This document shows, in pieces, positions 1 to 43,488 of a stretch of 43,488 bases of DNA. The notes below the pieces were generated by a model that saw only the letters and a program-made list of their open reading frames with translations, made no database searches and was not told the origin of the DNA. Each line of letters starts with the position of its first letter. Position 1 is the stretch's first letter. Both the position numbers and the translations under genes were made by a program. This DNA is from Syntrophomonadaceae bacterium (GTDB lineage Bacteria > Bacillota > Dethiobacteria > DTU022 > UBA8154). The stretch is taken from NCBI GenBank assembly GCA_003556225.1, contig PWRN01000063.1:68060-111547 (forward strand), written 5' to 3'.

Positions 1-593
1 AAGGCATCCAGGCCGGTGGCGGCCGTCAGTGACCGGGGCATGGATAGAGTTAAAGCGCTGTCGCACACCGCCATGTCCGGAACGAGATAATCGCTCATCA
101 TCAACATCTTCACGTGATCGCTTTTGTCTGTAATGATGCTGACCCTGGTTACTTCGGTTCCAGTGCCTGCCGTGGTCGGCACAGCGACCAGGGGCAAGAT
201 GGGCCCCTTAATCTGATCAATCCCCTGGAATTCCTTGGCAGACTGCCCGTGTTTTGCTGCCGCAGCGATGATCTTGGCTGCGTCAATGGGACTTCCCCCA
301 CCCAGCCCGACCAGGAACTGGCAGTCATTTTCCTCCAGGCAAGCGACCCCATCCTCCACGTGCCGGGTTGTCGGCTCCTCGTTTACCTGGTCAAAAACGG
401 CCGCAGCAATACCGGCTTGCTGCAGTAAGTGCTCCAGTTTTTTCACCAGGCCCACCTCCCGCATGGTTGCATCGGTAACCACCAGGGCCTTTTTCCCCAG
501 TTTGGCCATCTGGAAGGCGGCGTCTTCCAGGCAATCGGGACCCGACATCACAACAGGCGGGGATACGTAACGCTGACTCTTTTTGATGAACAT
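1..593 (-). CDS. Iron-containing alcohol dehydrogenase, N-terminal part (truncated by window edge)
   Basis: Reading the minus strand from an ATG at 593 gives about 197 residues that continue past position 1. The start MFIKKSQRYVSPP is preceded by a GGGAGGG ribosome binding site. The NAD(P)-binding motif GLGGGSPIDAAK and the segment VAVPTTAGTGTEVT are typical of group III Fe-dependent alcohol dehydrogenases. The metal-binding His residues would lie in the missing C-terminal part; the visible end (AATGLDA) is just before the first of them. Family role: NAD(P)H-dependent interconversion of an alcohol and an aldehyde or ketone. It follows the CoA-transferase gene by about 100 bp on the same strand, so the two may be cotranscribed. 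The substrate cannot be told from sequence. Confidence 0.93.
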   Translation of the reverse strand, partial: MFIKKSQRYVSPPVVMSGPDCLEDAAFQMAKLGKKALVVTDATMREVGLVKKLEHLLQQAGIAAAVFDQVNEEPTTRHVEDGVACLEENDCQFLVGLGGGSPIDAAKIIAAAAKHGQSAKEFQGIDQIKGPILPLVAVPTTAGTGTEVTRVSIITDKSDHVKMLMMSDYLVPDMAVCDSALTLSMPRSLTAATGLDA

Positions 594-696
594 TTTATTC
601 CCTCCCCATCATGTTTCTCTTCGCTGCCGGCGCAAAGTCCGGCGCTGCCCGATCGTACACCTCTGCCCCGGGCTGCATCGTGCCAGGGTTTCCGCA

Positions 697-1890
697 TTAG
701 ATGACGCATTTCTGCTGCAGTACAGCCACCTCTTCCGGGTTGAAATCCAGGAGTTCGCGTAAAATGCCTTCCGTGTGCTCCCCCAGGGTCGGGGGAAGTT
801 CAACCTGTTCGCACGAGGTGGAGGAAAATTTATAGGGGATCCCTGCCACGGAGAGTTTCTCCCCCGTTTTCAAAACCAGGGTACGGATCATATCTCTGGC
901 GACAATTTGTGGATCCTGGATGACCTGGTCCACGCCCTGGATCCGCCCGCAGGGAATATTTTCCTGCTCCAGGCGTTCCAGCCAGTATTCCACCGTCTGC
1001 TGTTGGACCACGGCCTCCAGCAGGGGTTTGAGCTCCGCCCAGTTCAGGGTCCTGCGTTCGTTATCGCTAAACCGCTCATCTTCGACCAGCCCGGGAAGTT
1101 CCAGGACCTGGCATAGCCTGGCCCAGAGACGGTCATTGCCGGCAGCAATGATCAGGTGGCCATCCCGGGCCGAAAAAGAACTGAATGGGCTAATGGAAGG
1201 ATGGCGGTTTCCCAGGGGGCGAGGCACCTCGCCGGTGACCGTGTAGCGGGCAATGGCGTTCTCCAGGAGCGCCACCTGGGTGTCCAGCATGGCAATGTCA
1301 ATTTTCTGGCCTTTTCCTTCCCTGCGGACCACCATGAGCGCCGACAAAATCGCGATGGCGGCAAATAGCCCGGCAGCGAGATCGCCGATGGAGGCACCGA
1401 TCCGCGTCGGCACACCGCCCTCCTCACCGGTGATGCTCATGATTCCGCCGCGCCCCTGCACGACAATATCGTAGGCAGGTTTCTGGGTATCGGGCCCGGT
1501 TGTACCAAAGCCGGAAACAGCGGCATAAACCAGTTTCGGGTTTAATCGGGCCAGCTCTTCGTAGCCGAGCCCCAGCTTTTCCATGGTTCCCGGGCGGAAA
1601 TTCTCCACCAGGACATCGAAATGGGGAATCAACTGCTTCATGATTTCCCGGCCTTCTTCACTTTTGAGGTTTAAGGTGATACTTTTCTTGTTTCTGTTCA
1701 AGCTCAAAAAATAGGCGCTCTCCGTGCCCAAAAAGGGGCCGAAGGTTCGCGAATCATCCCCTTGGCGGGGAACTTCGATCTTTACCACTTCGGCACCGAG
1801 ATCGGCCAGCTGCAGGGTGCAGAAAGGGCCGGCCAGTACCCGGCTTAGATCCAACACCCGGACGTCCTGCAGGGGCCTGGTATCTACCAT
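697..1890 (-). CDS. Class III (CaiB/BaiF family) CoA-transferase
   Basis: A protein of about 397 residues with the family N-terminus LQDVRVLDLSRVLAGPF, the VVKIEVP CoA-binding region and the GASIGDLAAG segment. The Asp there (residue 174 counted from the ATG at 1902, or 170 from the start used here) matches the catalytic Asp that forms an acyl-enzyme anhydride in formyl-CoA transferase. Full length compared with the usual 390-410. Two in-frame ATGs exist: 1902 has AAAGG directly abutting it, whereas 1890 has AGGA at a usable distance, so 1890 is preferred. The family moves CoA between carboxylic acids without ATP. The downstream alcohol dehydrogenase suggests a shared catabolic route, but the acid substrate is unknown. 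A 6-bp hairpin (CCGCAT/ATGCGG, 1913-1929) lies just upstream of the ribosome binding site. Confidence 0.92.
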   Translation of the reverse strand: MVDTRPLQDVRVLDLSRVLAGPFCTLQLADLGAEVVKIEVPRQGDDSRTFGPFLGTESAYFLSLNRNKKSITLNLKSEEGREIMKQLIPHFDVLVENFRPGTMEKLGLGYEELARLNPKLVYAAVSGFGTTGPDTQKPAYDIVVQGRGGIMSITGEEGGVPTRIGASIGDLAAGLFAAIAILSALMVVRREGKGQKIDIAMLDTQVALLENAIARYTVTGEVPRPLGNRHPSISPFSSFSARDGHLIIAAGNDRLWARLCQVLELPGLVEDERFSDNERRTLNWAELKPLLEAVVQQQTVEYWLERLEQENIPCGRIQGVDQVIQDPQIVARDMIRTLVLKTGEKLSVAGIPYKFSSTSCEQVELPPTLGEHTEGILRELLDFNPEEVAVLQQKCVI

Positions 1891-2005
1891 GAGTAGTTTC
1901 ATCCTTTCACTGCCGCATTTTTGATGCGGTTGTTTGTTGTTCTCTCTTTTTTCGCGATCTTAGCCACCCCGGGGGCGAAGCAACATTTCCAACTGCATTG
2001 CGGAA

Positions 2006-2965
2006 TTAATCCAGGATCCTGTAAAAGGACTTGCCGTGACGCATGAAACGCTGCAAAATTCCCTGCTTTTCCAGGCGGCTGAGCACCTTGATCACCTCTT
2101 GCCCGCTTTTTTTCGTTTCCCGGGATAAGGATTTTACATTTCCAGGCTGATATCGAAGACAGTCGAGAATGGCTTTTTCCAGATCTTTTTCCAGTATTTC
2201 TCTTTGACCCCCCAGTTCCTCGTGCACGATCTCCCCCCCCGGTCCCAGGAGCTGCTGGAAAAATGTTAACGTTTCCGGGGTGGCGGGGAAAATCCCTGGC
2301 AGTGCCGGGGGACGCGATACCGTGTTAATTTGAATCCTATCCACTTCCAGGTGGGCGGCTGTACGCGCCAGGAGGCGCAGTTCTTCCTCGCTGTCATTGA
2401 TTCCCCGGCATAACAGGATTTCCAGCCAGGTCTGCCCCGGGAACGCCTGGCAGAACTGCTGCAGCCCCTGGGTCACCCGCGCCAGAGACAGTCCAGGACA
2501 CGGTCGATTCAGCCTTTGGAAAACAAGCTCGCTACCCGCATCCAGCGACGGCACAACCAGGTCGGCTGCCGCCAGCTCCTCGCGCAGGTCTTGATCCCAA
2601 AGCAAGGAACTGTTGGTCAGAACCGCCACGGGTACAGGGCTGATTTCTTTCAAGTAGCGGATATATTTCCCCAGGCTGTGGTTCAAGGTGGGTTCCCCTG
2701 AACCGGCAAAGGTCAGGTAATCCAGATCCAGGTTCCGGAACCGCTTCTTCCCTTGCAGCGAAGCCAGCGCCTCCAGGACCGCTGCGGGTTCCAGGAAATC
2801 CTGGCGCTGGCAGGTTAAGCGCGTCGTCTCCCCTTCGTGACAGTAGACGCAGTTATAACTGCATGTTTTATAAGGTATGATATCGATGCCTACCGATACG
2901 CCGAGTCGGCGGGAGTAGAGAGGGCCGTAAAGTACCTGCACGACATTATCGCTTCCCTTGAACAT
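2006..2965 (-). CDS. Radical SAM protein, COG0731-like, with C-terminal winged helix
   Basis: 319 residues. The cluster motif CSYNCVYC (Cys35, Cys39, Cys42) binds the [4Fe-4S] that cleaves S-adenosylmethionine, and LTFAGSGEPTLN is the SAM-contacting GGEP-type motif. The N-terminus (YGPLYSRRLGVSVGIDIIPYKTCSYNCVYC) resembles the COG0731 family related to wyosine-synthesis radical SAM enzymes. The last 60 or so residues (SLSRETKKSGQEVIKVLSRL) look like a small winged-helix domain. The ATG at 2963-2965 has an AGGGGA site and lies inside the 3' end of the preceding radical SAM gene (20-bp overlap), which suggests translational coupling. The exact reaction is unknown; RNA or cofactor modification is plausible given mnmG upstream, but that is inference. 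Confidence 0.85.
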   Translation of the reverse strand: MFKGSDNVVQVLYGPLYSRRLGVSVGIDIIPYKTCSYNCVYCHEGETTRLTCQRQDFLEPAAVLEALASLQGKKRFRNLDLDYLTFAGSGEPTLNHSLGKYIRYLKEISPVPVAVLTNSSLLWDQDLREELAAADLVVPSLDAGSELVFQRLNRPCPGLSLARVTQGLQQFCQAFPGQTWLEILLCRGINDSEEELRLLARTAAHLEVDRIQINTVSRPPALPGIFPATPETLTFFQQLLGPGGEIVHEELGGQREILEKDLEKAILDCLRYQPGNVKSLSRETKKSGQEVIKVLSRLEKQGILQRFMRHGKSFYRILD

Positions 2966-3938
2966 ATTTCCCCTGGTACGAACAGCGGCTTTTCAAAGTT
3001 TCTTCCACCATGCGGGCAAAATCAGCCCGTGAAACACGCCAGGCCGGGGCCAGCTGTAAGTTTTTGCGGGTCACTTCACTGAGCAAACGATGAACGACTA
3101 CATCTTCCGGCAGGATCTCCAGTTGATCGCAAACAATTTCCAGGTAACCTTCCCTGGAGAGCAGGGTCACTTCTCCGCGGCGGTAGAGCTCCGCCAGGGG
3201 CGTTCCTTCCATGACCTGGAGCTGGTGAAATTTGACTCCTTTGAGCGGTAAGGCAGAAAGAACGCGGGCCGTTTCCAGCATGTCCTGGTGGCTTTCTCCC
3301 GGCAACCCGTTGATAATGTGCACACACACCTGCAGTCCCCTGCGGCTGCTCTCTTTGACCGCTTCCCGGAAAGCGGCAAATGTATGACCCCGGTTAATGC
3401 GCTGCAGGGTGGCATCGTGAGCCGATTGCAGACCCAGTTCCAGCCAGATATGATAATTTCGGGCATACCCGGCCAGGAGATCGAGCACCTCCGGGTCAAG
3501 GCAGTCAGGCCGCGTCGCCACACTGAGGCCAACGATACCGGGGGTTTGAAGGGCTTCTTCATAAAGTGCTTTTAAGATGGGAAGAGGGGCATGCGTGTTG
3601 CTGTAGGACTGGAAATAGGCCAGGTAACGGCGTCGCGGAAAAGCAGCGTCTCTTGCCGCGTTCGCCTCCGGTAAGTGGCCATTTATTTGCAGCTTTTCTG
3701 CGCGAAGCTGAAAAAGCCTGATTTGTTCCGGGATGGGGATCAATTCTCTATCTCTCTCCCGGGACAGGGCTCCCGGGCTGAAACCGGGGTTATAGCAGAA
3801 GATGCAGCCCTTGTGAGAGAGCGTTCCGTCCCGGTTTGGGCAAGTCATGCCGGCATCCAGGGGGATTTTAAGCACTCTCTCGCCGAAGGATTCCCGGAAA
3901 AACCGGCTCAAGCGGTAGTACCACCCGAAGGCTGGCAC
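2946..3938 (-). CDS. TIGR01212-family radical SAM protein (YhcC-like)
   Basis: 330 residues. The opening matches the YhcC/TIGR01212 family: MTCPNRDGTLSHKGCIFCYN, with cluster cysteines at about 33, 45 and 48 in the long-spaced C-x11-C-x2-C pattern seen in Elp3-related radical SAM proteins. Further family landmarks are YFQSYSNTHAP, GLSVATRPDCL and LELGLQSAHDATLQRINRGH. The start codon is GTG at 3938, overlapping the last base of the mnmG stop codon (TAGTG), so this is a tightly coupled operon. The function of the family is not established; tRNA modification has been suggested from its kinship with Elp3 and fits the mnmG neighbour. Confidence 0.9.
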   Translation of the reverse strand: MPAFGWYYRLSRFFRESFGERVLKIPLDAGMTCPNRDGTLSHKGCIFCYNPGFSPGALSRERDRELIPIPEQIRLFQLRAEKLQINGHLPEANAARDAAFPRRRYLAYFQSYSNTHAPLPILKALYEEALQTPGIVGLSVATRPDCLDPEVLDLLAGYARNYHIWLELGLQSAHDATLQRINRGHTFAAFREAVKESSRRGLQVCVHIINGLPGESHQDMLETARVLSALPLKGVKFHQLQVMEGTPLAELYRRGEVTLLSREGYLEIVCDQLEILPEDVVVHRLLSEVTRKNLQLAPAWRVSRADFARMVEETLKSRCSYQGKYVQGKR

Positions 3939-5893
3939 TAAACTTCACTCCCCTCCCTATTGCCGACCACAGGTCGGCTTTCCCTGGCCTGGCCCTGTTG
4001 ACGGCCCTCGCTGCGTGGGCGCCGGGGGGTAAGATGCAGGACCAGGAAAGAGATGTCCGCCGGGGAAACTCCGTCGATCCTCGACGCTTGCCCCAGGGTT
4101 CGTGGTCGAATGGCCTTCAATTTCTGCCGGGCTTCCGTAGAAAGATTGGTTAATCGATCATAATTGAAATCGGGAGGGATTGTTTTTTCTTCCAGGCCCG
4201 CCACCCGCTTGATGTTGTTCAGCTGCTTGGCGATGTAGCCGGCATACTTGATCTGGGTCTCCACCTCGTCGGCGATCTCTTGATCCCCGGTCAACTGGAA
4301 TTCCCCCGGTCGCTCCTGCAGCTGCAGGAGTGTTCGATAAGAGATCTCCGGCCGCTTCAGCAGCTCTGCCAGCGTCTGGGGCCTGCTCAAAGGAGCAGAG
4401 CCCAGCTGCTGCAAAACCGCATGCACACGAGATGAAGGGGTCAGGCGGATCTTTTCCACCCTGCCCTTTTCCTCCTCCAGGGTCTGCTTCTTCCGCAGGA
4501 AACCAGCGTAGCGCTCTTCATCAATTAAGCCCAACCTGTATCCCTTCTCCGTTAAACGAAGGTCGGCATTATCGTGTCGTAAGACCAGGCGGTGCTCACA
4601 GCGGGAGGTGAACATGCGATAAGGCTCACTTACTCCCTTGGTTACCAGGTCGTCGATCAGAACACCGAGATAAGCCTCGGTTCTTTGCAACACAAAGGGC
4701 GGTTCCTCCCGGCAAAGCAATGCCGCGTTAATGCCGGCCACCAAGCCCTGGGCCGCTGCTTCTTCGTAGCCTGTTGTGCCGTTCACCTGGCCGGCGAGAA
4801 AGAGCCCCGGGATTTTTTTAGCTTCCAGGGTCGGCTCCAGCTGCGTCGGTGGGCAGAAGTCATATTCAATGGCATAGGCCGGGCGAATGATCTCCACGTC
4901 CCTGAATCCCGGGATGGTGCGCAAAAAGGCATACTGCAGGTGTTCCGGAAGGCCAGTAGAAATGCCCTGCAGGTACATTTCCTGTGATCCCTTGCTTTCC
5001 GGTTCGATAAAAATCGGGTGTCTTTCCCGGTCAGGAAAGCGGACGACTTTGTCTTCAATCGAAGGACAGTAGCGAGGTCCACGGCCCTTGATCAGGCCTG
5101 AATAAATCGGCGCGTAATGTTTATTTTCCAGGATCAATTCATGGGTTTCCCTGGTGGTGTAAGTCAGGTAACAGGGAATTTGCTCGAAGTGGGGATTCTC
5201 TGTCGCATAGGAAAACGTGCCGGCCTCGGGTTCTCCCGGAACCTGGATCAAGCCTTCAAAATCTATACTTCGCCGGTTAACCCGGGGCGGCGTTCCCGTT
5301 TTAAAACGATCCACTTCCAGGCCCAGCTGCACCAGGCTCTGGGAAAGTTCCCGGGAGGGAACCTGGTTCCCCGGTGCGCCGGGAAAGTGGTTATCTCCCA
5401 GGAAGATCTCGCTGTTCATATAGACGCCTGCCGCCAGCACAATACAGGAAGCCCGGTATATACTTCCCTGACGGGTGGCCACGCCAACAGCCCGGTTTTC
5501 CTGTACCAGGATCTCCCGCACGGCCCCTTCCTTCAGCACTAACCGGCTTTCCTGCTCCAGTCTCTCTTTCATGCCTTGCTGGTAGGCATGTTTATCGATC
5601 TGGGACCGTAATGCCTGGACAGCTGGGCCTTTACTGGTGTTTAGCTTGCGCATCTGTAAGACGTGGCGGTCCCCGACAATGCCCATGATCCCGCCCAGGG
5701 CATCGATCTCCCGGATTAAGTGGCCTTTGCCGGGGCCGCCCAGGGAAGGGTTGCAGGCCATCATCGCCGGGTGATCCAGGTTGGTGGTGATAAGCAGGGT
5801 TTGACAGCCCATGCGCGCAGCGGCCAAGGCTGCCTCACATCCGGCGTGCCCGGCACCAATGACGATTACATCAAAGCTAAATCCATCCGACAA
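3938..5893 (-). CDS. mnmG: tRNA uridine-5-carboxymethylaminomethyl(34) synthesis enzyme MnmG (GidA)
   Basis: 651 residues. The FAD Rossmann motif is VIGAGHAGCEAALAAARMG near the N-terminus, followed by the family blocks CNPSLGGPGKGHLIREIDALGG, LNTSKGPAVQALRSQ, FKTGTPPRV, MFTSRCEHRLVLRHDNADLRL and QIKYAGYI. With MnmE it modifies the wobble uridine of tRNAs reading split codon boxes. The usual length is about 620-635; here a charged Arg/Gly/Glu-rich tail of about 27 residues follows the normal end (LVLHL). The start appears to be TTG at 5893 with AAGGGGAG ten bases upstream; no ATG is available near the family N-terminus. mnmE and rsmG, frequent partners in Bacillota, are not beside it. It leads an operon with two radical SAM genes. 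Confidence 0.97.
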   Translation of the reverse strand: MSDGFSFDVIVIGAGHAGCEAALAAARMGCQTLLITTNLDHPAMMACNPSLGGPGKGHLIREIDALGGIMGIVGDRHVLQMRKLNTSKGPAVQALRSQIDKHAYQQGMKERLEQESRLVLKEGAVREILVQENRAVGVATRQGSIYRASCIVLAAGVYMNSEIFLGDNHFPGAPGNQVPSRELSQSLVQLGLEVDRFKTGTPPRVNRRSIDFEGLIQVPGEPEAGTFSYATENPHFEQIPCYLTYTTRETHELILENKHYAPIYSGLIKGRGPRYCPSIEDKVVRFPDRERHPIFIEPESKGSQEMYLQGISTGLPEHLQYAFLRTIPGFRDVEIIRPAYAIEYDFCPPTQLEPTLEAKKIPGLFLAGQVNGTTGYEEAAAQGLVAGINAALLCREEPPFVLQRTEAYLGVLIDDLVTKGVSEPYRMFTSRCEHRLVLRHDNADLRLTEKGYRLGLIDEERYAGFLRKKQTLEEEKGRVEKIRLTPSSRVHAVLQQLGSAPLSRPQTLAELLKRPEISYRTLLQLQERPGEFQLTGDQEIADEVETQIKYAGYIAKQLNNIKRVAGLEEKTIPPDFNYDRLTNLSTEARQKLKAIRPRTLGQASRIDGVSPADISFLVLHLTPRRPRSEGRQQGQARESRPVVGNREGSEV

Positions 5894-5958
5894 GGCAAGA
5901 CAGCTCCCCTTCTAACAGCTTCATCCACGACTCCCTGGCAGGGAGTTGATTACAGATC

Positions 5959-5986
5959 ATTATAGCATAAATGCCTCGCAAAACAA
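5959..5986 (-). promoter_or_regulatory. Probable sigma-A promoter of the mnmG operon
   Basis: On the minus strand a TATAAT -10 box (5959-5964) is preceded at 16 bp by TTGTTT (5981-5986), about 65 bp upstream of the mnmG start. The -10 is perfect and the -35 is moderate. Confidence 0.6.
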
Positions 5987-6270
5987 AGGAGCCTTAGGTA
6001 AGGATTCGCGGTATCCCGGGGCGATCCCCGGGATCGATTGAGCCCTTCAACGATCACTTAGGGGCAGACGATTACGAAGCATTTACTCCAAAGTGTCTTC
6101 GTAAAAGCCTGCCCCTGGAAAGAGATCTTCGGGTTAAGTCCGGGCGCTATACGCAGGTCGCGGGGACGCGAAACCTCGCATCCGTTCGTCGAAGGGAGGG
6201 GAAAAGAAACTGGCACCAACCTTGGACTGCACTTGGGACTGCACTTGAAACCGTTCCCCCGCAACCCCGG
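5987..6270. other. Intergenic region with two hairpins and a 12-bp tandem repeat
   Basis: The stretch between glnK and the mnmG promoter shows no convincing gene. It holds a 9-bp perfect hairpin (6013-6021 with 6026-6034, tetraloop CGAT). It also holds a longer bulged hairpin, 6061-6067 with 6109-6115 (GGGGCAG/CTGCCCC) enclosing 6072-6079 with 6097-6104 (TTACGAAG/CTTCGTAA). Finally there is an exact 12-bp tandem duplication, GGACTGCACTTG, at 6224-6235 and 6236-6247. None of the hairpins is followed by a T-run on either strand, so they are not classical terminators. A 68-codon open frame here is judged spurious. Confidence 0.6.
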
Positions 6271-6606
6271 TTACAAGGCAACATCGCCTCTTTCATTTGT
6301 CCTGATGCGGATGGCATCCTCTACGGGAATGATAAAGATCTTTCCATCGCCGTACTTCCCGGTTTGACATACCTTCTGAATCAACTGCACGATTTCTTCC
6401 ACCCGGTCATCGGAGACGATGGTTTCCATTTTCATCTTGGGCAGCAGGTTTACGTTTACCGGGGTCCCCCGGTACACCTGGGTTTCTCCTTTTTGCGTGC
6501 CAAATCCCTTTACATGGGTAACCGTCATCCCTGTCACAACGCCGTTAAGCGCTTCTTCCAGATCAATCATCTTATTGGGCCGAAAAATGACTTCGATTTT
6601 TTTCAC
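6271..6606 (-). CDS. glnK: P-II family nitrogen regulatory protein (GlnB/GlnK type)
   Basis: 111 residues from a GTG at 6606. The AAAGGAG site lies eight bases before that GTG, inside a longer frame that begins at an ATG at 6624, so the GTG is preferred. P-II signatures are visible: TGMTVTHVKGFGTQKG with the 2-oxoglutarate/ATP-Mg Gln38, the T-loop ETQVYRGTPVNVNLLPK, and the C-terminal TGKYGDGKIFIIPVEDAIRIRT. Tyr45 corresponds to E. coli Tyr46, but the position of the uridylylated Tyr51 is Val, so classical GlnD-type uridylylation is not expected. Family role: a trimeric sensor of 2-oxoglutarate and ATP/ADP that plugs AmtB. It follows amtB by 35 bp in one operon, the standard pairing. Confidence 0.95.
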   Translation of the reverse strand: MKKIEVIFRPNKMIDLEEALNGVVTGMTVTHVKGFGTQKGETQVYRGTPVNVNLLPKMKMETIVSDDRVEEIVQLIQKVCQTGKYGDGKIFIIPVEDAIRIRTNERGDVAL

Positions 6607-6641
6607 GAGGCATACTCCTTTCATGCGATTGTTGATGTCCT

Positions 6642-7982
6642 TTACCTGGGAACAAAATCAGCATAGGCTTCCATGCCGTGTTCTCCGATATCGAGACCGC
6701 GAATCTCTTCTTCACGGGGTACCCGCAGGCCGGCGGTAGACCTGATAATTGCGAAGAGCACCGCAGCTGTTGCGCCAACCCAGGCAATCATGGCCAGCAC
6801 ACCCAGGGCCTGGATCCCCAGCAACCCCGCGCCACCACCGTAGAAAAGACCGCCCTCCGTGGCCAGGAAGCCAACAGCCAGGGTTCCCCAGATGCCGCAA
6901 GTCCCGTGCACAGATACAGCGCCTACGGGGTCATCCACCTTGATTTTCTTATCGATGATTTCCACGGAGAAAACCAGGATGATGCCGCCGATGGCCCCGG
7001 CAATAATCGCCCCGAGCGGAGACAGGTTTCCACAACCCGCTGTAATAGAAACCAGGCCGGCCAAGGCACCGTTTAAAGTCATACTCACGTCGGGCTTACT
7101 GTATTTGAGCCAGGTGACGGTCATGGCCAGGATGGCTCCGGCGGCAGCCGAGAGGTTGGTATTCACCACGACCAGGCCCATATCCGGGTCCAGGGCGCTC
7201 AGGGTGCTTCCCCCGTTAAACCCAAACCAGCCGAACCAGAGGATCAACACCCCCAGGGCCCCCAGGGTGATGCTGTGCCCGGGAATGGCATTGACACTCC
7301 CATCTTCATTGTACTTCCCGGCCCGGGCTCCCAGAAAATAGGCGCCCATAAACGCGGCAATACCCCCGGTGCCGTGGACAACCGTCGATCCGGCAAAATC
7401 AATGAATCCCAGTTCTTCTAAAAAGCCTCCACCCCAGACCCAGTGTCCCACGACCGGGTATATAATCGCCGTGAGAACCACGCTGTAGAGCAGGTAGCCC
7501 GGGAACTTAATGCGTTCCGCCACGGCTCCTGAGACAATGGTGGCGGCGGTAGCTGCAAAAACCGTTTGGAAAATAAGGAACACGTAAATGGGAACATCCA
7601 ATCCCAGGTGGGTAAAATCGTCAGTTAGACTGTTTCCAGAAAAACCTACAAACCCGGCAGCCGTCAGTCCGAACATCAGGGTAAACCCGATCAGCGTATA
7701 GCTGATGCTTCCCATGCTGAAGGTCATGAAATTTTTCATGATAATATTGCCGGCGTTTTTTGCCCGGGTGAACCCTGTTTCCACCATGGCAAACCCGGCG
7801 TGCATGAAAAACACCAGGAAGGCGGCCAGCAGGATCCAGACGGAATCCGCTGCAACCACGAGGTCTTCCAGGGTAGCCGCTGAAGCGGTGCGAACCGGCA
7901 GAAACAAAAGGACCAGGATCATAGCCAGCAGCAGGATCAGCCCTGCCTTCCGAGAATTAAACTGCGCACAAATAGAGATCAC
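6642..7982 (-). CDS. amtB: Ammonium transporter (Amt/AmtB family)
   Basis: 446 residues with an N-terminal signal peptide (LILLLAMILVLLFLPVRTASA) followed by about eleven membrane helices. Amt hallmarks: FFMHAGFAMVETGFTRAKN, the pore-lining His pair in FAGSTVVHGTGG and VSVHGTCGIWGTLAVG, and LGALGVLILWFGWFGFNGGS. The cytoplasmic tail (VPREEEIRGLDIGEHGMEAY) is typical of AmtB proteins controlled by GlnK. The start is GTG at 7982 with AAAGGA about ten bases upstream. It lies between glnA and glnK, separated from glnA by a terminator-like hairpin and a putative ANTAR hairpin, so expression may depend on antitermination. Confidence 0.97.
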   Translation of the reverse strand: MISICAQFNSRKAGLILLLAMILVLLFLPVRTASAATLEDLVVAADSVWILLAAFLVFFMHAGFAMVETGFTRAKNAGNIIMKNFMTFSMGSISYTLIGFTLMFGLTAAGFVGFSGNSLTDDFTHLGLDVPIYVFLIFQTVFAATAATIVSGAVAERIKFPGYLLYSVVLTAIIYPVVGHWVWGGGFLEELGFIDFAGSTVVHGTGGIAAFMGAYFLGARAGKYNEDGSVNAIPGHSITLGALGVLILWFGWFGFNGGSTLSALDPDMGLVVVNTNLSAAAGAILAMTVTWLKYSKPDVSMTLNGALAGLVSITAGCGNLSPLGAIIAGAIGGIILVFSVEIIDKKIKVDDPVGAVSVHGTCGIWGTLAVGFLATEGGLFYGGGAGLLGIQALGVLAMIAWVGATAAVLFAIIRSTAGLRVPREEEIRGLDIGEHGMEAYADFVPR

Positions 7983-8026
7983 CTTTCATCCATCCTTTCG
8001 TTTTTCGTATATAGATTCAAACCCCT

Positions 8027-8065
8027 GGAATCAAGAAGCGCCCAGATATGGTTCTATCTGAGCGC
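8027..8065 (-). terminator. Terminator-like hairpin between glnA and amtB
   Basis: On the minus strand an 11-bp stem with one mismatch (arms 8055-8065 and 8038-8048, six-base loop) is followed by a weak T-rich tail (TTCTTGATT). It sits 35 bases after the glnA stop and about 55 bases before the amtB start. The imperfect T-run suggests partial or conditional termination. Confidence 0.6.
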
Positions 8066-8073
8066 CCTTGCTC
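8060..8073 (-). promoter_or_regulatory. Candidate ANTAR-binding hexaloop hairpin upstream of amtB
   Basis: On the minus strand GAGC-AAGGGC-GCTC forms a 4-bp stem with a six-base loop having A at position 1 and G at position 4, the signature of ANTAR targets. Its 3' arm (8060-8063) and most of its loop share bases with the 5' arm of the downstream terminator-like hairpin (8055-8065), so the two folds exclude each other. A convincing first hairpin (P1) was not found upstream; only a TGT/ACA stem with an eight-base loop is possible. Confidence 0.5.
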
Positions 8074-8099
8074 CATTTGTTACTATTGACATTTCCTGA

Positions 8100-9428
8100 C
8101 TAGAATTTGGCCAGGTACTTGTTGACTTCCCAGGGATGGACCGCCGTGCGGAAGCTGTCCCATTCGAGAATCTTGGCTTCCTGGAATCTCTCCCAGATAT
8201 GGTCTCCTATGGCAGCGATCATGACCGGATCTTGCTCCAGCTCCTGGAGCGCATCGAAAAGGTTCCCCGGCAAGCTGTCGATGTTCCTGTTCTTCCGTTC
8301 CTCTTCAGTCATTTCATAGATGTTCCGCTCTACCGGTTCCGGGGGTGTCAGCTTGCGTTGAATCCCGTCCAGACCGGCCTTGAGCATCACTGCCAGGGCC
8401 AGGTAAGGGTTGCAGGAAGGATCCGGGCTCCTCACCTCCACCCGCGTTCCCAATCCCCTGCGGGCCGGGATACGGATCAGCGGGCTGCGGTTTCGCTGGG
8501 ACCAGGCCACGTAAACCGGCGCTTCGTAGCCGGGAACCAAACGTTTGAAAGAGTTTACCGTGGGGTTCGTGATGGCCGTAAAGGCCTTCACGTGCTCAAT
8601 GATCCCGGCAATGTAATTCAGGGCGGTTTCACTCAATTCATAGGGTGCCTTGGGATCATAGAAAGCGTTTTCTTCCCCGCGAAATAGGGACTGGTGTGTA
8701 TGCATCCCGGATCCGTTGATTCCGAAAATGGGCTTGGGCATAAAACTGGCGTGCAAACCGTGTCGCTGAGCCACGGTGCGAACCACCAGGCGAAAGGTGG
8801 CCAGGCTGTCTGCCGTGGTGAGAGCATCGTTATACTTGAAGTCAATTTCGTGCTGGCCCGCAGCTACTTCGTGATGAGAAGCCTCGACTTCAAAGCCCAT
8901 ATCCGAAAGGGTCAGCACCATGTCCCGGCGGGCATTTTCTCCCAGGTCGGCCGGGGTCATATCAAAATATCCGGCCCGGTCGTGGGTTTTCAAGGTTGGA
9001 AGTCCTTCCTCGTCAGTATGAAAGAGAAAAAATTCTGCTTCCGGCCCGGCATTCATGAAAAAACCCATCTCTTCTGCTTCGGCGATCACGCTTTTCAGCC
9101 GCCCCCGGGGACACCCTGCAAAAGGTGTGCCGTCAGGATTGTAGACATCGCAGATCATGCGGGCGACGGCGCCTTCCTTGGGCCGCCAGGGAAAGGTTAC
9201 GAAAGTATCCAGGTCCGGCCTCAAGTTCATGTCCGATTCTTCGATGCGTACAAACCCTTCAATGGATGATCCGTCGAATTGGATTTCTCCTTCCAGTGCC
9301 TTGGACAGCTGATCTGCCGGAATGGCGATGTTTTTCAAAACCCCGAAAATGTCTGTAAACTGGAGACGGATAAATTTAACATTCTGCTCCTCCACCATGC
9401 GAATAATGTCTTCGTTGCCGTACCCCAT
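8100..9428 (-). CDS. glnA: Type I (alpha) glutamine synthetase
   Basis: 442 residues from an ATG at 9428. AAGGAG sits nine bases upstream, while an in-frame TTG at 9437 abuts that site and is therefore rejected. Catalytic and binding blocks: [84 protein letters not shown] and [26 protein letters not shown]. The length and the Arg in GFVRIEESD, which matches the feedback-inhibition Arg62 of Bacillus GlnA, place it in the GSI-alpha group, which is not adenylylated. It makes glutamine from glutamate, ammonia and ATP. It is preceded by an intrinsic terminator and a dual hairpin just after an ANTAR gene, so read-through control is likely. Confidence 0.98.
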
Positions 9429-9460
9429 GAAAATCAACTCCTTTTAGGTATTTGATGCTA

Positions 9461-9503
9461 AACAAAAAGCGCCCCAAGGGTTGTAAAAACCCTTTTGGGG
9501 CGC
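9461..9503 (-). terminator. Intrinsic terminator upstream of glnA (attenuator)
   Basis: Minus strand: 5' arm 9503-9488, five-base loop, 3' arm 9482-9469, then TTTTTGTT (9468-9461). The stem has 14 pairs with a two-base bulge. It lies only about 33 bases before the glnA ATG and after the ANTAR gene stop (9585), so it stops transcription before glnA unless disrupted. Confidence 0.92.
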
Positions 9504-9538
9504 CATTGCCCACAAGTTTTGTATGCTGTTCCCGCAGC
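9495..9538 (-). promoter_or_regulatory. Putative ANTAR dual-hairpin antiterminator (P1-P2) in the glnA leader
   Basis: Read on the minus strand. P1 (9538-9525) is GCTG-CGGGAA-CAGC: 4 bp, hexaloop with G at position 4 but C instead of A at position 1. A nine-base linker follows. P2 (9515-9495) has stem GGGC/GCCC extended by TTG/CAA around a one-base bulge, with hexaloop AATGGC (A1, G4). The P2 3' arm (9495-9501) is part of the 5' arm of the glnA terminator (9488-9503), so P2 and the terminator are mutually exclusive. This is the known layout of EutV/NasR-type targets, and an ANTAR protein is encoded directly upstream. Confidence 0.75.
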
Positions 9539-9584
9539 CTGCGAACGCGAACTGGAAAACCTCGTGCCGTGAATTATGCGATTA

Positions 9585-10160
9585 CTAGCGCAAAACTCTA
9601 CCGGTGATGATGCTGTCCGCATAATCTCTCAGCGGCAGACGTAAATCCATACTTTTTTTCTGCAAAAACCGGTATGCGCCTTGTTCATCCAGGGAAAGTT
9701 CTTTCATGAGAATACCCTTGGCCCTTTCAATCACCGTCCGCGATTGGAGCTTGGAACGGAGGGACCTGAGTTCCTCCAGCAAGCGTTTGCGGCGGACATA
9801 TTCCAGGTAAAGCACCTTGACCACGGCCAACAGCACGTTGCTTTCCACGGGTAATGTCATGACCAGGGGAGTCTCATCCCGGTTGTTGTCCCATGCAATT
9901 CCCGGTACGGTCTTCCTGGAAACCAGCAGTAATGCCGCCAGGGCTTCTTGATCAATCGTGTTTACGGTCCCGTGAACGTCGCCTGGTAAGTCCAAACTCA
10001 TGATCACCAGTTGCGGTTGCACCCGTTGTAGGGTTCGCAGCAGGTGGGAACAGTCCTGGTCCTGGCCTTGACAGCGAAAGCCTGCGGTGGAAAGAGCGGA
10101 TATAATGGCCCTGCCATCAGCGATGTCGGTGATGCCCAGGCAGTATTCCAGTTCCTTCAA
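9585..10160 (-). CDS. Response-regulator-like protein with C-terminal ANTAR RNA-binding domain
   Basis: 191 residues. Residues 1-115 resemble a receiver domain (LVIMSLDLPG, Asp57 as candidate phospho-acceptor), a coiled-coil linker spans about 118-140, and residues about 130-185 are an ANTAR domain (TVIERAKGILMKELSLDEQGAYRFLQKKSMDLRLPLRDYA). The receiver is degenerate: only one acidic residue (Asp12) stands in the usual acidic pair, and the conserved Lys of the KP motif is Leu103 (MTLPVE). ANTAR proteins bind tandem hexaloop hairpins and prevent termination; such sites are seen just downstream. The start is TTG at 10160 with GGGGAGG nine bases before it. A consensus promoter precedes the gene, and no histidine kinase is nearby. 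Confidence 0.93.
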   Translation of the reverse strand: MKELEYCLGITDIADGRAIISALSTAGFRCQGQDQDCSHLLRTLQRVQPQLVIMSLDLPGDVHGTVNTIDQEALAALLLVSRKTVPGIAWDNNRDETPLVMTLPVESNVLLAVVKVLYLEYVRRKRLLEELRSLRSKLQSRTVIERAKGILMKELSLDEQGAYRFLQKKSMDLRLPLRDYADSIITGRVLR

Positions 10161-10193
10161 TCATATCTGCCTCCCCTGCACTTCATGGATCCC

Positions 10194-10222
10194 ATCATAC
10201 CCTGGATTTTCTCTCCTGTCAA
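10194..10222 (-). promoter_or_regulatory. Consensus sigma-A promoter of the ANTAR gene
   Basis: Minus strand: TTGACA (10222-10217), 17-bp spacer, TATGAT (10199-10194). The predicted transcript start is near 10187, 27 bases before the TTG start codon. It lets the ANTAR gene, and glnA by read-through, be transcribed independently of the GOGAT-nadE genes upstream. Confidence 0.85.
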
Positions 10223-10241
10223 TACCTTATGGAAAAACATT

Positions 10242-11984
10242 TCATATTACGGAAGTGCTTCGCGCGATGGGCATTCTTCTCCCGCTGCCAAATGCCCGGG
10301 TAGTTACCCGCAACCCAGGGGCGGCTTGAAACCTCTTATATTCGGCATGATCAACCTTTTCTATAATGTCTTTAACCGTTTTACGGCGAAAGCCCGCGGC
10401 GACGATTTCTTCGAGATGACAATTTTCTTCGATATACATGTGCAAAACGCGGTCAAGTATTTCATATGGTGGAAGTGAGTCCCGGTCTTTTTGGTCGGGC
10501 CGCAGTTCTGCCGAGGGGGCCTTGGCAATAACTCCCCGGGGAACAACTTCACCTTCTTTTTTTTCATTCATATATACTGCCAGCTGGTAAACCATGGTTT
10601 TCGGCACATCCGCCAGCAAGGCGAGCCCCCCGGACATATCTCCGTAAAGGGTGCAGTATCCCACGGCCAATTCTGACTTGTTCCCGGTTGTTAGAACCAT
10701 GCGCCGTTCCCGGTTAGAGATAAACATTAAAATATTTCCACGAATGCGGGCCTGGATGTTTTCCTCGGCCAGGTCCAGCCGGGGCAGTCTTTTCCCGTTC
10801 ATCAAATCCAAAAAGGCAGCAAAGGGCTTTTCAATGGGAATCACCCTTGTTTTCATGCCCAGGTTTTTCGCCAGTTCCAGAGAATCCTTGATGCTGTCCC
10901 TGGAGGAATAGCGGGAAGGCATCAGCACGCCCAGGACCTGTTCCGCCCCCAGGGCGGTTACCGCCAGGGCGGCGGTCACGGCCGAATCGATCCCCCCGCT
11001 CAAACCGATCACAACCCGGTCAAACCCGGTTTTTTTCAGGTAGTCCCGCAATCCCAGGACCAGGGCCTGGTGGAGATGATCCGCTCCCTCTGCACCGGGG
11101 GCTTCGGGGTGGGCATCCAGTCGCCACGGAGTAGGAGCGGCCAGGCCTGCATGCGCCTTAGAGCTCGCTCCTCCCACGGGTTTTCGGTTCTCCACCGGAG
11201 AAACAAGCCGGGGCCGGCCTTCAGTCAAAGCGAAATAACGCACGCCTTCCTGGAAGCAAGGAGCCTGGCAGGCAATTTCCCCATGCTCCGTTACAACCAG
11301 GCTGCTGCCATCAAAGATCAGCTCATCGTTACCACCTACCTGGTTGACATAAACAAGCGGAAGCCTGTACTTTTTCGCCAGGGCAGAGAGCATCTTGCTC
11401 CTTTCCCGGACCTTTCCCAGGTGATAGGGGGAAGCGGAAATATTGACCAGCAGTTCGGCGCCCTGGCTGCAGAGTTCTTCCACGGGATCCTGGTCATAAA
11501 GGCGACGCTCCCAGTAATCCTTGTCATTCCATATATCCTCGCAGACAGTCACCGCGATCTTTTTTCCCGCCAGGTCCAGCACATTGCGCCGGGGAGCAGG
11601 GGCAAAATAGCGATTTTCATCGAAGACATCGTAATTGGGCAGCAAAGTTTTCTGGTGAATGGAAAAGATCTCCATGTTCTTCATCACCAGGGCCGCGTTA
11701 TAAAGCTTTTCTTCCTCCGCCGCTGTACGCCAGGGTGATCCCATGATTACGGTGATATCGGCTGTCGCCGGAAGAATTTCCTGCAGCGTGATTCTTTCCA
11801 CTTCCTGCAGAAAGGCTTGGTACAACAGCAAATCGCGTGGAGGATAGCCGGTCACGGCCAGCTCGGGGAAAACGACCAGTTCCACACCATCATCGCGACA
11901 CTGTTCGATGATCCGGATCATCTTCTCGGCATTGTTGTGCAAAGCTCCAATGGTGGGGTTCACTTGGGCCAGGGCAATGATCAC
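10242..11984 (-). CDS. nadE: Glutamine-dependent NAD+ synthetase
   Basis: About 580 residues. The N-terminal nitrilase-type glutaminase carries the Glu (VVFPELAVTGYPPRDLLL), Lys (HQKTLLPNYDVF) and Cys (VTVCEDIWND) of its catalytic triad. The C-terminal synthetase has the PP-loop GLSGGIDSAVTAALA and the TTGNKSELAVGYCTLYGDMSGGLALLADVPKT block. It converts deamido-NAD, ATP and glutamine to NAD. A proline/alanine/glycine-rich linker of about 40 residues joins the domains (coded near 11060-11190). The frame is open to 12116, but family alignment (IIALAQVNPTIG) and a GAGGGTGAG site favour GTG at 11984 (or GTG at 11993), so it does not overlap the gene upstream. As a glutamine consumer it fits the nitrogen block. 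Confidence 0.95.
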   Translation of the reverse strand: MIIALAQVNPTIGALHNNAEKMIRIIEQCRDDGVELVVFPELAVTGYPPRDLLLYQAFLQEVERITLQEILPATADITVIMGSPWRTAAEEEKLYNAALVMKNMEIFSIHQKTLLPNYDVFDENRYFAPAPRRNVLDLAGKKIAVTVCEDIWNDKDYWERRLYDQDPVEELCSQGAELLVNISASPYHLGKVRERSKMLSALAKKYRLPLVYVNQVGGNDELIFDGSSLVVTEHGEIACQAPCFQEGVRYFALTEGRPRLVSPVENRKPVGGASSKAHAGLAAPTPWRLDAHPEAPGAEGADHLHQALVLGLRDYLKKTGFDRVVIGLSGGIDSAVTAALAVTALGAEQVLGVLMPSRYSSRDSIKDSLELAKNLGMKTRVIPIEKPFAAFLDLMNGKRLPRLDLAEENIQARIRGNILMFISNRERRMVLTTGNKSELAVGYCTLYGDMSGGLALLADVPKTMVYQLAVYMNEKKEGEVVPRGVIAKAPSAELRPDQKDRDSLPPYEILDRVLHMYIEENCHLEEIVAAGFRRKTVKDIIEKVDHAEYKRFQAAPGLRVTTRAFGSGRRMPIARSTSVI

Positions 11985-12049
11985 TGTTCTCACCCTCGTT
12001 CTAAAGATAACAATATCCCGCTGCTGATAAATCTTATAGTCCAGGGATT

Positions 12050-14323
12050 TTACTTGCGAACCATGCGAATTACACCGCCCAGGCAGCTGGCCGCGCAGGT
12101 TCCACAGCCGCCGCACCGGGAAAGATCAACTTCAAACTGGTCGTTTTCACGGGTGAGTGCCTGGCGCGGACAGGCTTCCACGCAGCTGTCACACTGCACA
12201 CAGATTCCGCAGTGCAGGCAGCGGTCATATTCTTCTTCAATGTCCAGTTCTCCTTCCGCCAGGGGCAGGGCCCGTTCCGGGTGCAAGCATACAGGTTCGA
12301 CGAGATCCTTGCTCTCCGGCAGATAATCTTCTTCCTGAAGTACAGCATGGATTTCCTGGGCGCACTGCCGCCCTTTCCCGATATTGGTGGTCACCAACCC
12401 CATGTTACAGGCGTCTCCCACGATGGAGATCTTGGGATGGCTGGTGCGAAAGCTGTCTTCTTTTACCGGGTAAAATCCTCGTTTATCCCGCTGCTCCTGC
12501 AGTTCGGCCGGCAGAAAATCCAGCACCGGCTGTTCATTGATAAAGACCAGAATTTTATCAGCCGGTAGAAACTCCCGGCGTCCGGCGCCATCAGCCACCC
12601 AGGCCCCCCGGGAAGTCGCTTCCTGGAGAAAGAGGGGATAGCGGAAAAGGACTCCCATCTGCTCCAACTTCCGCCGCTCCTGGGGATTGGCAGACGGTTT
12701 TTGAATATCGACCACCGTGATTGCCCCGGGCTTGACCCCCAGGTCAATCAGGGCTTCAATCCCATCTACGGCAGCGTCTCCTCCCCCGATGACGACAACC
12801 CGATCCCCCGTTTCCAATGCCGGACCTTCAGCCGACATCTTCTGCCGGTTGTAAGCTTTGAGAAAGTCCAGCCCGGGGCTTAAATGCTCGACCCCTTCCA
12901 CGGGAGGCATAACCGGCCTGTGGGCACCCACGGCCACGACAACATGATCATAATCTCTCAGGATTTCTTCGAACTTCTCCCGGTCAACCCGACGACCTGC
13001 TTCCATGCGCACACCGAGCTTGGCAATGCGGGCCAGGTCATGCTCCAGGTCCTCCAGGGGCAGCCGGGTGCGCGAAATCACCTGGTAGAGTTTCCCACCG
13101 GGATGCTCGGCTTCATCAAAAACGGTTACCCCGTAGCCCTTGCGGACCAGCTGGTAAGCCGCGCTCAGCCCTGAAGGCCCGGCACCGACCACGGCAATTT
13201 TTTCCGGCCTGGGCCCTTCAACCGAAGGGAGCAGTTCACTTTTGAAGCGGCGGGCCAGGTCGGCCGTGCGTACCGGGAAATCCACCCGGGACCGGGTGCA
13301 GCCCTCCATGCAAAGGTGGGGGCAGATAAACCCGCAGCAGCTGTAACGAAAAGGTGTCACCTCATCCAGCAAGGCCAGGGCTGCTTCGTTCTCGCCGTGG
13401 CGCAGGTGGCGCAAAAAGCGGCTCGTGGGCACACCCGCGGGGCACGAGGCCTCGCACGGTGAAGTCTTTTCCAACCACTGGGGTTTCAAACCGGTATCCA
13501 CAGGATAAGCCGGGGAATAAAACTTTGCGAAGGGACGGCTTCCCGCAGGCTGAATTTTGACCAGGCTGCGGTCCAGCAGTGCCGGGGCTTCCAAGGCAAA
13601 GTGCCGGCAGAATTCCAGAACATGCTTTTCGATGGATTCCTGTTCCCGGGGCTCCACTTCCCTGATCACCGCGCCGATGCCAAGTAGATAGGAGGGCACT
13701 TCGTAACCGTAAATATAGATGACGCCTCCGTGAATGCCCGTGGCCAGGGTGCGGTCCGCATTACCCACGACCAGATCCCTTTCATTATCTTTATTCAGGA
13801 GAATTAAGACGCCGCCGGCCATGTACTCTCCCAGGTAATCCCCGGACGTGCCTCCCACAACCACCAGGGGTATCTTTTCTTGATATTCTTTCATATGGAT
13901 GCCCACCCGGTAGCCTACGTCATCACGGACAAAAAGTTTGCCTCCCCTCATGCCGTAGGCCAAGGCGTCGCCTCCCAGGCCGTGAATGATAATCTGCCCG
14001 CTGTCCATGGTGTTGGCCACGGCGTTCTGACCGTGCCCAAATACTTTCACCGTGGGTCCGTTCATGTTGAATCCCAGGTCCTCACCCGGCACCCCGTGTA
14101 TCTCCAACAGCAGATCTTCCCGGCTCAAACCGGCGGCCAGGTAACGCTGTCCCCGCACATTCCTCACGATAACATGTCGGGCGCCTTCTTCCACAACCTG
14201 CAGGATTTTTTCATTTAACTGCCGGTAATAGATTCCGCGGGCATCGATCTCCACCGGCGTCTTTACCGGGCAGGCTTTATTCTCCGGCATGCTGGATCCC
14301 AAGAATGGATAGTTCCCGGTCAC
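12050..14323 (-). CDS. Glutamate synthase fusion: GXGXG (GltB3) domain + GltD-like NAD(P)H/FAD oxidoreductase + ferredoxin domain
   Basis: 757 residues in three parts. The first ~250 form a GXGXG beta-helix domain, the C-terminal third of large glutamate synthase (NGPTVKVFGHGQNAVANTMDSGQIIIHGLGGDALAYGMRGG). The middle is a GltD-like flavoprotein with an N-terminal Fe-S segment (CEASCPAGVPTSRFLRHL, CCGFICPHLCMEGC), an FAD Rossmann motif (KIAVVGAGPSGLSAAYQL) and an NAD(P) motif (VVVIGGGDAAVDGIEALI). The C-terminus is a two-cluster ferredoxin domain (CLHCGICVQCDSCVEACP, CGGCGTCAASC). The GTG at 14323 has GAGGGGAG nine bases upstream; an ATG at 14290 is an alternative. It overlaps the upstream gene by 47 bp. 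It likely feeds electrons to, and completes, the GOGAT encoded upstream. Confidence 0.92.
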   Translation of the reverse strand: MTGNYPFLGSSMPENKACPVKTPVEIDARGIYYRQLNEKILQVVEEGARHVIVRNVRGQRYLAAGLSREDLLLEIHGVPGEDLGFNMNGPTVKVFGHGQNAVANTMDSGQIIIHGLGGDALAYGMRGGKLFVRDDVGYRVGIHMKEYQEKIPLVVVGGTSGDYLGEYMAGGVLILLNKDNERDLVVGNADRTLATGIHGGVIYIYGYEVPSYLLGIGAVIREVEPREQESIEKHVLEFCRHFALEAPALLDRSLVKIQPAGSRPFAKFYSPAYPVDTGLKPQWLEKTSPCEASCPAGVPTSRFLRHLRHGENEAALALLDEVTPFRYSCCGFICPHLCMEGCTRSRVDFPVRTADLARRFKSELLPSVEGPRPEKIAVVGAGPSGLSAAYQLVRKGYGVTVFDEAEHPGGKLYQVISRTRLPLEDLEHDLARIAKLGVRMEAGRRVDREKFEEILRDYDHVVVAVGAHRPVMPPVEGVEHLSPGLDFLKAYNRQKMSAEGPALETGDRVVVIGGGDAAVDGIEALIDLGVKPGAITVVDIQKPSANPQERRKLEQMGVLFRYPLFLQEATSRGAWVADGAGRREFLPADKILVFINEQPVLDFLPAELQEQRDKRGFYPVKEDSFRTSHPKISIVGDACNMGLVTTNIGKGRQCAQEIHAVLQEEDYLPESKDLVEPVCLHPERALPLAEGELDIEEEYDRCLHCGICVQCDSCVEACPRQALTRENDQFEVDLSRCGGCGTCAASCLGGVIRMVRK

Positions 14324-15830
14324 TTAAGCCCACTCCCCTCAAAATTAGTCGATTGCCACGGAAAGAACCGATATCGTAGATCCCATTTAGTCCCATGATC
14401 TCCTGCATTTCATGGTGCCACCCCTCGAGCAGGTTGGTGAGGCGCTCCTCGGCCCAATCCACATCCAACCGCTGGGATAAGTCCGGGTCATTGGTGGTAA
14501 TTCCCCAGGGACATTTCCCGCTGCTGCAGCGCTGGCAGGCATGGCAACCGCAGGCCAACAGGCAGGCTGTGCCAATGGCGACCACGTCTGCGCCCAGGGC
14601 CACGGCCTTCATCACATCGGCGCTGTTGCGGATCCCGCCCGCGGCAACGATGGAGGCCTGGTCGCGGATATGCTCATCCCGCAGCCGTTGATCCACGGCC
14701 GCCAGGGCCAGTTCAATGGGTATGCCCACGTGGTCCCTGACAATGGAGGGCGTGGCCCCGCTCCCTCCCCGATAGCCGTCCAGGTAGATCATATCGGCCC
14801 CGGCGCGGACAACCCCACTGGCAATGGCAGCGACATTGTGCACGGCAGCGATCTTCACGCAAACCGGTTTATAGCCGCTGGCTTCTTTAATAGCATAAAT
14901 TAACAGGCGCAGATCCTCAATGGAATAGATATCGTGCTGCGGCGCCGGGGAAATGGCATCGCTGTGCAGAGGGATCATGCGGGTTTCCGAAATTCCCTCC
15001 AGGACTTTCTCTCCCGGAAGGTGTCCGCCAATACCCGGCTTGGCTCCCTGCCCGATTTTGATCTGGTACGCCCTGCCCGCCCGGAGGTATTCTTGGCTAA
15101 CGCCAAAGCGGCCGGAAGCCACCTGCAAAACCACGCAGTCCCGGTAGGGATAGAGTTCCTTGTGCAGGCCTCCTTCACCGGAATACCAGAGCAAACCCTT
15201 TTTCTGGGCAACCCGGGCCATGGCTTTTTGGAAGTTCAGGTTAATGCTGCCGTACGACATGGGAGCAAAGACCACCGGCATTCTCAGCCGGATCAGGGCA
15301 TTGTGAAAATGCTGGATATCCTCCACGTCTTTCAACGATTTGGCCTTCCGGCCCAGGTAGGTAACCGTCTCCATGGGTTCTCGCTGGGGATCAATGGAGG
15401 GGTTGGTGACCTGGCAAGCATTAAATAATATCTGGTCGAAATAGTTGGGCACTTCCGTGTCCGCGCCAAGTCCCGTCAGGGCTACGGCGCCGGAAGCTGC
15501 CTGCAGGTGGATACGCTGCATGGCGCTGTCCTTCCAAACTCCATGCGGCCTCAAGGCCATCTTGTTCTCTTCGATATGAATCGCTCCCAGGGGGCAGGTA
15601 TATTCGCAGCGATGGCAGGCTCCGCAGGAACGCCTGTTTGCCACAGGCACTTTTTTCCCCTCACGGGTATCCATTCTAATCTCGTTGAAAGAACATTCCC
15701 GGGCGCAGATCCCGCATCCATCACAAACACTCATGTCGAAAACCGGGCGATAAGCTGACCTGAGTCCCGGTTCCGGCCTGATCTGGGTTTCCTGGGGAGG
15801 GTTGGATGAATGAACCTCTGGTTGTGTCAT
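14277..15830 (-). CDS. Archaeal-type glutamate synthase, FMN/Fe-S synthase subunit (GltB2) with N-terminal ferredoxin domain
   Basis: 517 residues. The N-terminus has two [4Fe-4S] motifs (Cys36/39/42/46 and Cys69/72/75/79). The rest is the FMN-binding glutamate synthase barrel: APMSYGSINLNFQKAMARVAQ, YSGEGGLHKELYP, QIKIGQGAKPGIGGHLPGEKV, YLDGYRGGSGATPSIVRDHVGIPIELALAAV, AAGGIRNSADVMKAVALGADVVAIGT, and the 3Fe-4S-type cysteines CHACQRCSSGKCPWGI. It combines 2-oxoglutarate with glutamine-derived ammonia to make glutamate. The ATG at 15830 has GGAGGCGG upstream. It follows the GATase gene by 12 bp. N-methylglutamate synthase (MgsC) is related, but the fused GltD gene next door favours glutamate synthase. 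Confidence 0.94.
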   Translation of the reverse strand: MTQPEVHSSNPPQETQIRPEPGLRSAYRPVFDMSVCDGCGICARECSFNEIRMDTREGKKVPVANRRSCGACHRCEYTCPLGAIHIEENKMALRPHGVWKDSAMQRIHLQAASGAVALTGLGADTEVPNYFDQILFNACQVTNPSIDPQREPMETVTYLGRKAKSLKDVEDIQHFHNALIRLRMPVVFAPMSYGSINLNFQKAMARVAQKKGLLWYSGEGGLHKELYPYRDCVVLQVASGRFGVSQEYLRAGRAYQIKIGQGAKPGIGGHLPGEKVLEGISETRMIPLHSDAISPAPQHDIYSIEDLRLLIYAIKEASGYKPVCVKIAAVHNVAAIASGVVRAGADMIYLDGYRGGSGATPSIVRDHVGIPIELALAAVDQRLRDEHIRDQASIVAAGGIRNSADVMKAVALGADVVAIGTACLLACGCHACQRCSSGKCPWGITTNDPDLSQRLDVDWAEERLTNLLEGWHHEMQEIMGLNGIYDIGSFRGNRLILRGVGLSDRELSILGIQHAGE

Positions 15831-15842
15831 AACAGCCGCCTC

Positions 15843-16937
15843 CTATCGTGTAATGGGTGCTTCCGCTTCCCGGGACTCGGCGCCATGGTCCAGGTTTACT
15901 ATACAAGGCTGCCCTGCCCTGGGCGTAATCACCCGTTCCAAGCCCGGCTCCATTTCATAGAGGGCGGAAACTTCGCTGGCAAAATAAGAGTAATCATCCG
16001 CCAATCCTACTGTCATGGGGCGCAGCTTGGTGTTGTCCGTGATACTGAACATGCCATTATCAAAACCTGCCAGGATGGCAAAAGGCCCGTTGAGCATGGC
16101 TGATTCGTAAATGATCTTCAAGGCCAGAAGTCGCTGCTCCACCTCCGGGTCCTTTTCACGCTCCACCGAAGCCCAGTAGGGCGGCGCCAAAGCCAGGGTG
16201 GCCTCTTCAATGGTCAAACCGTGTCGGCGAATCAGCAGGTCCAGGAGATAGGCAACCACTTCGCTGTCCGTCTGCATGCGGCACTTATACCCGAATCCTT
16301 CCAGGTAACGGCGGTTGATCCCGTACGAGGATATTTCCCCGTTGTGGACGATCGACCAGCCCAGCAAGTTGAACGGGTGTGCCCCACCCCACCAACCTGG
16401 TGTATTCGTTGGAAAGCGGTTGTGGGCCAACCAGGTATATCCCTCATAGTCATCCAGGCAAAAGAAATCATAAATGTCTGCCGGTGTGCCTCCCCCCTTG
16501 AAAACACCCACGTCTTTCCCGCTGGAAAAGACGAAGGCCCCCTCCTGCCGATCATTAATGGCCATGACCTTTTCGATCGTATAGTTGTCCTCACTGACCG
16601 GAACGGGAAATGCCTTGATGATCGACTCCTTGGGTTCCACAAAAAAGCGTTTGACCAGGGGATGATCATGAATCACACGGTTCCAAATAGGGATGTCTTC
16701 CATGTGCTGGATCACAAAATGTTCCTGCAGGTAAGATTGGACCTCCAGCATACTTTCTTCATCCATGGCCATCACGTGGATCGCGTACAGATCTGCGTAA
16801 TCCGGGTATATCCCGTAAGCAGCGTAACCTGCCCCTAACCCGTTGCCCCGGTCATTTTGCAGCACGATCCCCTGTTTAATCCGTTTACCGTTTTCTTTGA
16901 CACGCTGGCGGCTAATCAGTCCGGCAATTCCACACAT
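15843..16937 (-). CDS. Glutamate synthase glutamine amidotransferase subunit (class II GATase, GltB1)
   Basis: 364 residues beginning MCGIAGLISRQ, with the N-terminal Cys2 nucleophile of class II (Ntn) glutamine amidotransferases. Other landmarks are LAHNRFPTNTPGWWGGAHPFNLLGWSIVHNGEISSYGINRRYLEG, carrying the glutamine-binding Arg and the oxyanion Asn-Gly, then MQTDSEVVAYLLDLL and LNGPFAILAGF. It releases ammonia from glutamine for the synthase subunit downstream. Typical GltB is one polypeptide of about 1500 residues; here the domains are separate genes in the archaeal order GATase-FMN-GXGXG. It is first in the operon, with a near-consensus promoter about 165 bp upstream. Confidence 0.94.
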   Translation of the reverse strand: MCGIAGLISRQRVKENGKRIKQGIVLQNDRGNGLGAGYAAYGIYPDYADLYAIHVMAMDEESMLEVQSYLQEHFVIQHMEDIPIWNRVIHDHPLVKRFFVEPKESIIKAFPVPVSEDNYTIEKVMAINDRQEGAFVFSSGKDVGVFKGGGTPADIYDFFCLDDYEGYTWLAHNRFPTNTPGWWGGAHPFNLLGWSIVHNGEISSYGINRRYLEGFGYKCRMQTDSEVVAYLLDLLIRRHGLTIEEATLALAPPYWASVEREKDPEVEQRLLALKIIYESAMLNGPFAILAGFDNGMFSITDNTKLRPMTVGLADDYSYFASEVSALYEMEPGLERVITPRAGQPCIVNLDHGAESREAEAPITR

Positions 16938-17071
16938 GGATTATGCACCCCTTTCCTTTTACAGTCCCTTCTCCCGAGATCGGGTCTTATTTAAAATGCT
17001 ATTCCATATTGCGAAAACTAAAAACGGGTAAAAAAAATGACCGTCTTTGCTATAATCATGGAATAAAGCAT

Positions 17072-17104
17072 AAAAATAGCTACCTGCTGCACTCCAGGTA
17101 GCTA
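17072..17104 (-). terminator. Intrinsic terminator downstream of the ferritin gene
   Basis: Minus strand: 10-bp perfect stem (17104-17095 with 17086-17077, eight-base loop) followed by TTTTT (17076-17072). It lies 91 bases after the ferritin stop. The gltB1 promoter start point (about 17099) falls inside its 5' arm, so transcripts begun there cannot form the full stem. Confidence 0.85.
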
Positions 17105-17105
17105 A

Positions 17106-17134
17106 ATTGTAACATGCCTTTTTTGAAATGTCAA
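17106..17134 (-). promoter_or_regulatory. Consensus sigma-A promoter for the split glutamate synthase operon
   Basis: Minus strand: TTGACA (17134-17129), 17-bp spacer, TACAAT (17111-17106). The predicted start is near 17099, giving a leader of about 160 nt before the gltB1 ATG at 16937. Confidence 0.85.
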
Positions 17135-17194
17135 TATTGTGGAATAAACTTTTACCATGTGGAATCTTAACGTCGGGGGGACATCCCCGGGTGG

Positions 17195-17701
17195 TTACTT
17201 CGCCGGAGGGGTAAAGGTCCGCTGGGCCAGTTCGTTGTCCAGGTGATAAATCCCCTCCCCTTTTTCACCCAATCGCCTTACTTTTGTGAGGATGTCCGAC
17301 ATGGATGCTTCTTCTTCCACCTGCTCATCAATAAACCAGTTTAAAAAACTGATTGTGGCATGTTCTTTTTCCTCCACAGCCATATCCATGAGGGTGTAGA
17401 TACGCCTGGTGACAAACTTTTCGTGCTCCAGGGCGAGGGTGAAGATCTCTTCCAGGGAGGTATATTCATTTTTAGGCTCATCAAGAGCACTGATCAAGAC
17501 CCTTCCTCCCACTTCGTTAATGAAGTTAAAAAATTTCATGGCATGAAATTGTTCTTCCTGGGCCTGTACCATGAAGAAATTGGCGAAACCGTTGAAATCC
17601 TGGGCTGCACAGTGAGCCGCCATGGCCAGATAATAGTTTGCTGAAAACTGCTCGTACTTGATCTGGTCATTTAACTCCTTTAATAGCTTTTCAGATAACA
17701 T
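17195..17701 (-). CDS. ftnA: Ferritin (non-heme, FtnA type)
   Basis: 168 residues forming a ferritin four-helix bundle. Ferroxidase residues are in place: Glu17, Tyr24, Glu50 and His53 (QAQEEQFHAMKF), with Glu residues near 94 and 127 in LALEHEKFVTRRIYTLMD and FIDEQVEEE. Length is normal for bacterial non-heme ferritin (160-175). It oxidises and stores iron in a 24-mer. The ATG at 17701 has an AAAGGAG site. It is monocistronic, ending at a strong terminator. A GATAAT-like -10 precedes the gene, but no clear -35 or Fur box could be confirmed. Confidence 0.95.
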   Translation of the reverse strand: MLSEKLLKELNDQIKYEQFSANYYLAMAAHCAAQDFNGFANFFMVQAQEEQFHAMKFFNFINEVGGRVLISALDEPKNEYTSLEEIFTLALEHEKFVTRRIYTLMDMAVEEKEHATISFLNWFIDEQVEEEASMSDILTKVRRLGEKGEGIYHLDNELAQRTFTPPAK

Positions 17702-18001
17702 GAAGTTACACTCCTTTAACTAGATTATCAAAATTCTTCGTAAACCCCCGGAAATAGCATGGCATATGAAGCTTCACTGAAAAGAACACATCATAAGTAT
17801 GATCTTATCGCGAAGCTCATATTACGTTCGCGTCCATGTGCAGTTGCGGTAACGCGTTGTGATTAAACCAGGCCGGGAACAACCTCCGGAGACGACCTGA
17901 TGATCAAATATTTTTTGCGAAGCTGATCCAGGGCATTTACGCTTGGTTTAATCTTATCCTGCGCCTACTCCCTTGTCAACTCTTTCTGTCCATTGCGTCG
18001 G
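17702..18001. other. Divergent intergenic region with inverted repeats
   Basis: The region separates ferritin (minus) from the stalk/GerMN gene (plus) and shows no gene. It contains ATCATA-AG-TATGAT (17790-17803), a small operator-like palindrome, and a 10-bp perfect inverted repeat GATTAAACCA/TGGTTTAATC (17861-17870 and 17944-17953) whose arms are 73 bp apart. No known riboswitch was recognised. Confidence 0.5.
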
Positions 18002-18030
18002 TTGAGTTTTCTCGCGGAAAATGCTATACT
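18002..18030 (+). promoter_or_regulatory. Sigma-A promoter of the stalk/GerMN gene
   Basis: TTGAGT (18002-18007), 17-bp spacer, TATACT (18025-18030). The box overlaps an upstream in-frame ATG at 18021, which rules that ATG out as the start codon. Confidence 0.75.
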
Positions 18031-18140
18031 CAAGTAGATCCTGGCATAAAGAAAGAATGTTAAAAGCCGTAAAGTACAGGATATCGTCTATGTCCACCAC
18101 TGGCCCTGAACGGCTATTGTTATCCTACAGAGGAGGGATC

Positions 18141-19091
18141 ATGTTGAAAAAAAATCTTTTGGTTTGGTTGCTTTTGGCCCTGTTCATCTTGCCCCTAAGT
18201 GTGTATCCCCGTTACACAGAAGCCTTGATACGACCGGTGAACCCGGAAGCCGAAGAAGAAGAAGTTGTGCCCGGACCCGCGGATGAGAAGCTTCTCCGTA
18301 TCCTGGTAAACGGTGTCTCCATCCATTTTGACTCACCTCCTTATATTAAGAATGGCCGCACGATGGTGCCGGTGCGTTTTGTCAGCGAAGAACTGGGCGC
18401 CCGGGTGGATTGGGATGGCGGGGAACGCAAAGTTACCGTGACAAAGGATGATAAGGAGATTGTGTTTTTCATTGACCAAACAACCGTCTGGATCAACGGC
18501 CGGGAAAGAGCGGATTTGCTGGACGTGCCGGCTGAAATATCTCATGACAGAACCATGGTCCCCTTGCGCTTTGTAGGAGAGACCCTGGAAGCCCGGGTGG
18601 ACTGGGACGGAGAAAAACGCCTGGTTACCGTGGACACAGCACACTTGATCACCCTGTATTTTGCCGATGAACAAGCCGCGTATTTGGTCCCGGAACAGCG
18701 AGAGATTTGGGGTGTAAATCCGCGCAATATCGAAGACATGTCTAGGCGGGTTTTCCACGAACTCCTTAAAGGCCCGGAACGACCCGAACTTCACCGCACC
18801 ATTCACGACAGCGGTAAGCGAAATATTCTGGTCGTGCTCACGGGAGAGCTGCCGTACACGGGAACGCTGATCCTGAATTTAACCAGCGATTTTGTAGATG
18901 AACAAAAAGCACGCGGAATGGGTACCGCCGGTGAAACCATGGCCGTTTATTCCATGGTGAATTCCCTCTGCGAACTGCCCGGTGTGGAGAGGGTCAAGTT
19001 CCTGGAAGAGGGCCGCGAAGTAGAGTCTTTGTTTGGCCACATCGCAACGGATCAGCCGGTAAGGCCCCGCTGGGACCTCGTTCAGCGATAA
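18141..19091 (+). CDS. Secreted stalk-domain (copper amine oxidase N-like) protein with C-terminal GerMN domain
   Basis: 316 residues from ATG 18141 (GGAGGG site). Residues 1-29 are a signal peptide or membrane anchor. Residues about 52-165 hold two stalk repeats of the Cu-amine-oxidase-N1 type (NGRTMVPVRFVSEELGARVDWDGGERKVTV and HDRTMVPLRFVGETLEARVDWDGEKRLVTV). Residues about 170-310 match the GerMN fold found in the sporulation/germination lipoprotein GerM (FHELLKGP, ILNLTSDFVD, YSMVNSLCELPGVERVKFLEEG). It acts outside the membrane, probably in the cell envelope. It is a single-gene transcript with its own promoter and terminator. Role in spore or wall biology is inference. Confidence 0.87.
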   Translation: MLKKNLLVWLLLALFILPLSVYPRYTEALIRPVNPEAEEEEVVPGPADEKLLRILVNGVSIHFDSPPYIKNGRTMVPVRFVSEELGARVDWDGGERKVTVTKDDKEIVFFIDQTTVWINGRERADLLDVPAEISHDRTMVPLRFVGETLEARVDWDGEKRLVTVDTAHLITLYFADEQAAYLVPEQREIWGVNPRNIEDMSRRVFHELLKGPERPELHRTIHDSGKRNILVVLTGELPYTGTLILNLTSDFVDEQKARGMGTAGETMAVYSMVNSLCELPGVERVKFLEEGREVESLFGHIATDQPVRPRWDLVQR

Positions 19092-19136
19092 ATGCTTTAT
19101 TTGTGGGGCCGCACAAGGAGTAGCTTAGAATAATTC

Positions 19137-19180
19137 GAAGCCGCGCACCGCTTGAATTTGTGCGGCTTCTTTGCGTTTTG
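19137..19180 (+). terminator. Intrinsic terminator after the stalk/GerMN gene
   Basis: GAAGCCG/CGGCTTC stem (19137-19143 with 19163-19169) extended by CAC/GTG across a two-base bulge, with a T-rich tail TTCTTTGCGTTTT. Confidence 0.7.
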
Positions 19181-19291
19181 ATTATTTCTTCTCATAATAT
19201 TTGCAGCTAACGTCACATCAACCCCCTTCTTTCGTCTTCAATAATAGAGGCTTCTTCTTAAAAGATATCGCGCGGTATCGAGGTGAACAAG

Positions 19292-19825
19292 TTGACAAAC
19301 AAAAACCTGTCGGTTGAACGGTTGGAAACAAAACTGGAAGAGCTCTGGCCCCGGCTTTATCGATTCTTTTATTCCCGGGTGCAGAATCGAGAAGAGGCCG
19401 AGGAGCTTACCCAGGACACGATTCATCGGGTATGCCGGCGCCTTGAAGCGGAAAACCTGCCAGATGAAAAATTGGAGCCGTACCTGTTCACCGCGGCTCG
19501 TAACCAGCTGACCGATTTATGGCGCAGACGCGGCCGACAGCCGGGGACTCTCTCTATGCAAGAACTTCAATCCCAGGGATGGGACCTGGTCGAAAAACCG
19601 CGAGAGGTGGAGGAAAAAATGATTATTCAAGAGGCCTTAAACCGGCTTAGCTCCGATTACCGCCGGGTCTTGAACTGGAGAATTATTGAAGGACGACCGG
19701 TAGGGGAAGTGGCCATTAAAATGAAACGCACACCGGGTGCTGTCCGCAGCTTGCAGTTACGGGCCCTCCGCGCGTTGAAAGCAATACTCGAGGAAGGGGG
19801 TTATTTTCATGAAGCACAACAATAA
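19292..19825 (+). CDS. ECF-type RNA polymerase sigma factor
   Basis: About 177 residues. Region 2 (LWPRLYRFFYSRVQNREEAEELTQDTIHRVCRRLEA...PYLFTAARNQLTDLWRRR) and region 4 (ALNRLSSDYRRVLNWRIIEGRPVGEVAIKMKRTPGAVRSLQLRALRALK) have the sigma-70 family pattern, with no regions 1 or 3, which defines an ECF sigma. The frame is open from a GTG at 19283, but GAGGTGA is correctly spaced for TTG at 19292. Its last 17 bases overlap the next gene, so the pair is translationally coupled. The partner is a one-helix membrane protein, the usual arrangement of an ECF sigma and its regulator. Target promoters are unknown. Confidence 0.88.
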   Translation: MTNKNLSVERLETKLEELWPRLYRFFYSRVQNREEAEELTQDTIHRVCRRLEAENLPDEKLEPYLFTAARNQLTDLWRRRGRQPGTLSMQELQSQGWDLVEKPREVEEKMIIQEALNRLSSDYRRVLNWRIIEGRPVGEVAIKMKRTPGAVRSLQLRALRALKAILEEGGYFHEAQQ

Positions 19826-21128
19826 CCATTATGAACAAGAAATTGACCAGTTTATCGACGATTTAAACCGTGAAAAGAAGCCGACGATCTACCGATCAGA
19901 AGAAGCAGTAAACCCTGAATTGGAAGAACTATTTGCAACTGTTCGGGCCGTGAAGCGGCTCAGGGGCGACAGAGGCAGTAAGGCGGCGAGATTCCTGGGT
20001 TCCCGGTGGTTAAAGGGACTTGCCGCAGCGGCCGCCTTTCTCCTGGTGATCGGCCTGGGGGTACTGAACCTCAGCAGCCCGGAGAACGGTAACATTGTGC
20101 ACGCCGTGATCAAAGCTTATGAAGACCTGCACAGCTATCGTGGCGTAGTGGAAATCCGCTCTGAAAGCAACGGTCAAATCGATTTCCAGGAAACCATCGA
20201 GATCCAATACAAAAAACCCTTCATGTACACGGCACATCACCGCTACCAGGGGGTGGAGGTGCAGTATATCAGCGACGGACAAAGGCTGCTGATCCTCTGG
20301 CCCCACGACCAGGCTGAGGTGGAAAATCTTTTCCCAGAGCGGGAAATCTGGCGTTACCATATCGGCACAACCATCTGGGAACTGGATGAAGCCGCGGAGG
20401 TAAATACCCTGGGAGAAGAAATGCTGCTCGGCCGGGAAACAACCCTGCTGGAATACCGCTTCACGGGGGACCAGGAGTTTCACCAGCTCTGGATTGATCA
20501 TGAAACCCACCTTCCCCTGCGCAAAATCTTGAACCATCCAGAGGAGCGGCAGCTCATCGTGGAGTTCAACGAACTGGAGATTAATCCCGAGCTGAAGGAT
20601 GAGCAATTCCAGTGGTCCGATTCCTTGCTGCAAGGAATGACCGTGAGGGAATATAACGCCGAGGTCAACCTGGAAGAGGTCCAGGCAGCCTGGCCTGAGC
20701 TGCAAAAGGTCCTGGATGCGCTGCCCGATGGCCTGACGTTTTACCGGGCCGGCGCCCTGGAAGAGCAAGATTTTTACCGCCATGTCGTGCGCTTCAGGGG
20801 GACAACCGAAGGAGATTATCTCGATATTTACTTCACCGACGAACCCCGGGAGTTTACCTATTTTTTCGAAAGTGATGTGGGCAAACTGGCCGATGGTTAC
20901 GTGGAGCTTAATCCTGAGGCCTGGAACGTCTTTGAGCGCTACATCGGCGCCAGTCAGACCGGGCGTTGGGTAACTGCAGAAAGAGATATCTTCCTGGTCA
21001 GCAGCCGCAGCACCGCAGCATTACAAGCCATCCTGGAAGCGCTGGCCGGAGAGCCCGTGGAATTTCTCGACCGGTCCGATTTAATAAAAGAAGGCATCCA
21101 GCCCGTCCTGGAAAAAGAAGGACATTAA
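19809..21128 (+). CDS. Membrane-anchored sigma co-regulator with RseB/LolA-like extracytoplasmic domain
   Basis: 439 residues. Residues 1-69 are a charged cytoplasmic segment where an anti-sigma region would sit, residues 70-88 are a single membrane helix (LAAAAAFLLVIGLGVL), and the rest lies outside. The outer part starts with HSYRGVVEIRSESNGQIDFQETIEIQYKKPFMYTAHH, resembling the LolA/LppX/RseB fold of MucB-type proteins, and ends with a second domain (about 280-430) of DUF4367-like pattern. No zinc-binding HxxxCxxC anti-sigma motif is visible. It overlaps the sigma gene by 17 bp and ends before a strong terminator. A sensor or anti-sigma role is inferred from the operon. Confidence 0.78.
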   Translation: MKHNNNHYEQEIDQFIDDLNREKKPTIYRSEEAVNPELEELFATVRAVKRLRGDRGSKAARFLGSRWLKGLAAAAAFLLVIGLGVLNLSSPENGNIVHAVIKAYEDLHSYRGVVEIRSESNGQIDFQETIEIQYKKPFMYTAHHRYQGVEVQYISDGQRLLILWPHDQAEVENLFPEREIWRYHIGTTIWELDEAAEVNTLGEEMLLGRETTLLEYRFTGDQEFHQLWIDHETHLPLRKILNHPEERQLIVEFNELEINPELKDEQFQWSDSLLQGMTVREYNAEVNLEEVQAAWPELQKVLDALPDGLTFYRAGALEEQDFYRHVVRFRGTTEGDYLDIYFTDEPREFTYFFESDVGKLADGYVELNPEAWNVFERYIGASQTGRWVTAERDIFLVSSRSTAALQAILEALAGEPVEFLDRSDLIKEGIQPVLEKEGH

Positions 21129-21250
21129 ACGAAAGGAAAAGCAGCGTAAATAAAGAGGATCGACTGACCTGCGTTTGCAGAATGCTGCGACCTTATTCCA
21201 GCAGGAACGTATCAACAAAGCAGCAGAGCCAACTTCTTCAGCACTTGAAG

Positions 21251-21298
21251 CCAGCGGAATCCCTGAAATTGTTTTTAGGGGTTCCGCTGGTTTTCTTC
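21251..21298 (+). terminator. Intrinsic terminator of the sigma/co-regulator operon
   Basis: CCAGCGGAA/TTCCGCTGG (21251-21259 with 21282-21290) continued by CCCT/AGGG inside, then TTTTCTT (21291-21297). Confidence 0.9.
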
Positions 21299-21348
21299 GG
21301 GGTTTCAAGCCGCCTCAAACTGTTTGAGCGAGGGTAGCGAGGGAGTTT
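21299..21348. repeat. Fragment (about one quarter) of the palindromic intergenic element
   Basis: Positions 21299-21348 match the core of the two larger copies (30693-30876 and 41436-41599): GGGGTTTCA, then GCCGCCTCAAACTGTTTGAG and the G-rich loop ending GGGAGTTT. The right half and the terminal repeats are missing. Confidence 0.8.
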
Positions 21349-21360
21349 ATCATTTACATC

Positions 21361-21389
21361 TTGTATTCCCGGCCTCAATCCGATACAAT
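21361..21389 (+). promoter_or_regulatory. Probable promoter of the flavoprotein gene
   Basis: TTGTAT (21361-21366), 17-bp spacer, TACAAT (21384-21389), about 43 bp upstream of the start codon at 21432. Confidence 0.65.
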
Positions 21390-21431
21390 TTTAACGAATC
21401 CCCTTTTAAATCAACCAATGAGGTGAAAATG

Positions 21432-22778
21432 ATGTCAAAGGTCGTGATCATTGGCGGTAATGCCGCTGGATTGAGTGCAGCAAGCCAGGTTAAGCGTTTA
21501 AAGCCCGATTGGGAGGCCGTGGTGCTGGAAAAAGGGCAGTATATCTCTTATGCCGCCTGCGGGATGCCTTACTATATTGAAGGAGTTATCCCGGATTTTT
21601 ACGACCTGATGGAATTGACCCCTGCTGAAGTCGTGAAAGAGAGGAAAATCGACCTGCGACTGGGTTGGCATGTGACCCGGGTTCATCCTGTTGAACAAGA
21701 AGTTGAAGTGCAAACCCCCGACGGGCCCGCGGTGGAGTCTTTTGATTTTCTGGTCATCGCCACTGGAGCGGTCCCTGTAACGGAAGGGCTCAACATCCAG
21801 TGGTCCGAGCGGATTGCCTCCCTGGGCAGCCTGGATGATGCCCGGCACATTTTTTCTTTAATCGAAGAGAAACGCCTCCAAAATTGTGCGATCATCGGCG
21901 GTGGATACATCGCCCTGGAGATGGTGGAAGCCTTTAAAACCCGGGGGATTGAAACCCATCTCGTGCATCGCCGCAACGATTTAGCCAGGACATTCGAGGT
22001 TGAAATTTCTGATCGGATCAAGAATGAGATGACTAAAGAAGGCGTGGTCTTGCAGCTGGAAACCCCGGCACGGGGAATCGAAGCAGAGAAGGAAAAAGCG
22101 GTCATCACCACAGCCGATGATAGAAAAATGACCTATGACTTTGTCCTGGTCGCCACCGGGGTCCGGCCGGCCACCGACGTTCTCCAGGGAAGCGGAATTG
22201 AGCTGGGCATAAAAAATACCGTCCGGGTAAACAAATTCTTGCAAACCAATTACGAGAACATTTATGCGGCGGGAGACTGTGCAGAAACCTTTCACCTCGT
22301 TACCGACAGCCCCGTCTACGTACCCCTGGCGTTAAAAGCAAACCGGGAAGGGATGATGGCCGGAGCAAACCTCTGCGGGAAGACGGAGCCCTTTCCGGGC
22401 GTCCTGGGAAGCGCCATCTTAAAAGTATTTAACCTGGGTATCGCGCGCACCGGTTTAACCCTGGAAGAAGCGGAAAAACACGGACTAAATCCAGTCAAAT
22501 ACCAGGTATCCAACAACAGCCGGGCCCGCTATTACCCTGGAACGGAAACCCTGCAAAGCGTTGTTGTCGTCAACCGGGATAGCGGCCGCATCCTGGGCGC
22601 CCAGCTGGCCGGCCCCCTGGATGCGGTCAAGCGTATCGATGTGTACGCAACCGCCATATCTGCCGAAATGACCTTGGGGCAGGTCTTCAACCTGGATCTT
22701 TCCTACGCTCCTCCCTTTTCACCCGTGTACGATCCCGTCGTCATGGCGGCAAGGGTGGGAAGGAAACACCTCCGCTAA
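21432..22778 (+). CDS. CoA-disulfide reductase / NADH oxidase-like FAD-NAD(P)-dependent oxidoreductase
   Basis: 448 residues. It has an N-terminal FAD motif (VVIIGGNAAGLSAASQVKRL), the single redox-active Cys in YISYAACGMPYYIEG (about Cys43), an NAD(P)-binding motif (CAIIGGGYIALEMVEAF), the FAD-contacting NIYAAGDCAE, and a C-terminal dimerisation domain (ILGAQLAGPLDAVKRIDVYATAI). A single Cys in SYxxCGxPYY is typical of CoA-disulfide reductases and NADH oxidase/peroxidases. No C-terminal rhodanese domain is present. Possible roles are thiol redox balance or peroxide/oxygen protection in an anaerobe. Two adjacent ATGs exist; AGGTGA spacing favours 21432 over 21429. Confidence 0.9.
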   Translation: MSKVVIIGGNAAGLSAASQVKRLKPDWEAVVLEKGQYISYAACGMPYYIEGVIPDFYDLMELTPAEVVKERKIDLRLGWHVTRVHPVEQEVEVQTPDGPAVESFDFLVIATGAVPVTEGLNIQWSERIASLGSLDDARHIFSLIEEKRLQNCAIIGGGYIALEMVEAFKTRGIETHLVHRRNDLARTFEVEISDRIKNEMTKEGVVLQLETPARGIEAEKEKAVITTADDRKMTYDFVLVATGVRPATDVLQGSGIELGIKNTVRVNKFLQTNYENIYAAGDCAETFHLVTDSPVYVPLALKANREGMMAGANLCGKTEPFPGVLGSAILKVFNLGIARTGLTLEEAEKHGLNPVKYQVSNNSRARYYPGTETLQSVVVVNRDSGRILGAQLAGPLDAVKRIDVYATAISAEMTLGQVFNLDLSYAPPFSPVYDPVVMAARVGRKHLR

Positions 22779-22836
22779 AAGAAGAACCGTTTATTGCCCC
22801 GACCTGCACGGGACCTAACGTTTCTACGCTGACAGG

Positions 22837-23106
22837 ATGAGAGGCCTGCAAGGCGGTACCTGCAATGATCTCCTGGATCCGGGATCCGGGATCCGGTGCG
22901 CAGGGCACCGCTGTAGTTTCAAAAAAACTCATGCATTGAGCCAGACCCTGGGCCTGGCATCCTTTTCTGTGAACGTGCGGCATACCCGGGTTGAAGTCAG
23001 GCTTCCTTTAAAACTAGCGGGTGCAATCCCTATAAGCCAGGACATCTTCAAAACTCCTTGGCGGTTTCTGATTGATTTACCTCAAGGCTTCGCCGCATAT
23101 ATTTGA
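22837..23106 (+). pseudogene. Possible remnant of an AMIN-domain protein
   Basis: An 89-codon open frame in an otherwise gene-free 510-bp gap. Its second half (TRVEVRLPLKLAGAIPISQDIFKTPWRFLIDLPQG) resembles the end of an AMIN domain, in which an extended beta region ends with P-R-hydrophobic-hydrophobic-D-hydrophobic-P. The first half looks random and includes three tandem GGATCCG units. No good ribosome binding site precedes the ATG, and nothing recognisable follows the stop. It could be a decayed cell-wall amidase or stalk-protein fragment, or a chance frame; the resemblance is by eye only. Confidence 0.25.
22875..22895. repeat. Three tandem copies of GGATCCG, followed by a hairpin
   Basis: Three exact 7-bp units occupy 22875-22895. 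The next bases form a 6-bp hairpin CGGTGC/GCACCG (22894-22899 with 22905-22910). Confidence 0.8.
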
Positions 23107-23185
23107 GCCTTTTTATGCGGATATCCTATTATTTCGTTCTGGTCTCCGCTATCCCTCTCTGGTGCAGTGAAATAAAGATCCTGCG

Positions 23186-23214
23186 TTGCCTTTAAAATAA
23201 AGATTTGCTATAAT
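23186..23214 (+). promoter_or_regulatory. Sigma-A promoter of the DnaJ-like/CbpM operon
   Basis: TTGCCT (23186-23191), 17-bp spacer, TATAAT (23209-23214), 76 bp before the start codon. No CIRCE (HrcA) inverted repeat is present, so control by HrcA is not indicated. Confidence 0.78.
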
Positions 23215-23289
23215 TTAGGAACGAGAGCGTAATTCCAAACAACCTTTCGCCATATTGAACATGGAAAAACACTAGAGGTGAAACGAACC

Positions 23290-24357
23290 ATGGCTGTAAA
23301 ATTTCAAGATTATTACAAAATCCTGGGGCTGGATCGCAGTGCCACGGAAAAGGACATCCGTTCTGCCTACCGTAAGTTGGCACGAAAGTACCATCCGGAC
23401 CTGCAGCCTCCAGAAAAAAAAGAAGATGCGGAAAAGAAATTTAAAGAAATCGGTGAAGCGTACGAAGTGCTCAGCGACCCGGAAAAACGGGAAAAATATG
23501 ACCGCTTGGGGCCAAACTGGCAGCATGGAGATGAGTTTGCCTCCTACCAGCAGTACGGACAGCGCCAGCAGTGGAATGCCCAGGATTTTGAGCGGATGAG
23601 ACGGGATTTCGGTGATGCTGGAGGGTTCAGCTTCTCGTTCGGAGGAGAAGAAGGGCAGGCCAGCAGCTTTAGCGAATTTTTCGATGCCATTTTCGGGCAG
23701 GGTTTTAGCCGGGGAGGGGCAGGGCAGGCCTCATCCAGGGCCAGGGCCCGCCGGCCCAGCCGCGGCATCGATATTGAAGCCGAACTGGAAGTTGCACTTG
23801 AGGATGTCTATCACGGCAGGGAAAAACAGTTTCAAATCAACCTGCAAGACCTCTGCACCCAGTGCGGTGGAACCGGACAACAGGGAAGAAGCTTTTGTAC
23901 CCTGTGCGGCGGAAGTGGGCAAATCTCCGGGGTCAAGACAATTAAAGTAAAAATTCCCCGGGATGCCCGAGACGGAAAGAAGATCCGCCTCAAGGGGCAG
24001 GGAGGCGAAGCCGAGCCCGGTGGCGAAAAAGGGGACCTGTACTTAAAAATCAAGATCGCACCCCATCCCCTTTATCGACTAAACGGGAATGACCTGGAGG
24101 CCGACCTGACAGTCTATCCCTGGCAGGCTGCCCTGGGGGCCAAGGTTCAAGCGCCGACCCTGGAAGGTAGCGTGCGCGTCACCATCCCTCCCCGGACAAA
24201 AAACGGTCATAAGCTGCGCCTGAAAGGCAAGGGGATGCCCGGAAAGAGCGGAATAAACGGGGATCTCTACCTGCGGATCGTAATCGATAACCCCCGGGAA
24301 ATCATGCCCGAAGAAGAAAAGCTCTACCAGCAGTTGGCCGAAATCCATAAATCGTAA
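23290..24357 (+). CDS. DnaJ-family co-chaperone (CbpA-like) with a half zinc finger
   Basis: 355 residues from ATG 23290 (an in-frame GTG at 23278 lies inside the ribosome binding site). J domain 1-75 has the HPD tripeptide at 35-37. A Gly/Phe/Gln/Ser-rich linker spans about 76-155. The DnaJ C-terminal substrate-binding domains run from about 160 to the end. Inserted at 189-210 are only two CxxCxGxG motifs (CTQCGGTG and CTLCGGSG); canonical DnaJ has four and CbpA has none, so this is an intermediate form able to bind at most one zinc. It would stimulate DnaK ATPase; dnaK and grpE are not in the window. A CbpM-like partner follows 13 bp downstream. Confidence 0.92.
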
Positions 24358-24370
24358 GGAGCTCGAAACC

Positions 24371-24673
24371 ATGAAAAAATACCAGGTGGAAATATACTGC
24401 TTTGATGCCGAAATTTGCGAAGAAGAGTTCCGCTGGGTTGAACTTCATCGGCTCGGCCTCCCCCGGGATCTGCTCCTGAAAATGGGTGACCTGGGGATTA
24501 TCGACATTCGGCAGCATTATATCCGCACCGATCAAGTCGGGCGGATCTATAAAGCCCTGCGCTTGCAGAGAGCGCTGGGAGTGAACTTGATGGGCGCCAG
24601 CGTGATCCTGGACCTGCTGGAACAAATGGAAGATCTTCAAGAAGAGCTGGATCAGCTCAAGAAAAAAGGGTAA
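24371..24673 (+). CDS. CbpM-like chaperone modulator
   Basis: 100 residues: EEFRWVELHRLGLPRDLLLKMGDLGIIDIRQHYIRTDQVGRIYKALRLQRALGVNLMGASVILDLLEQMEDLQEELDQLKKK. This is the MerR-like winged-helix plus C-terminal coiled-coil pattern of CbpM, which binds the J domain of CbpA and inhibits it. AAGGAGC precedes the ATG by eight bases. Position directly after a CbpA/DnaJ-like gene supports the call; without that neighbour it could be read as a small MerR-type regulator. Confidence 0.85.
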   Translation: MKKYQVEIYCFDAEICEEEFRWVELHRLGLPRDLLLKMGDLGIIDIRQHYIRTDQVGRIYKALRLQRALGVNLMGASVILDLLEQMEDLQEELDQLKKKG

Positions 24674-24735
24674 CGCCGAACCGGCGCCGAAAGCAGCGAG
24701 TGGAGTAAACCTTACTCCGGCATGTAAAAGAGCCC

Positions 24736-25110
24736 TCAAAGACACATGCCCTCTTTCTTCACCTGGTTTTGCCGGGTCTCCAGGCAGGGACAAATATTTT
24801 CCGGAATGTTGTCAAAGCGGCAGGGGCAGTAAAAATCCCCGTACTCCTCCTTCTTTTGTAAAAGCCCGTCCATGACATATTTTTTGGTTTCCTTGAACAC
24901 GTATCCTTTTAATTCGGCAAAGGTATTTACCCGGTCGTAAATCTCCTCTTCCGGCTCCTGGGGATACTTGCGCGCTTCGATTTCCGGTTCGACTTGAAGC
25001 ACTTCCATGCGGGCCCCGCAAACGCGGCAGACGACCACGGCCCCCGGCTTTAATTCTTCTTTCGGTTTAAAATTCACCCGGCAAACCGGGCAGTAAATCG
25101 TCTGGCTCAT
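24736..25110 (-). CDS. Ferredoxin-thioredoxin reductase catalytic-chain-like protein with N-terminal zinc ribbon
   Basis: 124 residues. The N-terminus has a rubredoxin-like pair CPVC (7-10) and CRVC (28-31). The C-terminal domain carries CPC at 95-97, CPC at 107-109 and a single Cys123 in the terminal GMCL. In the FTR catalytic chain three Cys-x-Cys pairs provide four cluster ligands and the active disulfide; here the last pair is reduced to one Cys, so the residue equivalent to the second active-site cysteine is absent at its usual place. The start ATGA overlaps the glutaredoxin stop codon, so the two genes are coupled. A glutaredoxin-reducing role is inference. Confidence 0.87.
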   Translation of the reverse strand: MSQTIYCPVCRVNFKPKEELKPGAVVVCRVCGARMEVLQVEPEIEARKYPQEPEEEIYDRVNTFAELKGYVFKETKKYVMDGLLQKKEEYGDFYCPCRFDNIPENICPCLETRQNQVKKEGMCL

Positions 25111-25349
25111 TTACCCAGCGCCTCCATGATGTCATCAGGCTTGTAGCCCTGGATCACCTTGTCATCGATCACAACCACGGGAAAAGAGCGTTTGCCGGTA
25201 AGGTTTTCCACTTCAGAAACGGCCTGCTTCTGTTCATCGCCCGCCAGTTTGTCCACGTCCAAAACATCATACTCCACACCTTTTTCATCCAGGAATTGCT
25301 TGGTCATCTTACACCAGGGACAGGTACTTAATGCATAAACTTTAACCAC
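25107..25349 (-). CDS. Glutaredoxin family protein (CPWC)
   Basis: About 80 residues with a thioredoxin fold: VVKVYALSTCPWCKMTKQFLDEKGVEYDVLDVD, the cis-Pro segment RSFPVVVIDDKVIQGYK, and a dithiol CPWC centre. Such proteins reduce disulfides. An ATG at 25358 abuts its AAAGG, so the GTG at 25349, giving the normal family N-terminus, is preferred. The gene overlaps the FTR-like gene by 4 bp, suggesting that ferredoxin rather than glutathione/NADPH reduces it. Confidence 0.9.
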   Translation of the reverse strand: MVKVYALSTCPWCKMTKQFLDEKGVEYDVLDVDKLAGDEQKQAVSEVENLTGKRSFPVVVIDDKVIQGYKPDDIMEALGK

Positions 25350-25482
25350 TTGGCTCATCCTTTCTTTTTGTACTTATTATTTTCTAATACAACTTACATT
25401 ATCTTGAGGTTCTTCATGTCTCTCCGAATGTCCTGCTTCATTTGAAAAATACTTCCTTTTTTCGCTTGCAGCGTGCCGGGAT

Positions 25483-25635
25483 TTACACTTCTACTGCCGG
25501 GTCGTGCAAACCCAAGACCTCAAAGGCCTCGGCAGCTGAACCGGCCGTGACCAAATTGTTGTAACCGGCCTCTACCAGGGTCTTTTCCAGCAGCAAGCGC
25601 GTGCGAATGGAATCGTCTACCAGCAGGATTTTCAT
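25483..25635 (-). pseudogene. Truncated CheY-like receiver domain
   Basis: From ATG 25635 the frame encodes MKILLVDDSIRTRLLLEKTLVEAG...GSAAEAFEVL, the first half of a receiver with the acidic Asp-Asp pair. It stops after 50 residues, just before the strand that would carry the phospho-acceptor Asp. Downstream on the same strand a short open stretch (MKQDIRRDMKNLKIM, near 25396-25440) vaguely resembles the following part of a receiver, so an internal deletion is possible. Without the Asp it cannot be a functional response regulator. Confidence 0.7.
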
Positions 25636-25691
25636 CGTTTTCGAACCCTCTCCGCTCCAGGGATAAATGGTCGCTGAAACAGGGCGCAAGG

Positions 25692-26639
25692 CTAGCTGCT
25701 GATCAGGTCTTGCTCCTGGAGGAATTCCCGGGCCACTTCATCGGGCTGCATCCCATCGACGGCCACCTTTTTATTTAACAGGGTCAGGGTTTCCGCGTCC
25801 AGCAGGGCAGACAGCTCTTGGAAAAGATCTTCCAGTTCGGGGTAGACATCAAGCACCTCCTGTCGAATCACGGGCGCCGGATTATAGGCAGGGAAGAACT
25901 GTTGATCGTCTTCCAGCACGACCAGGTCAAAATAGGCGATCCGCCCTTCCGTGGCATCCCCGATTCCCACCTGGGCCAGTCCTCTTCCTACCGCTTCGTA
26001 GGCCAGGCCCAGTTCAACGATCTCGAGATCGCCATCGCGAAACCGAAAATCATAGTGTTCCTGGAAATTGGGCAGTCCATCCTCGCGTTCAGTCCATTCC
26101 GCCGGGGTAGCCAGCTTGAGTTCGTTCTCCCCGTCCCCCACATAATCCGCCAGCTGAGAAATGGTAGACCAACCAAATTCTTCCTTGACTTCCTGGGAAA
26201 TAAAAAGCACAAAGGTGTTATTGGCCGGCGCGTAATCCAGCCACACCAGGTTGTGGTTTTCCCGGTCCCAATCCTTCACCAGTTGATAAGTCTCTTCGGG
26301 GTCTGTCACAACTTCACCGTATTGCATCAAGTTCATCAAACCGGTGCCCGTATATTCCCAGTAGACGTCGACCTGTCCGGTCTCTATGGCCGGACGGATC
26401 ACGGCCACTTCCCCCAAGCCGATTTCGTCAACCACTTCATAACCACGGTCCCGCAATAATGCGGCTGTCATCTCTCCCAGGGTCAGCGCTTCCCCAAACG
26501 TTTTCGAGCTAACCACAACAGGCATACGTTCCTCCGGGGCTGCATCCGGGGCCGCCGGGGATGCACATCCCCAGGCTGCCAGCCAGACCAGCAGCAGCAA
26601 TCCCGTGAGTACAGCGCCTTTCCAAATTGACCTTTTCAT
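25692..26639 (-). CDS. Osmoprotectant/glycine betaine-type ABC transporter substrate-binding lipoprotein (OpuCC/OsmF-like)
   Basis: 315 residues. The signal peptide ends in a lipobox LAAWGC (Cys25). The mature part follows the OpuAC/ProX-like pattern: VVVSSKTFGEALTLGEMTAALLRDRGYEV, AIETGQVDVYWEYTGTGLMNLM, LDYAPANNTFVLFIS, VGIGDATEGRIAYFDLVVLEDDQQFFPAYNPAPVI and DAETLTLLNKKVAVDGMQPDEVAREFL. The YWEYTGTG segment is characteristic of the quaternary-amine/choline-binding family. It is the last of four transporter genes. Substrate (betaine, choline, carnitine or proline betaine) cannot be fixed without checking the aromatic cage. Confidence 0.92.
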   Translation of the reverse strand: MKRSIWKGAVLTGLLLLVWLAAWGCASPAAPDAAPEERMPVVVSSKTFGEALTLGEMTAALLRDRGYEVVDEIGLGEVAVIRPAIETGQVDVYWEYTGTGLMNLMQYGEVVTDPEETYQLVKDWDRENHNLVWLDYAPANNTFVLFISQEVKEEFGWSTISQLADYVGDGENELKLATPAEWTEREDGLPNFQEHYDFRFRDGDLEIVELGLAYEAVGRGLAQVGIGDATEGRIAYFDLVVLEDDQQFFPAYNPAPVIRQEVLDVYPELEDLFQELSALLDAETLTLLNKKVAVDGMQPDEVAREFLQEQDLISS

Positions 26640-26759
26640 TTTTTACGTAGCTCCTTTCAAAATAGTTTTTTGCCAGCCTGCAAAGATACGCTCCACCCGC
26701 ACCCCGTGGTCCTCTGGCGAGGTTTAACACACCCGGCAAGATTTTCCCTGCTGAAAATT

Positions 26760-27398
26760 TCAACGCAGATGCCGGGGGAGAATAAACCACTCCGCCAGGG
26801 TGAGGAGGCGTTCCAGTAAAATGGCCATCAAACCGATAATCAAGGTCCCTGCCAAAATTAACTCGGGGCGGAAAAAATTAATCCCGGCAAAAATAACCGC
26901 TCCCATTCCCCGGCCTCCCACCAGGGCGGCGAGAACGGCCGTCCCCACGGTGAGCACGGCCGAGGTTTTGATGCCCACCATGATCACCGGCAGGCCCAGG
27001 AGTAACTCCACCTGGGTAAACACTTCCCAGGGGGTCATGCCCATTCCCCGTGCCGCCTCCTTGACATCCTCGGAAACCGAAGAAATACCTGCAATGGTAT
27101 TGCGGGCAATGGGCAGAAGGGCGTAAATCGTCAGGGCAATGACGGCGGGGCGAAAACCCAGGCCCAAAAAGGGTAAAAAAACAGCGATCACCGCCAGGGG
27201 CGGCACTGTCTGGCCGGCATTCAGCACGGCCATCACCCGGCCCGCGTAGCGGCGATATTGGGGGCGGGTTAAAATTACGCCGATGGGGAAAGCCACCAAA
27301 ACGGCCAAGCCCAGGGGGACCAGGACCAGCCTGGCATGCTCCAGGATATGGGGAGGGGAGCGCTGCAGCAAAGTATCCAGGAAAAGCTGGCTATCCAC
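26760..27398 (-). CDS. Osmoprotectant ABC transporter permease (OpuCD/OpuCB type)
   Basis: About 212 residues with five or six membrane helices and the inner-membrane-component (BPD_transp_1) core: ARNTIAGISSVSEDVKEAARGMGMTPWEVFTQVELLLGLPVIMVGIKTSAVLTVGTAVLAALVGGRGMGAVIF, including the EAA loop that contacts the ATPase. GGGGAG is correctly placed for GTG 27398, whereas an upstream GTG at 27407 overlaps it. The gene overlaps the end of the ATPase gene by 8 bp. Confidence 0.93.
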   Translation of the reverse strand: MDSQLFLDTLLQRSPPHILEHARLVLVPLGLAVLVAFPIGVILTRPQYRRYAGRVMAVLNAGQTVPPLAVIAVFLPFLGLGFRPAVIALTIYALLPIARNTIAGISSVSEDVKEAARGMGMTPWEVFTQVELLLGLPVIMVGIKTSAVLTVGTAVLAALVGGRGMGAVIFAGINFFRPELILAGTLIIGLMAILLERLLTLAEWFILPRHLR

Positions 27399-28353
27399 CG
27401 GCTTCACTCCCCGCTTGATGCACGTAGGTTTTGATCGTTTCCCAGGTAAGAATGCCCACCACCTGTTTTTCCCGGCAGACGGTTACCCCGTCTACGTTGT
27501 GTTCCAGCATCACTTCCAGGGCTTTTTTCGCCGAATCCAAGGCCTGGACGCTTCTTCCATTTGCGGTTCCCGCCTCACGGGGCAGCATCAGGGCCTCAAC
27601 CCTCACCAGGTCCAGCAGCTTAACCCCCCTGTCCTCTCCAACCAGATCTTCCACGAAGGAATTGGCCGGTTGGGCTAAGATTTCCCGGGGAGTTCCGTGC
27701 TGAACCAGGAAGCCACCGTTCATGATGGCAATTTTGTCCCCCATTTTCATCGCTTCATTCATGTCGTGGGTTACAAAGCAGATGGTCTTTTTGAAGGACT
27801 GTTGAAGTTTCAAAAACTCATCCTGGAGCCGCAGGCGCACGATGGGATCCACGGCCCCAAACGGTTCATCCATGAGCATCACGGGGGGATCCACGGCCAG
27901 GGCCCGGGCCACGCCGATGCGCTGCATTTGCCCACCGCTCAGCTGATACGGGTACTTTTTACGCACCTCGTCGGTGTCGAGCCCCACTTTTTCCAGGAGT
28001 TCTTCAACCCTTTCCTTAATACGCCCTTCAGGCCACTTCAGCAGGCGAGGCACCAGGGCGACGTTTTCTTCTACCGTGCGGTGAGGGAGCAAACCTATTT
28101 GCTGGATCACATAGCCAATCCCGCGGCGCAAGTGATCTGGATTTACCTTCATGATATCCTGGTCGTCGATGAACAAAGAGCCGGATGACGGTTCCACCAG
28201 GCGGTTGATCATGCGCAAGATCGTGGTCTTACCGCAGCCTGATGGTCCCACCAGGGCACAGATTTCACCGGATTTTACCTGCAGGGAAACACCCTTCACC
28301 GCAGGGGTGCCGGAGCCGGGAAATGTTTTCGTAACCTCTTGCAGTTCGATCAT
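27391..28353 (-). CDS. Osmoprotectant ABC transporter ATP-binding protein with CBS domain (OpuCA type)
   Basis: 320 residues from ATG 28353 with GGGAGGG upstream; a much longer open frame to 28842 is an artefact over the permease gene. Walker A GPSGCGKTT (about 36-44), Q-loop region YVIQQIGLLPH, signature LSGGQMQRIGVARAL, Walker B PVMLMDEPFGAVD and the switch His (CFVTHDMNEA) are all intact. After residue 240 a CBS-type segment (ALDSAKKALEVMLEHNVDGVTVCREKQVVGILTWETIKTYV) follows. In OpuA/OpuC transporters CBS domains sense ionic strength or c-di-AMP. Confidence 0.95.
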   Translation of the reverse strand: MIELQEVTKTFPGSGTPAVKGVSLQVKSGEICALVGPSGCGKTTILRMINRLVEPSSGSLFIDDQDIMKVNPDHLRRGIGYVIQQIGLLPHRTVEENVALVPRLLKWPEGRIKERVEELLEKVGLDTDEVRKKYPYQLSGGQMQRIGVARALAVDPPVMLMDEPFGAVDPIVRLRLQDEFLKLQQSFKKTICFVTHDMNEAMKMGDKIAIMNGGFLVQHGTPREILAQPANSFVEDLVGEDRGVKLLDLVRVEALMLPREAGTANGRSVQALDSAKKALEVMLEHNVDGVTVCREKQVVGILTWETIKTYVHQAGSEAGG

Positions 28354-28370
28354 CTTGAACAGCTCCCTCC

Positions 28371-29024
28371 CTATTCTCGCTGCTGGTAGCGCAGGCCCGG
28401 CGAAACAAGCTTCTTTTCCAGCAGTCCCATCAACATGTCCAGGCACAGGGCGACCACGGAAACGATCAGAGCGCCGGCCAGGATCATGTCGGAGTTCGAG
28501 CGGGTAATGCCGTGATGGATGAGCCTGCCCAGGTTCCTCTCCCCGATAAAGGTTGCCACCGTGGCAATCCCCGTGATCATCACCACGGTAATACGGATGC
28601 CAGCAAAAATAACCGGCCAGGCCATGGGCACCTGGATCTGCCAGAGCAGCTGCCAGCTGGAAAGCCCCATTCCCTGGCCGGCCTCCACAACCCGGGGATC
28701 CACGGATTTGATGCCCCGGTAGACGTTGCGCACCAGGGGCATCATGGCATACAGCACCAGGGCCAATACGGCAGAACGCCGTCCCAGGCCCAACTGGGGA
28801 ATGGTCATAAACAAGCCGAACAGGGAAATACTGGGGATGCAAAAAAGAATATTCCCCAGTCCCAAGACCGCACCGGCCAGCATCTCATAACGGCTGATCA
28901 AGACTCCCACGGAGAACCACAGCACCATGGAGAGGATCATCACGGTGAGAACCAGGGTAAAATGGTTAACCGTGTATTCCAGGATGCGGTGAAAATAGTT
29001 GATCATAAATAACAGGACGCTCAT
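28371..29024 (-). CDS. Osmoprotectant ABC transporter permease (OpuCB type)
   Basis: 217 residues. Membrane helices begin after residue 20 (VNHFTLVLTVMILSMVLWFSVGVLISRYEML). The permease core is SAVLALVLYAMMPLVRNVYRGIKSVDPRVVEAGQGMGLSSWQLLWQIQVPMAWPVIFAGIRITVVMITGIATVATFIGERNLGRLI, with the EAA-type coupling loop. GAGGG precedes ATG 29024; the in-frame ATG at 29057 falls at the predicted transcription start and lacks a binding site. First gene of the opu operon, 17 bp before the ATPase gene. Confidence 0.93.
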   Translation of the reverse strand: MSVLLFMINYFHRILEYTVNHFTLVLTVMILSMVLWFSVGVLISRYEMLAGAVLGLGNILFCIPSISLFGLFMTIPQLGLGRRSAVLALVLYAMMPLVRNVYRGIKSVDPRVVEAGQGMGLSSWQLLWQIQVPMAWPVIFAGIRITVVMITGIATVATFIGERNLGRLIHHGITRSNSDMILAGALIVSVVALCLDMLMGLLEKKLVSPGLRYQQRE

Positions 29025-29061
29025 TTTTGCCCTCACTTCGAGACTGTACTTCGTCATATTA

Positions 29062-29089
29062 TTAATATTACCTGCTATAAGTTTGCCAA
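29062..29089 (-). promoter_or_regulatory. Candidate promoter of the osmoprotectant transporter operon
   Basis: Minus strand: TTGGCA (29089-29084), 16-bp spacer, TATTAA (29067-29062). The predicted start is near 29055, just upstream of the chosen start codon. Confidence 0.5.
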
Positions 29090-29180
29090 GAAGGGGATTT
29101 TTTCAGCCGCGTCTTTCTCTCCTACCTCACAGGCCTGATAAAGAAATCATTCCCGTCCTTTACCTGCAAGAGCAACCGAA

Positions 29181-30203
29181 TTACCTTTCGTGACCACCCG
29201 CGTGTTCAAAGTACTCGATGATTCTCTCCTGCCTTTGAAAAATTAAGGCAAGCAGCGCAACCCGGATCCACATGCCATTTCGCACCTGCCGCCAGTAAAC
29301 CGCCCGGGGATCTCCATCCACTTCTGGCGCAATCTCCTGCCGGCGGGGCAGGGGGTGCAGCAAAACAGCATGCGGCTGGAGCAGCTCCAGGTGATGAGCC
29401 TGGAAGGAGTAACGGTTCATGTCGATGGTGCTGATTTTGTGCTCTTCCTTGTCCCATTCATCCTGCAAGCGGGTCATGTAAATGGCGTCTACCCGGGGGA
29501 TCACGGATTCAAAATTCTCTTCCAGTTGATACGAGACCCCTTCCTCTTCCAGGGAGCCTAAGATGTCCCTGCCGGCCTGGAAGGGGGGCGGTGCCACGAA
29601 AACCATCTTTACATCATCATATTTGCTTAAGAGCAAAGAGAGGGAGCGAATGGTGCGCCCCCGCAGCAGGTCACCGACGAAAGCGATGGATTTTCCATCG
29701 ATGCCGCCCTGGTCCTGGAAGCACCGCTTCAAGGTATAAATGTCCAACAAAGCCTGGGTAGGGTGCTGGTCTTTGCCGGATCCCGCATTGATCACGGGCA
29801 CCGGTCGTTCCGTCTGGTCCAAAAGCGCCGCAATGGTTTCAGCCAGGCCGGCCTCGTAGTGTCTCATGATAATCAGGTCAAAGAATGATGAAAAGGTGCG
29901 CAGGGTATCCTCTTCTGACTCCCCCTTGACCTCCGAAGATGTGCGGCTGTCCCGCACTTCAGCGCAGTGCATTCCCAGTATCTGGCATGCGCTGAAAAAC
30001 GAAAGAAACGTGCGGGTGGAAGGCTGCGTAAAAAAAAGCATGGCCCGTTTGTCATTAAAAACCGTGGAGAGGAATTCCATCCCGGCCTTGGTTTTCCCGA
30101 TTATGCGGGCCATGTCCGCCAAATGACAGGCCTCTTCAACAAACGGGCGGGAAAACTGGCGGGAATTTAAACAGTGATAAATCTGCGGGCGCTCTGCCAT
30201 CAT
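29181..30203 (-). CDS. pyrB: Aspartate carbamoyltransferase, catalytic chain
   Basis: 340 residues. Carbamoyl-phosphate site FTQPSTRTFLSF, the SSEVKGESEEDT loop supplying the 80s Lys, MRHYEAG, GSGKDQHPTQALLDIYTL, the aspartate site DAIYMTRLQDEW and HPLPRRQEI are those of aspartate rather than ornithine transcarbamylase. The chain is somewhat longer than the usual 305-312, with a C-terminal extension (QVRNGMWIRVALLALIFQRQERIIEYFEHAGG). It catalyses the committed step of pyrimidine synthesis. No regulatory chain (pyrI), other pyr gene or PyrR-type attenuator is nearby. The first of two adjacent ATGs (30203) follows GGGAGTGAGAG. Confidence 0.92.
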   Translation of the reverse strand: MMAERPQIYHCLNSRQFSRPFVEEACHLADMARIIGKTKAGMEFLSTVFNDKRAMLFFTQPSTRTFLSFFSACQILGMHCAEVRDSRTSSEVKGESEEDTLRTFSSFFDLIIMRHYEAGLAETIAALLDQTERPVPVINAGSGKDQHPTQALLDIYTLKRCFQDQGGIDGKSIAFVGDLLRGRTIRSLSLLLSKYDDVKMVFVAPPPFQAGRDILGSLEEEGVSYQLEENFESVIPRVDAIYMTRLQDEWDKEEHKISTIDMNRYSFQAHHLELLQPHAVLLHPLPRRQEIAPEVDGDPRAVYWRQVRNGMWIRVALLALIFQRQERIIEYFEHAGGHER

Positions 30204-30245
30204 CTCTCACTCCCATCCTCTTCGTACCGGCGATCCTCCTCTTGC

Positions 30246-30629
30246 TCAACCTTGCCAGGGTTGACGATGCAGAGGCACTTCTCCCTGGGGATCCACTTCT
30301 CCCAGCCAAAGGTAAACCCAGGCCTCCACCTTTTTGCCGCTTCCTTCCAGGAGAACCGGCATGATTTCTCTCCGGTAGAGCAGGCCGTTGTGCTCCAGAC
30401 GGTCCAGTTTTGCCAGCATTGCCGCATCCACGGCGAAGACCTCGCCCCGGACTTTTTTTCCAAATGCTTTTACGGCCCCGGGGTAAGAGGGATTGACATC
30501 GAAGAGGGCCAGGCCATGGACAATGCCCCGGCCGACCAAACGCCCCTCTTTGAGCAAGCCTTCGTTGATGTTACCCCGCAGCAGCGTGCCGTAGACGAAC
30601 ACATTTTCCGTCAATGGGACCAAGCCCAC
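30246..30629 (-). CDS. Gamma-glutamylcyclotransferase-like (AIG2/YtfP family) protein
   Basis: About 127 residues, with VFVYGTLLRGNINEGLL (the YGTL substrate-loop motif) and LAKLDRLEHNGLLYRREIMPVLL, where the Glu of LDRLE matches the catalytic Glu of GGCT-fold enzymes. The family cyclises gamma-glutamyl amines to 5-oxoproline or has unknown substrates. Start codon uncertain: GTG 30629, TTG 30623 (best spaced from AGGGGG) or TTG 30614. It lies 42 bp upstream of pyrB on the same strand; a functional link is not obvious. Confidence 0.82.
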   Translation of the reverse strand: MGLVPLTENVFVYGTLLRGNINEGLLKEGRLVGRGIVHGLALFDVNPSYPGAVKAFGKKVRGEVFAVDAAMLAKLDRLEHNGLLYRREIMPVLLEGSGKKVEAWVYLWLGEVDPQGEVPLHRQPWQG

Positions 30630-30692
30630 CCCCTGGGCCTCAAACTATAAAACAATAAACATGGTTATGCAGTTTAGTCAGATTTCGCTTAC

Positions 30693-30876
30693 GTTTCCCT
30701 GCTTGCCCTCAGCGATCATTGGATTTGCCTGCATCAAAAGGTGCACAGGGGTTTCAGCAAAGCCGCCTCAAACTGTTTGAGCGAGCGCAGCGAGGGAGTT
30801 TTTGAGGAGGCCTGAAACCCCGAGCACCGAGACAAACCTGATCGCAAATCCCGCTGCTGAGGGCAAGCAGGGAAAC
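30693..30876. repeat. Palindromic intergenic element, complete copy (184 bp)
   Basis: Perfect 20-bp terminal inverted repeats (30693-30712 and 30857-30876; GTTTCCCTGCTTGCCCTCAG and its complement). Inside are nested inverted repeats GGATTTGC/GCAAATCC (30721-30728, 30844-30851), GGTGC/GCACC (30740-30744, 30824-30828) and GGGGTTTCAG/CTGAAACCCC (30748-30757, 30812-30821), around a central G-rich loop. No coding capacity and no clear target-site duplication. Related copies are at 41436-41599, with fragments at 21299-21348 and 35138-35195. Confidence 0.93.
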
Positions 30877-30973
30877 AAAAGTTTATTCCTGAACAAGCTT
30901 GATTAGTGAGATTATATATAAATTTGACTTCAAAAACCTGATCCCTGCTCTACCAGAGAAAAAGTTCAGCGAA

Positions 30974-31186
30974 GTTCTCCCAAACCAGCGGCGATGCAGG
31001 AGAACCTGCCGGGCGGCTTTCGGCAGAGCGGAATTCTTATTTTATCCCCAGGACGCCGGGGAATAGAGATAATCGCCGGTCAAATCCAGGGAGGATGTGA
31101 GGAAAGGATGTCGAAGTAAGTAAGATGAGGAAAACCGTAAGGCAGACCCGGCTGCAGGAAGCCCGGTCATCGTCTTCCTGGCCCGG
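30974..31186. other. Hairpin-rich intergenic segment upstream of the nitroreductase gene
   Basis: No gene is visible between the repeat element and the nitroreductase start. Four stems occur in succession: GTTCTCC/GGAGAAC (30974-30980, 30999-31005), CTGCCG/CGGCAG (starting at 31006), TCCCC/GGGGA (about 31045-31062) and CAGGAAG/CTTCCTG (31155-31161, 31174-31180), the last flanked by a further CCGG/CCGG pair. It matches no riboswitch or housekeeping RNA recognised here. A convincing promoter was not found. Confidence 0.4.
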
Positions 31187-31243
31187 AGGCTCAGATGATG
31201 CAAAGCGTAAAATACGACTAATTTGAAAAGAGGAGTGATGCAC

Positions 31244-31780
31244 GTGGAACTTTATAACGCGATTTATAACCGGGGCAGTATCAGAAAGTATAAACCAGAC
31301 CCGATCCCCCAGGATACGCTTTTAAAGATCCTGGAGGCGGCCCGGGCTGCGCCTTCCTGGGCTAACAAGCAGTGCTGGCGCTTCCTGGTAATCAAGGACG
31401 AACAGCGAAAAAAAGAACTGGCCGCTGCGCTGCCCAAGGGCAACCCGGCAACCCGGGCCGTAGAAACAGCCCCTGTTGTCGTGGTAGCCTGTGCGAACCC
31501 TGAAGCATCAGGCAAGGTGGAAGACAAGGATTACTACCTGCTGGATATCGGCATCGCCATGCAGCAGCTGGTGCTGGCGGCCTTTGCGGAAGGGCTGGGC
31601 ACCTGCTGGGTGGCCTGGATGGAGGAAGAAGCGATTCGGAAAACCTGCCAGGTCCCCGAGGACTTTCGTGTTGTGGCCCTGACCCCCCTGGGTTACCCGG
31701 CCAAGGAAGCCACGTCCACTCCCCGCAAGGATCTGTCTGAAATCGCTTTTGAAGAAACATGGGGGCAAAGCATCAGTTGA
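31244..31780 (+). CDS. Nitroreductase family protein
   Basis: 178 residues: YNAIYNRGSIRKYKPDPIPQDTLLKILEAARAAPSWANKQCWRFLVI is the FMN-binding N-terminus of the nitroreductase fold (RxSxRxY and PSWANxQxW), and LVLAAFAEGLGTCWVAWM is the second conserved block. Such flavoproteins reduce nitro compounds, quinones or flavins with NAD(P)H. Several in-frame starts exist; AGAGGAG is eight bases before GTG 31244, which gives the usual family N-terminus, whereas TTG 31223 and ATG 31238 are badly spaced. Single-gene unit ending at a strong terminator. Confidence 0.93.
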   Translation: MELYNAIYNRGSIRKYKPDPIPQDTLLKILEAARAAPSWANKQCWRFLVIKDEQRKKELAAALPKGNPATRAVETAPVVVVACANPEASGKVEDKDYYLLDIGIAMQQLVLAAFAEGLGTCWVAWMEEEAIRKTCQVPEDFRVVALTPLGYPAKEATSTPRKDLSEIAFEETWGQSIS

Positions 31781-31838
31781 TAAGGGAGAGCTTCAGAACG
31801 CACTATCCCTTCATGAAAGATCAAGGGACGGATCAGCC

Positions 31839-31874
31839 GGGGCGCCCGCATTGGCAGCGGGCGCCCCTTGTTTC
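31839..31874 (+). terminator. Intrinsic terminator of the nitroreductase gene
   Basis: Perfect 11-bp GC-rich stem GGGGCGCCCGC/GCGGGCGCCCC (31839-31849, 31857-31867) followed by TTGTTT. It also lies 18 bases beyond the end of the convergent AOR gene, where the opposite strand lacks a T-run. Confidence 0.88.
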
Positions 31875-31892
31875 CAATTATCTTAAAAAAAA

Positions 31893-33683
31893 TTAGTCGT
31901 TGAACGTGACCTTTTGGGGCCGGCCGGTCTCGGGATCCCAACGGCGTTCCCTGTAATAATCCTGGAGCAGATCCTGCAAGTCCAATTCTTTTTCTGCAGC
32001 ACCGCCCTCGGGCAGGGCTCGCGTCACGATGGAAGGAAGGTTGTCTTCTGACAGCTTTAAACCCAGGTTGCAGTTTAATTCTCGCTTAATATCGGAACTG
32101 TTTTGACCCACCTGCATGACCTGGTCCGGCGTCCATTCTTTTCCGGTGGCCGCCATGAGCAGGTTGGCCAGCATGTCAACGGGCAGTGAGGCATAATTGC
32201 ACATCACGAGGGAATTAAATACCTCCCGGTAATCCTGCCAGGTCACCACCTGTCGAACCCGGCCTTTTAGATCGAAACGATCTCCCGGCTGTAACCCCAT
32301 GGATTCCGGCTGCTCAACCTGGCCCAGCTCCACCATGTAAAAGTCTCCCCGCTGGTGACAGGCACCCCGGGACCCGGTGGCATAGGATAGGGCCAACCCC
32401 TCAAAAGCCCGGGGTTCGTGCATGGGAATTTCCAGCCCCTTTACGTGGGCGGCCAGGCCAGGAGCCACCTGGAGCTTTTCCGCCATGCGCTTCACCCCTT
32501 CCCCCAGCAGCCGCCCCTCTTCTTTTTGATGCGCGATGGCCTCGAGGAGCCGGAGCAGGCCCGCGGTATCCCCAAAAGAGAAGGAAAATCCCAAATCTTT
32601 CGCCTGGAGAAGACCCTCTTCCAGGAGATATGCCGCAAAGGCCAGGCTGACGCCCGCCGAAATCGTATCCAACCCGTAGCGGTTGCAGAGATGGTTGGCC
32701 TGGTTGATGATTTCCAGGTCATACACGCCGCAGAGGGGTCCCAGGGCCACGGCCGATTCGTATTCGGGTCCTTCCATCTCCAGGTTCAGTTCGGGCATCC
32801 GGGTTTTTCGCTTGCACGAGATGGCACAGGGACAACAGGCCTGTGCCTTCACGAAATATTTTTGGCGCAAGGTTGAAGCCGCAACCTCTTCCACGGGGAA
32901 AACCCCGCTGGTGAAATAGCGATCCGGCACATCACCGAAATACATGCCCACGTCGATATAGCCCAGGGTTCCGTACTCCCTCAGAAAATCTCCCCGCTGT
33001 TCCACTTCCTGGTAGATCTCTCCCGCCACGAAGTCAAACACCGCTTCGTTGGCCAGGGGCGGGAGCTTCGTCCCCCTGAAGGCCACCGCTTTGAGTTTCT
33101 TGTCCCCCATGACGGCCCCCATGCCGCAGCGGCCGGATACGCCGCCTCCGCTGCGGAGCACACAGGCATAGCGGACCCGGTTTTCCCCCCCGGGACCGAT
33201 GGCCGCCACCTGGGCCCTTTTTTCCGTTTCGCCCTGGATCCGGTCAAAGGTTTCATAAGTATCGAGTCCCCAGAGATGGCCGGCATCCCGAAACTCCACT
33301 CCCTCTTCATGGAGATAAAGATAGAGCGGGGACGCAGCCTTTCCGGAAATCAATACCCCGTCATAGCCGCATCCTTTCAAGTTCTGTGCCAGCAACCCCC
33401 CTCCCGTGGCCTCACCCCAATAACCGGTAAGGGGAGAAAGAGCCGTAATGGCGTGCCGCCCCGTTGATGTCAACCTGCTCCCGTTGAAGGGACCGGTCAT
33501 AAAGGTCAATACATTGCCGGGACTGTACGGATCTTTTGCTTCAGCCAATCGCTGCGCCGTTAATCGGCAAGCCAAACTGCTGCCTCCCAGGTACTCCCGG
33601 TAAAGCTCTTCTTCCACACTCATCTCCCGATAGGTCTTGCTTTCCAGGTCTATCTCCAATACCTTGCCGTGGACGGCAGACAA
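31893..33683 (-). CDS. aor: Tungsten-type aldehyde:ferredoxin oxidoreductase
   Basis: 596 residues from TTG 33683, eight bases after AAAGGAG; a longer frame would run into the upstream gene. N-terminal pterin-binding domain: VHGKVLEIDLESKTYREM, EYLGGSSLACRL, GPFNGSRLTSTGRHAITALSPLTGYWGEATGGG, and the glycine-rich SGRCGMGAVMGDKKLKAVAFRG. The [4Fe-4S] ligands are CCPCAISC (C-x2-C-x3-C) plus a distal Cys in SLVMCNYA. The usual length is about 605. The enzyme oxidises aldehydes to carboxylic acids, reducing ferredoxin, or runs in reverse. It follows an iron alcohol dehydrogenase by 13 bp, so the operon can link acid, aldehyde and alcohol. Confidence 0.94.
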   Translation of the reverse strand: MSAVHGKVLEIDLESKTYREMSVEEELYREYLGGSSLACRLTAQRLAEAKDPYSPGNVLTFMTGPFNGSRLTSTGRHAITALSPLTGYWGEATGGGLLAQNLKGCGYDGVLISGKAASPLYLYLHEEGVEFRDAGHLWGLDTYETFDRIQGETEKRAQVAAIGPGGENRVRYACVLRSGGGVSGRCGMGAVMGDKKLKAVAFRGTKLPPLANEAVFDFVAGEIYQEVEQRGDFLREYGTLGYIDVGMYFGDVPDRYFTSGVFPVEEVAASTLRQKYFVKAQACCPCAISCKRKTRMPELNLEMEGPEYESAVALGPLCGVYDLEIINQANHLCNRYGLDTISAGVSLAFAAYLLEEGLLQAKDLGFSFSFGDTAGLLRLLEAIAHQKEEGRLLGEGVKRMAEKLQVAPGLAAHVKGLEIPMHEPRAFEGLALSYATGSRGACHQRGDFYMVELGQVEQPESMGLQPGDRFDLKGRVRQVVTWQDYREVFNSLVMCNYASLPVDMLANLLMAATGKEWTPDQVMQVGQNSSDIKRELNCNLGLKLSEDNLPSIVTRALPEGGAAEKELDLQDLLQDYYRERRWDPETGRPQKVTFND

Positions 33684-33696
33684 GTCAATCACTCCT

Positions 33697-34956
33697 TTAT
33701 GCAGTAATATCCTGGCCTCTGTAAACAGCTTCCATAAAACGGCGGTAGCCCGTTTCATTAATCGGGCGAACAGAAACCGTGGTGACAGGGTCCTCGCTGG
33801 CCATCCGACAAAGCTCATCGAACCACGCGGCAAACATTTGCTCATCCACCAGCTCCCGGCCGGATAAAGGGCCTCCGATCTCCCGGTAAAGAAGCCGAAT
33901 GCGCTCCAGGAATACCTGTAAAGGTTTTTCTTCTCCGTTCCGGGTAAAACCCAGTTCGCGGGCCATCTGCTCCCCGCGGGAGGTCACTTTGGATTGATAC
34001 TGTAATACATAGGGCAAAAACAAGCCCACGGCAATCCCGTGATGCACCTGGAAAAGCTTACCAAAAGCATGCCCGGCGCTGTGCGCCAAGCCGGGCGCGG
34101 CATTACTGAAAGCGAGTCCTGCCAGGTTGCCCGCGATGTGCATTTTATGGCGAGCTTCCCGATCCTGGGCGCTGGCCACCGACCTGGGCAAGTATTGGAA
34201 AACGAGTCTTGCAGCCTTCAAAGCCAGGGCTTCCGTGTAATCGGTGCTCCAGGTCGAAATGAATGCTTCTATTGCGTGGGTGAGCGCATCCAGGCCGGTT
34301 CCAGCAGCGAGCTTCGCCGGCATCTTTAAGGCATAGCGGGAATCAATAATGGCGAAATCGGGTACAATTTCTGGATGCATGAGGGATATTTTTACCGGCG
34401 GTGTTTCTTCATCATCGGTAATCACCGCTGCGCTGGTGCTTTCCGATCCTGTCCCGCTGGTGGTGGGAATGGCCATCATCAAAGCTTTTTTTCGCAAACC
34501 AAGGGGTTTTAGCGGGTGAACCTCGTTTAAAGCCAGGTCAGGGCGCTCGTAAAGGATCCAGACCGCTTTGAGTACATCGATCACCGAACCTCCGCCAAAA
34601 GCAAGCAGCAAATCCGGGCCAAAAGCTTCCGCTTCCCGAACTCCTTCATAGATACAGCTCAAGGGAGCTTCCCCGGCCACCCCCGCCCACATTTCCACGC
34701 CAAACCCTTCCTTTTGAAAAGAGGAAATCAACTTTTGAGCCTCTGACCTCATCCCTTCATCTGTTACCAGCAGGACCCTGCGGGAAGCAAAAAGTGGTGC
34801 GGATGATTCAAAGAATACTTTTAGCGCCTCCGCACCTACCAGGGTCCGCGGCGCCAAAAAATGCGAACGCAGACCGCGGTATGAAGAAGCGCCTCCTGCA
34901 GTAAACAGCACCTTCACCGCCGGATCGTCAAACCACCACCTTTTCGTCCTGGTCAC
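33697..34956 (-). CDS. Iron-containing alcohol dehydrogenase
   Basis: 419 residues from GTG 34956 (GGAGG upstream). NAD(P)-binding LLLAFGGGSVIDVLKAV, MAIPTTSGTGSESTSAAVIT, and the metal ligands Asp (about 215, VPDFAIIDSRYAL) and three His in GLDALTHAIEAF, GLAHSAGHAFGK and FQVHHGIAVGLFLPYVLQYQ. The first 40 residues are an unusual extension before the normal start of the fold. Paired with AOR it would interconvert the aldehyde product or substrate and an alcohol. It differs clearly from the partial alcohol dehydrogenase at position 1-593. Confidence 0.94.
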   Translation of the reverse strand: MTRTKRWWFDDPAVKVLFTAGGASSYRGLRSHFLAPRTLVGAEALKVFFESSAPLFASRRVLLVTDEGMRSEAQKLISSFQKEGFGVEMWAGVAGEAPLSCIYEGVREAEAFGPDLLLAFGGGSVIDVLKAVWILYERPDLALNEVHPLKPLGLRKKALMMAIPTTSGTGSESTSAAVITDDEETPPVKISLMHPEIVPDFAIIDSRYALKMPAKLAAGTGLDALTHAIEAFISTWSTDYTEALALKAARLVFQYLPRSVASAQDREARHKMHIAGNLAGLAFSNAAPGLAHSAGHAFGKLFQVHHGIAVGLFLPYVLQYQSKVTSRGEQMARELGFTRNGEEKPLQVFLERIRLLYREIGGPLSGRELVDEQMFAAWFDELCRMASEDPVTTVSVRPINETGYRRFMEAVYRGQDITA

Positions 34957-35137
34957 GAAATCAAGGCCTCCTCTCGATCACGGCATGCCAGCCGCTAAGC
35001 TGATCTTCTTGTTGAGTAATATTCGCTGAGGAACGATCAAAACCCTCTCCATTGCTTACCGCTTCAGCAAGAATAAACCGGGGATCAAACCTGCCCGGGA
35101 GACGAGCTTTTATTCTCCTGCACTCCCTTTCATACCG
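34957..35137. other. Gene-free intergenic region (left part)
   Basis: Between the alcohol dehydrogenase start and the repeat fragment. No open frame with a ribosome binding site, no tRNA-like sequence and no strong hairpin is visible. The alcohol dehydrogenase promoter should lie here, but no clear -35/-10 pair was found. Confidence 0.4.
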
Positions 35138-35195
35138 GCAAATCCGATGGCTGAGGAAAGCAGGGAAACAACCGTTTATTTTTAAGCAAGCCTGC
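35138..35195. repeat. Right-end fragment of the palindromic intergenic element
   Basis: GCAAATCC, GCTGAGG and AAGCAGGGAAAC (35138-35169) match the right end of the copy ending at 30876 with small gaps. The similarity runs on beyond the terminal repeat (GTTTATT and AAGCAAGC-like bases), which suggests either a larger ancestral element or duplicated flanks. The left half is missing. Confidence 0.7.
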
Positions 35196-35347
35196 TCACC
35201 AGGAGAAATAATTTACTCGCCAACGTAACTAAATGTATCCTCTAACGTCTATATTAATAGAGAGAAACGGCAAAAAATACCCGCTTTAACCGGGAATTTG
35301 AGAAAATCCGTTGAACAATATTCTGCTGAAAAACAGGAGTGATGATC

Positions 35348-36052
35348 GTGAAAAAATATTTACGGCTTGTGATGGCCGCCGCCCTGGTATTAACCCTCAC
35401 CGGATGCGGGCCAGGACCGGAGGAGCCGGATCCCCCGGAAACCCAGGACCCCCCGGAAGAACCCACACCACCGGCCTTTCAAACCGTGGAGGACGCGGAG
35501 AAGCTGCCAGGGTACATTCAAATATTCATTCCAGCCTTAAAAGAGCACCGTGGTTATCATGTCTTCAGCCCCGCGGAATATGAAAATGGTGAAGACGTGT
35601 TCATCCTGATTTTTGCCGGGGAGAAACCCACCGGGGGATATGACCTCAGGGTGGAAACCGTTGAAGCCCAGGATGATACCCTGCGTATCGTGATAGAAGA
35701 AGTAGAGCCAAAAGAAGGCGATCACGTCATCCAGGTATTGACCTATCCCATGATCGTCGTCCAGTTAGACCAGGAGTTTCAGCACTATAAAGTGGTGAAC
35801 ACGGAAGGCGTTGTTCTCGAACCCCTCCCTCCCGGGATGATTCCCGAAATCAGGGAAGAAGCGGGAGTTTACCAGGGTTTACAGGACAGCAGCTCCCTGG
35901 AAATCCTGGTGAACGACCAGCCCATGGCCCTGCGCTTCCTGGAGCACCACTCGGCCTTTGATGAACTGTTGAACTTCGGCGATGAAGTAACTTTCCAGTA
36001 TTATCAAAATGAACACGGGCAAAATATCCTGGTGGATATCAAAGTAAAATAG
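35348..36052 (+). CDS. Lipoprotein with PrcB-type C-terminal domain
   Basis: 234 residues from GTG 35348, eight bases after AGGAG. Signal peptide with lipobox LTLTGC (Cys20), then a Pro/Glu-rich tether (GPEEPDPPETQDPPEEPTPP). Residues about 60-150 match the PrcB_C pattern (VFILIFAGEKPTGGYDLRVETVEAQDDTLRIVIEEVEPKEGDHVIQVLTYPMIVVQL); PrcB is the partner of the PrtP protease in Treponema, and the domain is common in lipoproteins of Bacillota. A short C-terminal beta-rich segment (SLEILVNDQPMALRFLEHHSAFDELLNFGDEVTFQYYQNEHGQNILVDI) follows. No protease gene is adjacent. Single-gene unit with its own terminator. Confidence 0.83.
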   Translation: MKKYLRLVMAAALVLTLTGCGPGPEEPDPPETQDPPEEPTPPAFQTVEDAEKLPGYIQIFIPALKEHRGYHVFSPAEYENGEDVFILIFAGEKPTGGYDLRVETVEAQDDTLRIVIEEVEPKEGDHVIQVLTYPMIVVQLDQEFQHYKVVNTEGVVLEPLPPGMIPEIREEAGVYQGLQDSSSLEILVNDQPMALRFLEHHSAFDELLNFGDEVTFQYYQNEHGQNILVDIKVK

Positions 36053-36133
36053 CGGCCGGGGAAAAACACAAAGAACCCGCTTTCCTGCGGCACTCCTTAG
36101 ACCAGAAAATCCTGCCGGCGGAAAATTAAAAGG

Positions 36134-36166
36134 CTGTCCCTGAACGACGCGGGGACAGTTCTTTTT
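36134..36166 (+). terminator. Intrinsic terminator of the PrcB-domain lipoprotein gene
   Basis: CTGTCCC/GGGACAG stem (36134-36140, 36152-36158) followed by TTCTTTTT. Confidence 0.85.
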
Positions 36167-36318
36167 GGTCAAACATAGTAAATCATGGCAAGTGAAAAAC
36201 CTCGTTCCGGGTACATAAAAATGGGCTCCGCCGGTTTGGCCGCCTCTTGGCCGCGGAACAGCGCGGTTCACCCACTGGGTGTTTTGGAATATAACCACTT
36301 GTTCGCGAACCTTGCGGC

Positions 36319-37533
36319 TTAACCGGGGCAGGGTTTTTTCTGCTCCAGGTACTGTTCCAGCCGATCCATCCCTACCTTGATATTTTCCAGTGAATTCGCA
36401 TAGGAAATCCGCAGGTATCCCTCACAGTTATCCCCAAAGTCAATTCCCGGGGTTAGCGCTACGCGGGCCTTTTCCAGGATTTCAAAGGCCAGGGAATAGG
36501 AATCTTGAGCATAGGACTTCATGTTGGCCAACATGTAAAAAGCGCCGGTCGGTGCGACTTCAGGAGCGATGCCCATTGCTTTCAGGCGTTCCAGCAGGTA
36601 TAGCCTGCGCCGGTTATAAGTTTGCACCATCTCCGCAACTTGCGTATCACACTCTGACAAGGCGGTGAGCGCTGCTTCCTGGGCAAAGGAGGAAGCGCAG
36701 ATAAACAGGTTCTGCTGCAGTTTTTGCATGGGCCTGATAAATGCCTTGGGGGCAATCAGGTACCCCAGGCGCCAGCCTGTCATGGCGTAAATCTTGGAAA
36801 AGCCGTTGATGACAAAAGCTTGATCCGTGTACTCCAGGATGGAATGCTCCTGTCCTTCATAGGAAAGCCCGCTGTAAACCTCATCGGAAACGATATAAGG
36901 TCCCAATTTTGCCAGGGCTTTGAATTCCTTGGCCGTTGTCACAGCACCCGTGGGGTTCGCCGGAGAATTCACCATCATGGCCCGCGTCCTGGAGGTAATG
37001 CGATTCATAACCTCCCGGGACCTGTACTTAAAACCATCCTCTTCCCGGACCGGAACATACACAGGCACCCCTTCCAGGAAGCGAATGTAGTTGGGGTAGC
37101 AGGCATAATGGGGGTCAGGCAAGATCACTTCGTCGCCTCTTTCCAGCAGAACGGAAAAGATCAGCAGTAACCCCGGGGATGTTCCTGATGTGACAATAAC
37201 CTGGTCAGGTGAAAAGACAACGCCGTACTTTTTCTTGTAATGGCTTGCTATTGCCTCCCTTAGTTCAAGCTTCCCCATGCTGTGGGTATAATGAGTATCT
37301 CCAGCCTGCATGGCTTTGATGGCGGTCTCTTTTACCGGCTCCGGGGTATCAAAGTCCGGCTCCCCGATTTCCAGGTGAATCACGTGCTCTCCCCTGGCCT
37401 CCATTTCCTGGGCTTTTTCCAAGACATCCATAACGATAAACGGCGAAACATCTTCCACCCGCAAAGCACATCGGTCCTTACGGCTCTCCAGGATCATCAC
37501 CTGCTTTCTTAAATTCATATCGTAGAGCAACAA
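36319..37533 (-). CDS. Pyridoxal-phosphate aminotransferase, class I/II
   Basis: 404 residues in the longest frame. Landmarks: HLEIGEPDFDTPEPV, YTHSMGKLELREAIASHYKKKYG, VTSGTSPGLLLIFSVLLERGDEVILPDPHYACYPNYI, NSPANPTGAV, SDEVYSGLSYEG, the Schiff-base Lys in INGFSKIYAMTGWRLGY, and the carboxylate-binding Arg in YLRISYANS. The fold I aminotransferase is complete; the amino-acid substrate cannot be assigned. Start uncertain: TTG 37533 is the outermost, and ATGs at 37518 and 37497 are alternatives. It follows the DUF212 gene by 22 bp. Confidence 0.93.
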   Translation of the reverse strand: MLLYDMNLRKQVMILESRKDRCALRVEDVSPFIVMDVLEKAQEMEARGEHVIHLEIGEPDFDTPEPVKETAIKAMQAGDTHYTHSMGKLELREAIASHYKKKYGVVFSPDQVIVTSGTSPGLLLIFSVLLERGDEVILPDPHYACYPNYIRFLEGVPVYVPVREEDGFKYRSREVMNRITSRTRAMMVNSPANPTGAVTTAKEFKALAKLGPYIVSDEVYSGLSYEGQEHSILEYTDQAFVINGFSKIYAMTGWRLGYLIAPKAFIRPMQKLQQNLFICASSFAQEAALTALSECDTQVAEMVQTYNRRRLYLLERLKAMGIAPEVAPTGAFYMLANMKSYAQDSYSLAFEILEKARVALTPGIDFGDNCEGYLRISYANSLENIKVGMDRLEQYLEQKKPCPG

Positions 37534-37555
37534 GTAGCTGCACTCGCCCGGAAAA

Positions 37556-37966
37556 CTAAAAAAGCATGCCGATGAGAAAACCCAGCAAAGAACCGACGAC
37601 GACCTGCAGGGGAGTATGCCCCAGCAGCTCCTTCAGCCGCTCATTGGTGATCTGCTTGGTCTGCATTAACTCGTCAATGATTTTATTGATTATCTGCGCC
37701 TGCCTGCCCGTCTCCCAGCGCACGCCGGCAGCATCATAGAGCACAATCAAGGTAAAGGTTAAGGTTACTGCAACCAGCGGGTCATGGATGCCGAAGTCTT
37801 TCCACAGGGAAGTGGTCAGGGCCACGGCGGCAGCAGCGTGCGAACTGGGCATTCCCCCTGCGCCAAAAACCCTATGCCTGTCAAACCTGCCCAGCCGTAA
37901 CGTTTCAATCAGTACCTTGATGCCCTGGGCAACGATCCATGCGATAACGGGCGGTATAAAATACAT
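37556..37966 (-). CDS. Divergent PAP2 family (DUF212/YuiD-like) membrane protein
   Basis: 136 residues with four predicted membrane helices. GGMPSSHAAAAVALTTSLW and LYDAAGVRWETGRQAQIINKII are the hallmarks of the DUF212 branch of PAP2 phosphatases, with the SSH and a C-terminal PLQVVVGSLLGFLIG. The enzymatic role is not established; phosphatase activity on a membrane lipid is the family-based guess. Cotranscription with the aminotransferase is likely from the 22-bp spacing. Confidence 0.9.
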   Translation of the reverse strand: MYFIPPVIAWIVAQGIKVLIETLRLGRFDRHRVFGAGGMPSSHAAAAVALTTSLWKDFGIHDPLVAVTLTFTLIVLYDAAGVRWETGRQAQIINKIIDELMQTKQITNERLKELLGHTPLQVVVGSLLGFLIGMLF

Positions 37967-38377
37967 GCCAACCTAGCTCCTCGCCTCGAAAATCTCCTGC
38001 TCATGAACCAGCTAACTTCTCGGATTTTGTATGCCCGACACATCTCAAGAAATACTGCCTGGAAGAGACGCAATATTCCAGGTGGAAAAGCTCCAAAATC
38101 ACCTTCACGGTAATGACCGGTGGGAGCGTTTTTCATGACCGGGCAACTATCCTCATTTATATTCTCTCATTTTATCCCATTCCCGGGCAAATAACAATCT
38201 AAATCATGGGGATCGTTGCAGGCCTGGAATTGTCCCGTCCCAACAATATATCGGCAATAACGGACATGCCATACAAAAAATTGCGAGATTCTATATTTTT
38301 CGGTGCTGGCAGCTCTCTGCTTGATCTGGTCAACAATTGTTAACAAGCCAGAACTTCACAAAATAGATCTTAACCAT
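37967..38377. other. Divergent intergenic region with a palindromic operator candidate
   Basis: About 410 bp between the DUF212 gene (minus) and the small HTH gene (plus), with no convincing gene. It contains the perfect palindrome AACAATTGTT (38332-38341) within a longer near-palindrome, about 45 bp before the HTH promoter, and two GACCGG repeats near 38115-38145. No riboswitch was recognised on either strand. Confidence 0.45.
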
Positions 38378-38408
38378 TTGTTGATTTTATGTTAAGATTA
38401 TAGATAAT
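38378..38408 (+). promoter_or_regulatory. Promoter region of the small HTH gene
   Basis: Either TTGATT (38381-38386) with GATAAT (38403-38408) at 16 bp, or TTGTTG (38378-38383) with TAGATA (38401-38406) at 17 bp. The region is AT-rich and 26-30 bp before the GGAGG-ATG start. Confidence 0.6.
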
Positions 38409-38433
38409 CGATCATTTACTGGAGGTGTCTTTG

Positions 38434-38640
38434 ATGAAAGAATACAACCTTGAGCAAGCTGCAGCGTTTTTAAACGTCAAGCCAGACACGGTCTTGGACT
38501 ACATCAGGTCAGGGGAGCTCGACGCAGAAAAAATAGGCGACCATTACAAAATTACCGATGAAGATTTGAGCCTGTTCAAGCAGCTTAAAGCCAAGGGCGT
38601 CGTGGCCCGCCACGATCACCGCTGCAAAGGCGAGGAATAA
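38434..38640 (+). CDS. Small helix-turn-helix (excisionase/MerR-type) DNA-binding protein
   Basis: 68 residues from ATG 38434, eight bases after GGAGG. YNLEQAAAFLNVKPDTVLDYIRSGELDAEKIGDHYKITDEDLSLFKQ is the HTH_17/excisionase fold, in which the helix-turn-helix is followed by a short wing. The C-terminus VVARHDHRCKGEE holds two His and a Cys, a possible metal site, but this is weak. It has its own promoter and terminator. The palindrome upstream could be its own operator. Targets unknown; no integrase or phage gene is nearby, so an excisionase role is unlikely. Confidence 0.85.
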   Translation: MKEYNLEQAAAFLNVKPDTVLDYIRSGELDAEKIGDHYKITDEDLSLFKQLKAKGVVARHDHRCKGEE

Positions 38641-38666
38641 ATCACACGTTACAAGAGATGCAATGG

Positions 38667-38703
38667 AAAAAGCCGGCCCTTTTCCAGGAGGGGCCGGCTT
38701 TTT
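38667..38703. terminator. Bidirectional intrinsic terminator
   Basis: Perfect 13-bp stem AAAAAGCCGGCCC/GGGCCGGCTTTTT (38667-38679, 38691-38703), giving U-tracts on both strands. It serves the HTH gene (plus) and the convergent THUMP methyltransferase gene (minus, stop at 38707). Confidence 0.92.
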
Positions 38704-38706
38704 ACT

Positions 38707-39873
38707 CTAGCGGGAGCGCCGTGGTGTGGGGCCGAAATACTGGTAGAAGTTCACCTTGATGTTCCCGTTATAGAGCTTGCGTTTTTTGGTCGCCCTTTGC
38801 CCAAAGTGCTTTTCAAAATGCGGATATGCCGTGAGAATATAGTAGGACCAGGTTTCCAGGCGGCGGAAAAGGGTACCCATGGTTTGATAGAGTTGCTGAA
38901 TCTCCGGCTTGTCCCCCAGACGTTCACCGTATGGGGGGTTGCAAACAACTTTGCCGTATTTGTGCCTGGAGCGCAGCCCGGAAAGGGGTTGGACCTGGAA
39001 ATGGATGACATCGTCTACGCTGGACAGCCGGGCGTTTTTGCGGGAGCGTTTCACGGCATCCGGATCGCTGTCGGTTCCCCTGATTTCCAGGATTTCTCCA
39101 TTTTTCGCCCGGTCTTTTGCCTCTTCCCGGGCTTTTTTCCACAGCGCCCCGGGAAGCAAAGGCCAGCTTTCCGCGGCGAAGCTTCGATCCATACCAGGGG
39201 CCCGGTTGAGGCCGATGAGGGCTGCCTCGATGGGGATGGTCCCCGATCCGCAAAAAGGATCCAACAGGGCCGTCTCGGAGCGCCACCTGGAAAGCAGGAC
39301 CAGGGCCGCAGCCAGGTTTTCCCGCAGGGGAGCGTGTCCGGTGTGGTCCCGATAACCTCTCTTGTGGAGCCCGGCACCGCTGGTATCAATGGTCAGTGTG
39401 ACGACATCTTTTAACAGGGCCACTTCCACGCGAAAGATCGGGCCTTTTTCCTCGAACCACTGCTGCTTGTATGTACTTTTCATCTTTTCGACGATGGCTT
39501 TTTTTACAATGGCCTGGCAGTCAGGCACACTGAACAAGGCGGATTTAATAGATTTCCCGTCTACGGGAAATGCCGCGTCTGCAGGGAGAAAATCCGCCCA
39601 GGGTAAAGCGCGGGTTCCCTGGAAGAGCTCTTCAAAAGATGTCGCGGTAAACTCTCCCATTTTTAAGCGCACCCGGTCTGCCGTGCGCAGCCACAGGTTG
39701 GCCCGGCAGATGGCTTCCGGGGAAGCTGTAAACGTCACTTTTCCGTTTTCCACGCTGACCACTTCGTAGCCCAGGCCTCGAACCTCATCGGCAACAAGGG
39801 CCTCCAGGCCGAACGTAGCCGTGGCGATTAATTCTATCTTCTCCAGAATAAAAACCCCTCCAAAACCCTTCAT
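38707..39873 (-). CDS. THUMP-domain class I SAM-dependent RNA methyltransferase (YpsC/RlmL-N type)
   Basis: 388 residues in the longest frame. A THUMP/ferredoxin-like N-terminus (IELIATATFGLEALVADEVRGLGYEVVSVENGKVTF, then DFLPADAAFPVDGKSIKSALFSVPDCQAIVKKAIVEKM) is followed by the methyltransferase core with the SAM-binding LLDPFCGSGTIPIEAALIG and the catalytic NPPYGERLG. The family methylates N2 of a guanine in 23S rRNA. The ATG at 39873 has no binding site, while GGAGGGG lies inside the frame at 39861-39855, well spaced for ATT 39849 or CTG 39846, where homologues begin. The true start may therefore be non-canonical. Confidence 0.92.
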   Translation of the reverse strand: MKGFGGVFILEKIELIATATFGLEALVADEVRGLGYEVVSVENGKVTFTASPEAICRANLWLRTADRVRLKMGEFTATSFEELFQGTRALPWADFLPADAAFPVDGKSIKSALFSVPDCQAIVKKAIVEKMKSTYKQQWFEEKGPIFRVEVALLKDVVTLTIDTSGAGLHKRGYRDHTGHAPLRENLAAALVLLSRWRSETALLDPFCGSGTIPIEAALIGLNRAPGMDRSFAAESWPLLPGALWKKAREEAKDRAKNGEILEIRGTDSDPDAVKRSRKNARLSSVDDVIHFQVQPLSGLRSRHKYGKVVCNPPYGERLGDKPEIQQLYQTMGTLFRRLETWSYYILTAYPHFEKHFGQRATKKRKLYNGNIKVNFYQYFGPTPRRSR

Positions 39874-39903
39874 GCTTGTTTGTGCGCCAGCCTCTTCCTG
39901 CCG

Positions 39904-40794
39904 TTACCTGGCATAGCGTTCCAGTTCGAAGTTTCCGACGGCCATGTCAATGCGTATGTCCAGGCGCGCATCGGCAGTATCGTAATTGGGTGAGGTGTAG
40001 TGTTCATCGATGATGGGAAAACGATGTTCCTGTAAATTCGTCCGGGCCAGGGCGCCTTTGACTTGCAGGCGCAGGCCGACATCCTCGGGCACCCGGATTT
40101 TCAGGTTGGAAGCGCCGCTGCTAACCTGGATCTCCGCAGCATCCCCGTTATCGCCCAGGTCAAGGGTGATGTCTCCCGCCCCGAATTGGACCTTAAGGCG
40201 TTCCAGGGGAATACCCAGGAAATCCAACCTGCCGTCAACGGCACCCGCCTCCAGGGATACATCCCAGGGAATGTCCGGAGACAACTGGAGATCCCACCGG
40301 TTGGTCCCTCCGCCCATGTGGACAAAGGATCCTCTCTGGCGAAGGTCCACGTTCAAGCGCCCCTGCTCCACCCCGTATGATGGGACTACCCGCTGGGGAC
40401 CCGAAAAATGCCCGGCGAACCAAGACTCCCGTGCCGGGCTGATCTGCAGCCGACCGCCTCCGAACTGGGTCCGCACTTCCCCTGACATCAGCGCAGGGTA
40501 CGCGCTGCGGTCCACGGAAACATCCGTGCGGACGCCCGGGTAATGATCACCCGGGAAAGCGGATAAGCCCACGAAGACAACGCCGGCAGAGACAAAAATG
40601 ACCAGGAGCAGGGCCAGCCAGCGCGGGATTCTTCCGTCCCAGAAAAGGCTGATGCCGATCACGATCAACAGCACCGGCCAAAACCTGAATACCTGCCTCG
40701 CCAGTTCCCAGCTTCCCAGGCCCAGGCTGTTCATCAAGGCGACGACGCCCGCCAGAACCAGCAGTAGACCTACGACAAACGAACTTATCCTCAT
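39904..40794 (-). CDS. LiaF/DUF5668-like membrane protein with C-terminal beta-rich domain
   Basis: 296 residues from ATG 40794, one base after the PspC stop codon. Two or three membrane helices fill residues 1-75 (SFVVGLLLVLAGVVALMNSLGL, FWPVLLIVIGISLFWDG, WLALLLVIFVSAGVVFVGLSAF). The remainder is a beta-helix-like domain of the toastrack/DUF4097-LiaF type (GAVDGRLDFLGIPLERLKVQFGAGDITLDLGDNGDAAEIQVSSGASNLKIRVPEDVGLRLQVKG). In Bacillus, LiaF-type proteins belong to cell-envelope stress responses. Cotranscribed with the PspC-domain gene; no two-component genes are adjacent. Confidence 0.85.
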   Translation of the reverse strand: MRISSFVVGLLLVLAGVVALMNSLGLGSWELARQVFRFWPVLLIVIGISLFWDGRIPRWLALLLVIFVSAGVVFVGLSAFPGDHYPGVRTDVSVDRSAYPALMSGEVRTQFGGGRLQISPARESWFAGHFSGPQRVVPSYGVEQGRLNVDLRQRGSFVHMGGGTNRWDLQLSPDIPWDVSLEAGAVDGRLDFLGIPLERLKVQFGAGDITLDLGDNGDAAEIQVSSGASNLKIRVPEDVGLRLQVKGALARTNLQEHRFPIIDEHYTSPNYDTADARLDIRIDMAVGNFELERYAR

Positions 40795-40795
40795 C

Positions 40796-41341
40796 CTATT
40801 TCTTCTCCCTTCGATCACGCATCAGGAAAAATAGGCCCAGGAGGATCAAGAGCAGCGGCCAGGAATAATGGAAGAAAAACGCGGGAAGCACCTGCCGGGC
40901 TAAAAAGATGAGTCCCAACCCGATCAGCAACAATCCGGCATTCCTGCGGCGCCGGGCCCGGTGCTCTTCCTCTATCCTTTCTTGATCCGCTTGCGGTATT
41001 TCAGCCTGTGCCCGTCCCTCTTCTCCATCCAGGTCCCCAGCGTCAGGGGGCTTTTCCTCCGAAGCTTCTTCGGAAAGCGACGAAGCTTGCTGTGCAGTTT
41101 CTTCTCCGGCCCCTTCACGGGATGGCGTTGCGGGCTTCGCCGGCGCCGGGAGAGTGCGCTCCTCGGGAATGATGATCCAGGCAATGATGTAAGCCAATAC
41201 ACCGCCGCCGCCCACAAAGGCTGCCAGCACCCACAGCAGGCGAACCAGCACCACGTCCACTTCGAAATATTCGGCCAGGCCGCCGGCAACCCCACCGATA
41301 ACCCTCTGTTTCTTGGATCGAGCTAAACGCCTCATCGTCAT
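40796..41341 (-). CDS. PspC-domain membrane protein
   Basis: 181 residues from ATG 41341 (AAGGGTG upstream). The PspC domain is at residues 3-60 (RRLARSKKQRVIGGVAGGLAEYFEVDVVLVRLLWVLAAFVGGGGVLAYIIAWIIIPEE), then an acidic Glu/Ala-rich linker of about 65 residues, a cluster of Arg, and two further membrane helices (NAGLLLIGLGLIFLARQVL, YSWPLLLILLGLFFLM). PspC proteins take part in envelope-stress signalling. The downstream LiaF-like gene follows with a one-base gap. It lacks PspA/PspB nearby. Confidence 0.9.
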   Translation of the reverse strand: MTMRRLARSKKQRVIGGVAGGLAEYFEVDVVLVRLLWVLAAFVGGGGVLAYIIAWIIIPEERTLPAPAKPATPSREGAGEETAQQASSLSEEASEEKPPDAGDLDGEEGRAQAEIPQADQERIEEEHRARRRRNAGLLLIGLGLIFLARQVLPAFFFHYSWPLLLILLGLFFLMRDRREKK

Positions 41342-41373
41342 CTTGATAACACCCTTCCCCGTCAAAATGTTTA

Positions 41374-41390
41374 GATCAGAACATCTGATC
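41374..41390 (-). promoter_or_regulatory. Inverted repeat upstream of the PspC gene
   Basis: GATCAG-AACAT-CTGATC (41374-41379, 41385-41390), 33 bp before the PspC start codon. Possible operator or 5'-leader hairpin. Confidence 0.4.
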
Positions 41391-41435
41391 ATGGTACGTT
41401 ACCTGTTGACCAAGCTTACATAGAAATGAACTCTT

Positions 41436-41599
41436 GTTTCCCTGCTTGCCCTCATGAGAAGGCGCACAGGGGTTTCATATAAGCCGCCTCAACCTGTTTG
41501 AGCGAGCGCAGCGAGGGAGTTTTTGAGGCGGCCTGAAACCCCTGTGCGCCGAAACAAAATTTGTCGCAAATCCAGTGAGTCGAGGGCAAGCAGGGAACC
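41436..41599. repeat. Palindromic intergenic element, second large copy (164 bp)
   Basis: Terminal inverted repeats of about 17 bp (41436-41454 and 41582-41599), with one end base-changed. The interior hairpin is longer than in the copy at 30693: GGCGCACAGGGGTTTCA pairs with TGAAACCCCTGTGCGCC, then GCCGCCTCAA with TTGAGGCGGC, around a G-rich central loop identical in most bases. GCAAATCC is kept on the right, while its left partner is deleted. Confidence 0.93.
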
Positions 41600-41601
41600 G
41601 G

Positions 41602-41643
41602 CAGTAATACCTGACTTAACGTGATGGCTTGCGTTAAGTATTA
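41602..41643. other. Hairpin at the 3' end of the ABC-F gene
   Basis: GTAATAC and CTTAACG pair with CGTTAAG and TATTAC around a ten-base loop, with a bulge in the left arm. The hairpin includes the ABC-F stop codon (41641-41643). No T-run follows on the minus strand, so it is not a standard terminator. Confidence 0.5.
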
Positions 41644-43488
41644 CAGGGTCATGTTCTCCAGTTTTTCGGCCGCCTCTTCCCAGGCCTTGATCAGTTCTTG
41701 CATCTGCATCCGGGCTTCCTGCAGTTCTCCCATGATGATCCTGGCCTGCTCAAAATCATCATACACTGCCGGTTCAGCCAGCTGCACTTCCAAGGCTTCC
41801 ACCTGTTTTTCCGCTTGCTGGACCAGGGATTCCAGTTCGTCGACGTACTGCATCACCCGGCGCTGTTCTCTTTTCTTCGCCAGGGTGCGCTGTCGTTCGA
41901 TCTTTTCCCTTTCTCGCTGTTCTTTCCGGGCAGACCTGGCCTGGCCTGGAGCTGTGGAGTTACCGGATACCACATCATCTTGCCGCCGCGCCCGGCGTTC
42001 CAGGTACTGCGGGTAACTCTCGTTAAACAAGGTCGCGCAACCCTTGCGGACCTCGATGATTTTCGTGGCGATACGGGAGACAAAGTAACGGTCATGGGAA
42101 ACCAGGAGCAGGGTCCCCGGGTAATCTACCAGGGTTGCTTCCAGCTTCTCCATGCCGCTGATGTCCAGGTGATTGGTTGGTTCGTCCAGGATCAAAAAAT
42201 TGTTTTTTCCCAGGGCCGTTCTAGCCAGGGCCAGGCGGCTTTTTTCTCCCCCGCTGATCTCGCGAATTTTCTTGAAAACCTCATCCCCACGGAAGAGGTA
42301 GCGCCCCAGGTAGTGCCGGGCTTCCCGCTCCATCATCCCGGAAGTCTCCATGATCGATTCTACCAGGGTCGATTCCGGATCCAGCTGCCCTTGATCCTGG
42401 TCATAATATGCCAGCTGCACACTGGGTCCCAACCACACCCCGCCCTCGGTACAGGGTTCTTCCCCCGTAATCAGTTTCAGCAGGGTGCTCTTACCGGAAC
42501 CGTTGGGACCCACCACGGCGATACGGTCTCCCCACCTGATCTCGAGGTTTACGCCGCCGAGTATTTTTTTCGATCCATAAGCTTTCCCTGCGTTCTCCAG
42601 GGAAACCACGATGTCCCCGCTGCGTCCTGCAAAATCAAAGCCCAGACCCATGGTTTGAGAAGAACCCGGCGCTGCAGGAACGGGTTGGGTTTTCTCCAGT
42701 CGTTTTTCACGGCTGCGAGCCTGCCGCTTCGTGCGTTCATCCGCCCGGGCGTTTTGGATAAAGCGCTTTTCCTTCTCCCAAAAGACCCGGCGCCTTTCGT
42801 ATTCCCTGGATTCCGACCGCTGCTCCAATTCACGCTGCGCTGCAAAAGCCGTATAATTGCCCCGGTAGGTTTTCACCTGCCGGTTCTCCAGGTGAAAGAT
42901 CTTGCCGGCCACGCGGTCCAGGAAGAAGCGGTCGTGTGAAACCACCAGGAGTGCACCGCGCCAGGAAGCCAGGTAGTTTTCCAGCCACGTGATGGCATCG
43001 GCATCCAGGTTATTGGTCGGCTCGTCCAGCAGCAGCAAATCATGCTCTTGCAGGAGCAGGGAAGCCAGCTGCACCCGGGTTTTTTCTCCCCCGCTGAATC
43101 CTTCCACCAGCCGGGTAAAATCCTCTTTCTTGAATCCCAGGCCATAGGCTACTTCCCCTACGCGGTGTTCCGCGCTGTATCCCCCCTGCTGCTCAAAGTG
43201 CTGTGACAGTTTGCTGTACCGATCCAGGAGATCATTCTGGAGGTCCGGGTTTTCCCGGGCGGCCGTGGATGCCATCTGCAGCTCCAGGGCAGCCAGCATT
43301 TCCTGGAGCTGCACAATATCTCCGGCAGCGCGTTCCAGGTAATTCCCGAGGGTTATGCCCGCACGGATCTCCGGCCTCTGGCTGAGGTAACCCGTGGAGA
43401 GATTGCGCGCCGTGAGCACTTCACCCTTATCCTGTTTTTCCAGGCCCATGATCACCTTTAACAGGGTGGTCTTGCCGCTGCCGTTGGC
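41641..43488 (-). CDS. ABC-F family ATP-binding protein (truncated by window edge)
   Basis: 615 residues are visible, and the frame runs off the right edge inside the first Walker A motif (ANGSGKTTLLKVIMGLEKQDKGEVL). Two ABC cassettes have signatures FSGGEKTRVQLASLLLQ and ISGGEKSRLALARTAL, and Walker B motifs LLLLDEPTNNLD and FLILDEPTNHLD. Between them is the charged ABC-F linker (REYERRRVFWEKEKRFIQNARADERTKRQARSREKRLEKTQ). The C-terminus is a coiled coil (EREKIERQRTLAKKREQRRVMQYVDELESLVQQAEKQVEALEVQL), as in Uup/YdiF. No membrane segments. ABC-F proteins act on the ribosome (stalled translation or antibiotic protection). The subtype cannot be set without the N-terminus. Confidence 0.95.
   Translation of the reverse strand, partial: ANGSGKTTLLKVIMGLEKQDKGEVLTARNLSTGYLSQRPEIRAGITLGNYLERAAGDIVQLQEMLAALELQMASTAARENPDLQNDLLDRYSKLSQHFEQQGGYSAEHRVGEVAYGLGFKKEDFTRLVEGFSGGEKTRVQLASLLLQEHDLLLLDEPTNNLDADAITWLENYLASWRGALLVVSHDRFFLDRVAGKIFHLENRQVKTYRGNYTAFAAQRELEQRSESREYERRRVFWEKEKRFIQNARADERTKRQARSREKRLEKTQPVPAAPGSSQTMGLGFDFAGRSGDIVVSLENAGKAYGSKKILGGVNLEIRWGDRIAVVGPNGSGKSTLLKLITGEEPCTEGGVWLGPSVQLAYYDQDQGQLDPESTLVESIMETSGMMEREARHYLGRYLFRGDEVFKKIREISGGEKSRLALARTALGKNNFLILDEPTNHLDISGMEKLEATLVDYPGTLLLVSHDRYFVSRIATKIIEVRKGCATLFNESYPQYLERRARRQDDVVSGNSTAPGQARSARKEQREREKIERQRTLAKKREQRRVMQYVDELESLVQQAEKQVEALEVQLAEPAVYDDFEQARIIMGELQEARMQMQELIKAWEEAAEKLENMTL

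Follow-up and report, generated by a model that had tools for sequence, protein, structure and literature searches.

A Probable Single-Hexaloop ANTAR Attenuator Upstream of glnA in the Dethiobacter Lineage

The leader of the glnA gene in the window, i.e., the whole stretch of 43,488 nucleotides that was analyzed, is probably an ANTAR-controlled transcription attenuator with a single hexaloop hairpin. A probability of roughly 0.77 is given to this reading. Sequence comparison lends good support to transcription attenuation of glnA under ANTAR control, and the attenuator variety that lacks the upstream hairpin, P1, is, as judged from the compared leaders, characteristic of the order, the Dethiobacter lineage.

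The glnA Locus and Its Leader

An ANTAR gene, glnA, amt, and a P-II gene are found on the minus strand of the window. The features of this locus are:

10194..10222 (-), predicted promoter of the ANTAR gene, sigma-70-like, TTGACA-17-TATGAT (consensus match read from the sequence)
9585..10160 (-), ANTAR gene (PF03861, E 1.8e-19)
9525..9538 (-), P1 of the sequence-only reading, GCTG-CGGGAA-CAGC, 14 nt, probably no functional part (unconserved, outside the predicted fold)
9498..9511 (-), P2, single antiterminator hexaloop hairpin GGGC-AATGGC-GCCC (31/31 leaders, invariant loop bases, stem covariation)
9469..9503 (-), intrinsic terminator stem-loop GCGCCCC..GGGGCGC, mutually exclusive with P2 (-23.6 kcal/mol; covariation)
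9464..9468 (-), U tract of the terminator, UUUUU (from the sequence)
8100..9428 (-), glnA, type I glutamine synthetase (PF00120/PF03951; TIGR00653 above cut-off)
6642..7982 (-), amt, ammonium transporter (PF00909, TIGR00836)
6271..6624 (-), gene for a P-II nitrogen regulatory protein, 3' of amt (PF00543)

As an earlier, sequence-only reading of this DNA had it, the ANTAR gene lies directly upstream of glnA on the same strand (glnA ATG at 9428(-)), and sequences capable of forming two hairpins, at 9525-9538 and 9495-9515, are indeed present with a gap of nine bases. The P2 hexaloop itself occupies 9502-9507, and the hairpin can be extended to 9495-9515 through UUG/CAA around a bulged U. Its loop, AATGGC, has the A at position 1 (A1) and the G at position 4 (G4) that had been reported for it, and its 3' arm is, again in agreement with that reading, shared with a strong terminator, which ends ~33 nt upstream of the glnA ATG. 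The fold of the glnA leader is more stable than those of shuffled sequences (z -2.4). Scans of Rfam, both at the gathering thresholds and by E-value, yielded nothing relevant and no family matching the leader. The pattern GGCAANGRCGCC has eight matches across the own genome vs. five in the control, and only the one at glnA is followed by a terminator.

The host genome is a 1.8-Mb draft in which a single ANTAR gene was found, the one adjacent to glnA. A scan of named genomes with an ANTAR profile, for which a 12-sequence alignment was used (a 21-sequence version was too diverse), identified Dethiobacter and metagenome assemblies labeled "Syntrophomonadaceae" as the named relatives.

Conservation of P2 and the Terminator

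Within the order, 31 glnA leaders linked to ANTAR were readable: 12 from the window's own family (f1), which are ANTAR-glnA intergenic regions, and 19 distinct ones from f2, where the gene order is leader-glnA-ANTAR. The alignment of ANTAR-glnA intergenic regions that the sequence-only reading had proposed revealed P2 plus terminator in 12/12 f1 regions; together with the f2 leaders (19/19), a P2 overlapping the 5' arm of the terminator is present in 31/31. The hairpin consensus in f1 and f2 is [GA][AG]GC-AANGRY-GCYY. In the loop, A1, A2, and G4 are found in every leader and position 3 can be any base, whilst positions 5 and 6 are conserved because they are paired in the terminator.

Both helices are borne out by comparison. 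At three positions, both partners of a P2 pair have been exchanged, e.g., A-U for G-C (12 cells vs. 3.2 in shuffled alignments), and the terminator helix, which is paired in 96% of the cells, covaries as well. The compensatory changes in both helices exceed those obtained with shuffles and with slid partners. In f2, the 5' arm of P2 has A for G where the 3' arm has U for C, whilst the distal arm of the terminator remains G, tolerating G-U pairs. This indicates that the P2 helix is selected for itself, i.e., as a helix in its own right.

Association with ANTAR Genes

A covariance search, also proposed earlier, tied the element to genomes with ANTAR genes. A covariance model, R1, was built from the 31 leaders and used with a cut-off of E<=1e-3. 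It matched in 37/41 ANTAR-encoding genomes of the order vs. 0/30 genomes without ANTAR; since the model-building sequences match by construction, the 0/30 is the informative half, and it is partly due to joint loss of glnA and ANTAR. In the four ANTAR genomes lacking a match, the glnA start is past the contig end or glnA is absent from the fetched stretch. Six ANTAR-less genomes have a typed glnA with a readable leader, and the element is absent in five of them. In the sixth, G013, where an ANTAR gene was not detected, a variant hairpin with the loop ACAGGT is retained. Another genome in which an ANTAR gene was not detected, G067, carries a weak element of the glutamate-synthase (GOGAT) type. 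Across 398 genomes sampled from the whole phylum, the R1 model had nine matches outside the class, every one of them in a genome that encodes ANTAR (background 202/398). In other Firmicutes, the model finds obvious tandem hexaloops, some of them before ANTAR genes. Thus, of the earlier claim that the protein encoded upstream governs glnA transcription, the link between attenuator and ANTAR gene is upheld by comparison, and an action of the protein on the leader is strongly suggested, because its gene is the sole ANTAR gene in the draft genome.

The ANTAR Protein

The protein encoded at 9585..10160(-) consists, according to Pfam, phmmer, AlphaFold, and Foldseek, of a degenerate (pseudo-)receiver domain, a coiled coil, and a C-terminal ANTAR domain (PF03861, 69.7 bits vs. 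a cut-off of 27.3). In phmmer, it matches EutV (6wsh) with an E of 2e-11. In its AlphaFold model (pLDDT 88.8), which superseded an earlier, weak structure model (pLDDT 61.7), the N-terminal half adopts a receiver fold, and the whole chain resembles EutV (TM 0.83) and AmiR (TM 0.75) in Foldseek. At the position aligned with the phospho-acceptor Asp of EutV, the protein has a Ser, and its relatives have D, E, or S. Thus, it lacks the phospho-acceptor Asp of an ANTAR two-component response regulator, and the Ser fits a pseudo-receiver, as expected. Instead of being phosphorylated, it therefore probably receives its signal, like AmiR, through contact with a protein or ligand.

The RNA-contact residues R142, Y164, and M172 of EutV correspond to R141, Y163, and M171 here and are (nearly) invariant. 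Lys143 of EutV has no counterpart in f1 and is mostly retained in f2. The loss of this residue was considered as the cause of single-hexaloop use and was rejected: as it is missing in f1 yet mostly kept in f2, it does not provide a common cause.

One Hairpin or Two

The sequence-only reading had described the leader as a dual-hairpin antiterminator. Its antiterminator part stands, and its dual part is abandoned: P1 is unconserved, and the predicted f2 promoter leaves no space for it. The leader has the features of a dual-hexaloop ANTAR-target RNA as regards the A1/G4 loop of P2, the arm shared with the terminator, and the ANTAR gene in the same genome; it lacks the upstream P1, i.e., an A1/G4 hexaloop at short distance, as the window P1 has a loop with C1 and G4. 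Could this hairpin be a divergent but functional recruitment hairpin, which would make the leader a canonical tandem element? The spacing is right, the stem has four base pairs, the loop has G4, the sister families f8 and f6 sometimes have a G at position 1 of P1, and tandem hexaloops are the rule in other Firmicutes. Nevertheless, this is unlikely. P1 is not formed in the minimum-energy fold, where its stretch pairs in a different stem. The corresponding sequence of the congener L007, TCTG-CGGAAA-CCGC, retains neither the stem nor G4. Moreover, upstream hexaloops occur across the order at chance level. R1/G4 hexaloops (R at position 1) with a stem of >=4 bp, <=30 nt upstream of P2, are found in 3/31 glnA leaders vs. 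1.5 expected; two of the three overlap the -35 box, and only the one in L012 (f1), AAAGGG-ATAGTC-TCCTTT at 6 nt from P2, is a credible P1. With any base at position 1, G4 hexaloops of >=4 bp were found upstream of P2 in 5/31 leaders vs. ~2.5 expected, and a search for any hexaloop in the 31 leaders also gave no conserved P1 beyond chance. Upstream of the P2-type hairpin of the amt and GOGAT elements described below, 1/13 had an R1/G4 hexaloop of >=4 bp vs. 0.5 expected. Thus, of the two hexaloops, P2 is conserved in the homologous loci (31/31) and P1 is not.

The same test does detect P1 elsewhere, i.e., in 4/4 glnA leaders of f8, 6/6 leaders of ANTAR genes in f6, and 5/9 matches in other families, where a sixth case (L167) has a long upstream stem containing two G-U pairs. 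Therefore, P1 is missing in the order rather than overlooked. Within the same f6 genomes (e.g., L149), the glnA leaders have one hexaloop and the ANTAR leaders two. In f2, a sigma-70 promoter close to consensus, TTGACA-17-TATAAT-like with >=10/12 matches, was recognized in 19/20 leaders, and the end of the -10 box is 6-7 nt upstream of the P2 stem in 12 leaders. This puts the predicted start at or just before P2, so that there is no room for P1, and the predicted RNA would begin at the P2 hairpin.

An attenuator with P2 as antiterminator might also be read by a metabolite or by another RNA-binding protein. The binding of the leader by an ANTAR protein is, after all, deduced from sequences, and G013 and G067 carry element-like sequences with no ANTAR gene detected. 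Against such a reader, which we regard as very unlikely, speak the co-occurrence with ANTAR genes (37/41 vs. 0/30), the invariance of the A1/G4 hexaloop, the recognition by the same model of tandem ANTAR elements, some before ANTAR genes, and the lack of a matching Rfam family. Finally, a second hexaloop could come from elsewhere, either in trans from a different RNA or from the top of the terminator, 3' of P2. In EutV crystals, one dimer is indeed bound to hexaloops of two RNA molecules (PMC8934654), but the authors of that structure considered it improbable that binding in trans would happen within the time that transcription allows. The top of the terminator was inspected as a candidate and dismissed: its inner loops, of 3-12 nt, vary in size and sequence and contain no conserved A1/G4 hexaloop. 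Either source is, hence, hardly credible.

Proposed Mechanism

On the single-hexaloop reading, the 3' arm of P2 would, when no active ANTAR protein is present, pair into the terminator, and RNA polymerase would halt before glnA. Active ANTAR protein, probably under nitrogen limitation, would bind the A1/G4 hexaloop at 9502-9507 and stabilize P2. With P2 held, the terminator could not use its complete 5' arm, and transcription would proceed into glnA, whilst the copy at amt would gate amt and P-II. We infer binding, antitermination, the direction of regulation, and the nitrogen signal, as well as the promoter positions, from the sequences. Several points speak against this reading: EutV depends on both hexaloops in vivo, NasR has weak affinity for P2 by itself, L012 carries a P1 that looks credible, element-like sequences occur in G013 and G067 with no ANTAR gene detected, and Lys143 of EutV is not conserved in f1. 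A tentative extension, to which we give somewhat less than even odds, is that the whole order uses co-transcriptional ANTAR antitermination with one hexaloop. In f2, where the mRNA would start with the hairpin itself, a slow first phase of elongation close to the promoter may take the place of the recruitment hairpin P1.

The amt Element and Further Candidate Targets

An element at 8038-8074(-), between glnA and amt, was missed by the sequence-only reading. It comprises:

8060..8073 (-), hexaloop hairpin GAGC-AAGGGC-GCTC upstream of amt, again a single one (R1 model match 27.7 bits, E 0.012)
8038..8065 (-), terminator-like stem that shares bases with this hairpin (-17.6 kcal/mol)
8033-8037 (-), weak U-rich stretch after the terminator-like stem

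In relatives, equivalents are located either in the glnA-amt gap or in front of amt. At L124:740-865 (G065), two complete single-hexaloop attenuators are arranged in series before amt, and in several f1 genomes (L121-L123, L126, L130, L131), an element precedes a split glutamate-synthase glutaminase gene.

The f6 ANTAR genes (L143, L149, L150, L154) are themselves preceded by a canonical tandem-hexaloop attenuator, which suggests that they are autoregulated. In other Firmicutes, R1 matches are found before an asparagine-synthase-like gene, a purine-type permease gene, and an ammonium transporter gene (L163, L166, L169); the one at the permease (L166) is likewise without P1.

In the window, the start of the MCGIAGLI glutaminase gene is near 16937. 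In the region upstream of it, at about 17090-17150(-), a predicted promoter, TTGACA-17-TACAAT, is directly followed by a terminator-like hairpin, AGCTACCTG..CAGGTAGCT-ATTTTT, with no ANTAR hexaloop. A partly palindromic motif, TTYCRYAATATGRAA, is located at 10240-10254(-) and 17002-17016(-); the first site precedes the ANTAR promoter and the second the split glutamate-synthase gene. With <=2 mismatches, it has six matches in the window vs. 0.9 expected, and similar sites exist in some relatives. Perhaps, it is the site of a DNA-binding regulator.

Comparison with Known Systems

The dual-hexaloop ANTAR target was defined by Ramesh et al. (2012, PMC3369931), and EutV needs both hairpins in vivo. 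As P-II, ammonium transporter, and glutamine/glutamate synthase genes were already among the targets predicted in that study, an ANTAR switch before glnA is not a new idea. In the EutV-RNA structure (PMC8934654, 2022), the dimer contacts one hexaloop per RNA and cannot hold both of one RNA; P1 was named the recruitment hairpin and the minimal target was redefined as one hexaloop. That paper asks why two hexaloops are needed, calls for bioinformatics on single-hexaloop sites, a term that occurs in this paper only among those searched on ANTAR targets, and proposes that such sites could occur in settings free of the time limit that a transcribing polymerase sets. The conserved single-hexaloop sites reported here are at intrinsic terminators, where this limit applies. 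Most likely, these sites are ANTAR antiterminators for which one hexaloop suffices. The cited ANTAR-RNA surveys required two stem-loops, as did the actinobacterial one (PMC8164766), and could not have detected them, which suggests that the reach of ANTAR control has been underestimated.

In Desulfotomaculum and Pelobacter, the ANTAR targets predicted for the nitrogen regulon (PMC3369931) resemble the present ones in that they concern glutamine/glutamate synthase, ammonium transporter, and P-II genes; they were found with a dual-hairpin model, and single-hexaloop sites were therefore beyond reach. The eut antiterminator of Enterococcus faecalis is alike in its EutV protein, which combines a receiver-like domain, a coiled coil, and ANTAR (TM 0.83), and in its A1/G4 hexaloop with a 3' arm overlapping the terminator. 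Unlike in eut, the P1 recruitment hairpin is absent here, the phospho-Asp is replaced by Ser, the targets are nitrogen-assimilation genes, and no kinase gene was seen in the nitrogen cluster. The leaders of amiE, controlled by AmiR, and nasF, controlled by NasR, share antitermination at a leader terminator, and AmiR also has a pseudo-receiver. In contrast to the glnA leader, both have P1 and P2, and their inputs are AmiC-amide and nitrate, respectively; NasR binds P2 alone weakly, at about 12 uM (PMC7496416). With one hairpin where the textbook systems have two, the order seems to offer a natural test of the purpose of the second hairpin, and with the tandem relatives in the sister families as built-in controls, the role of P1 is directly testable.
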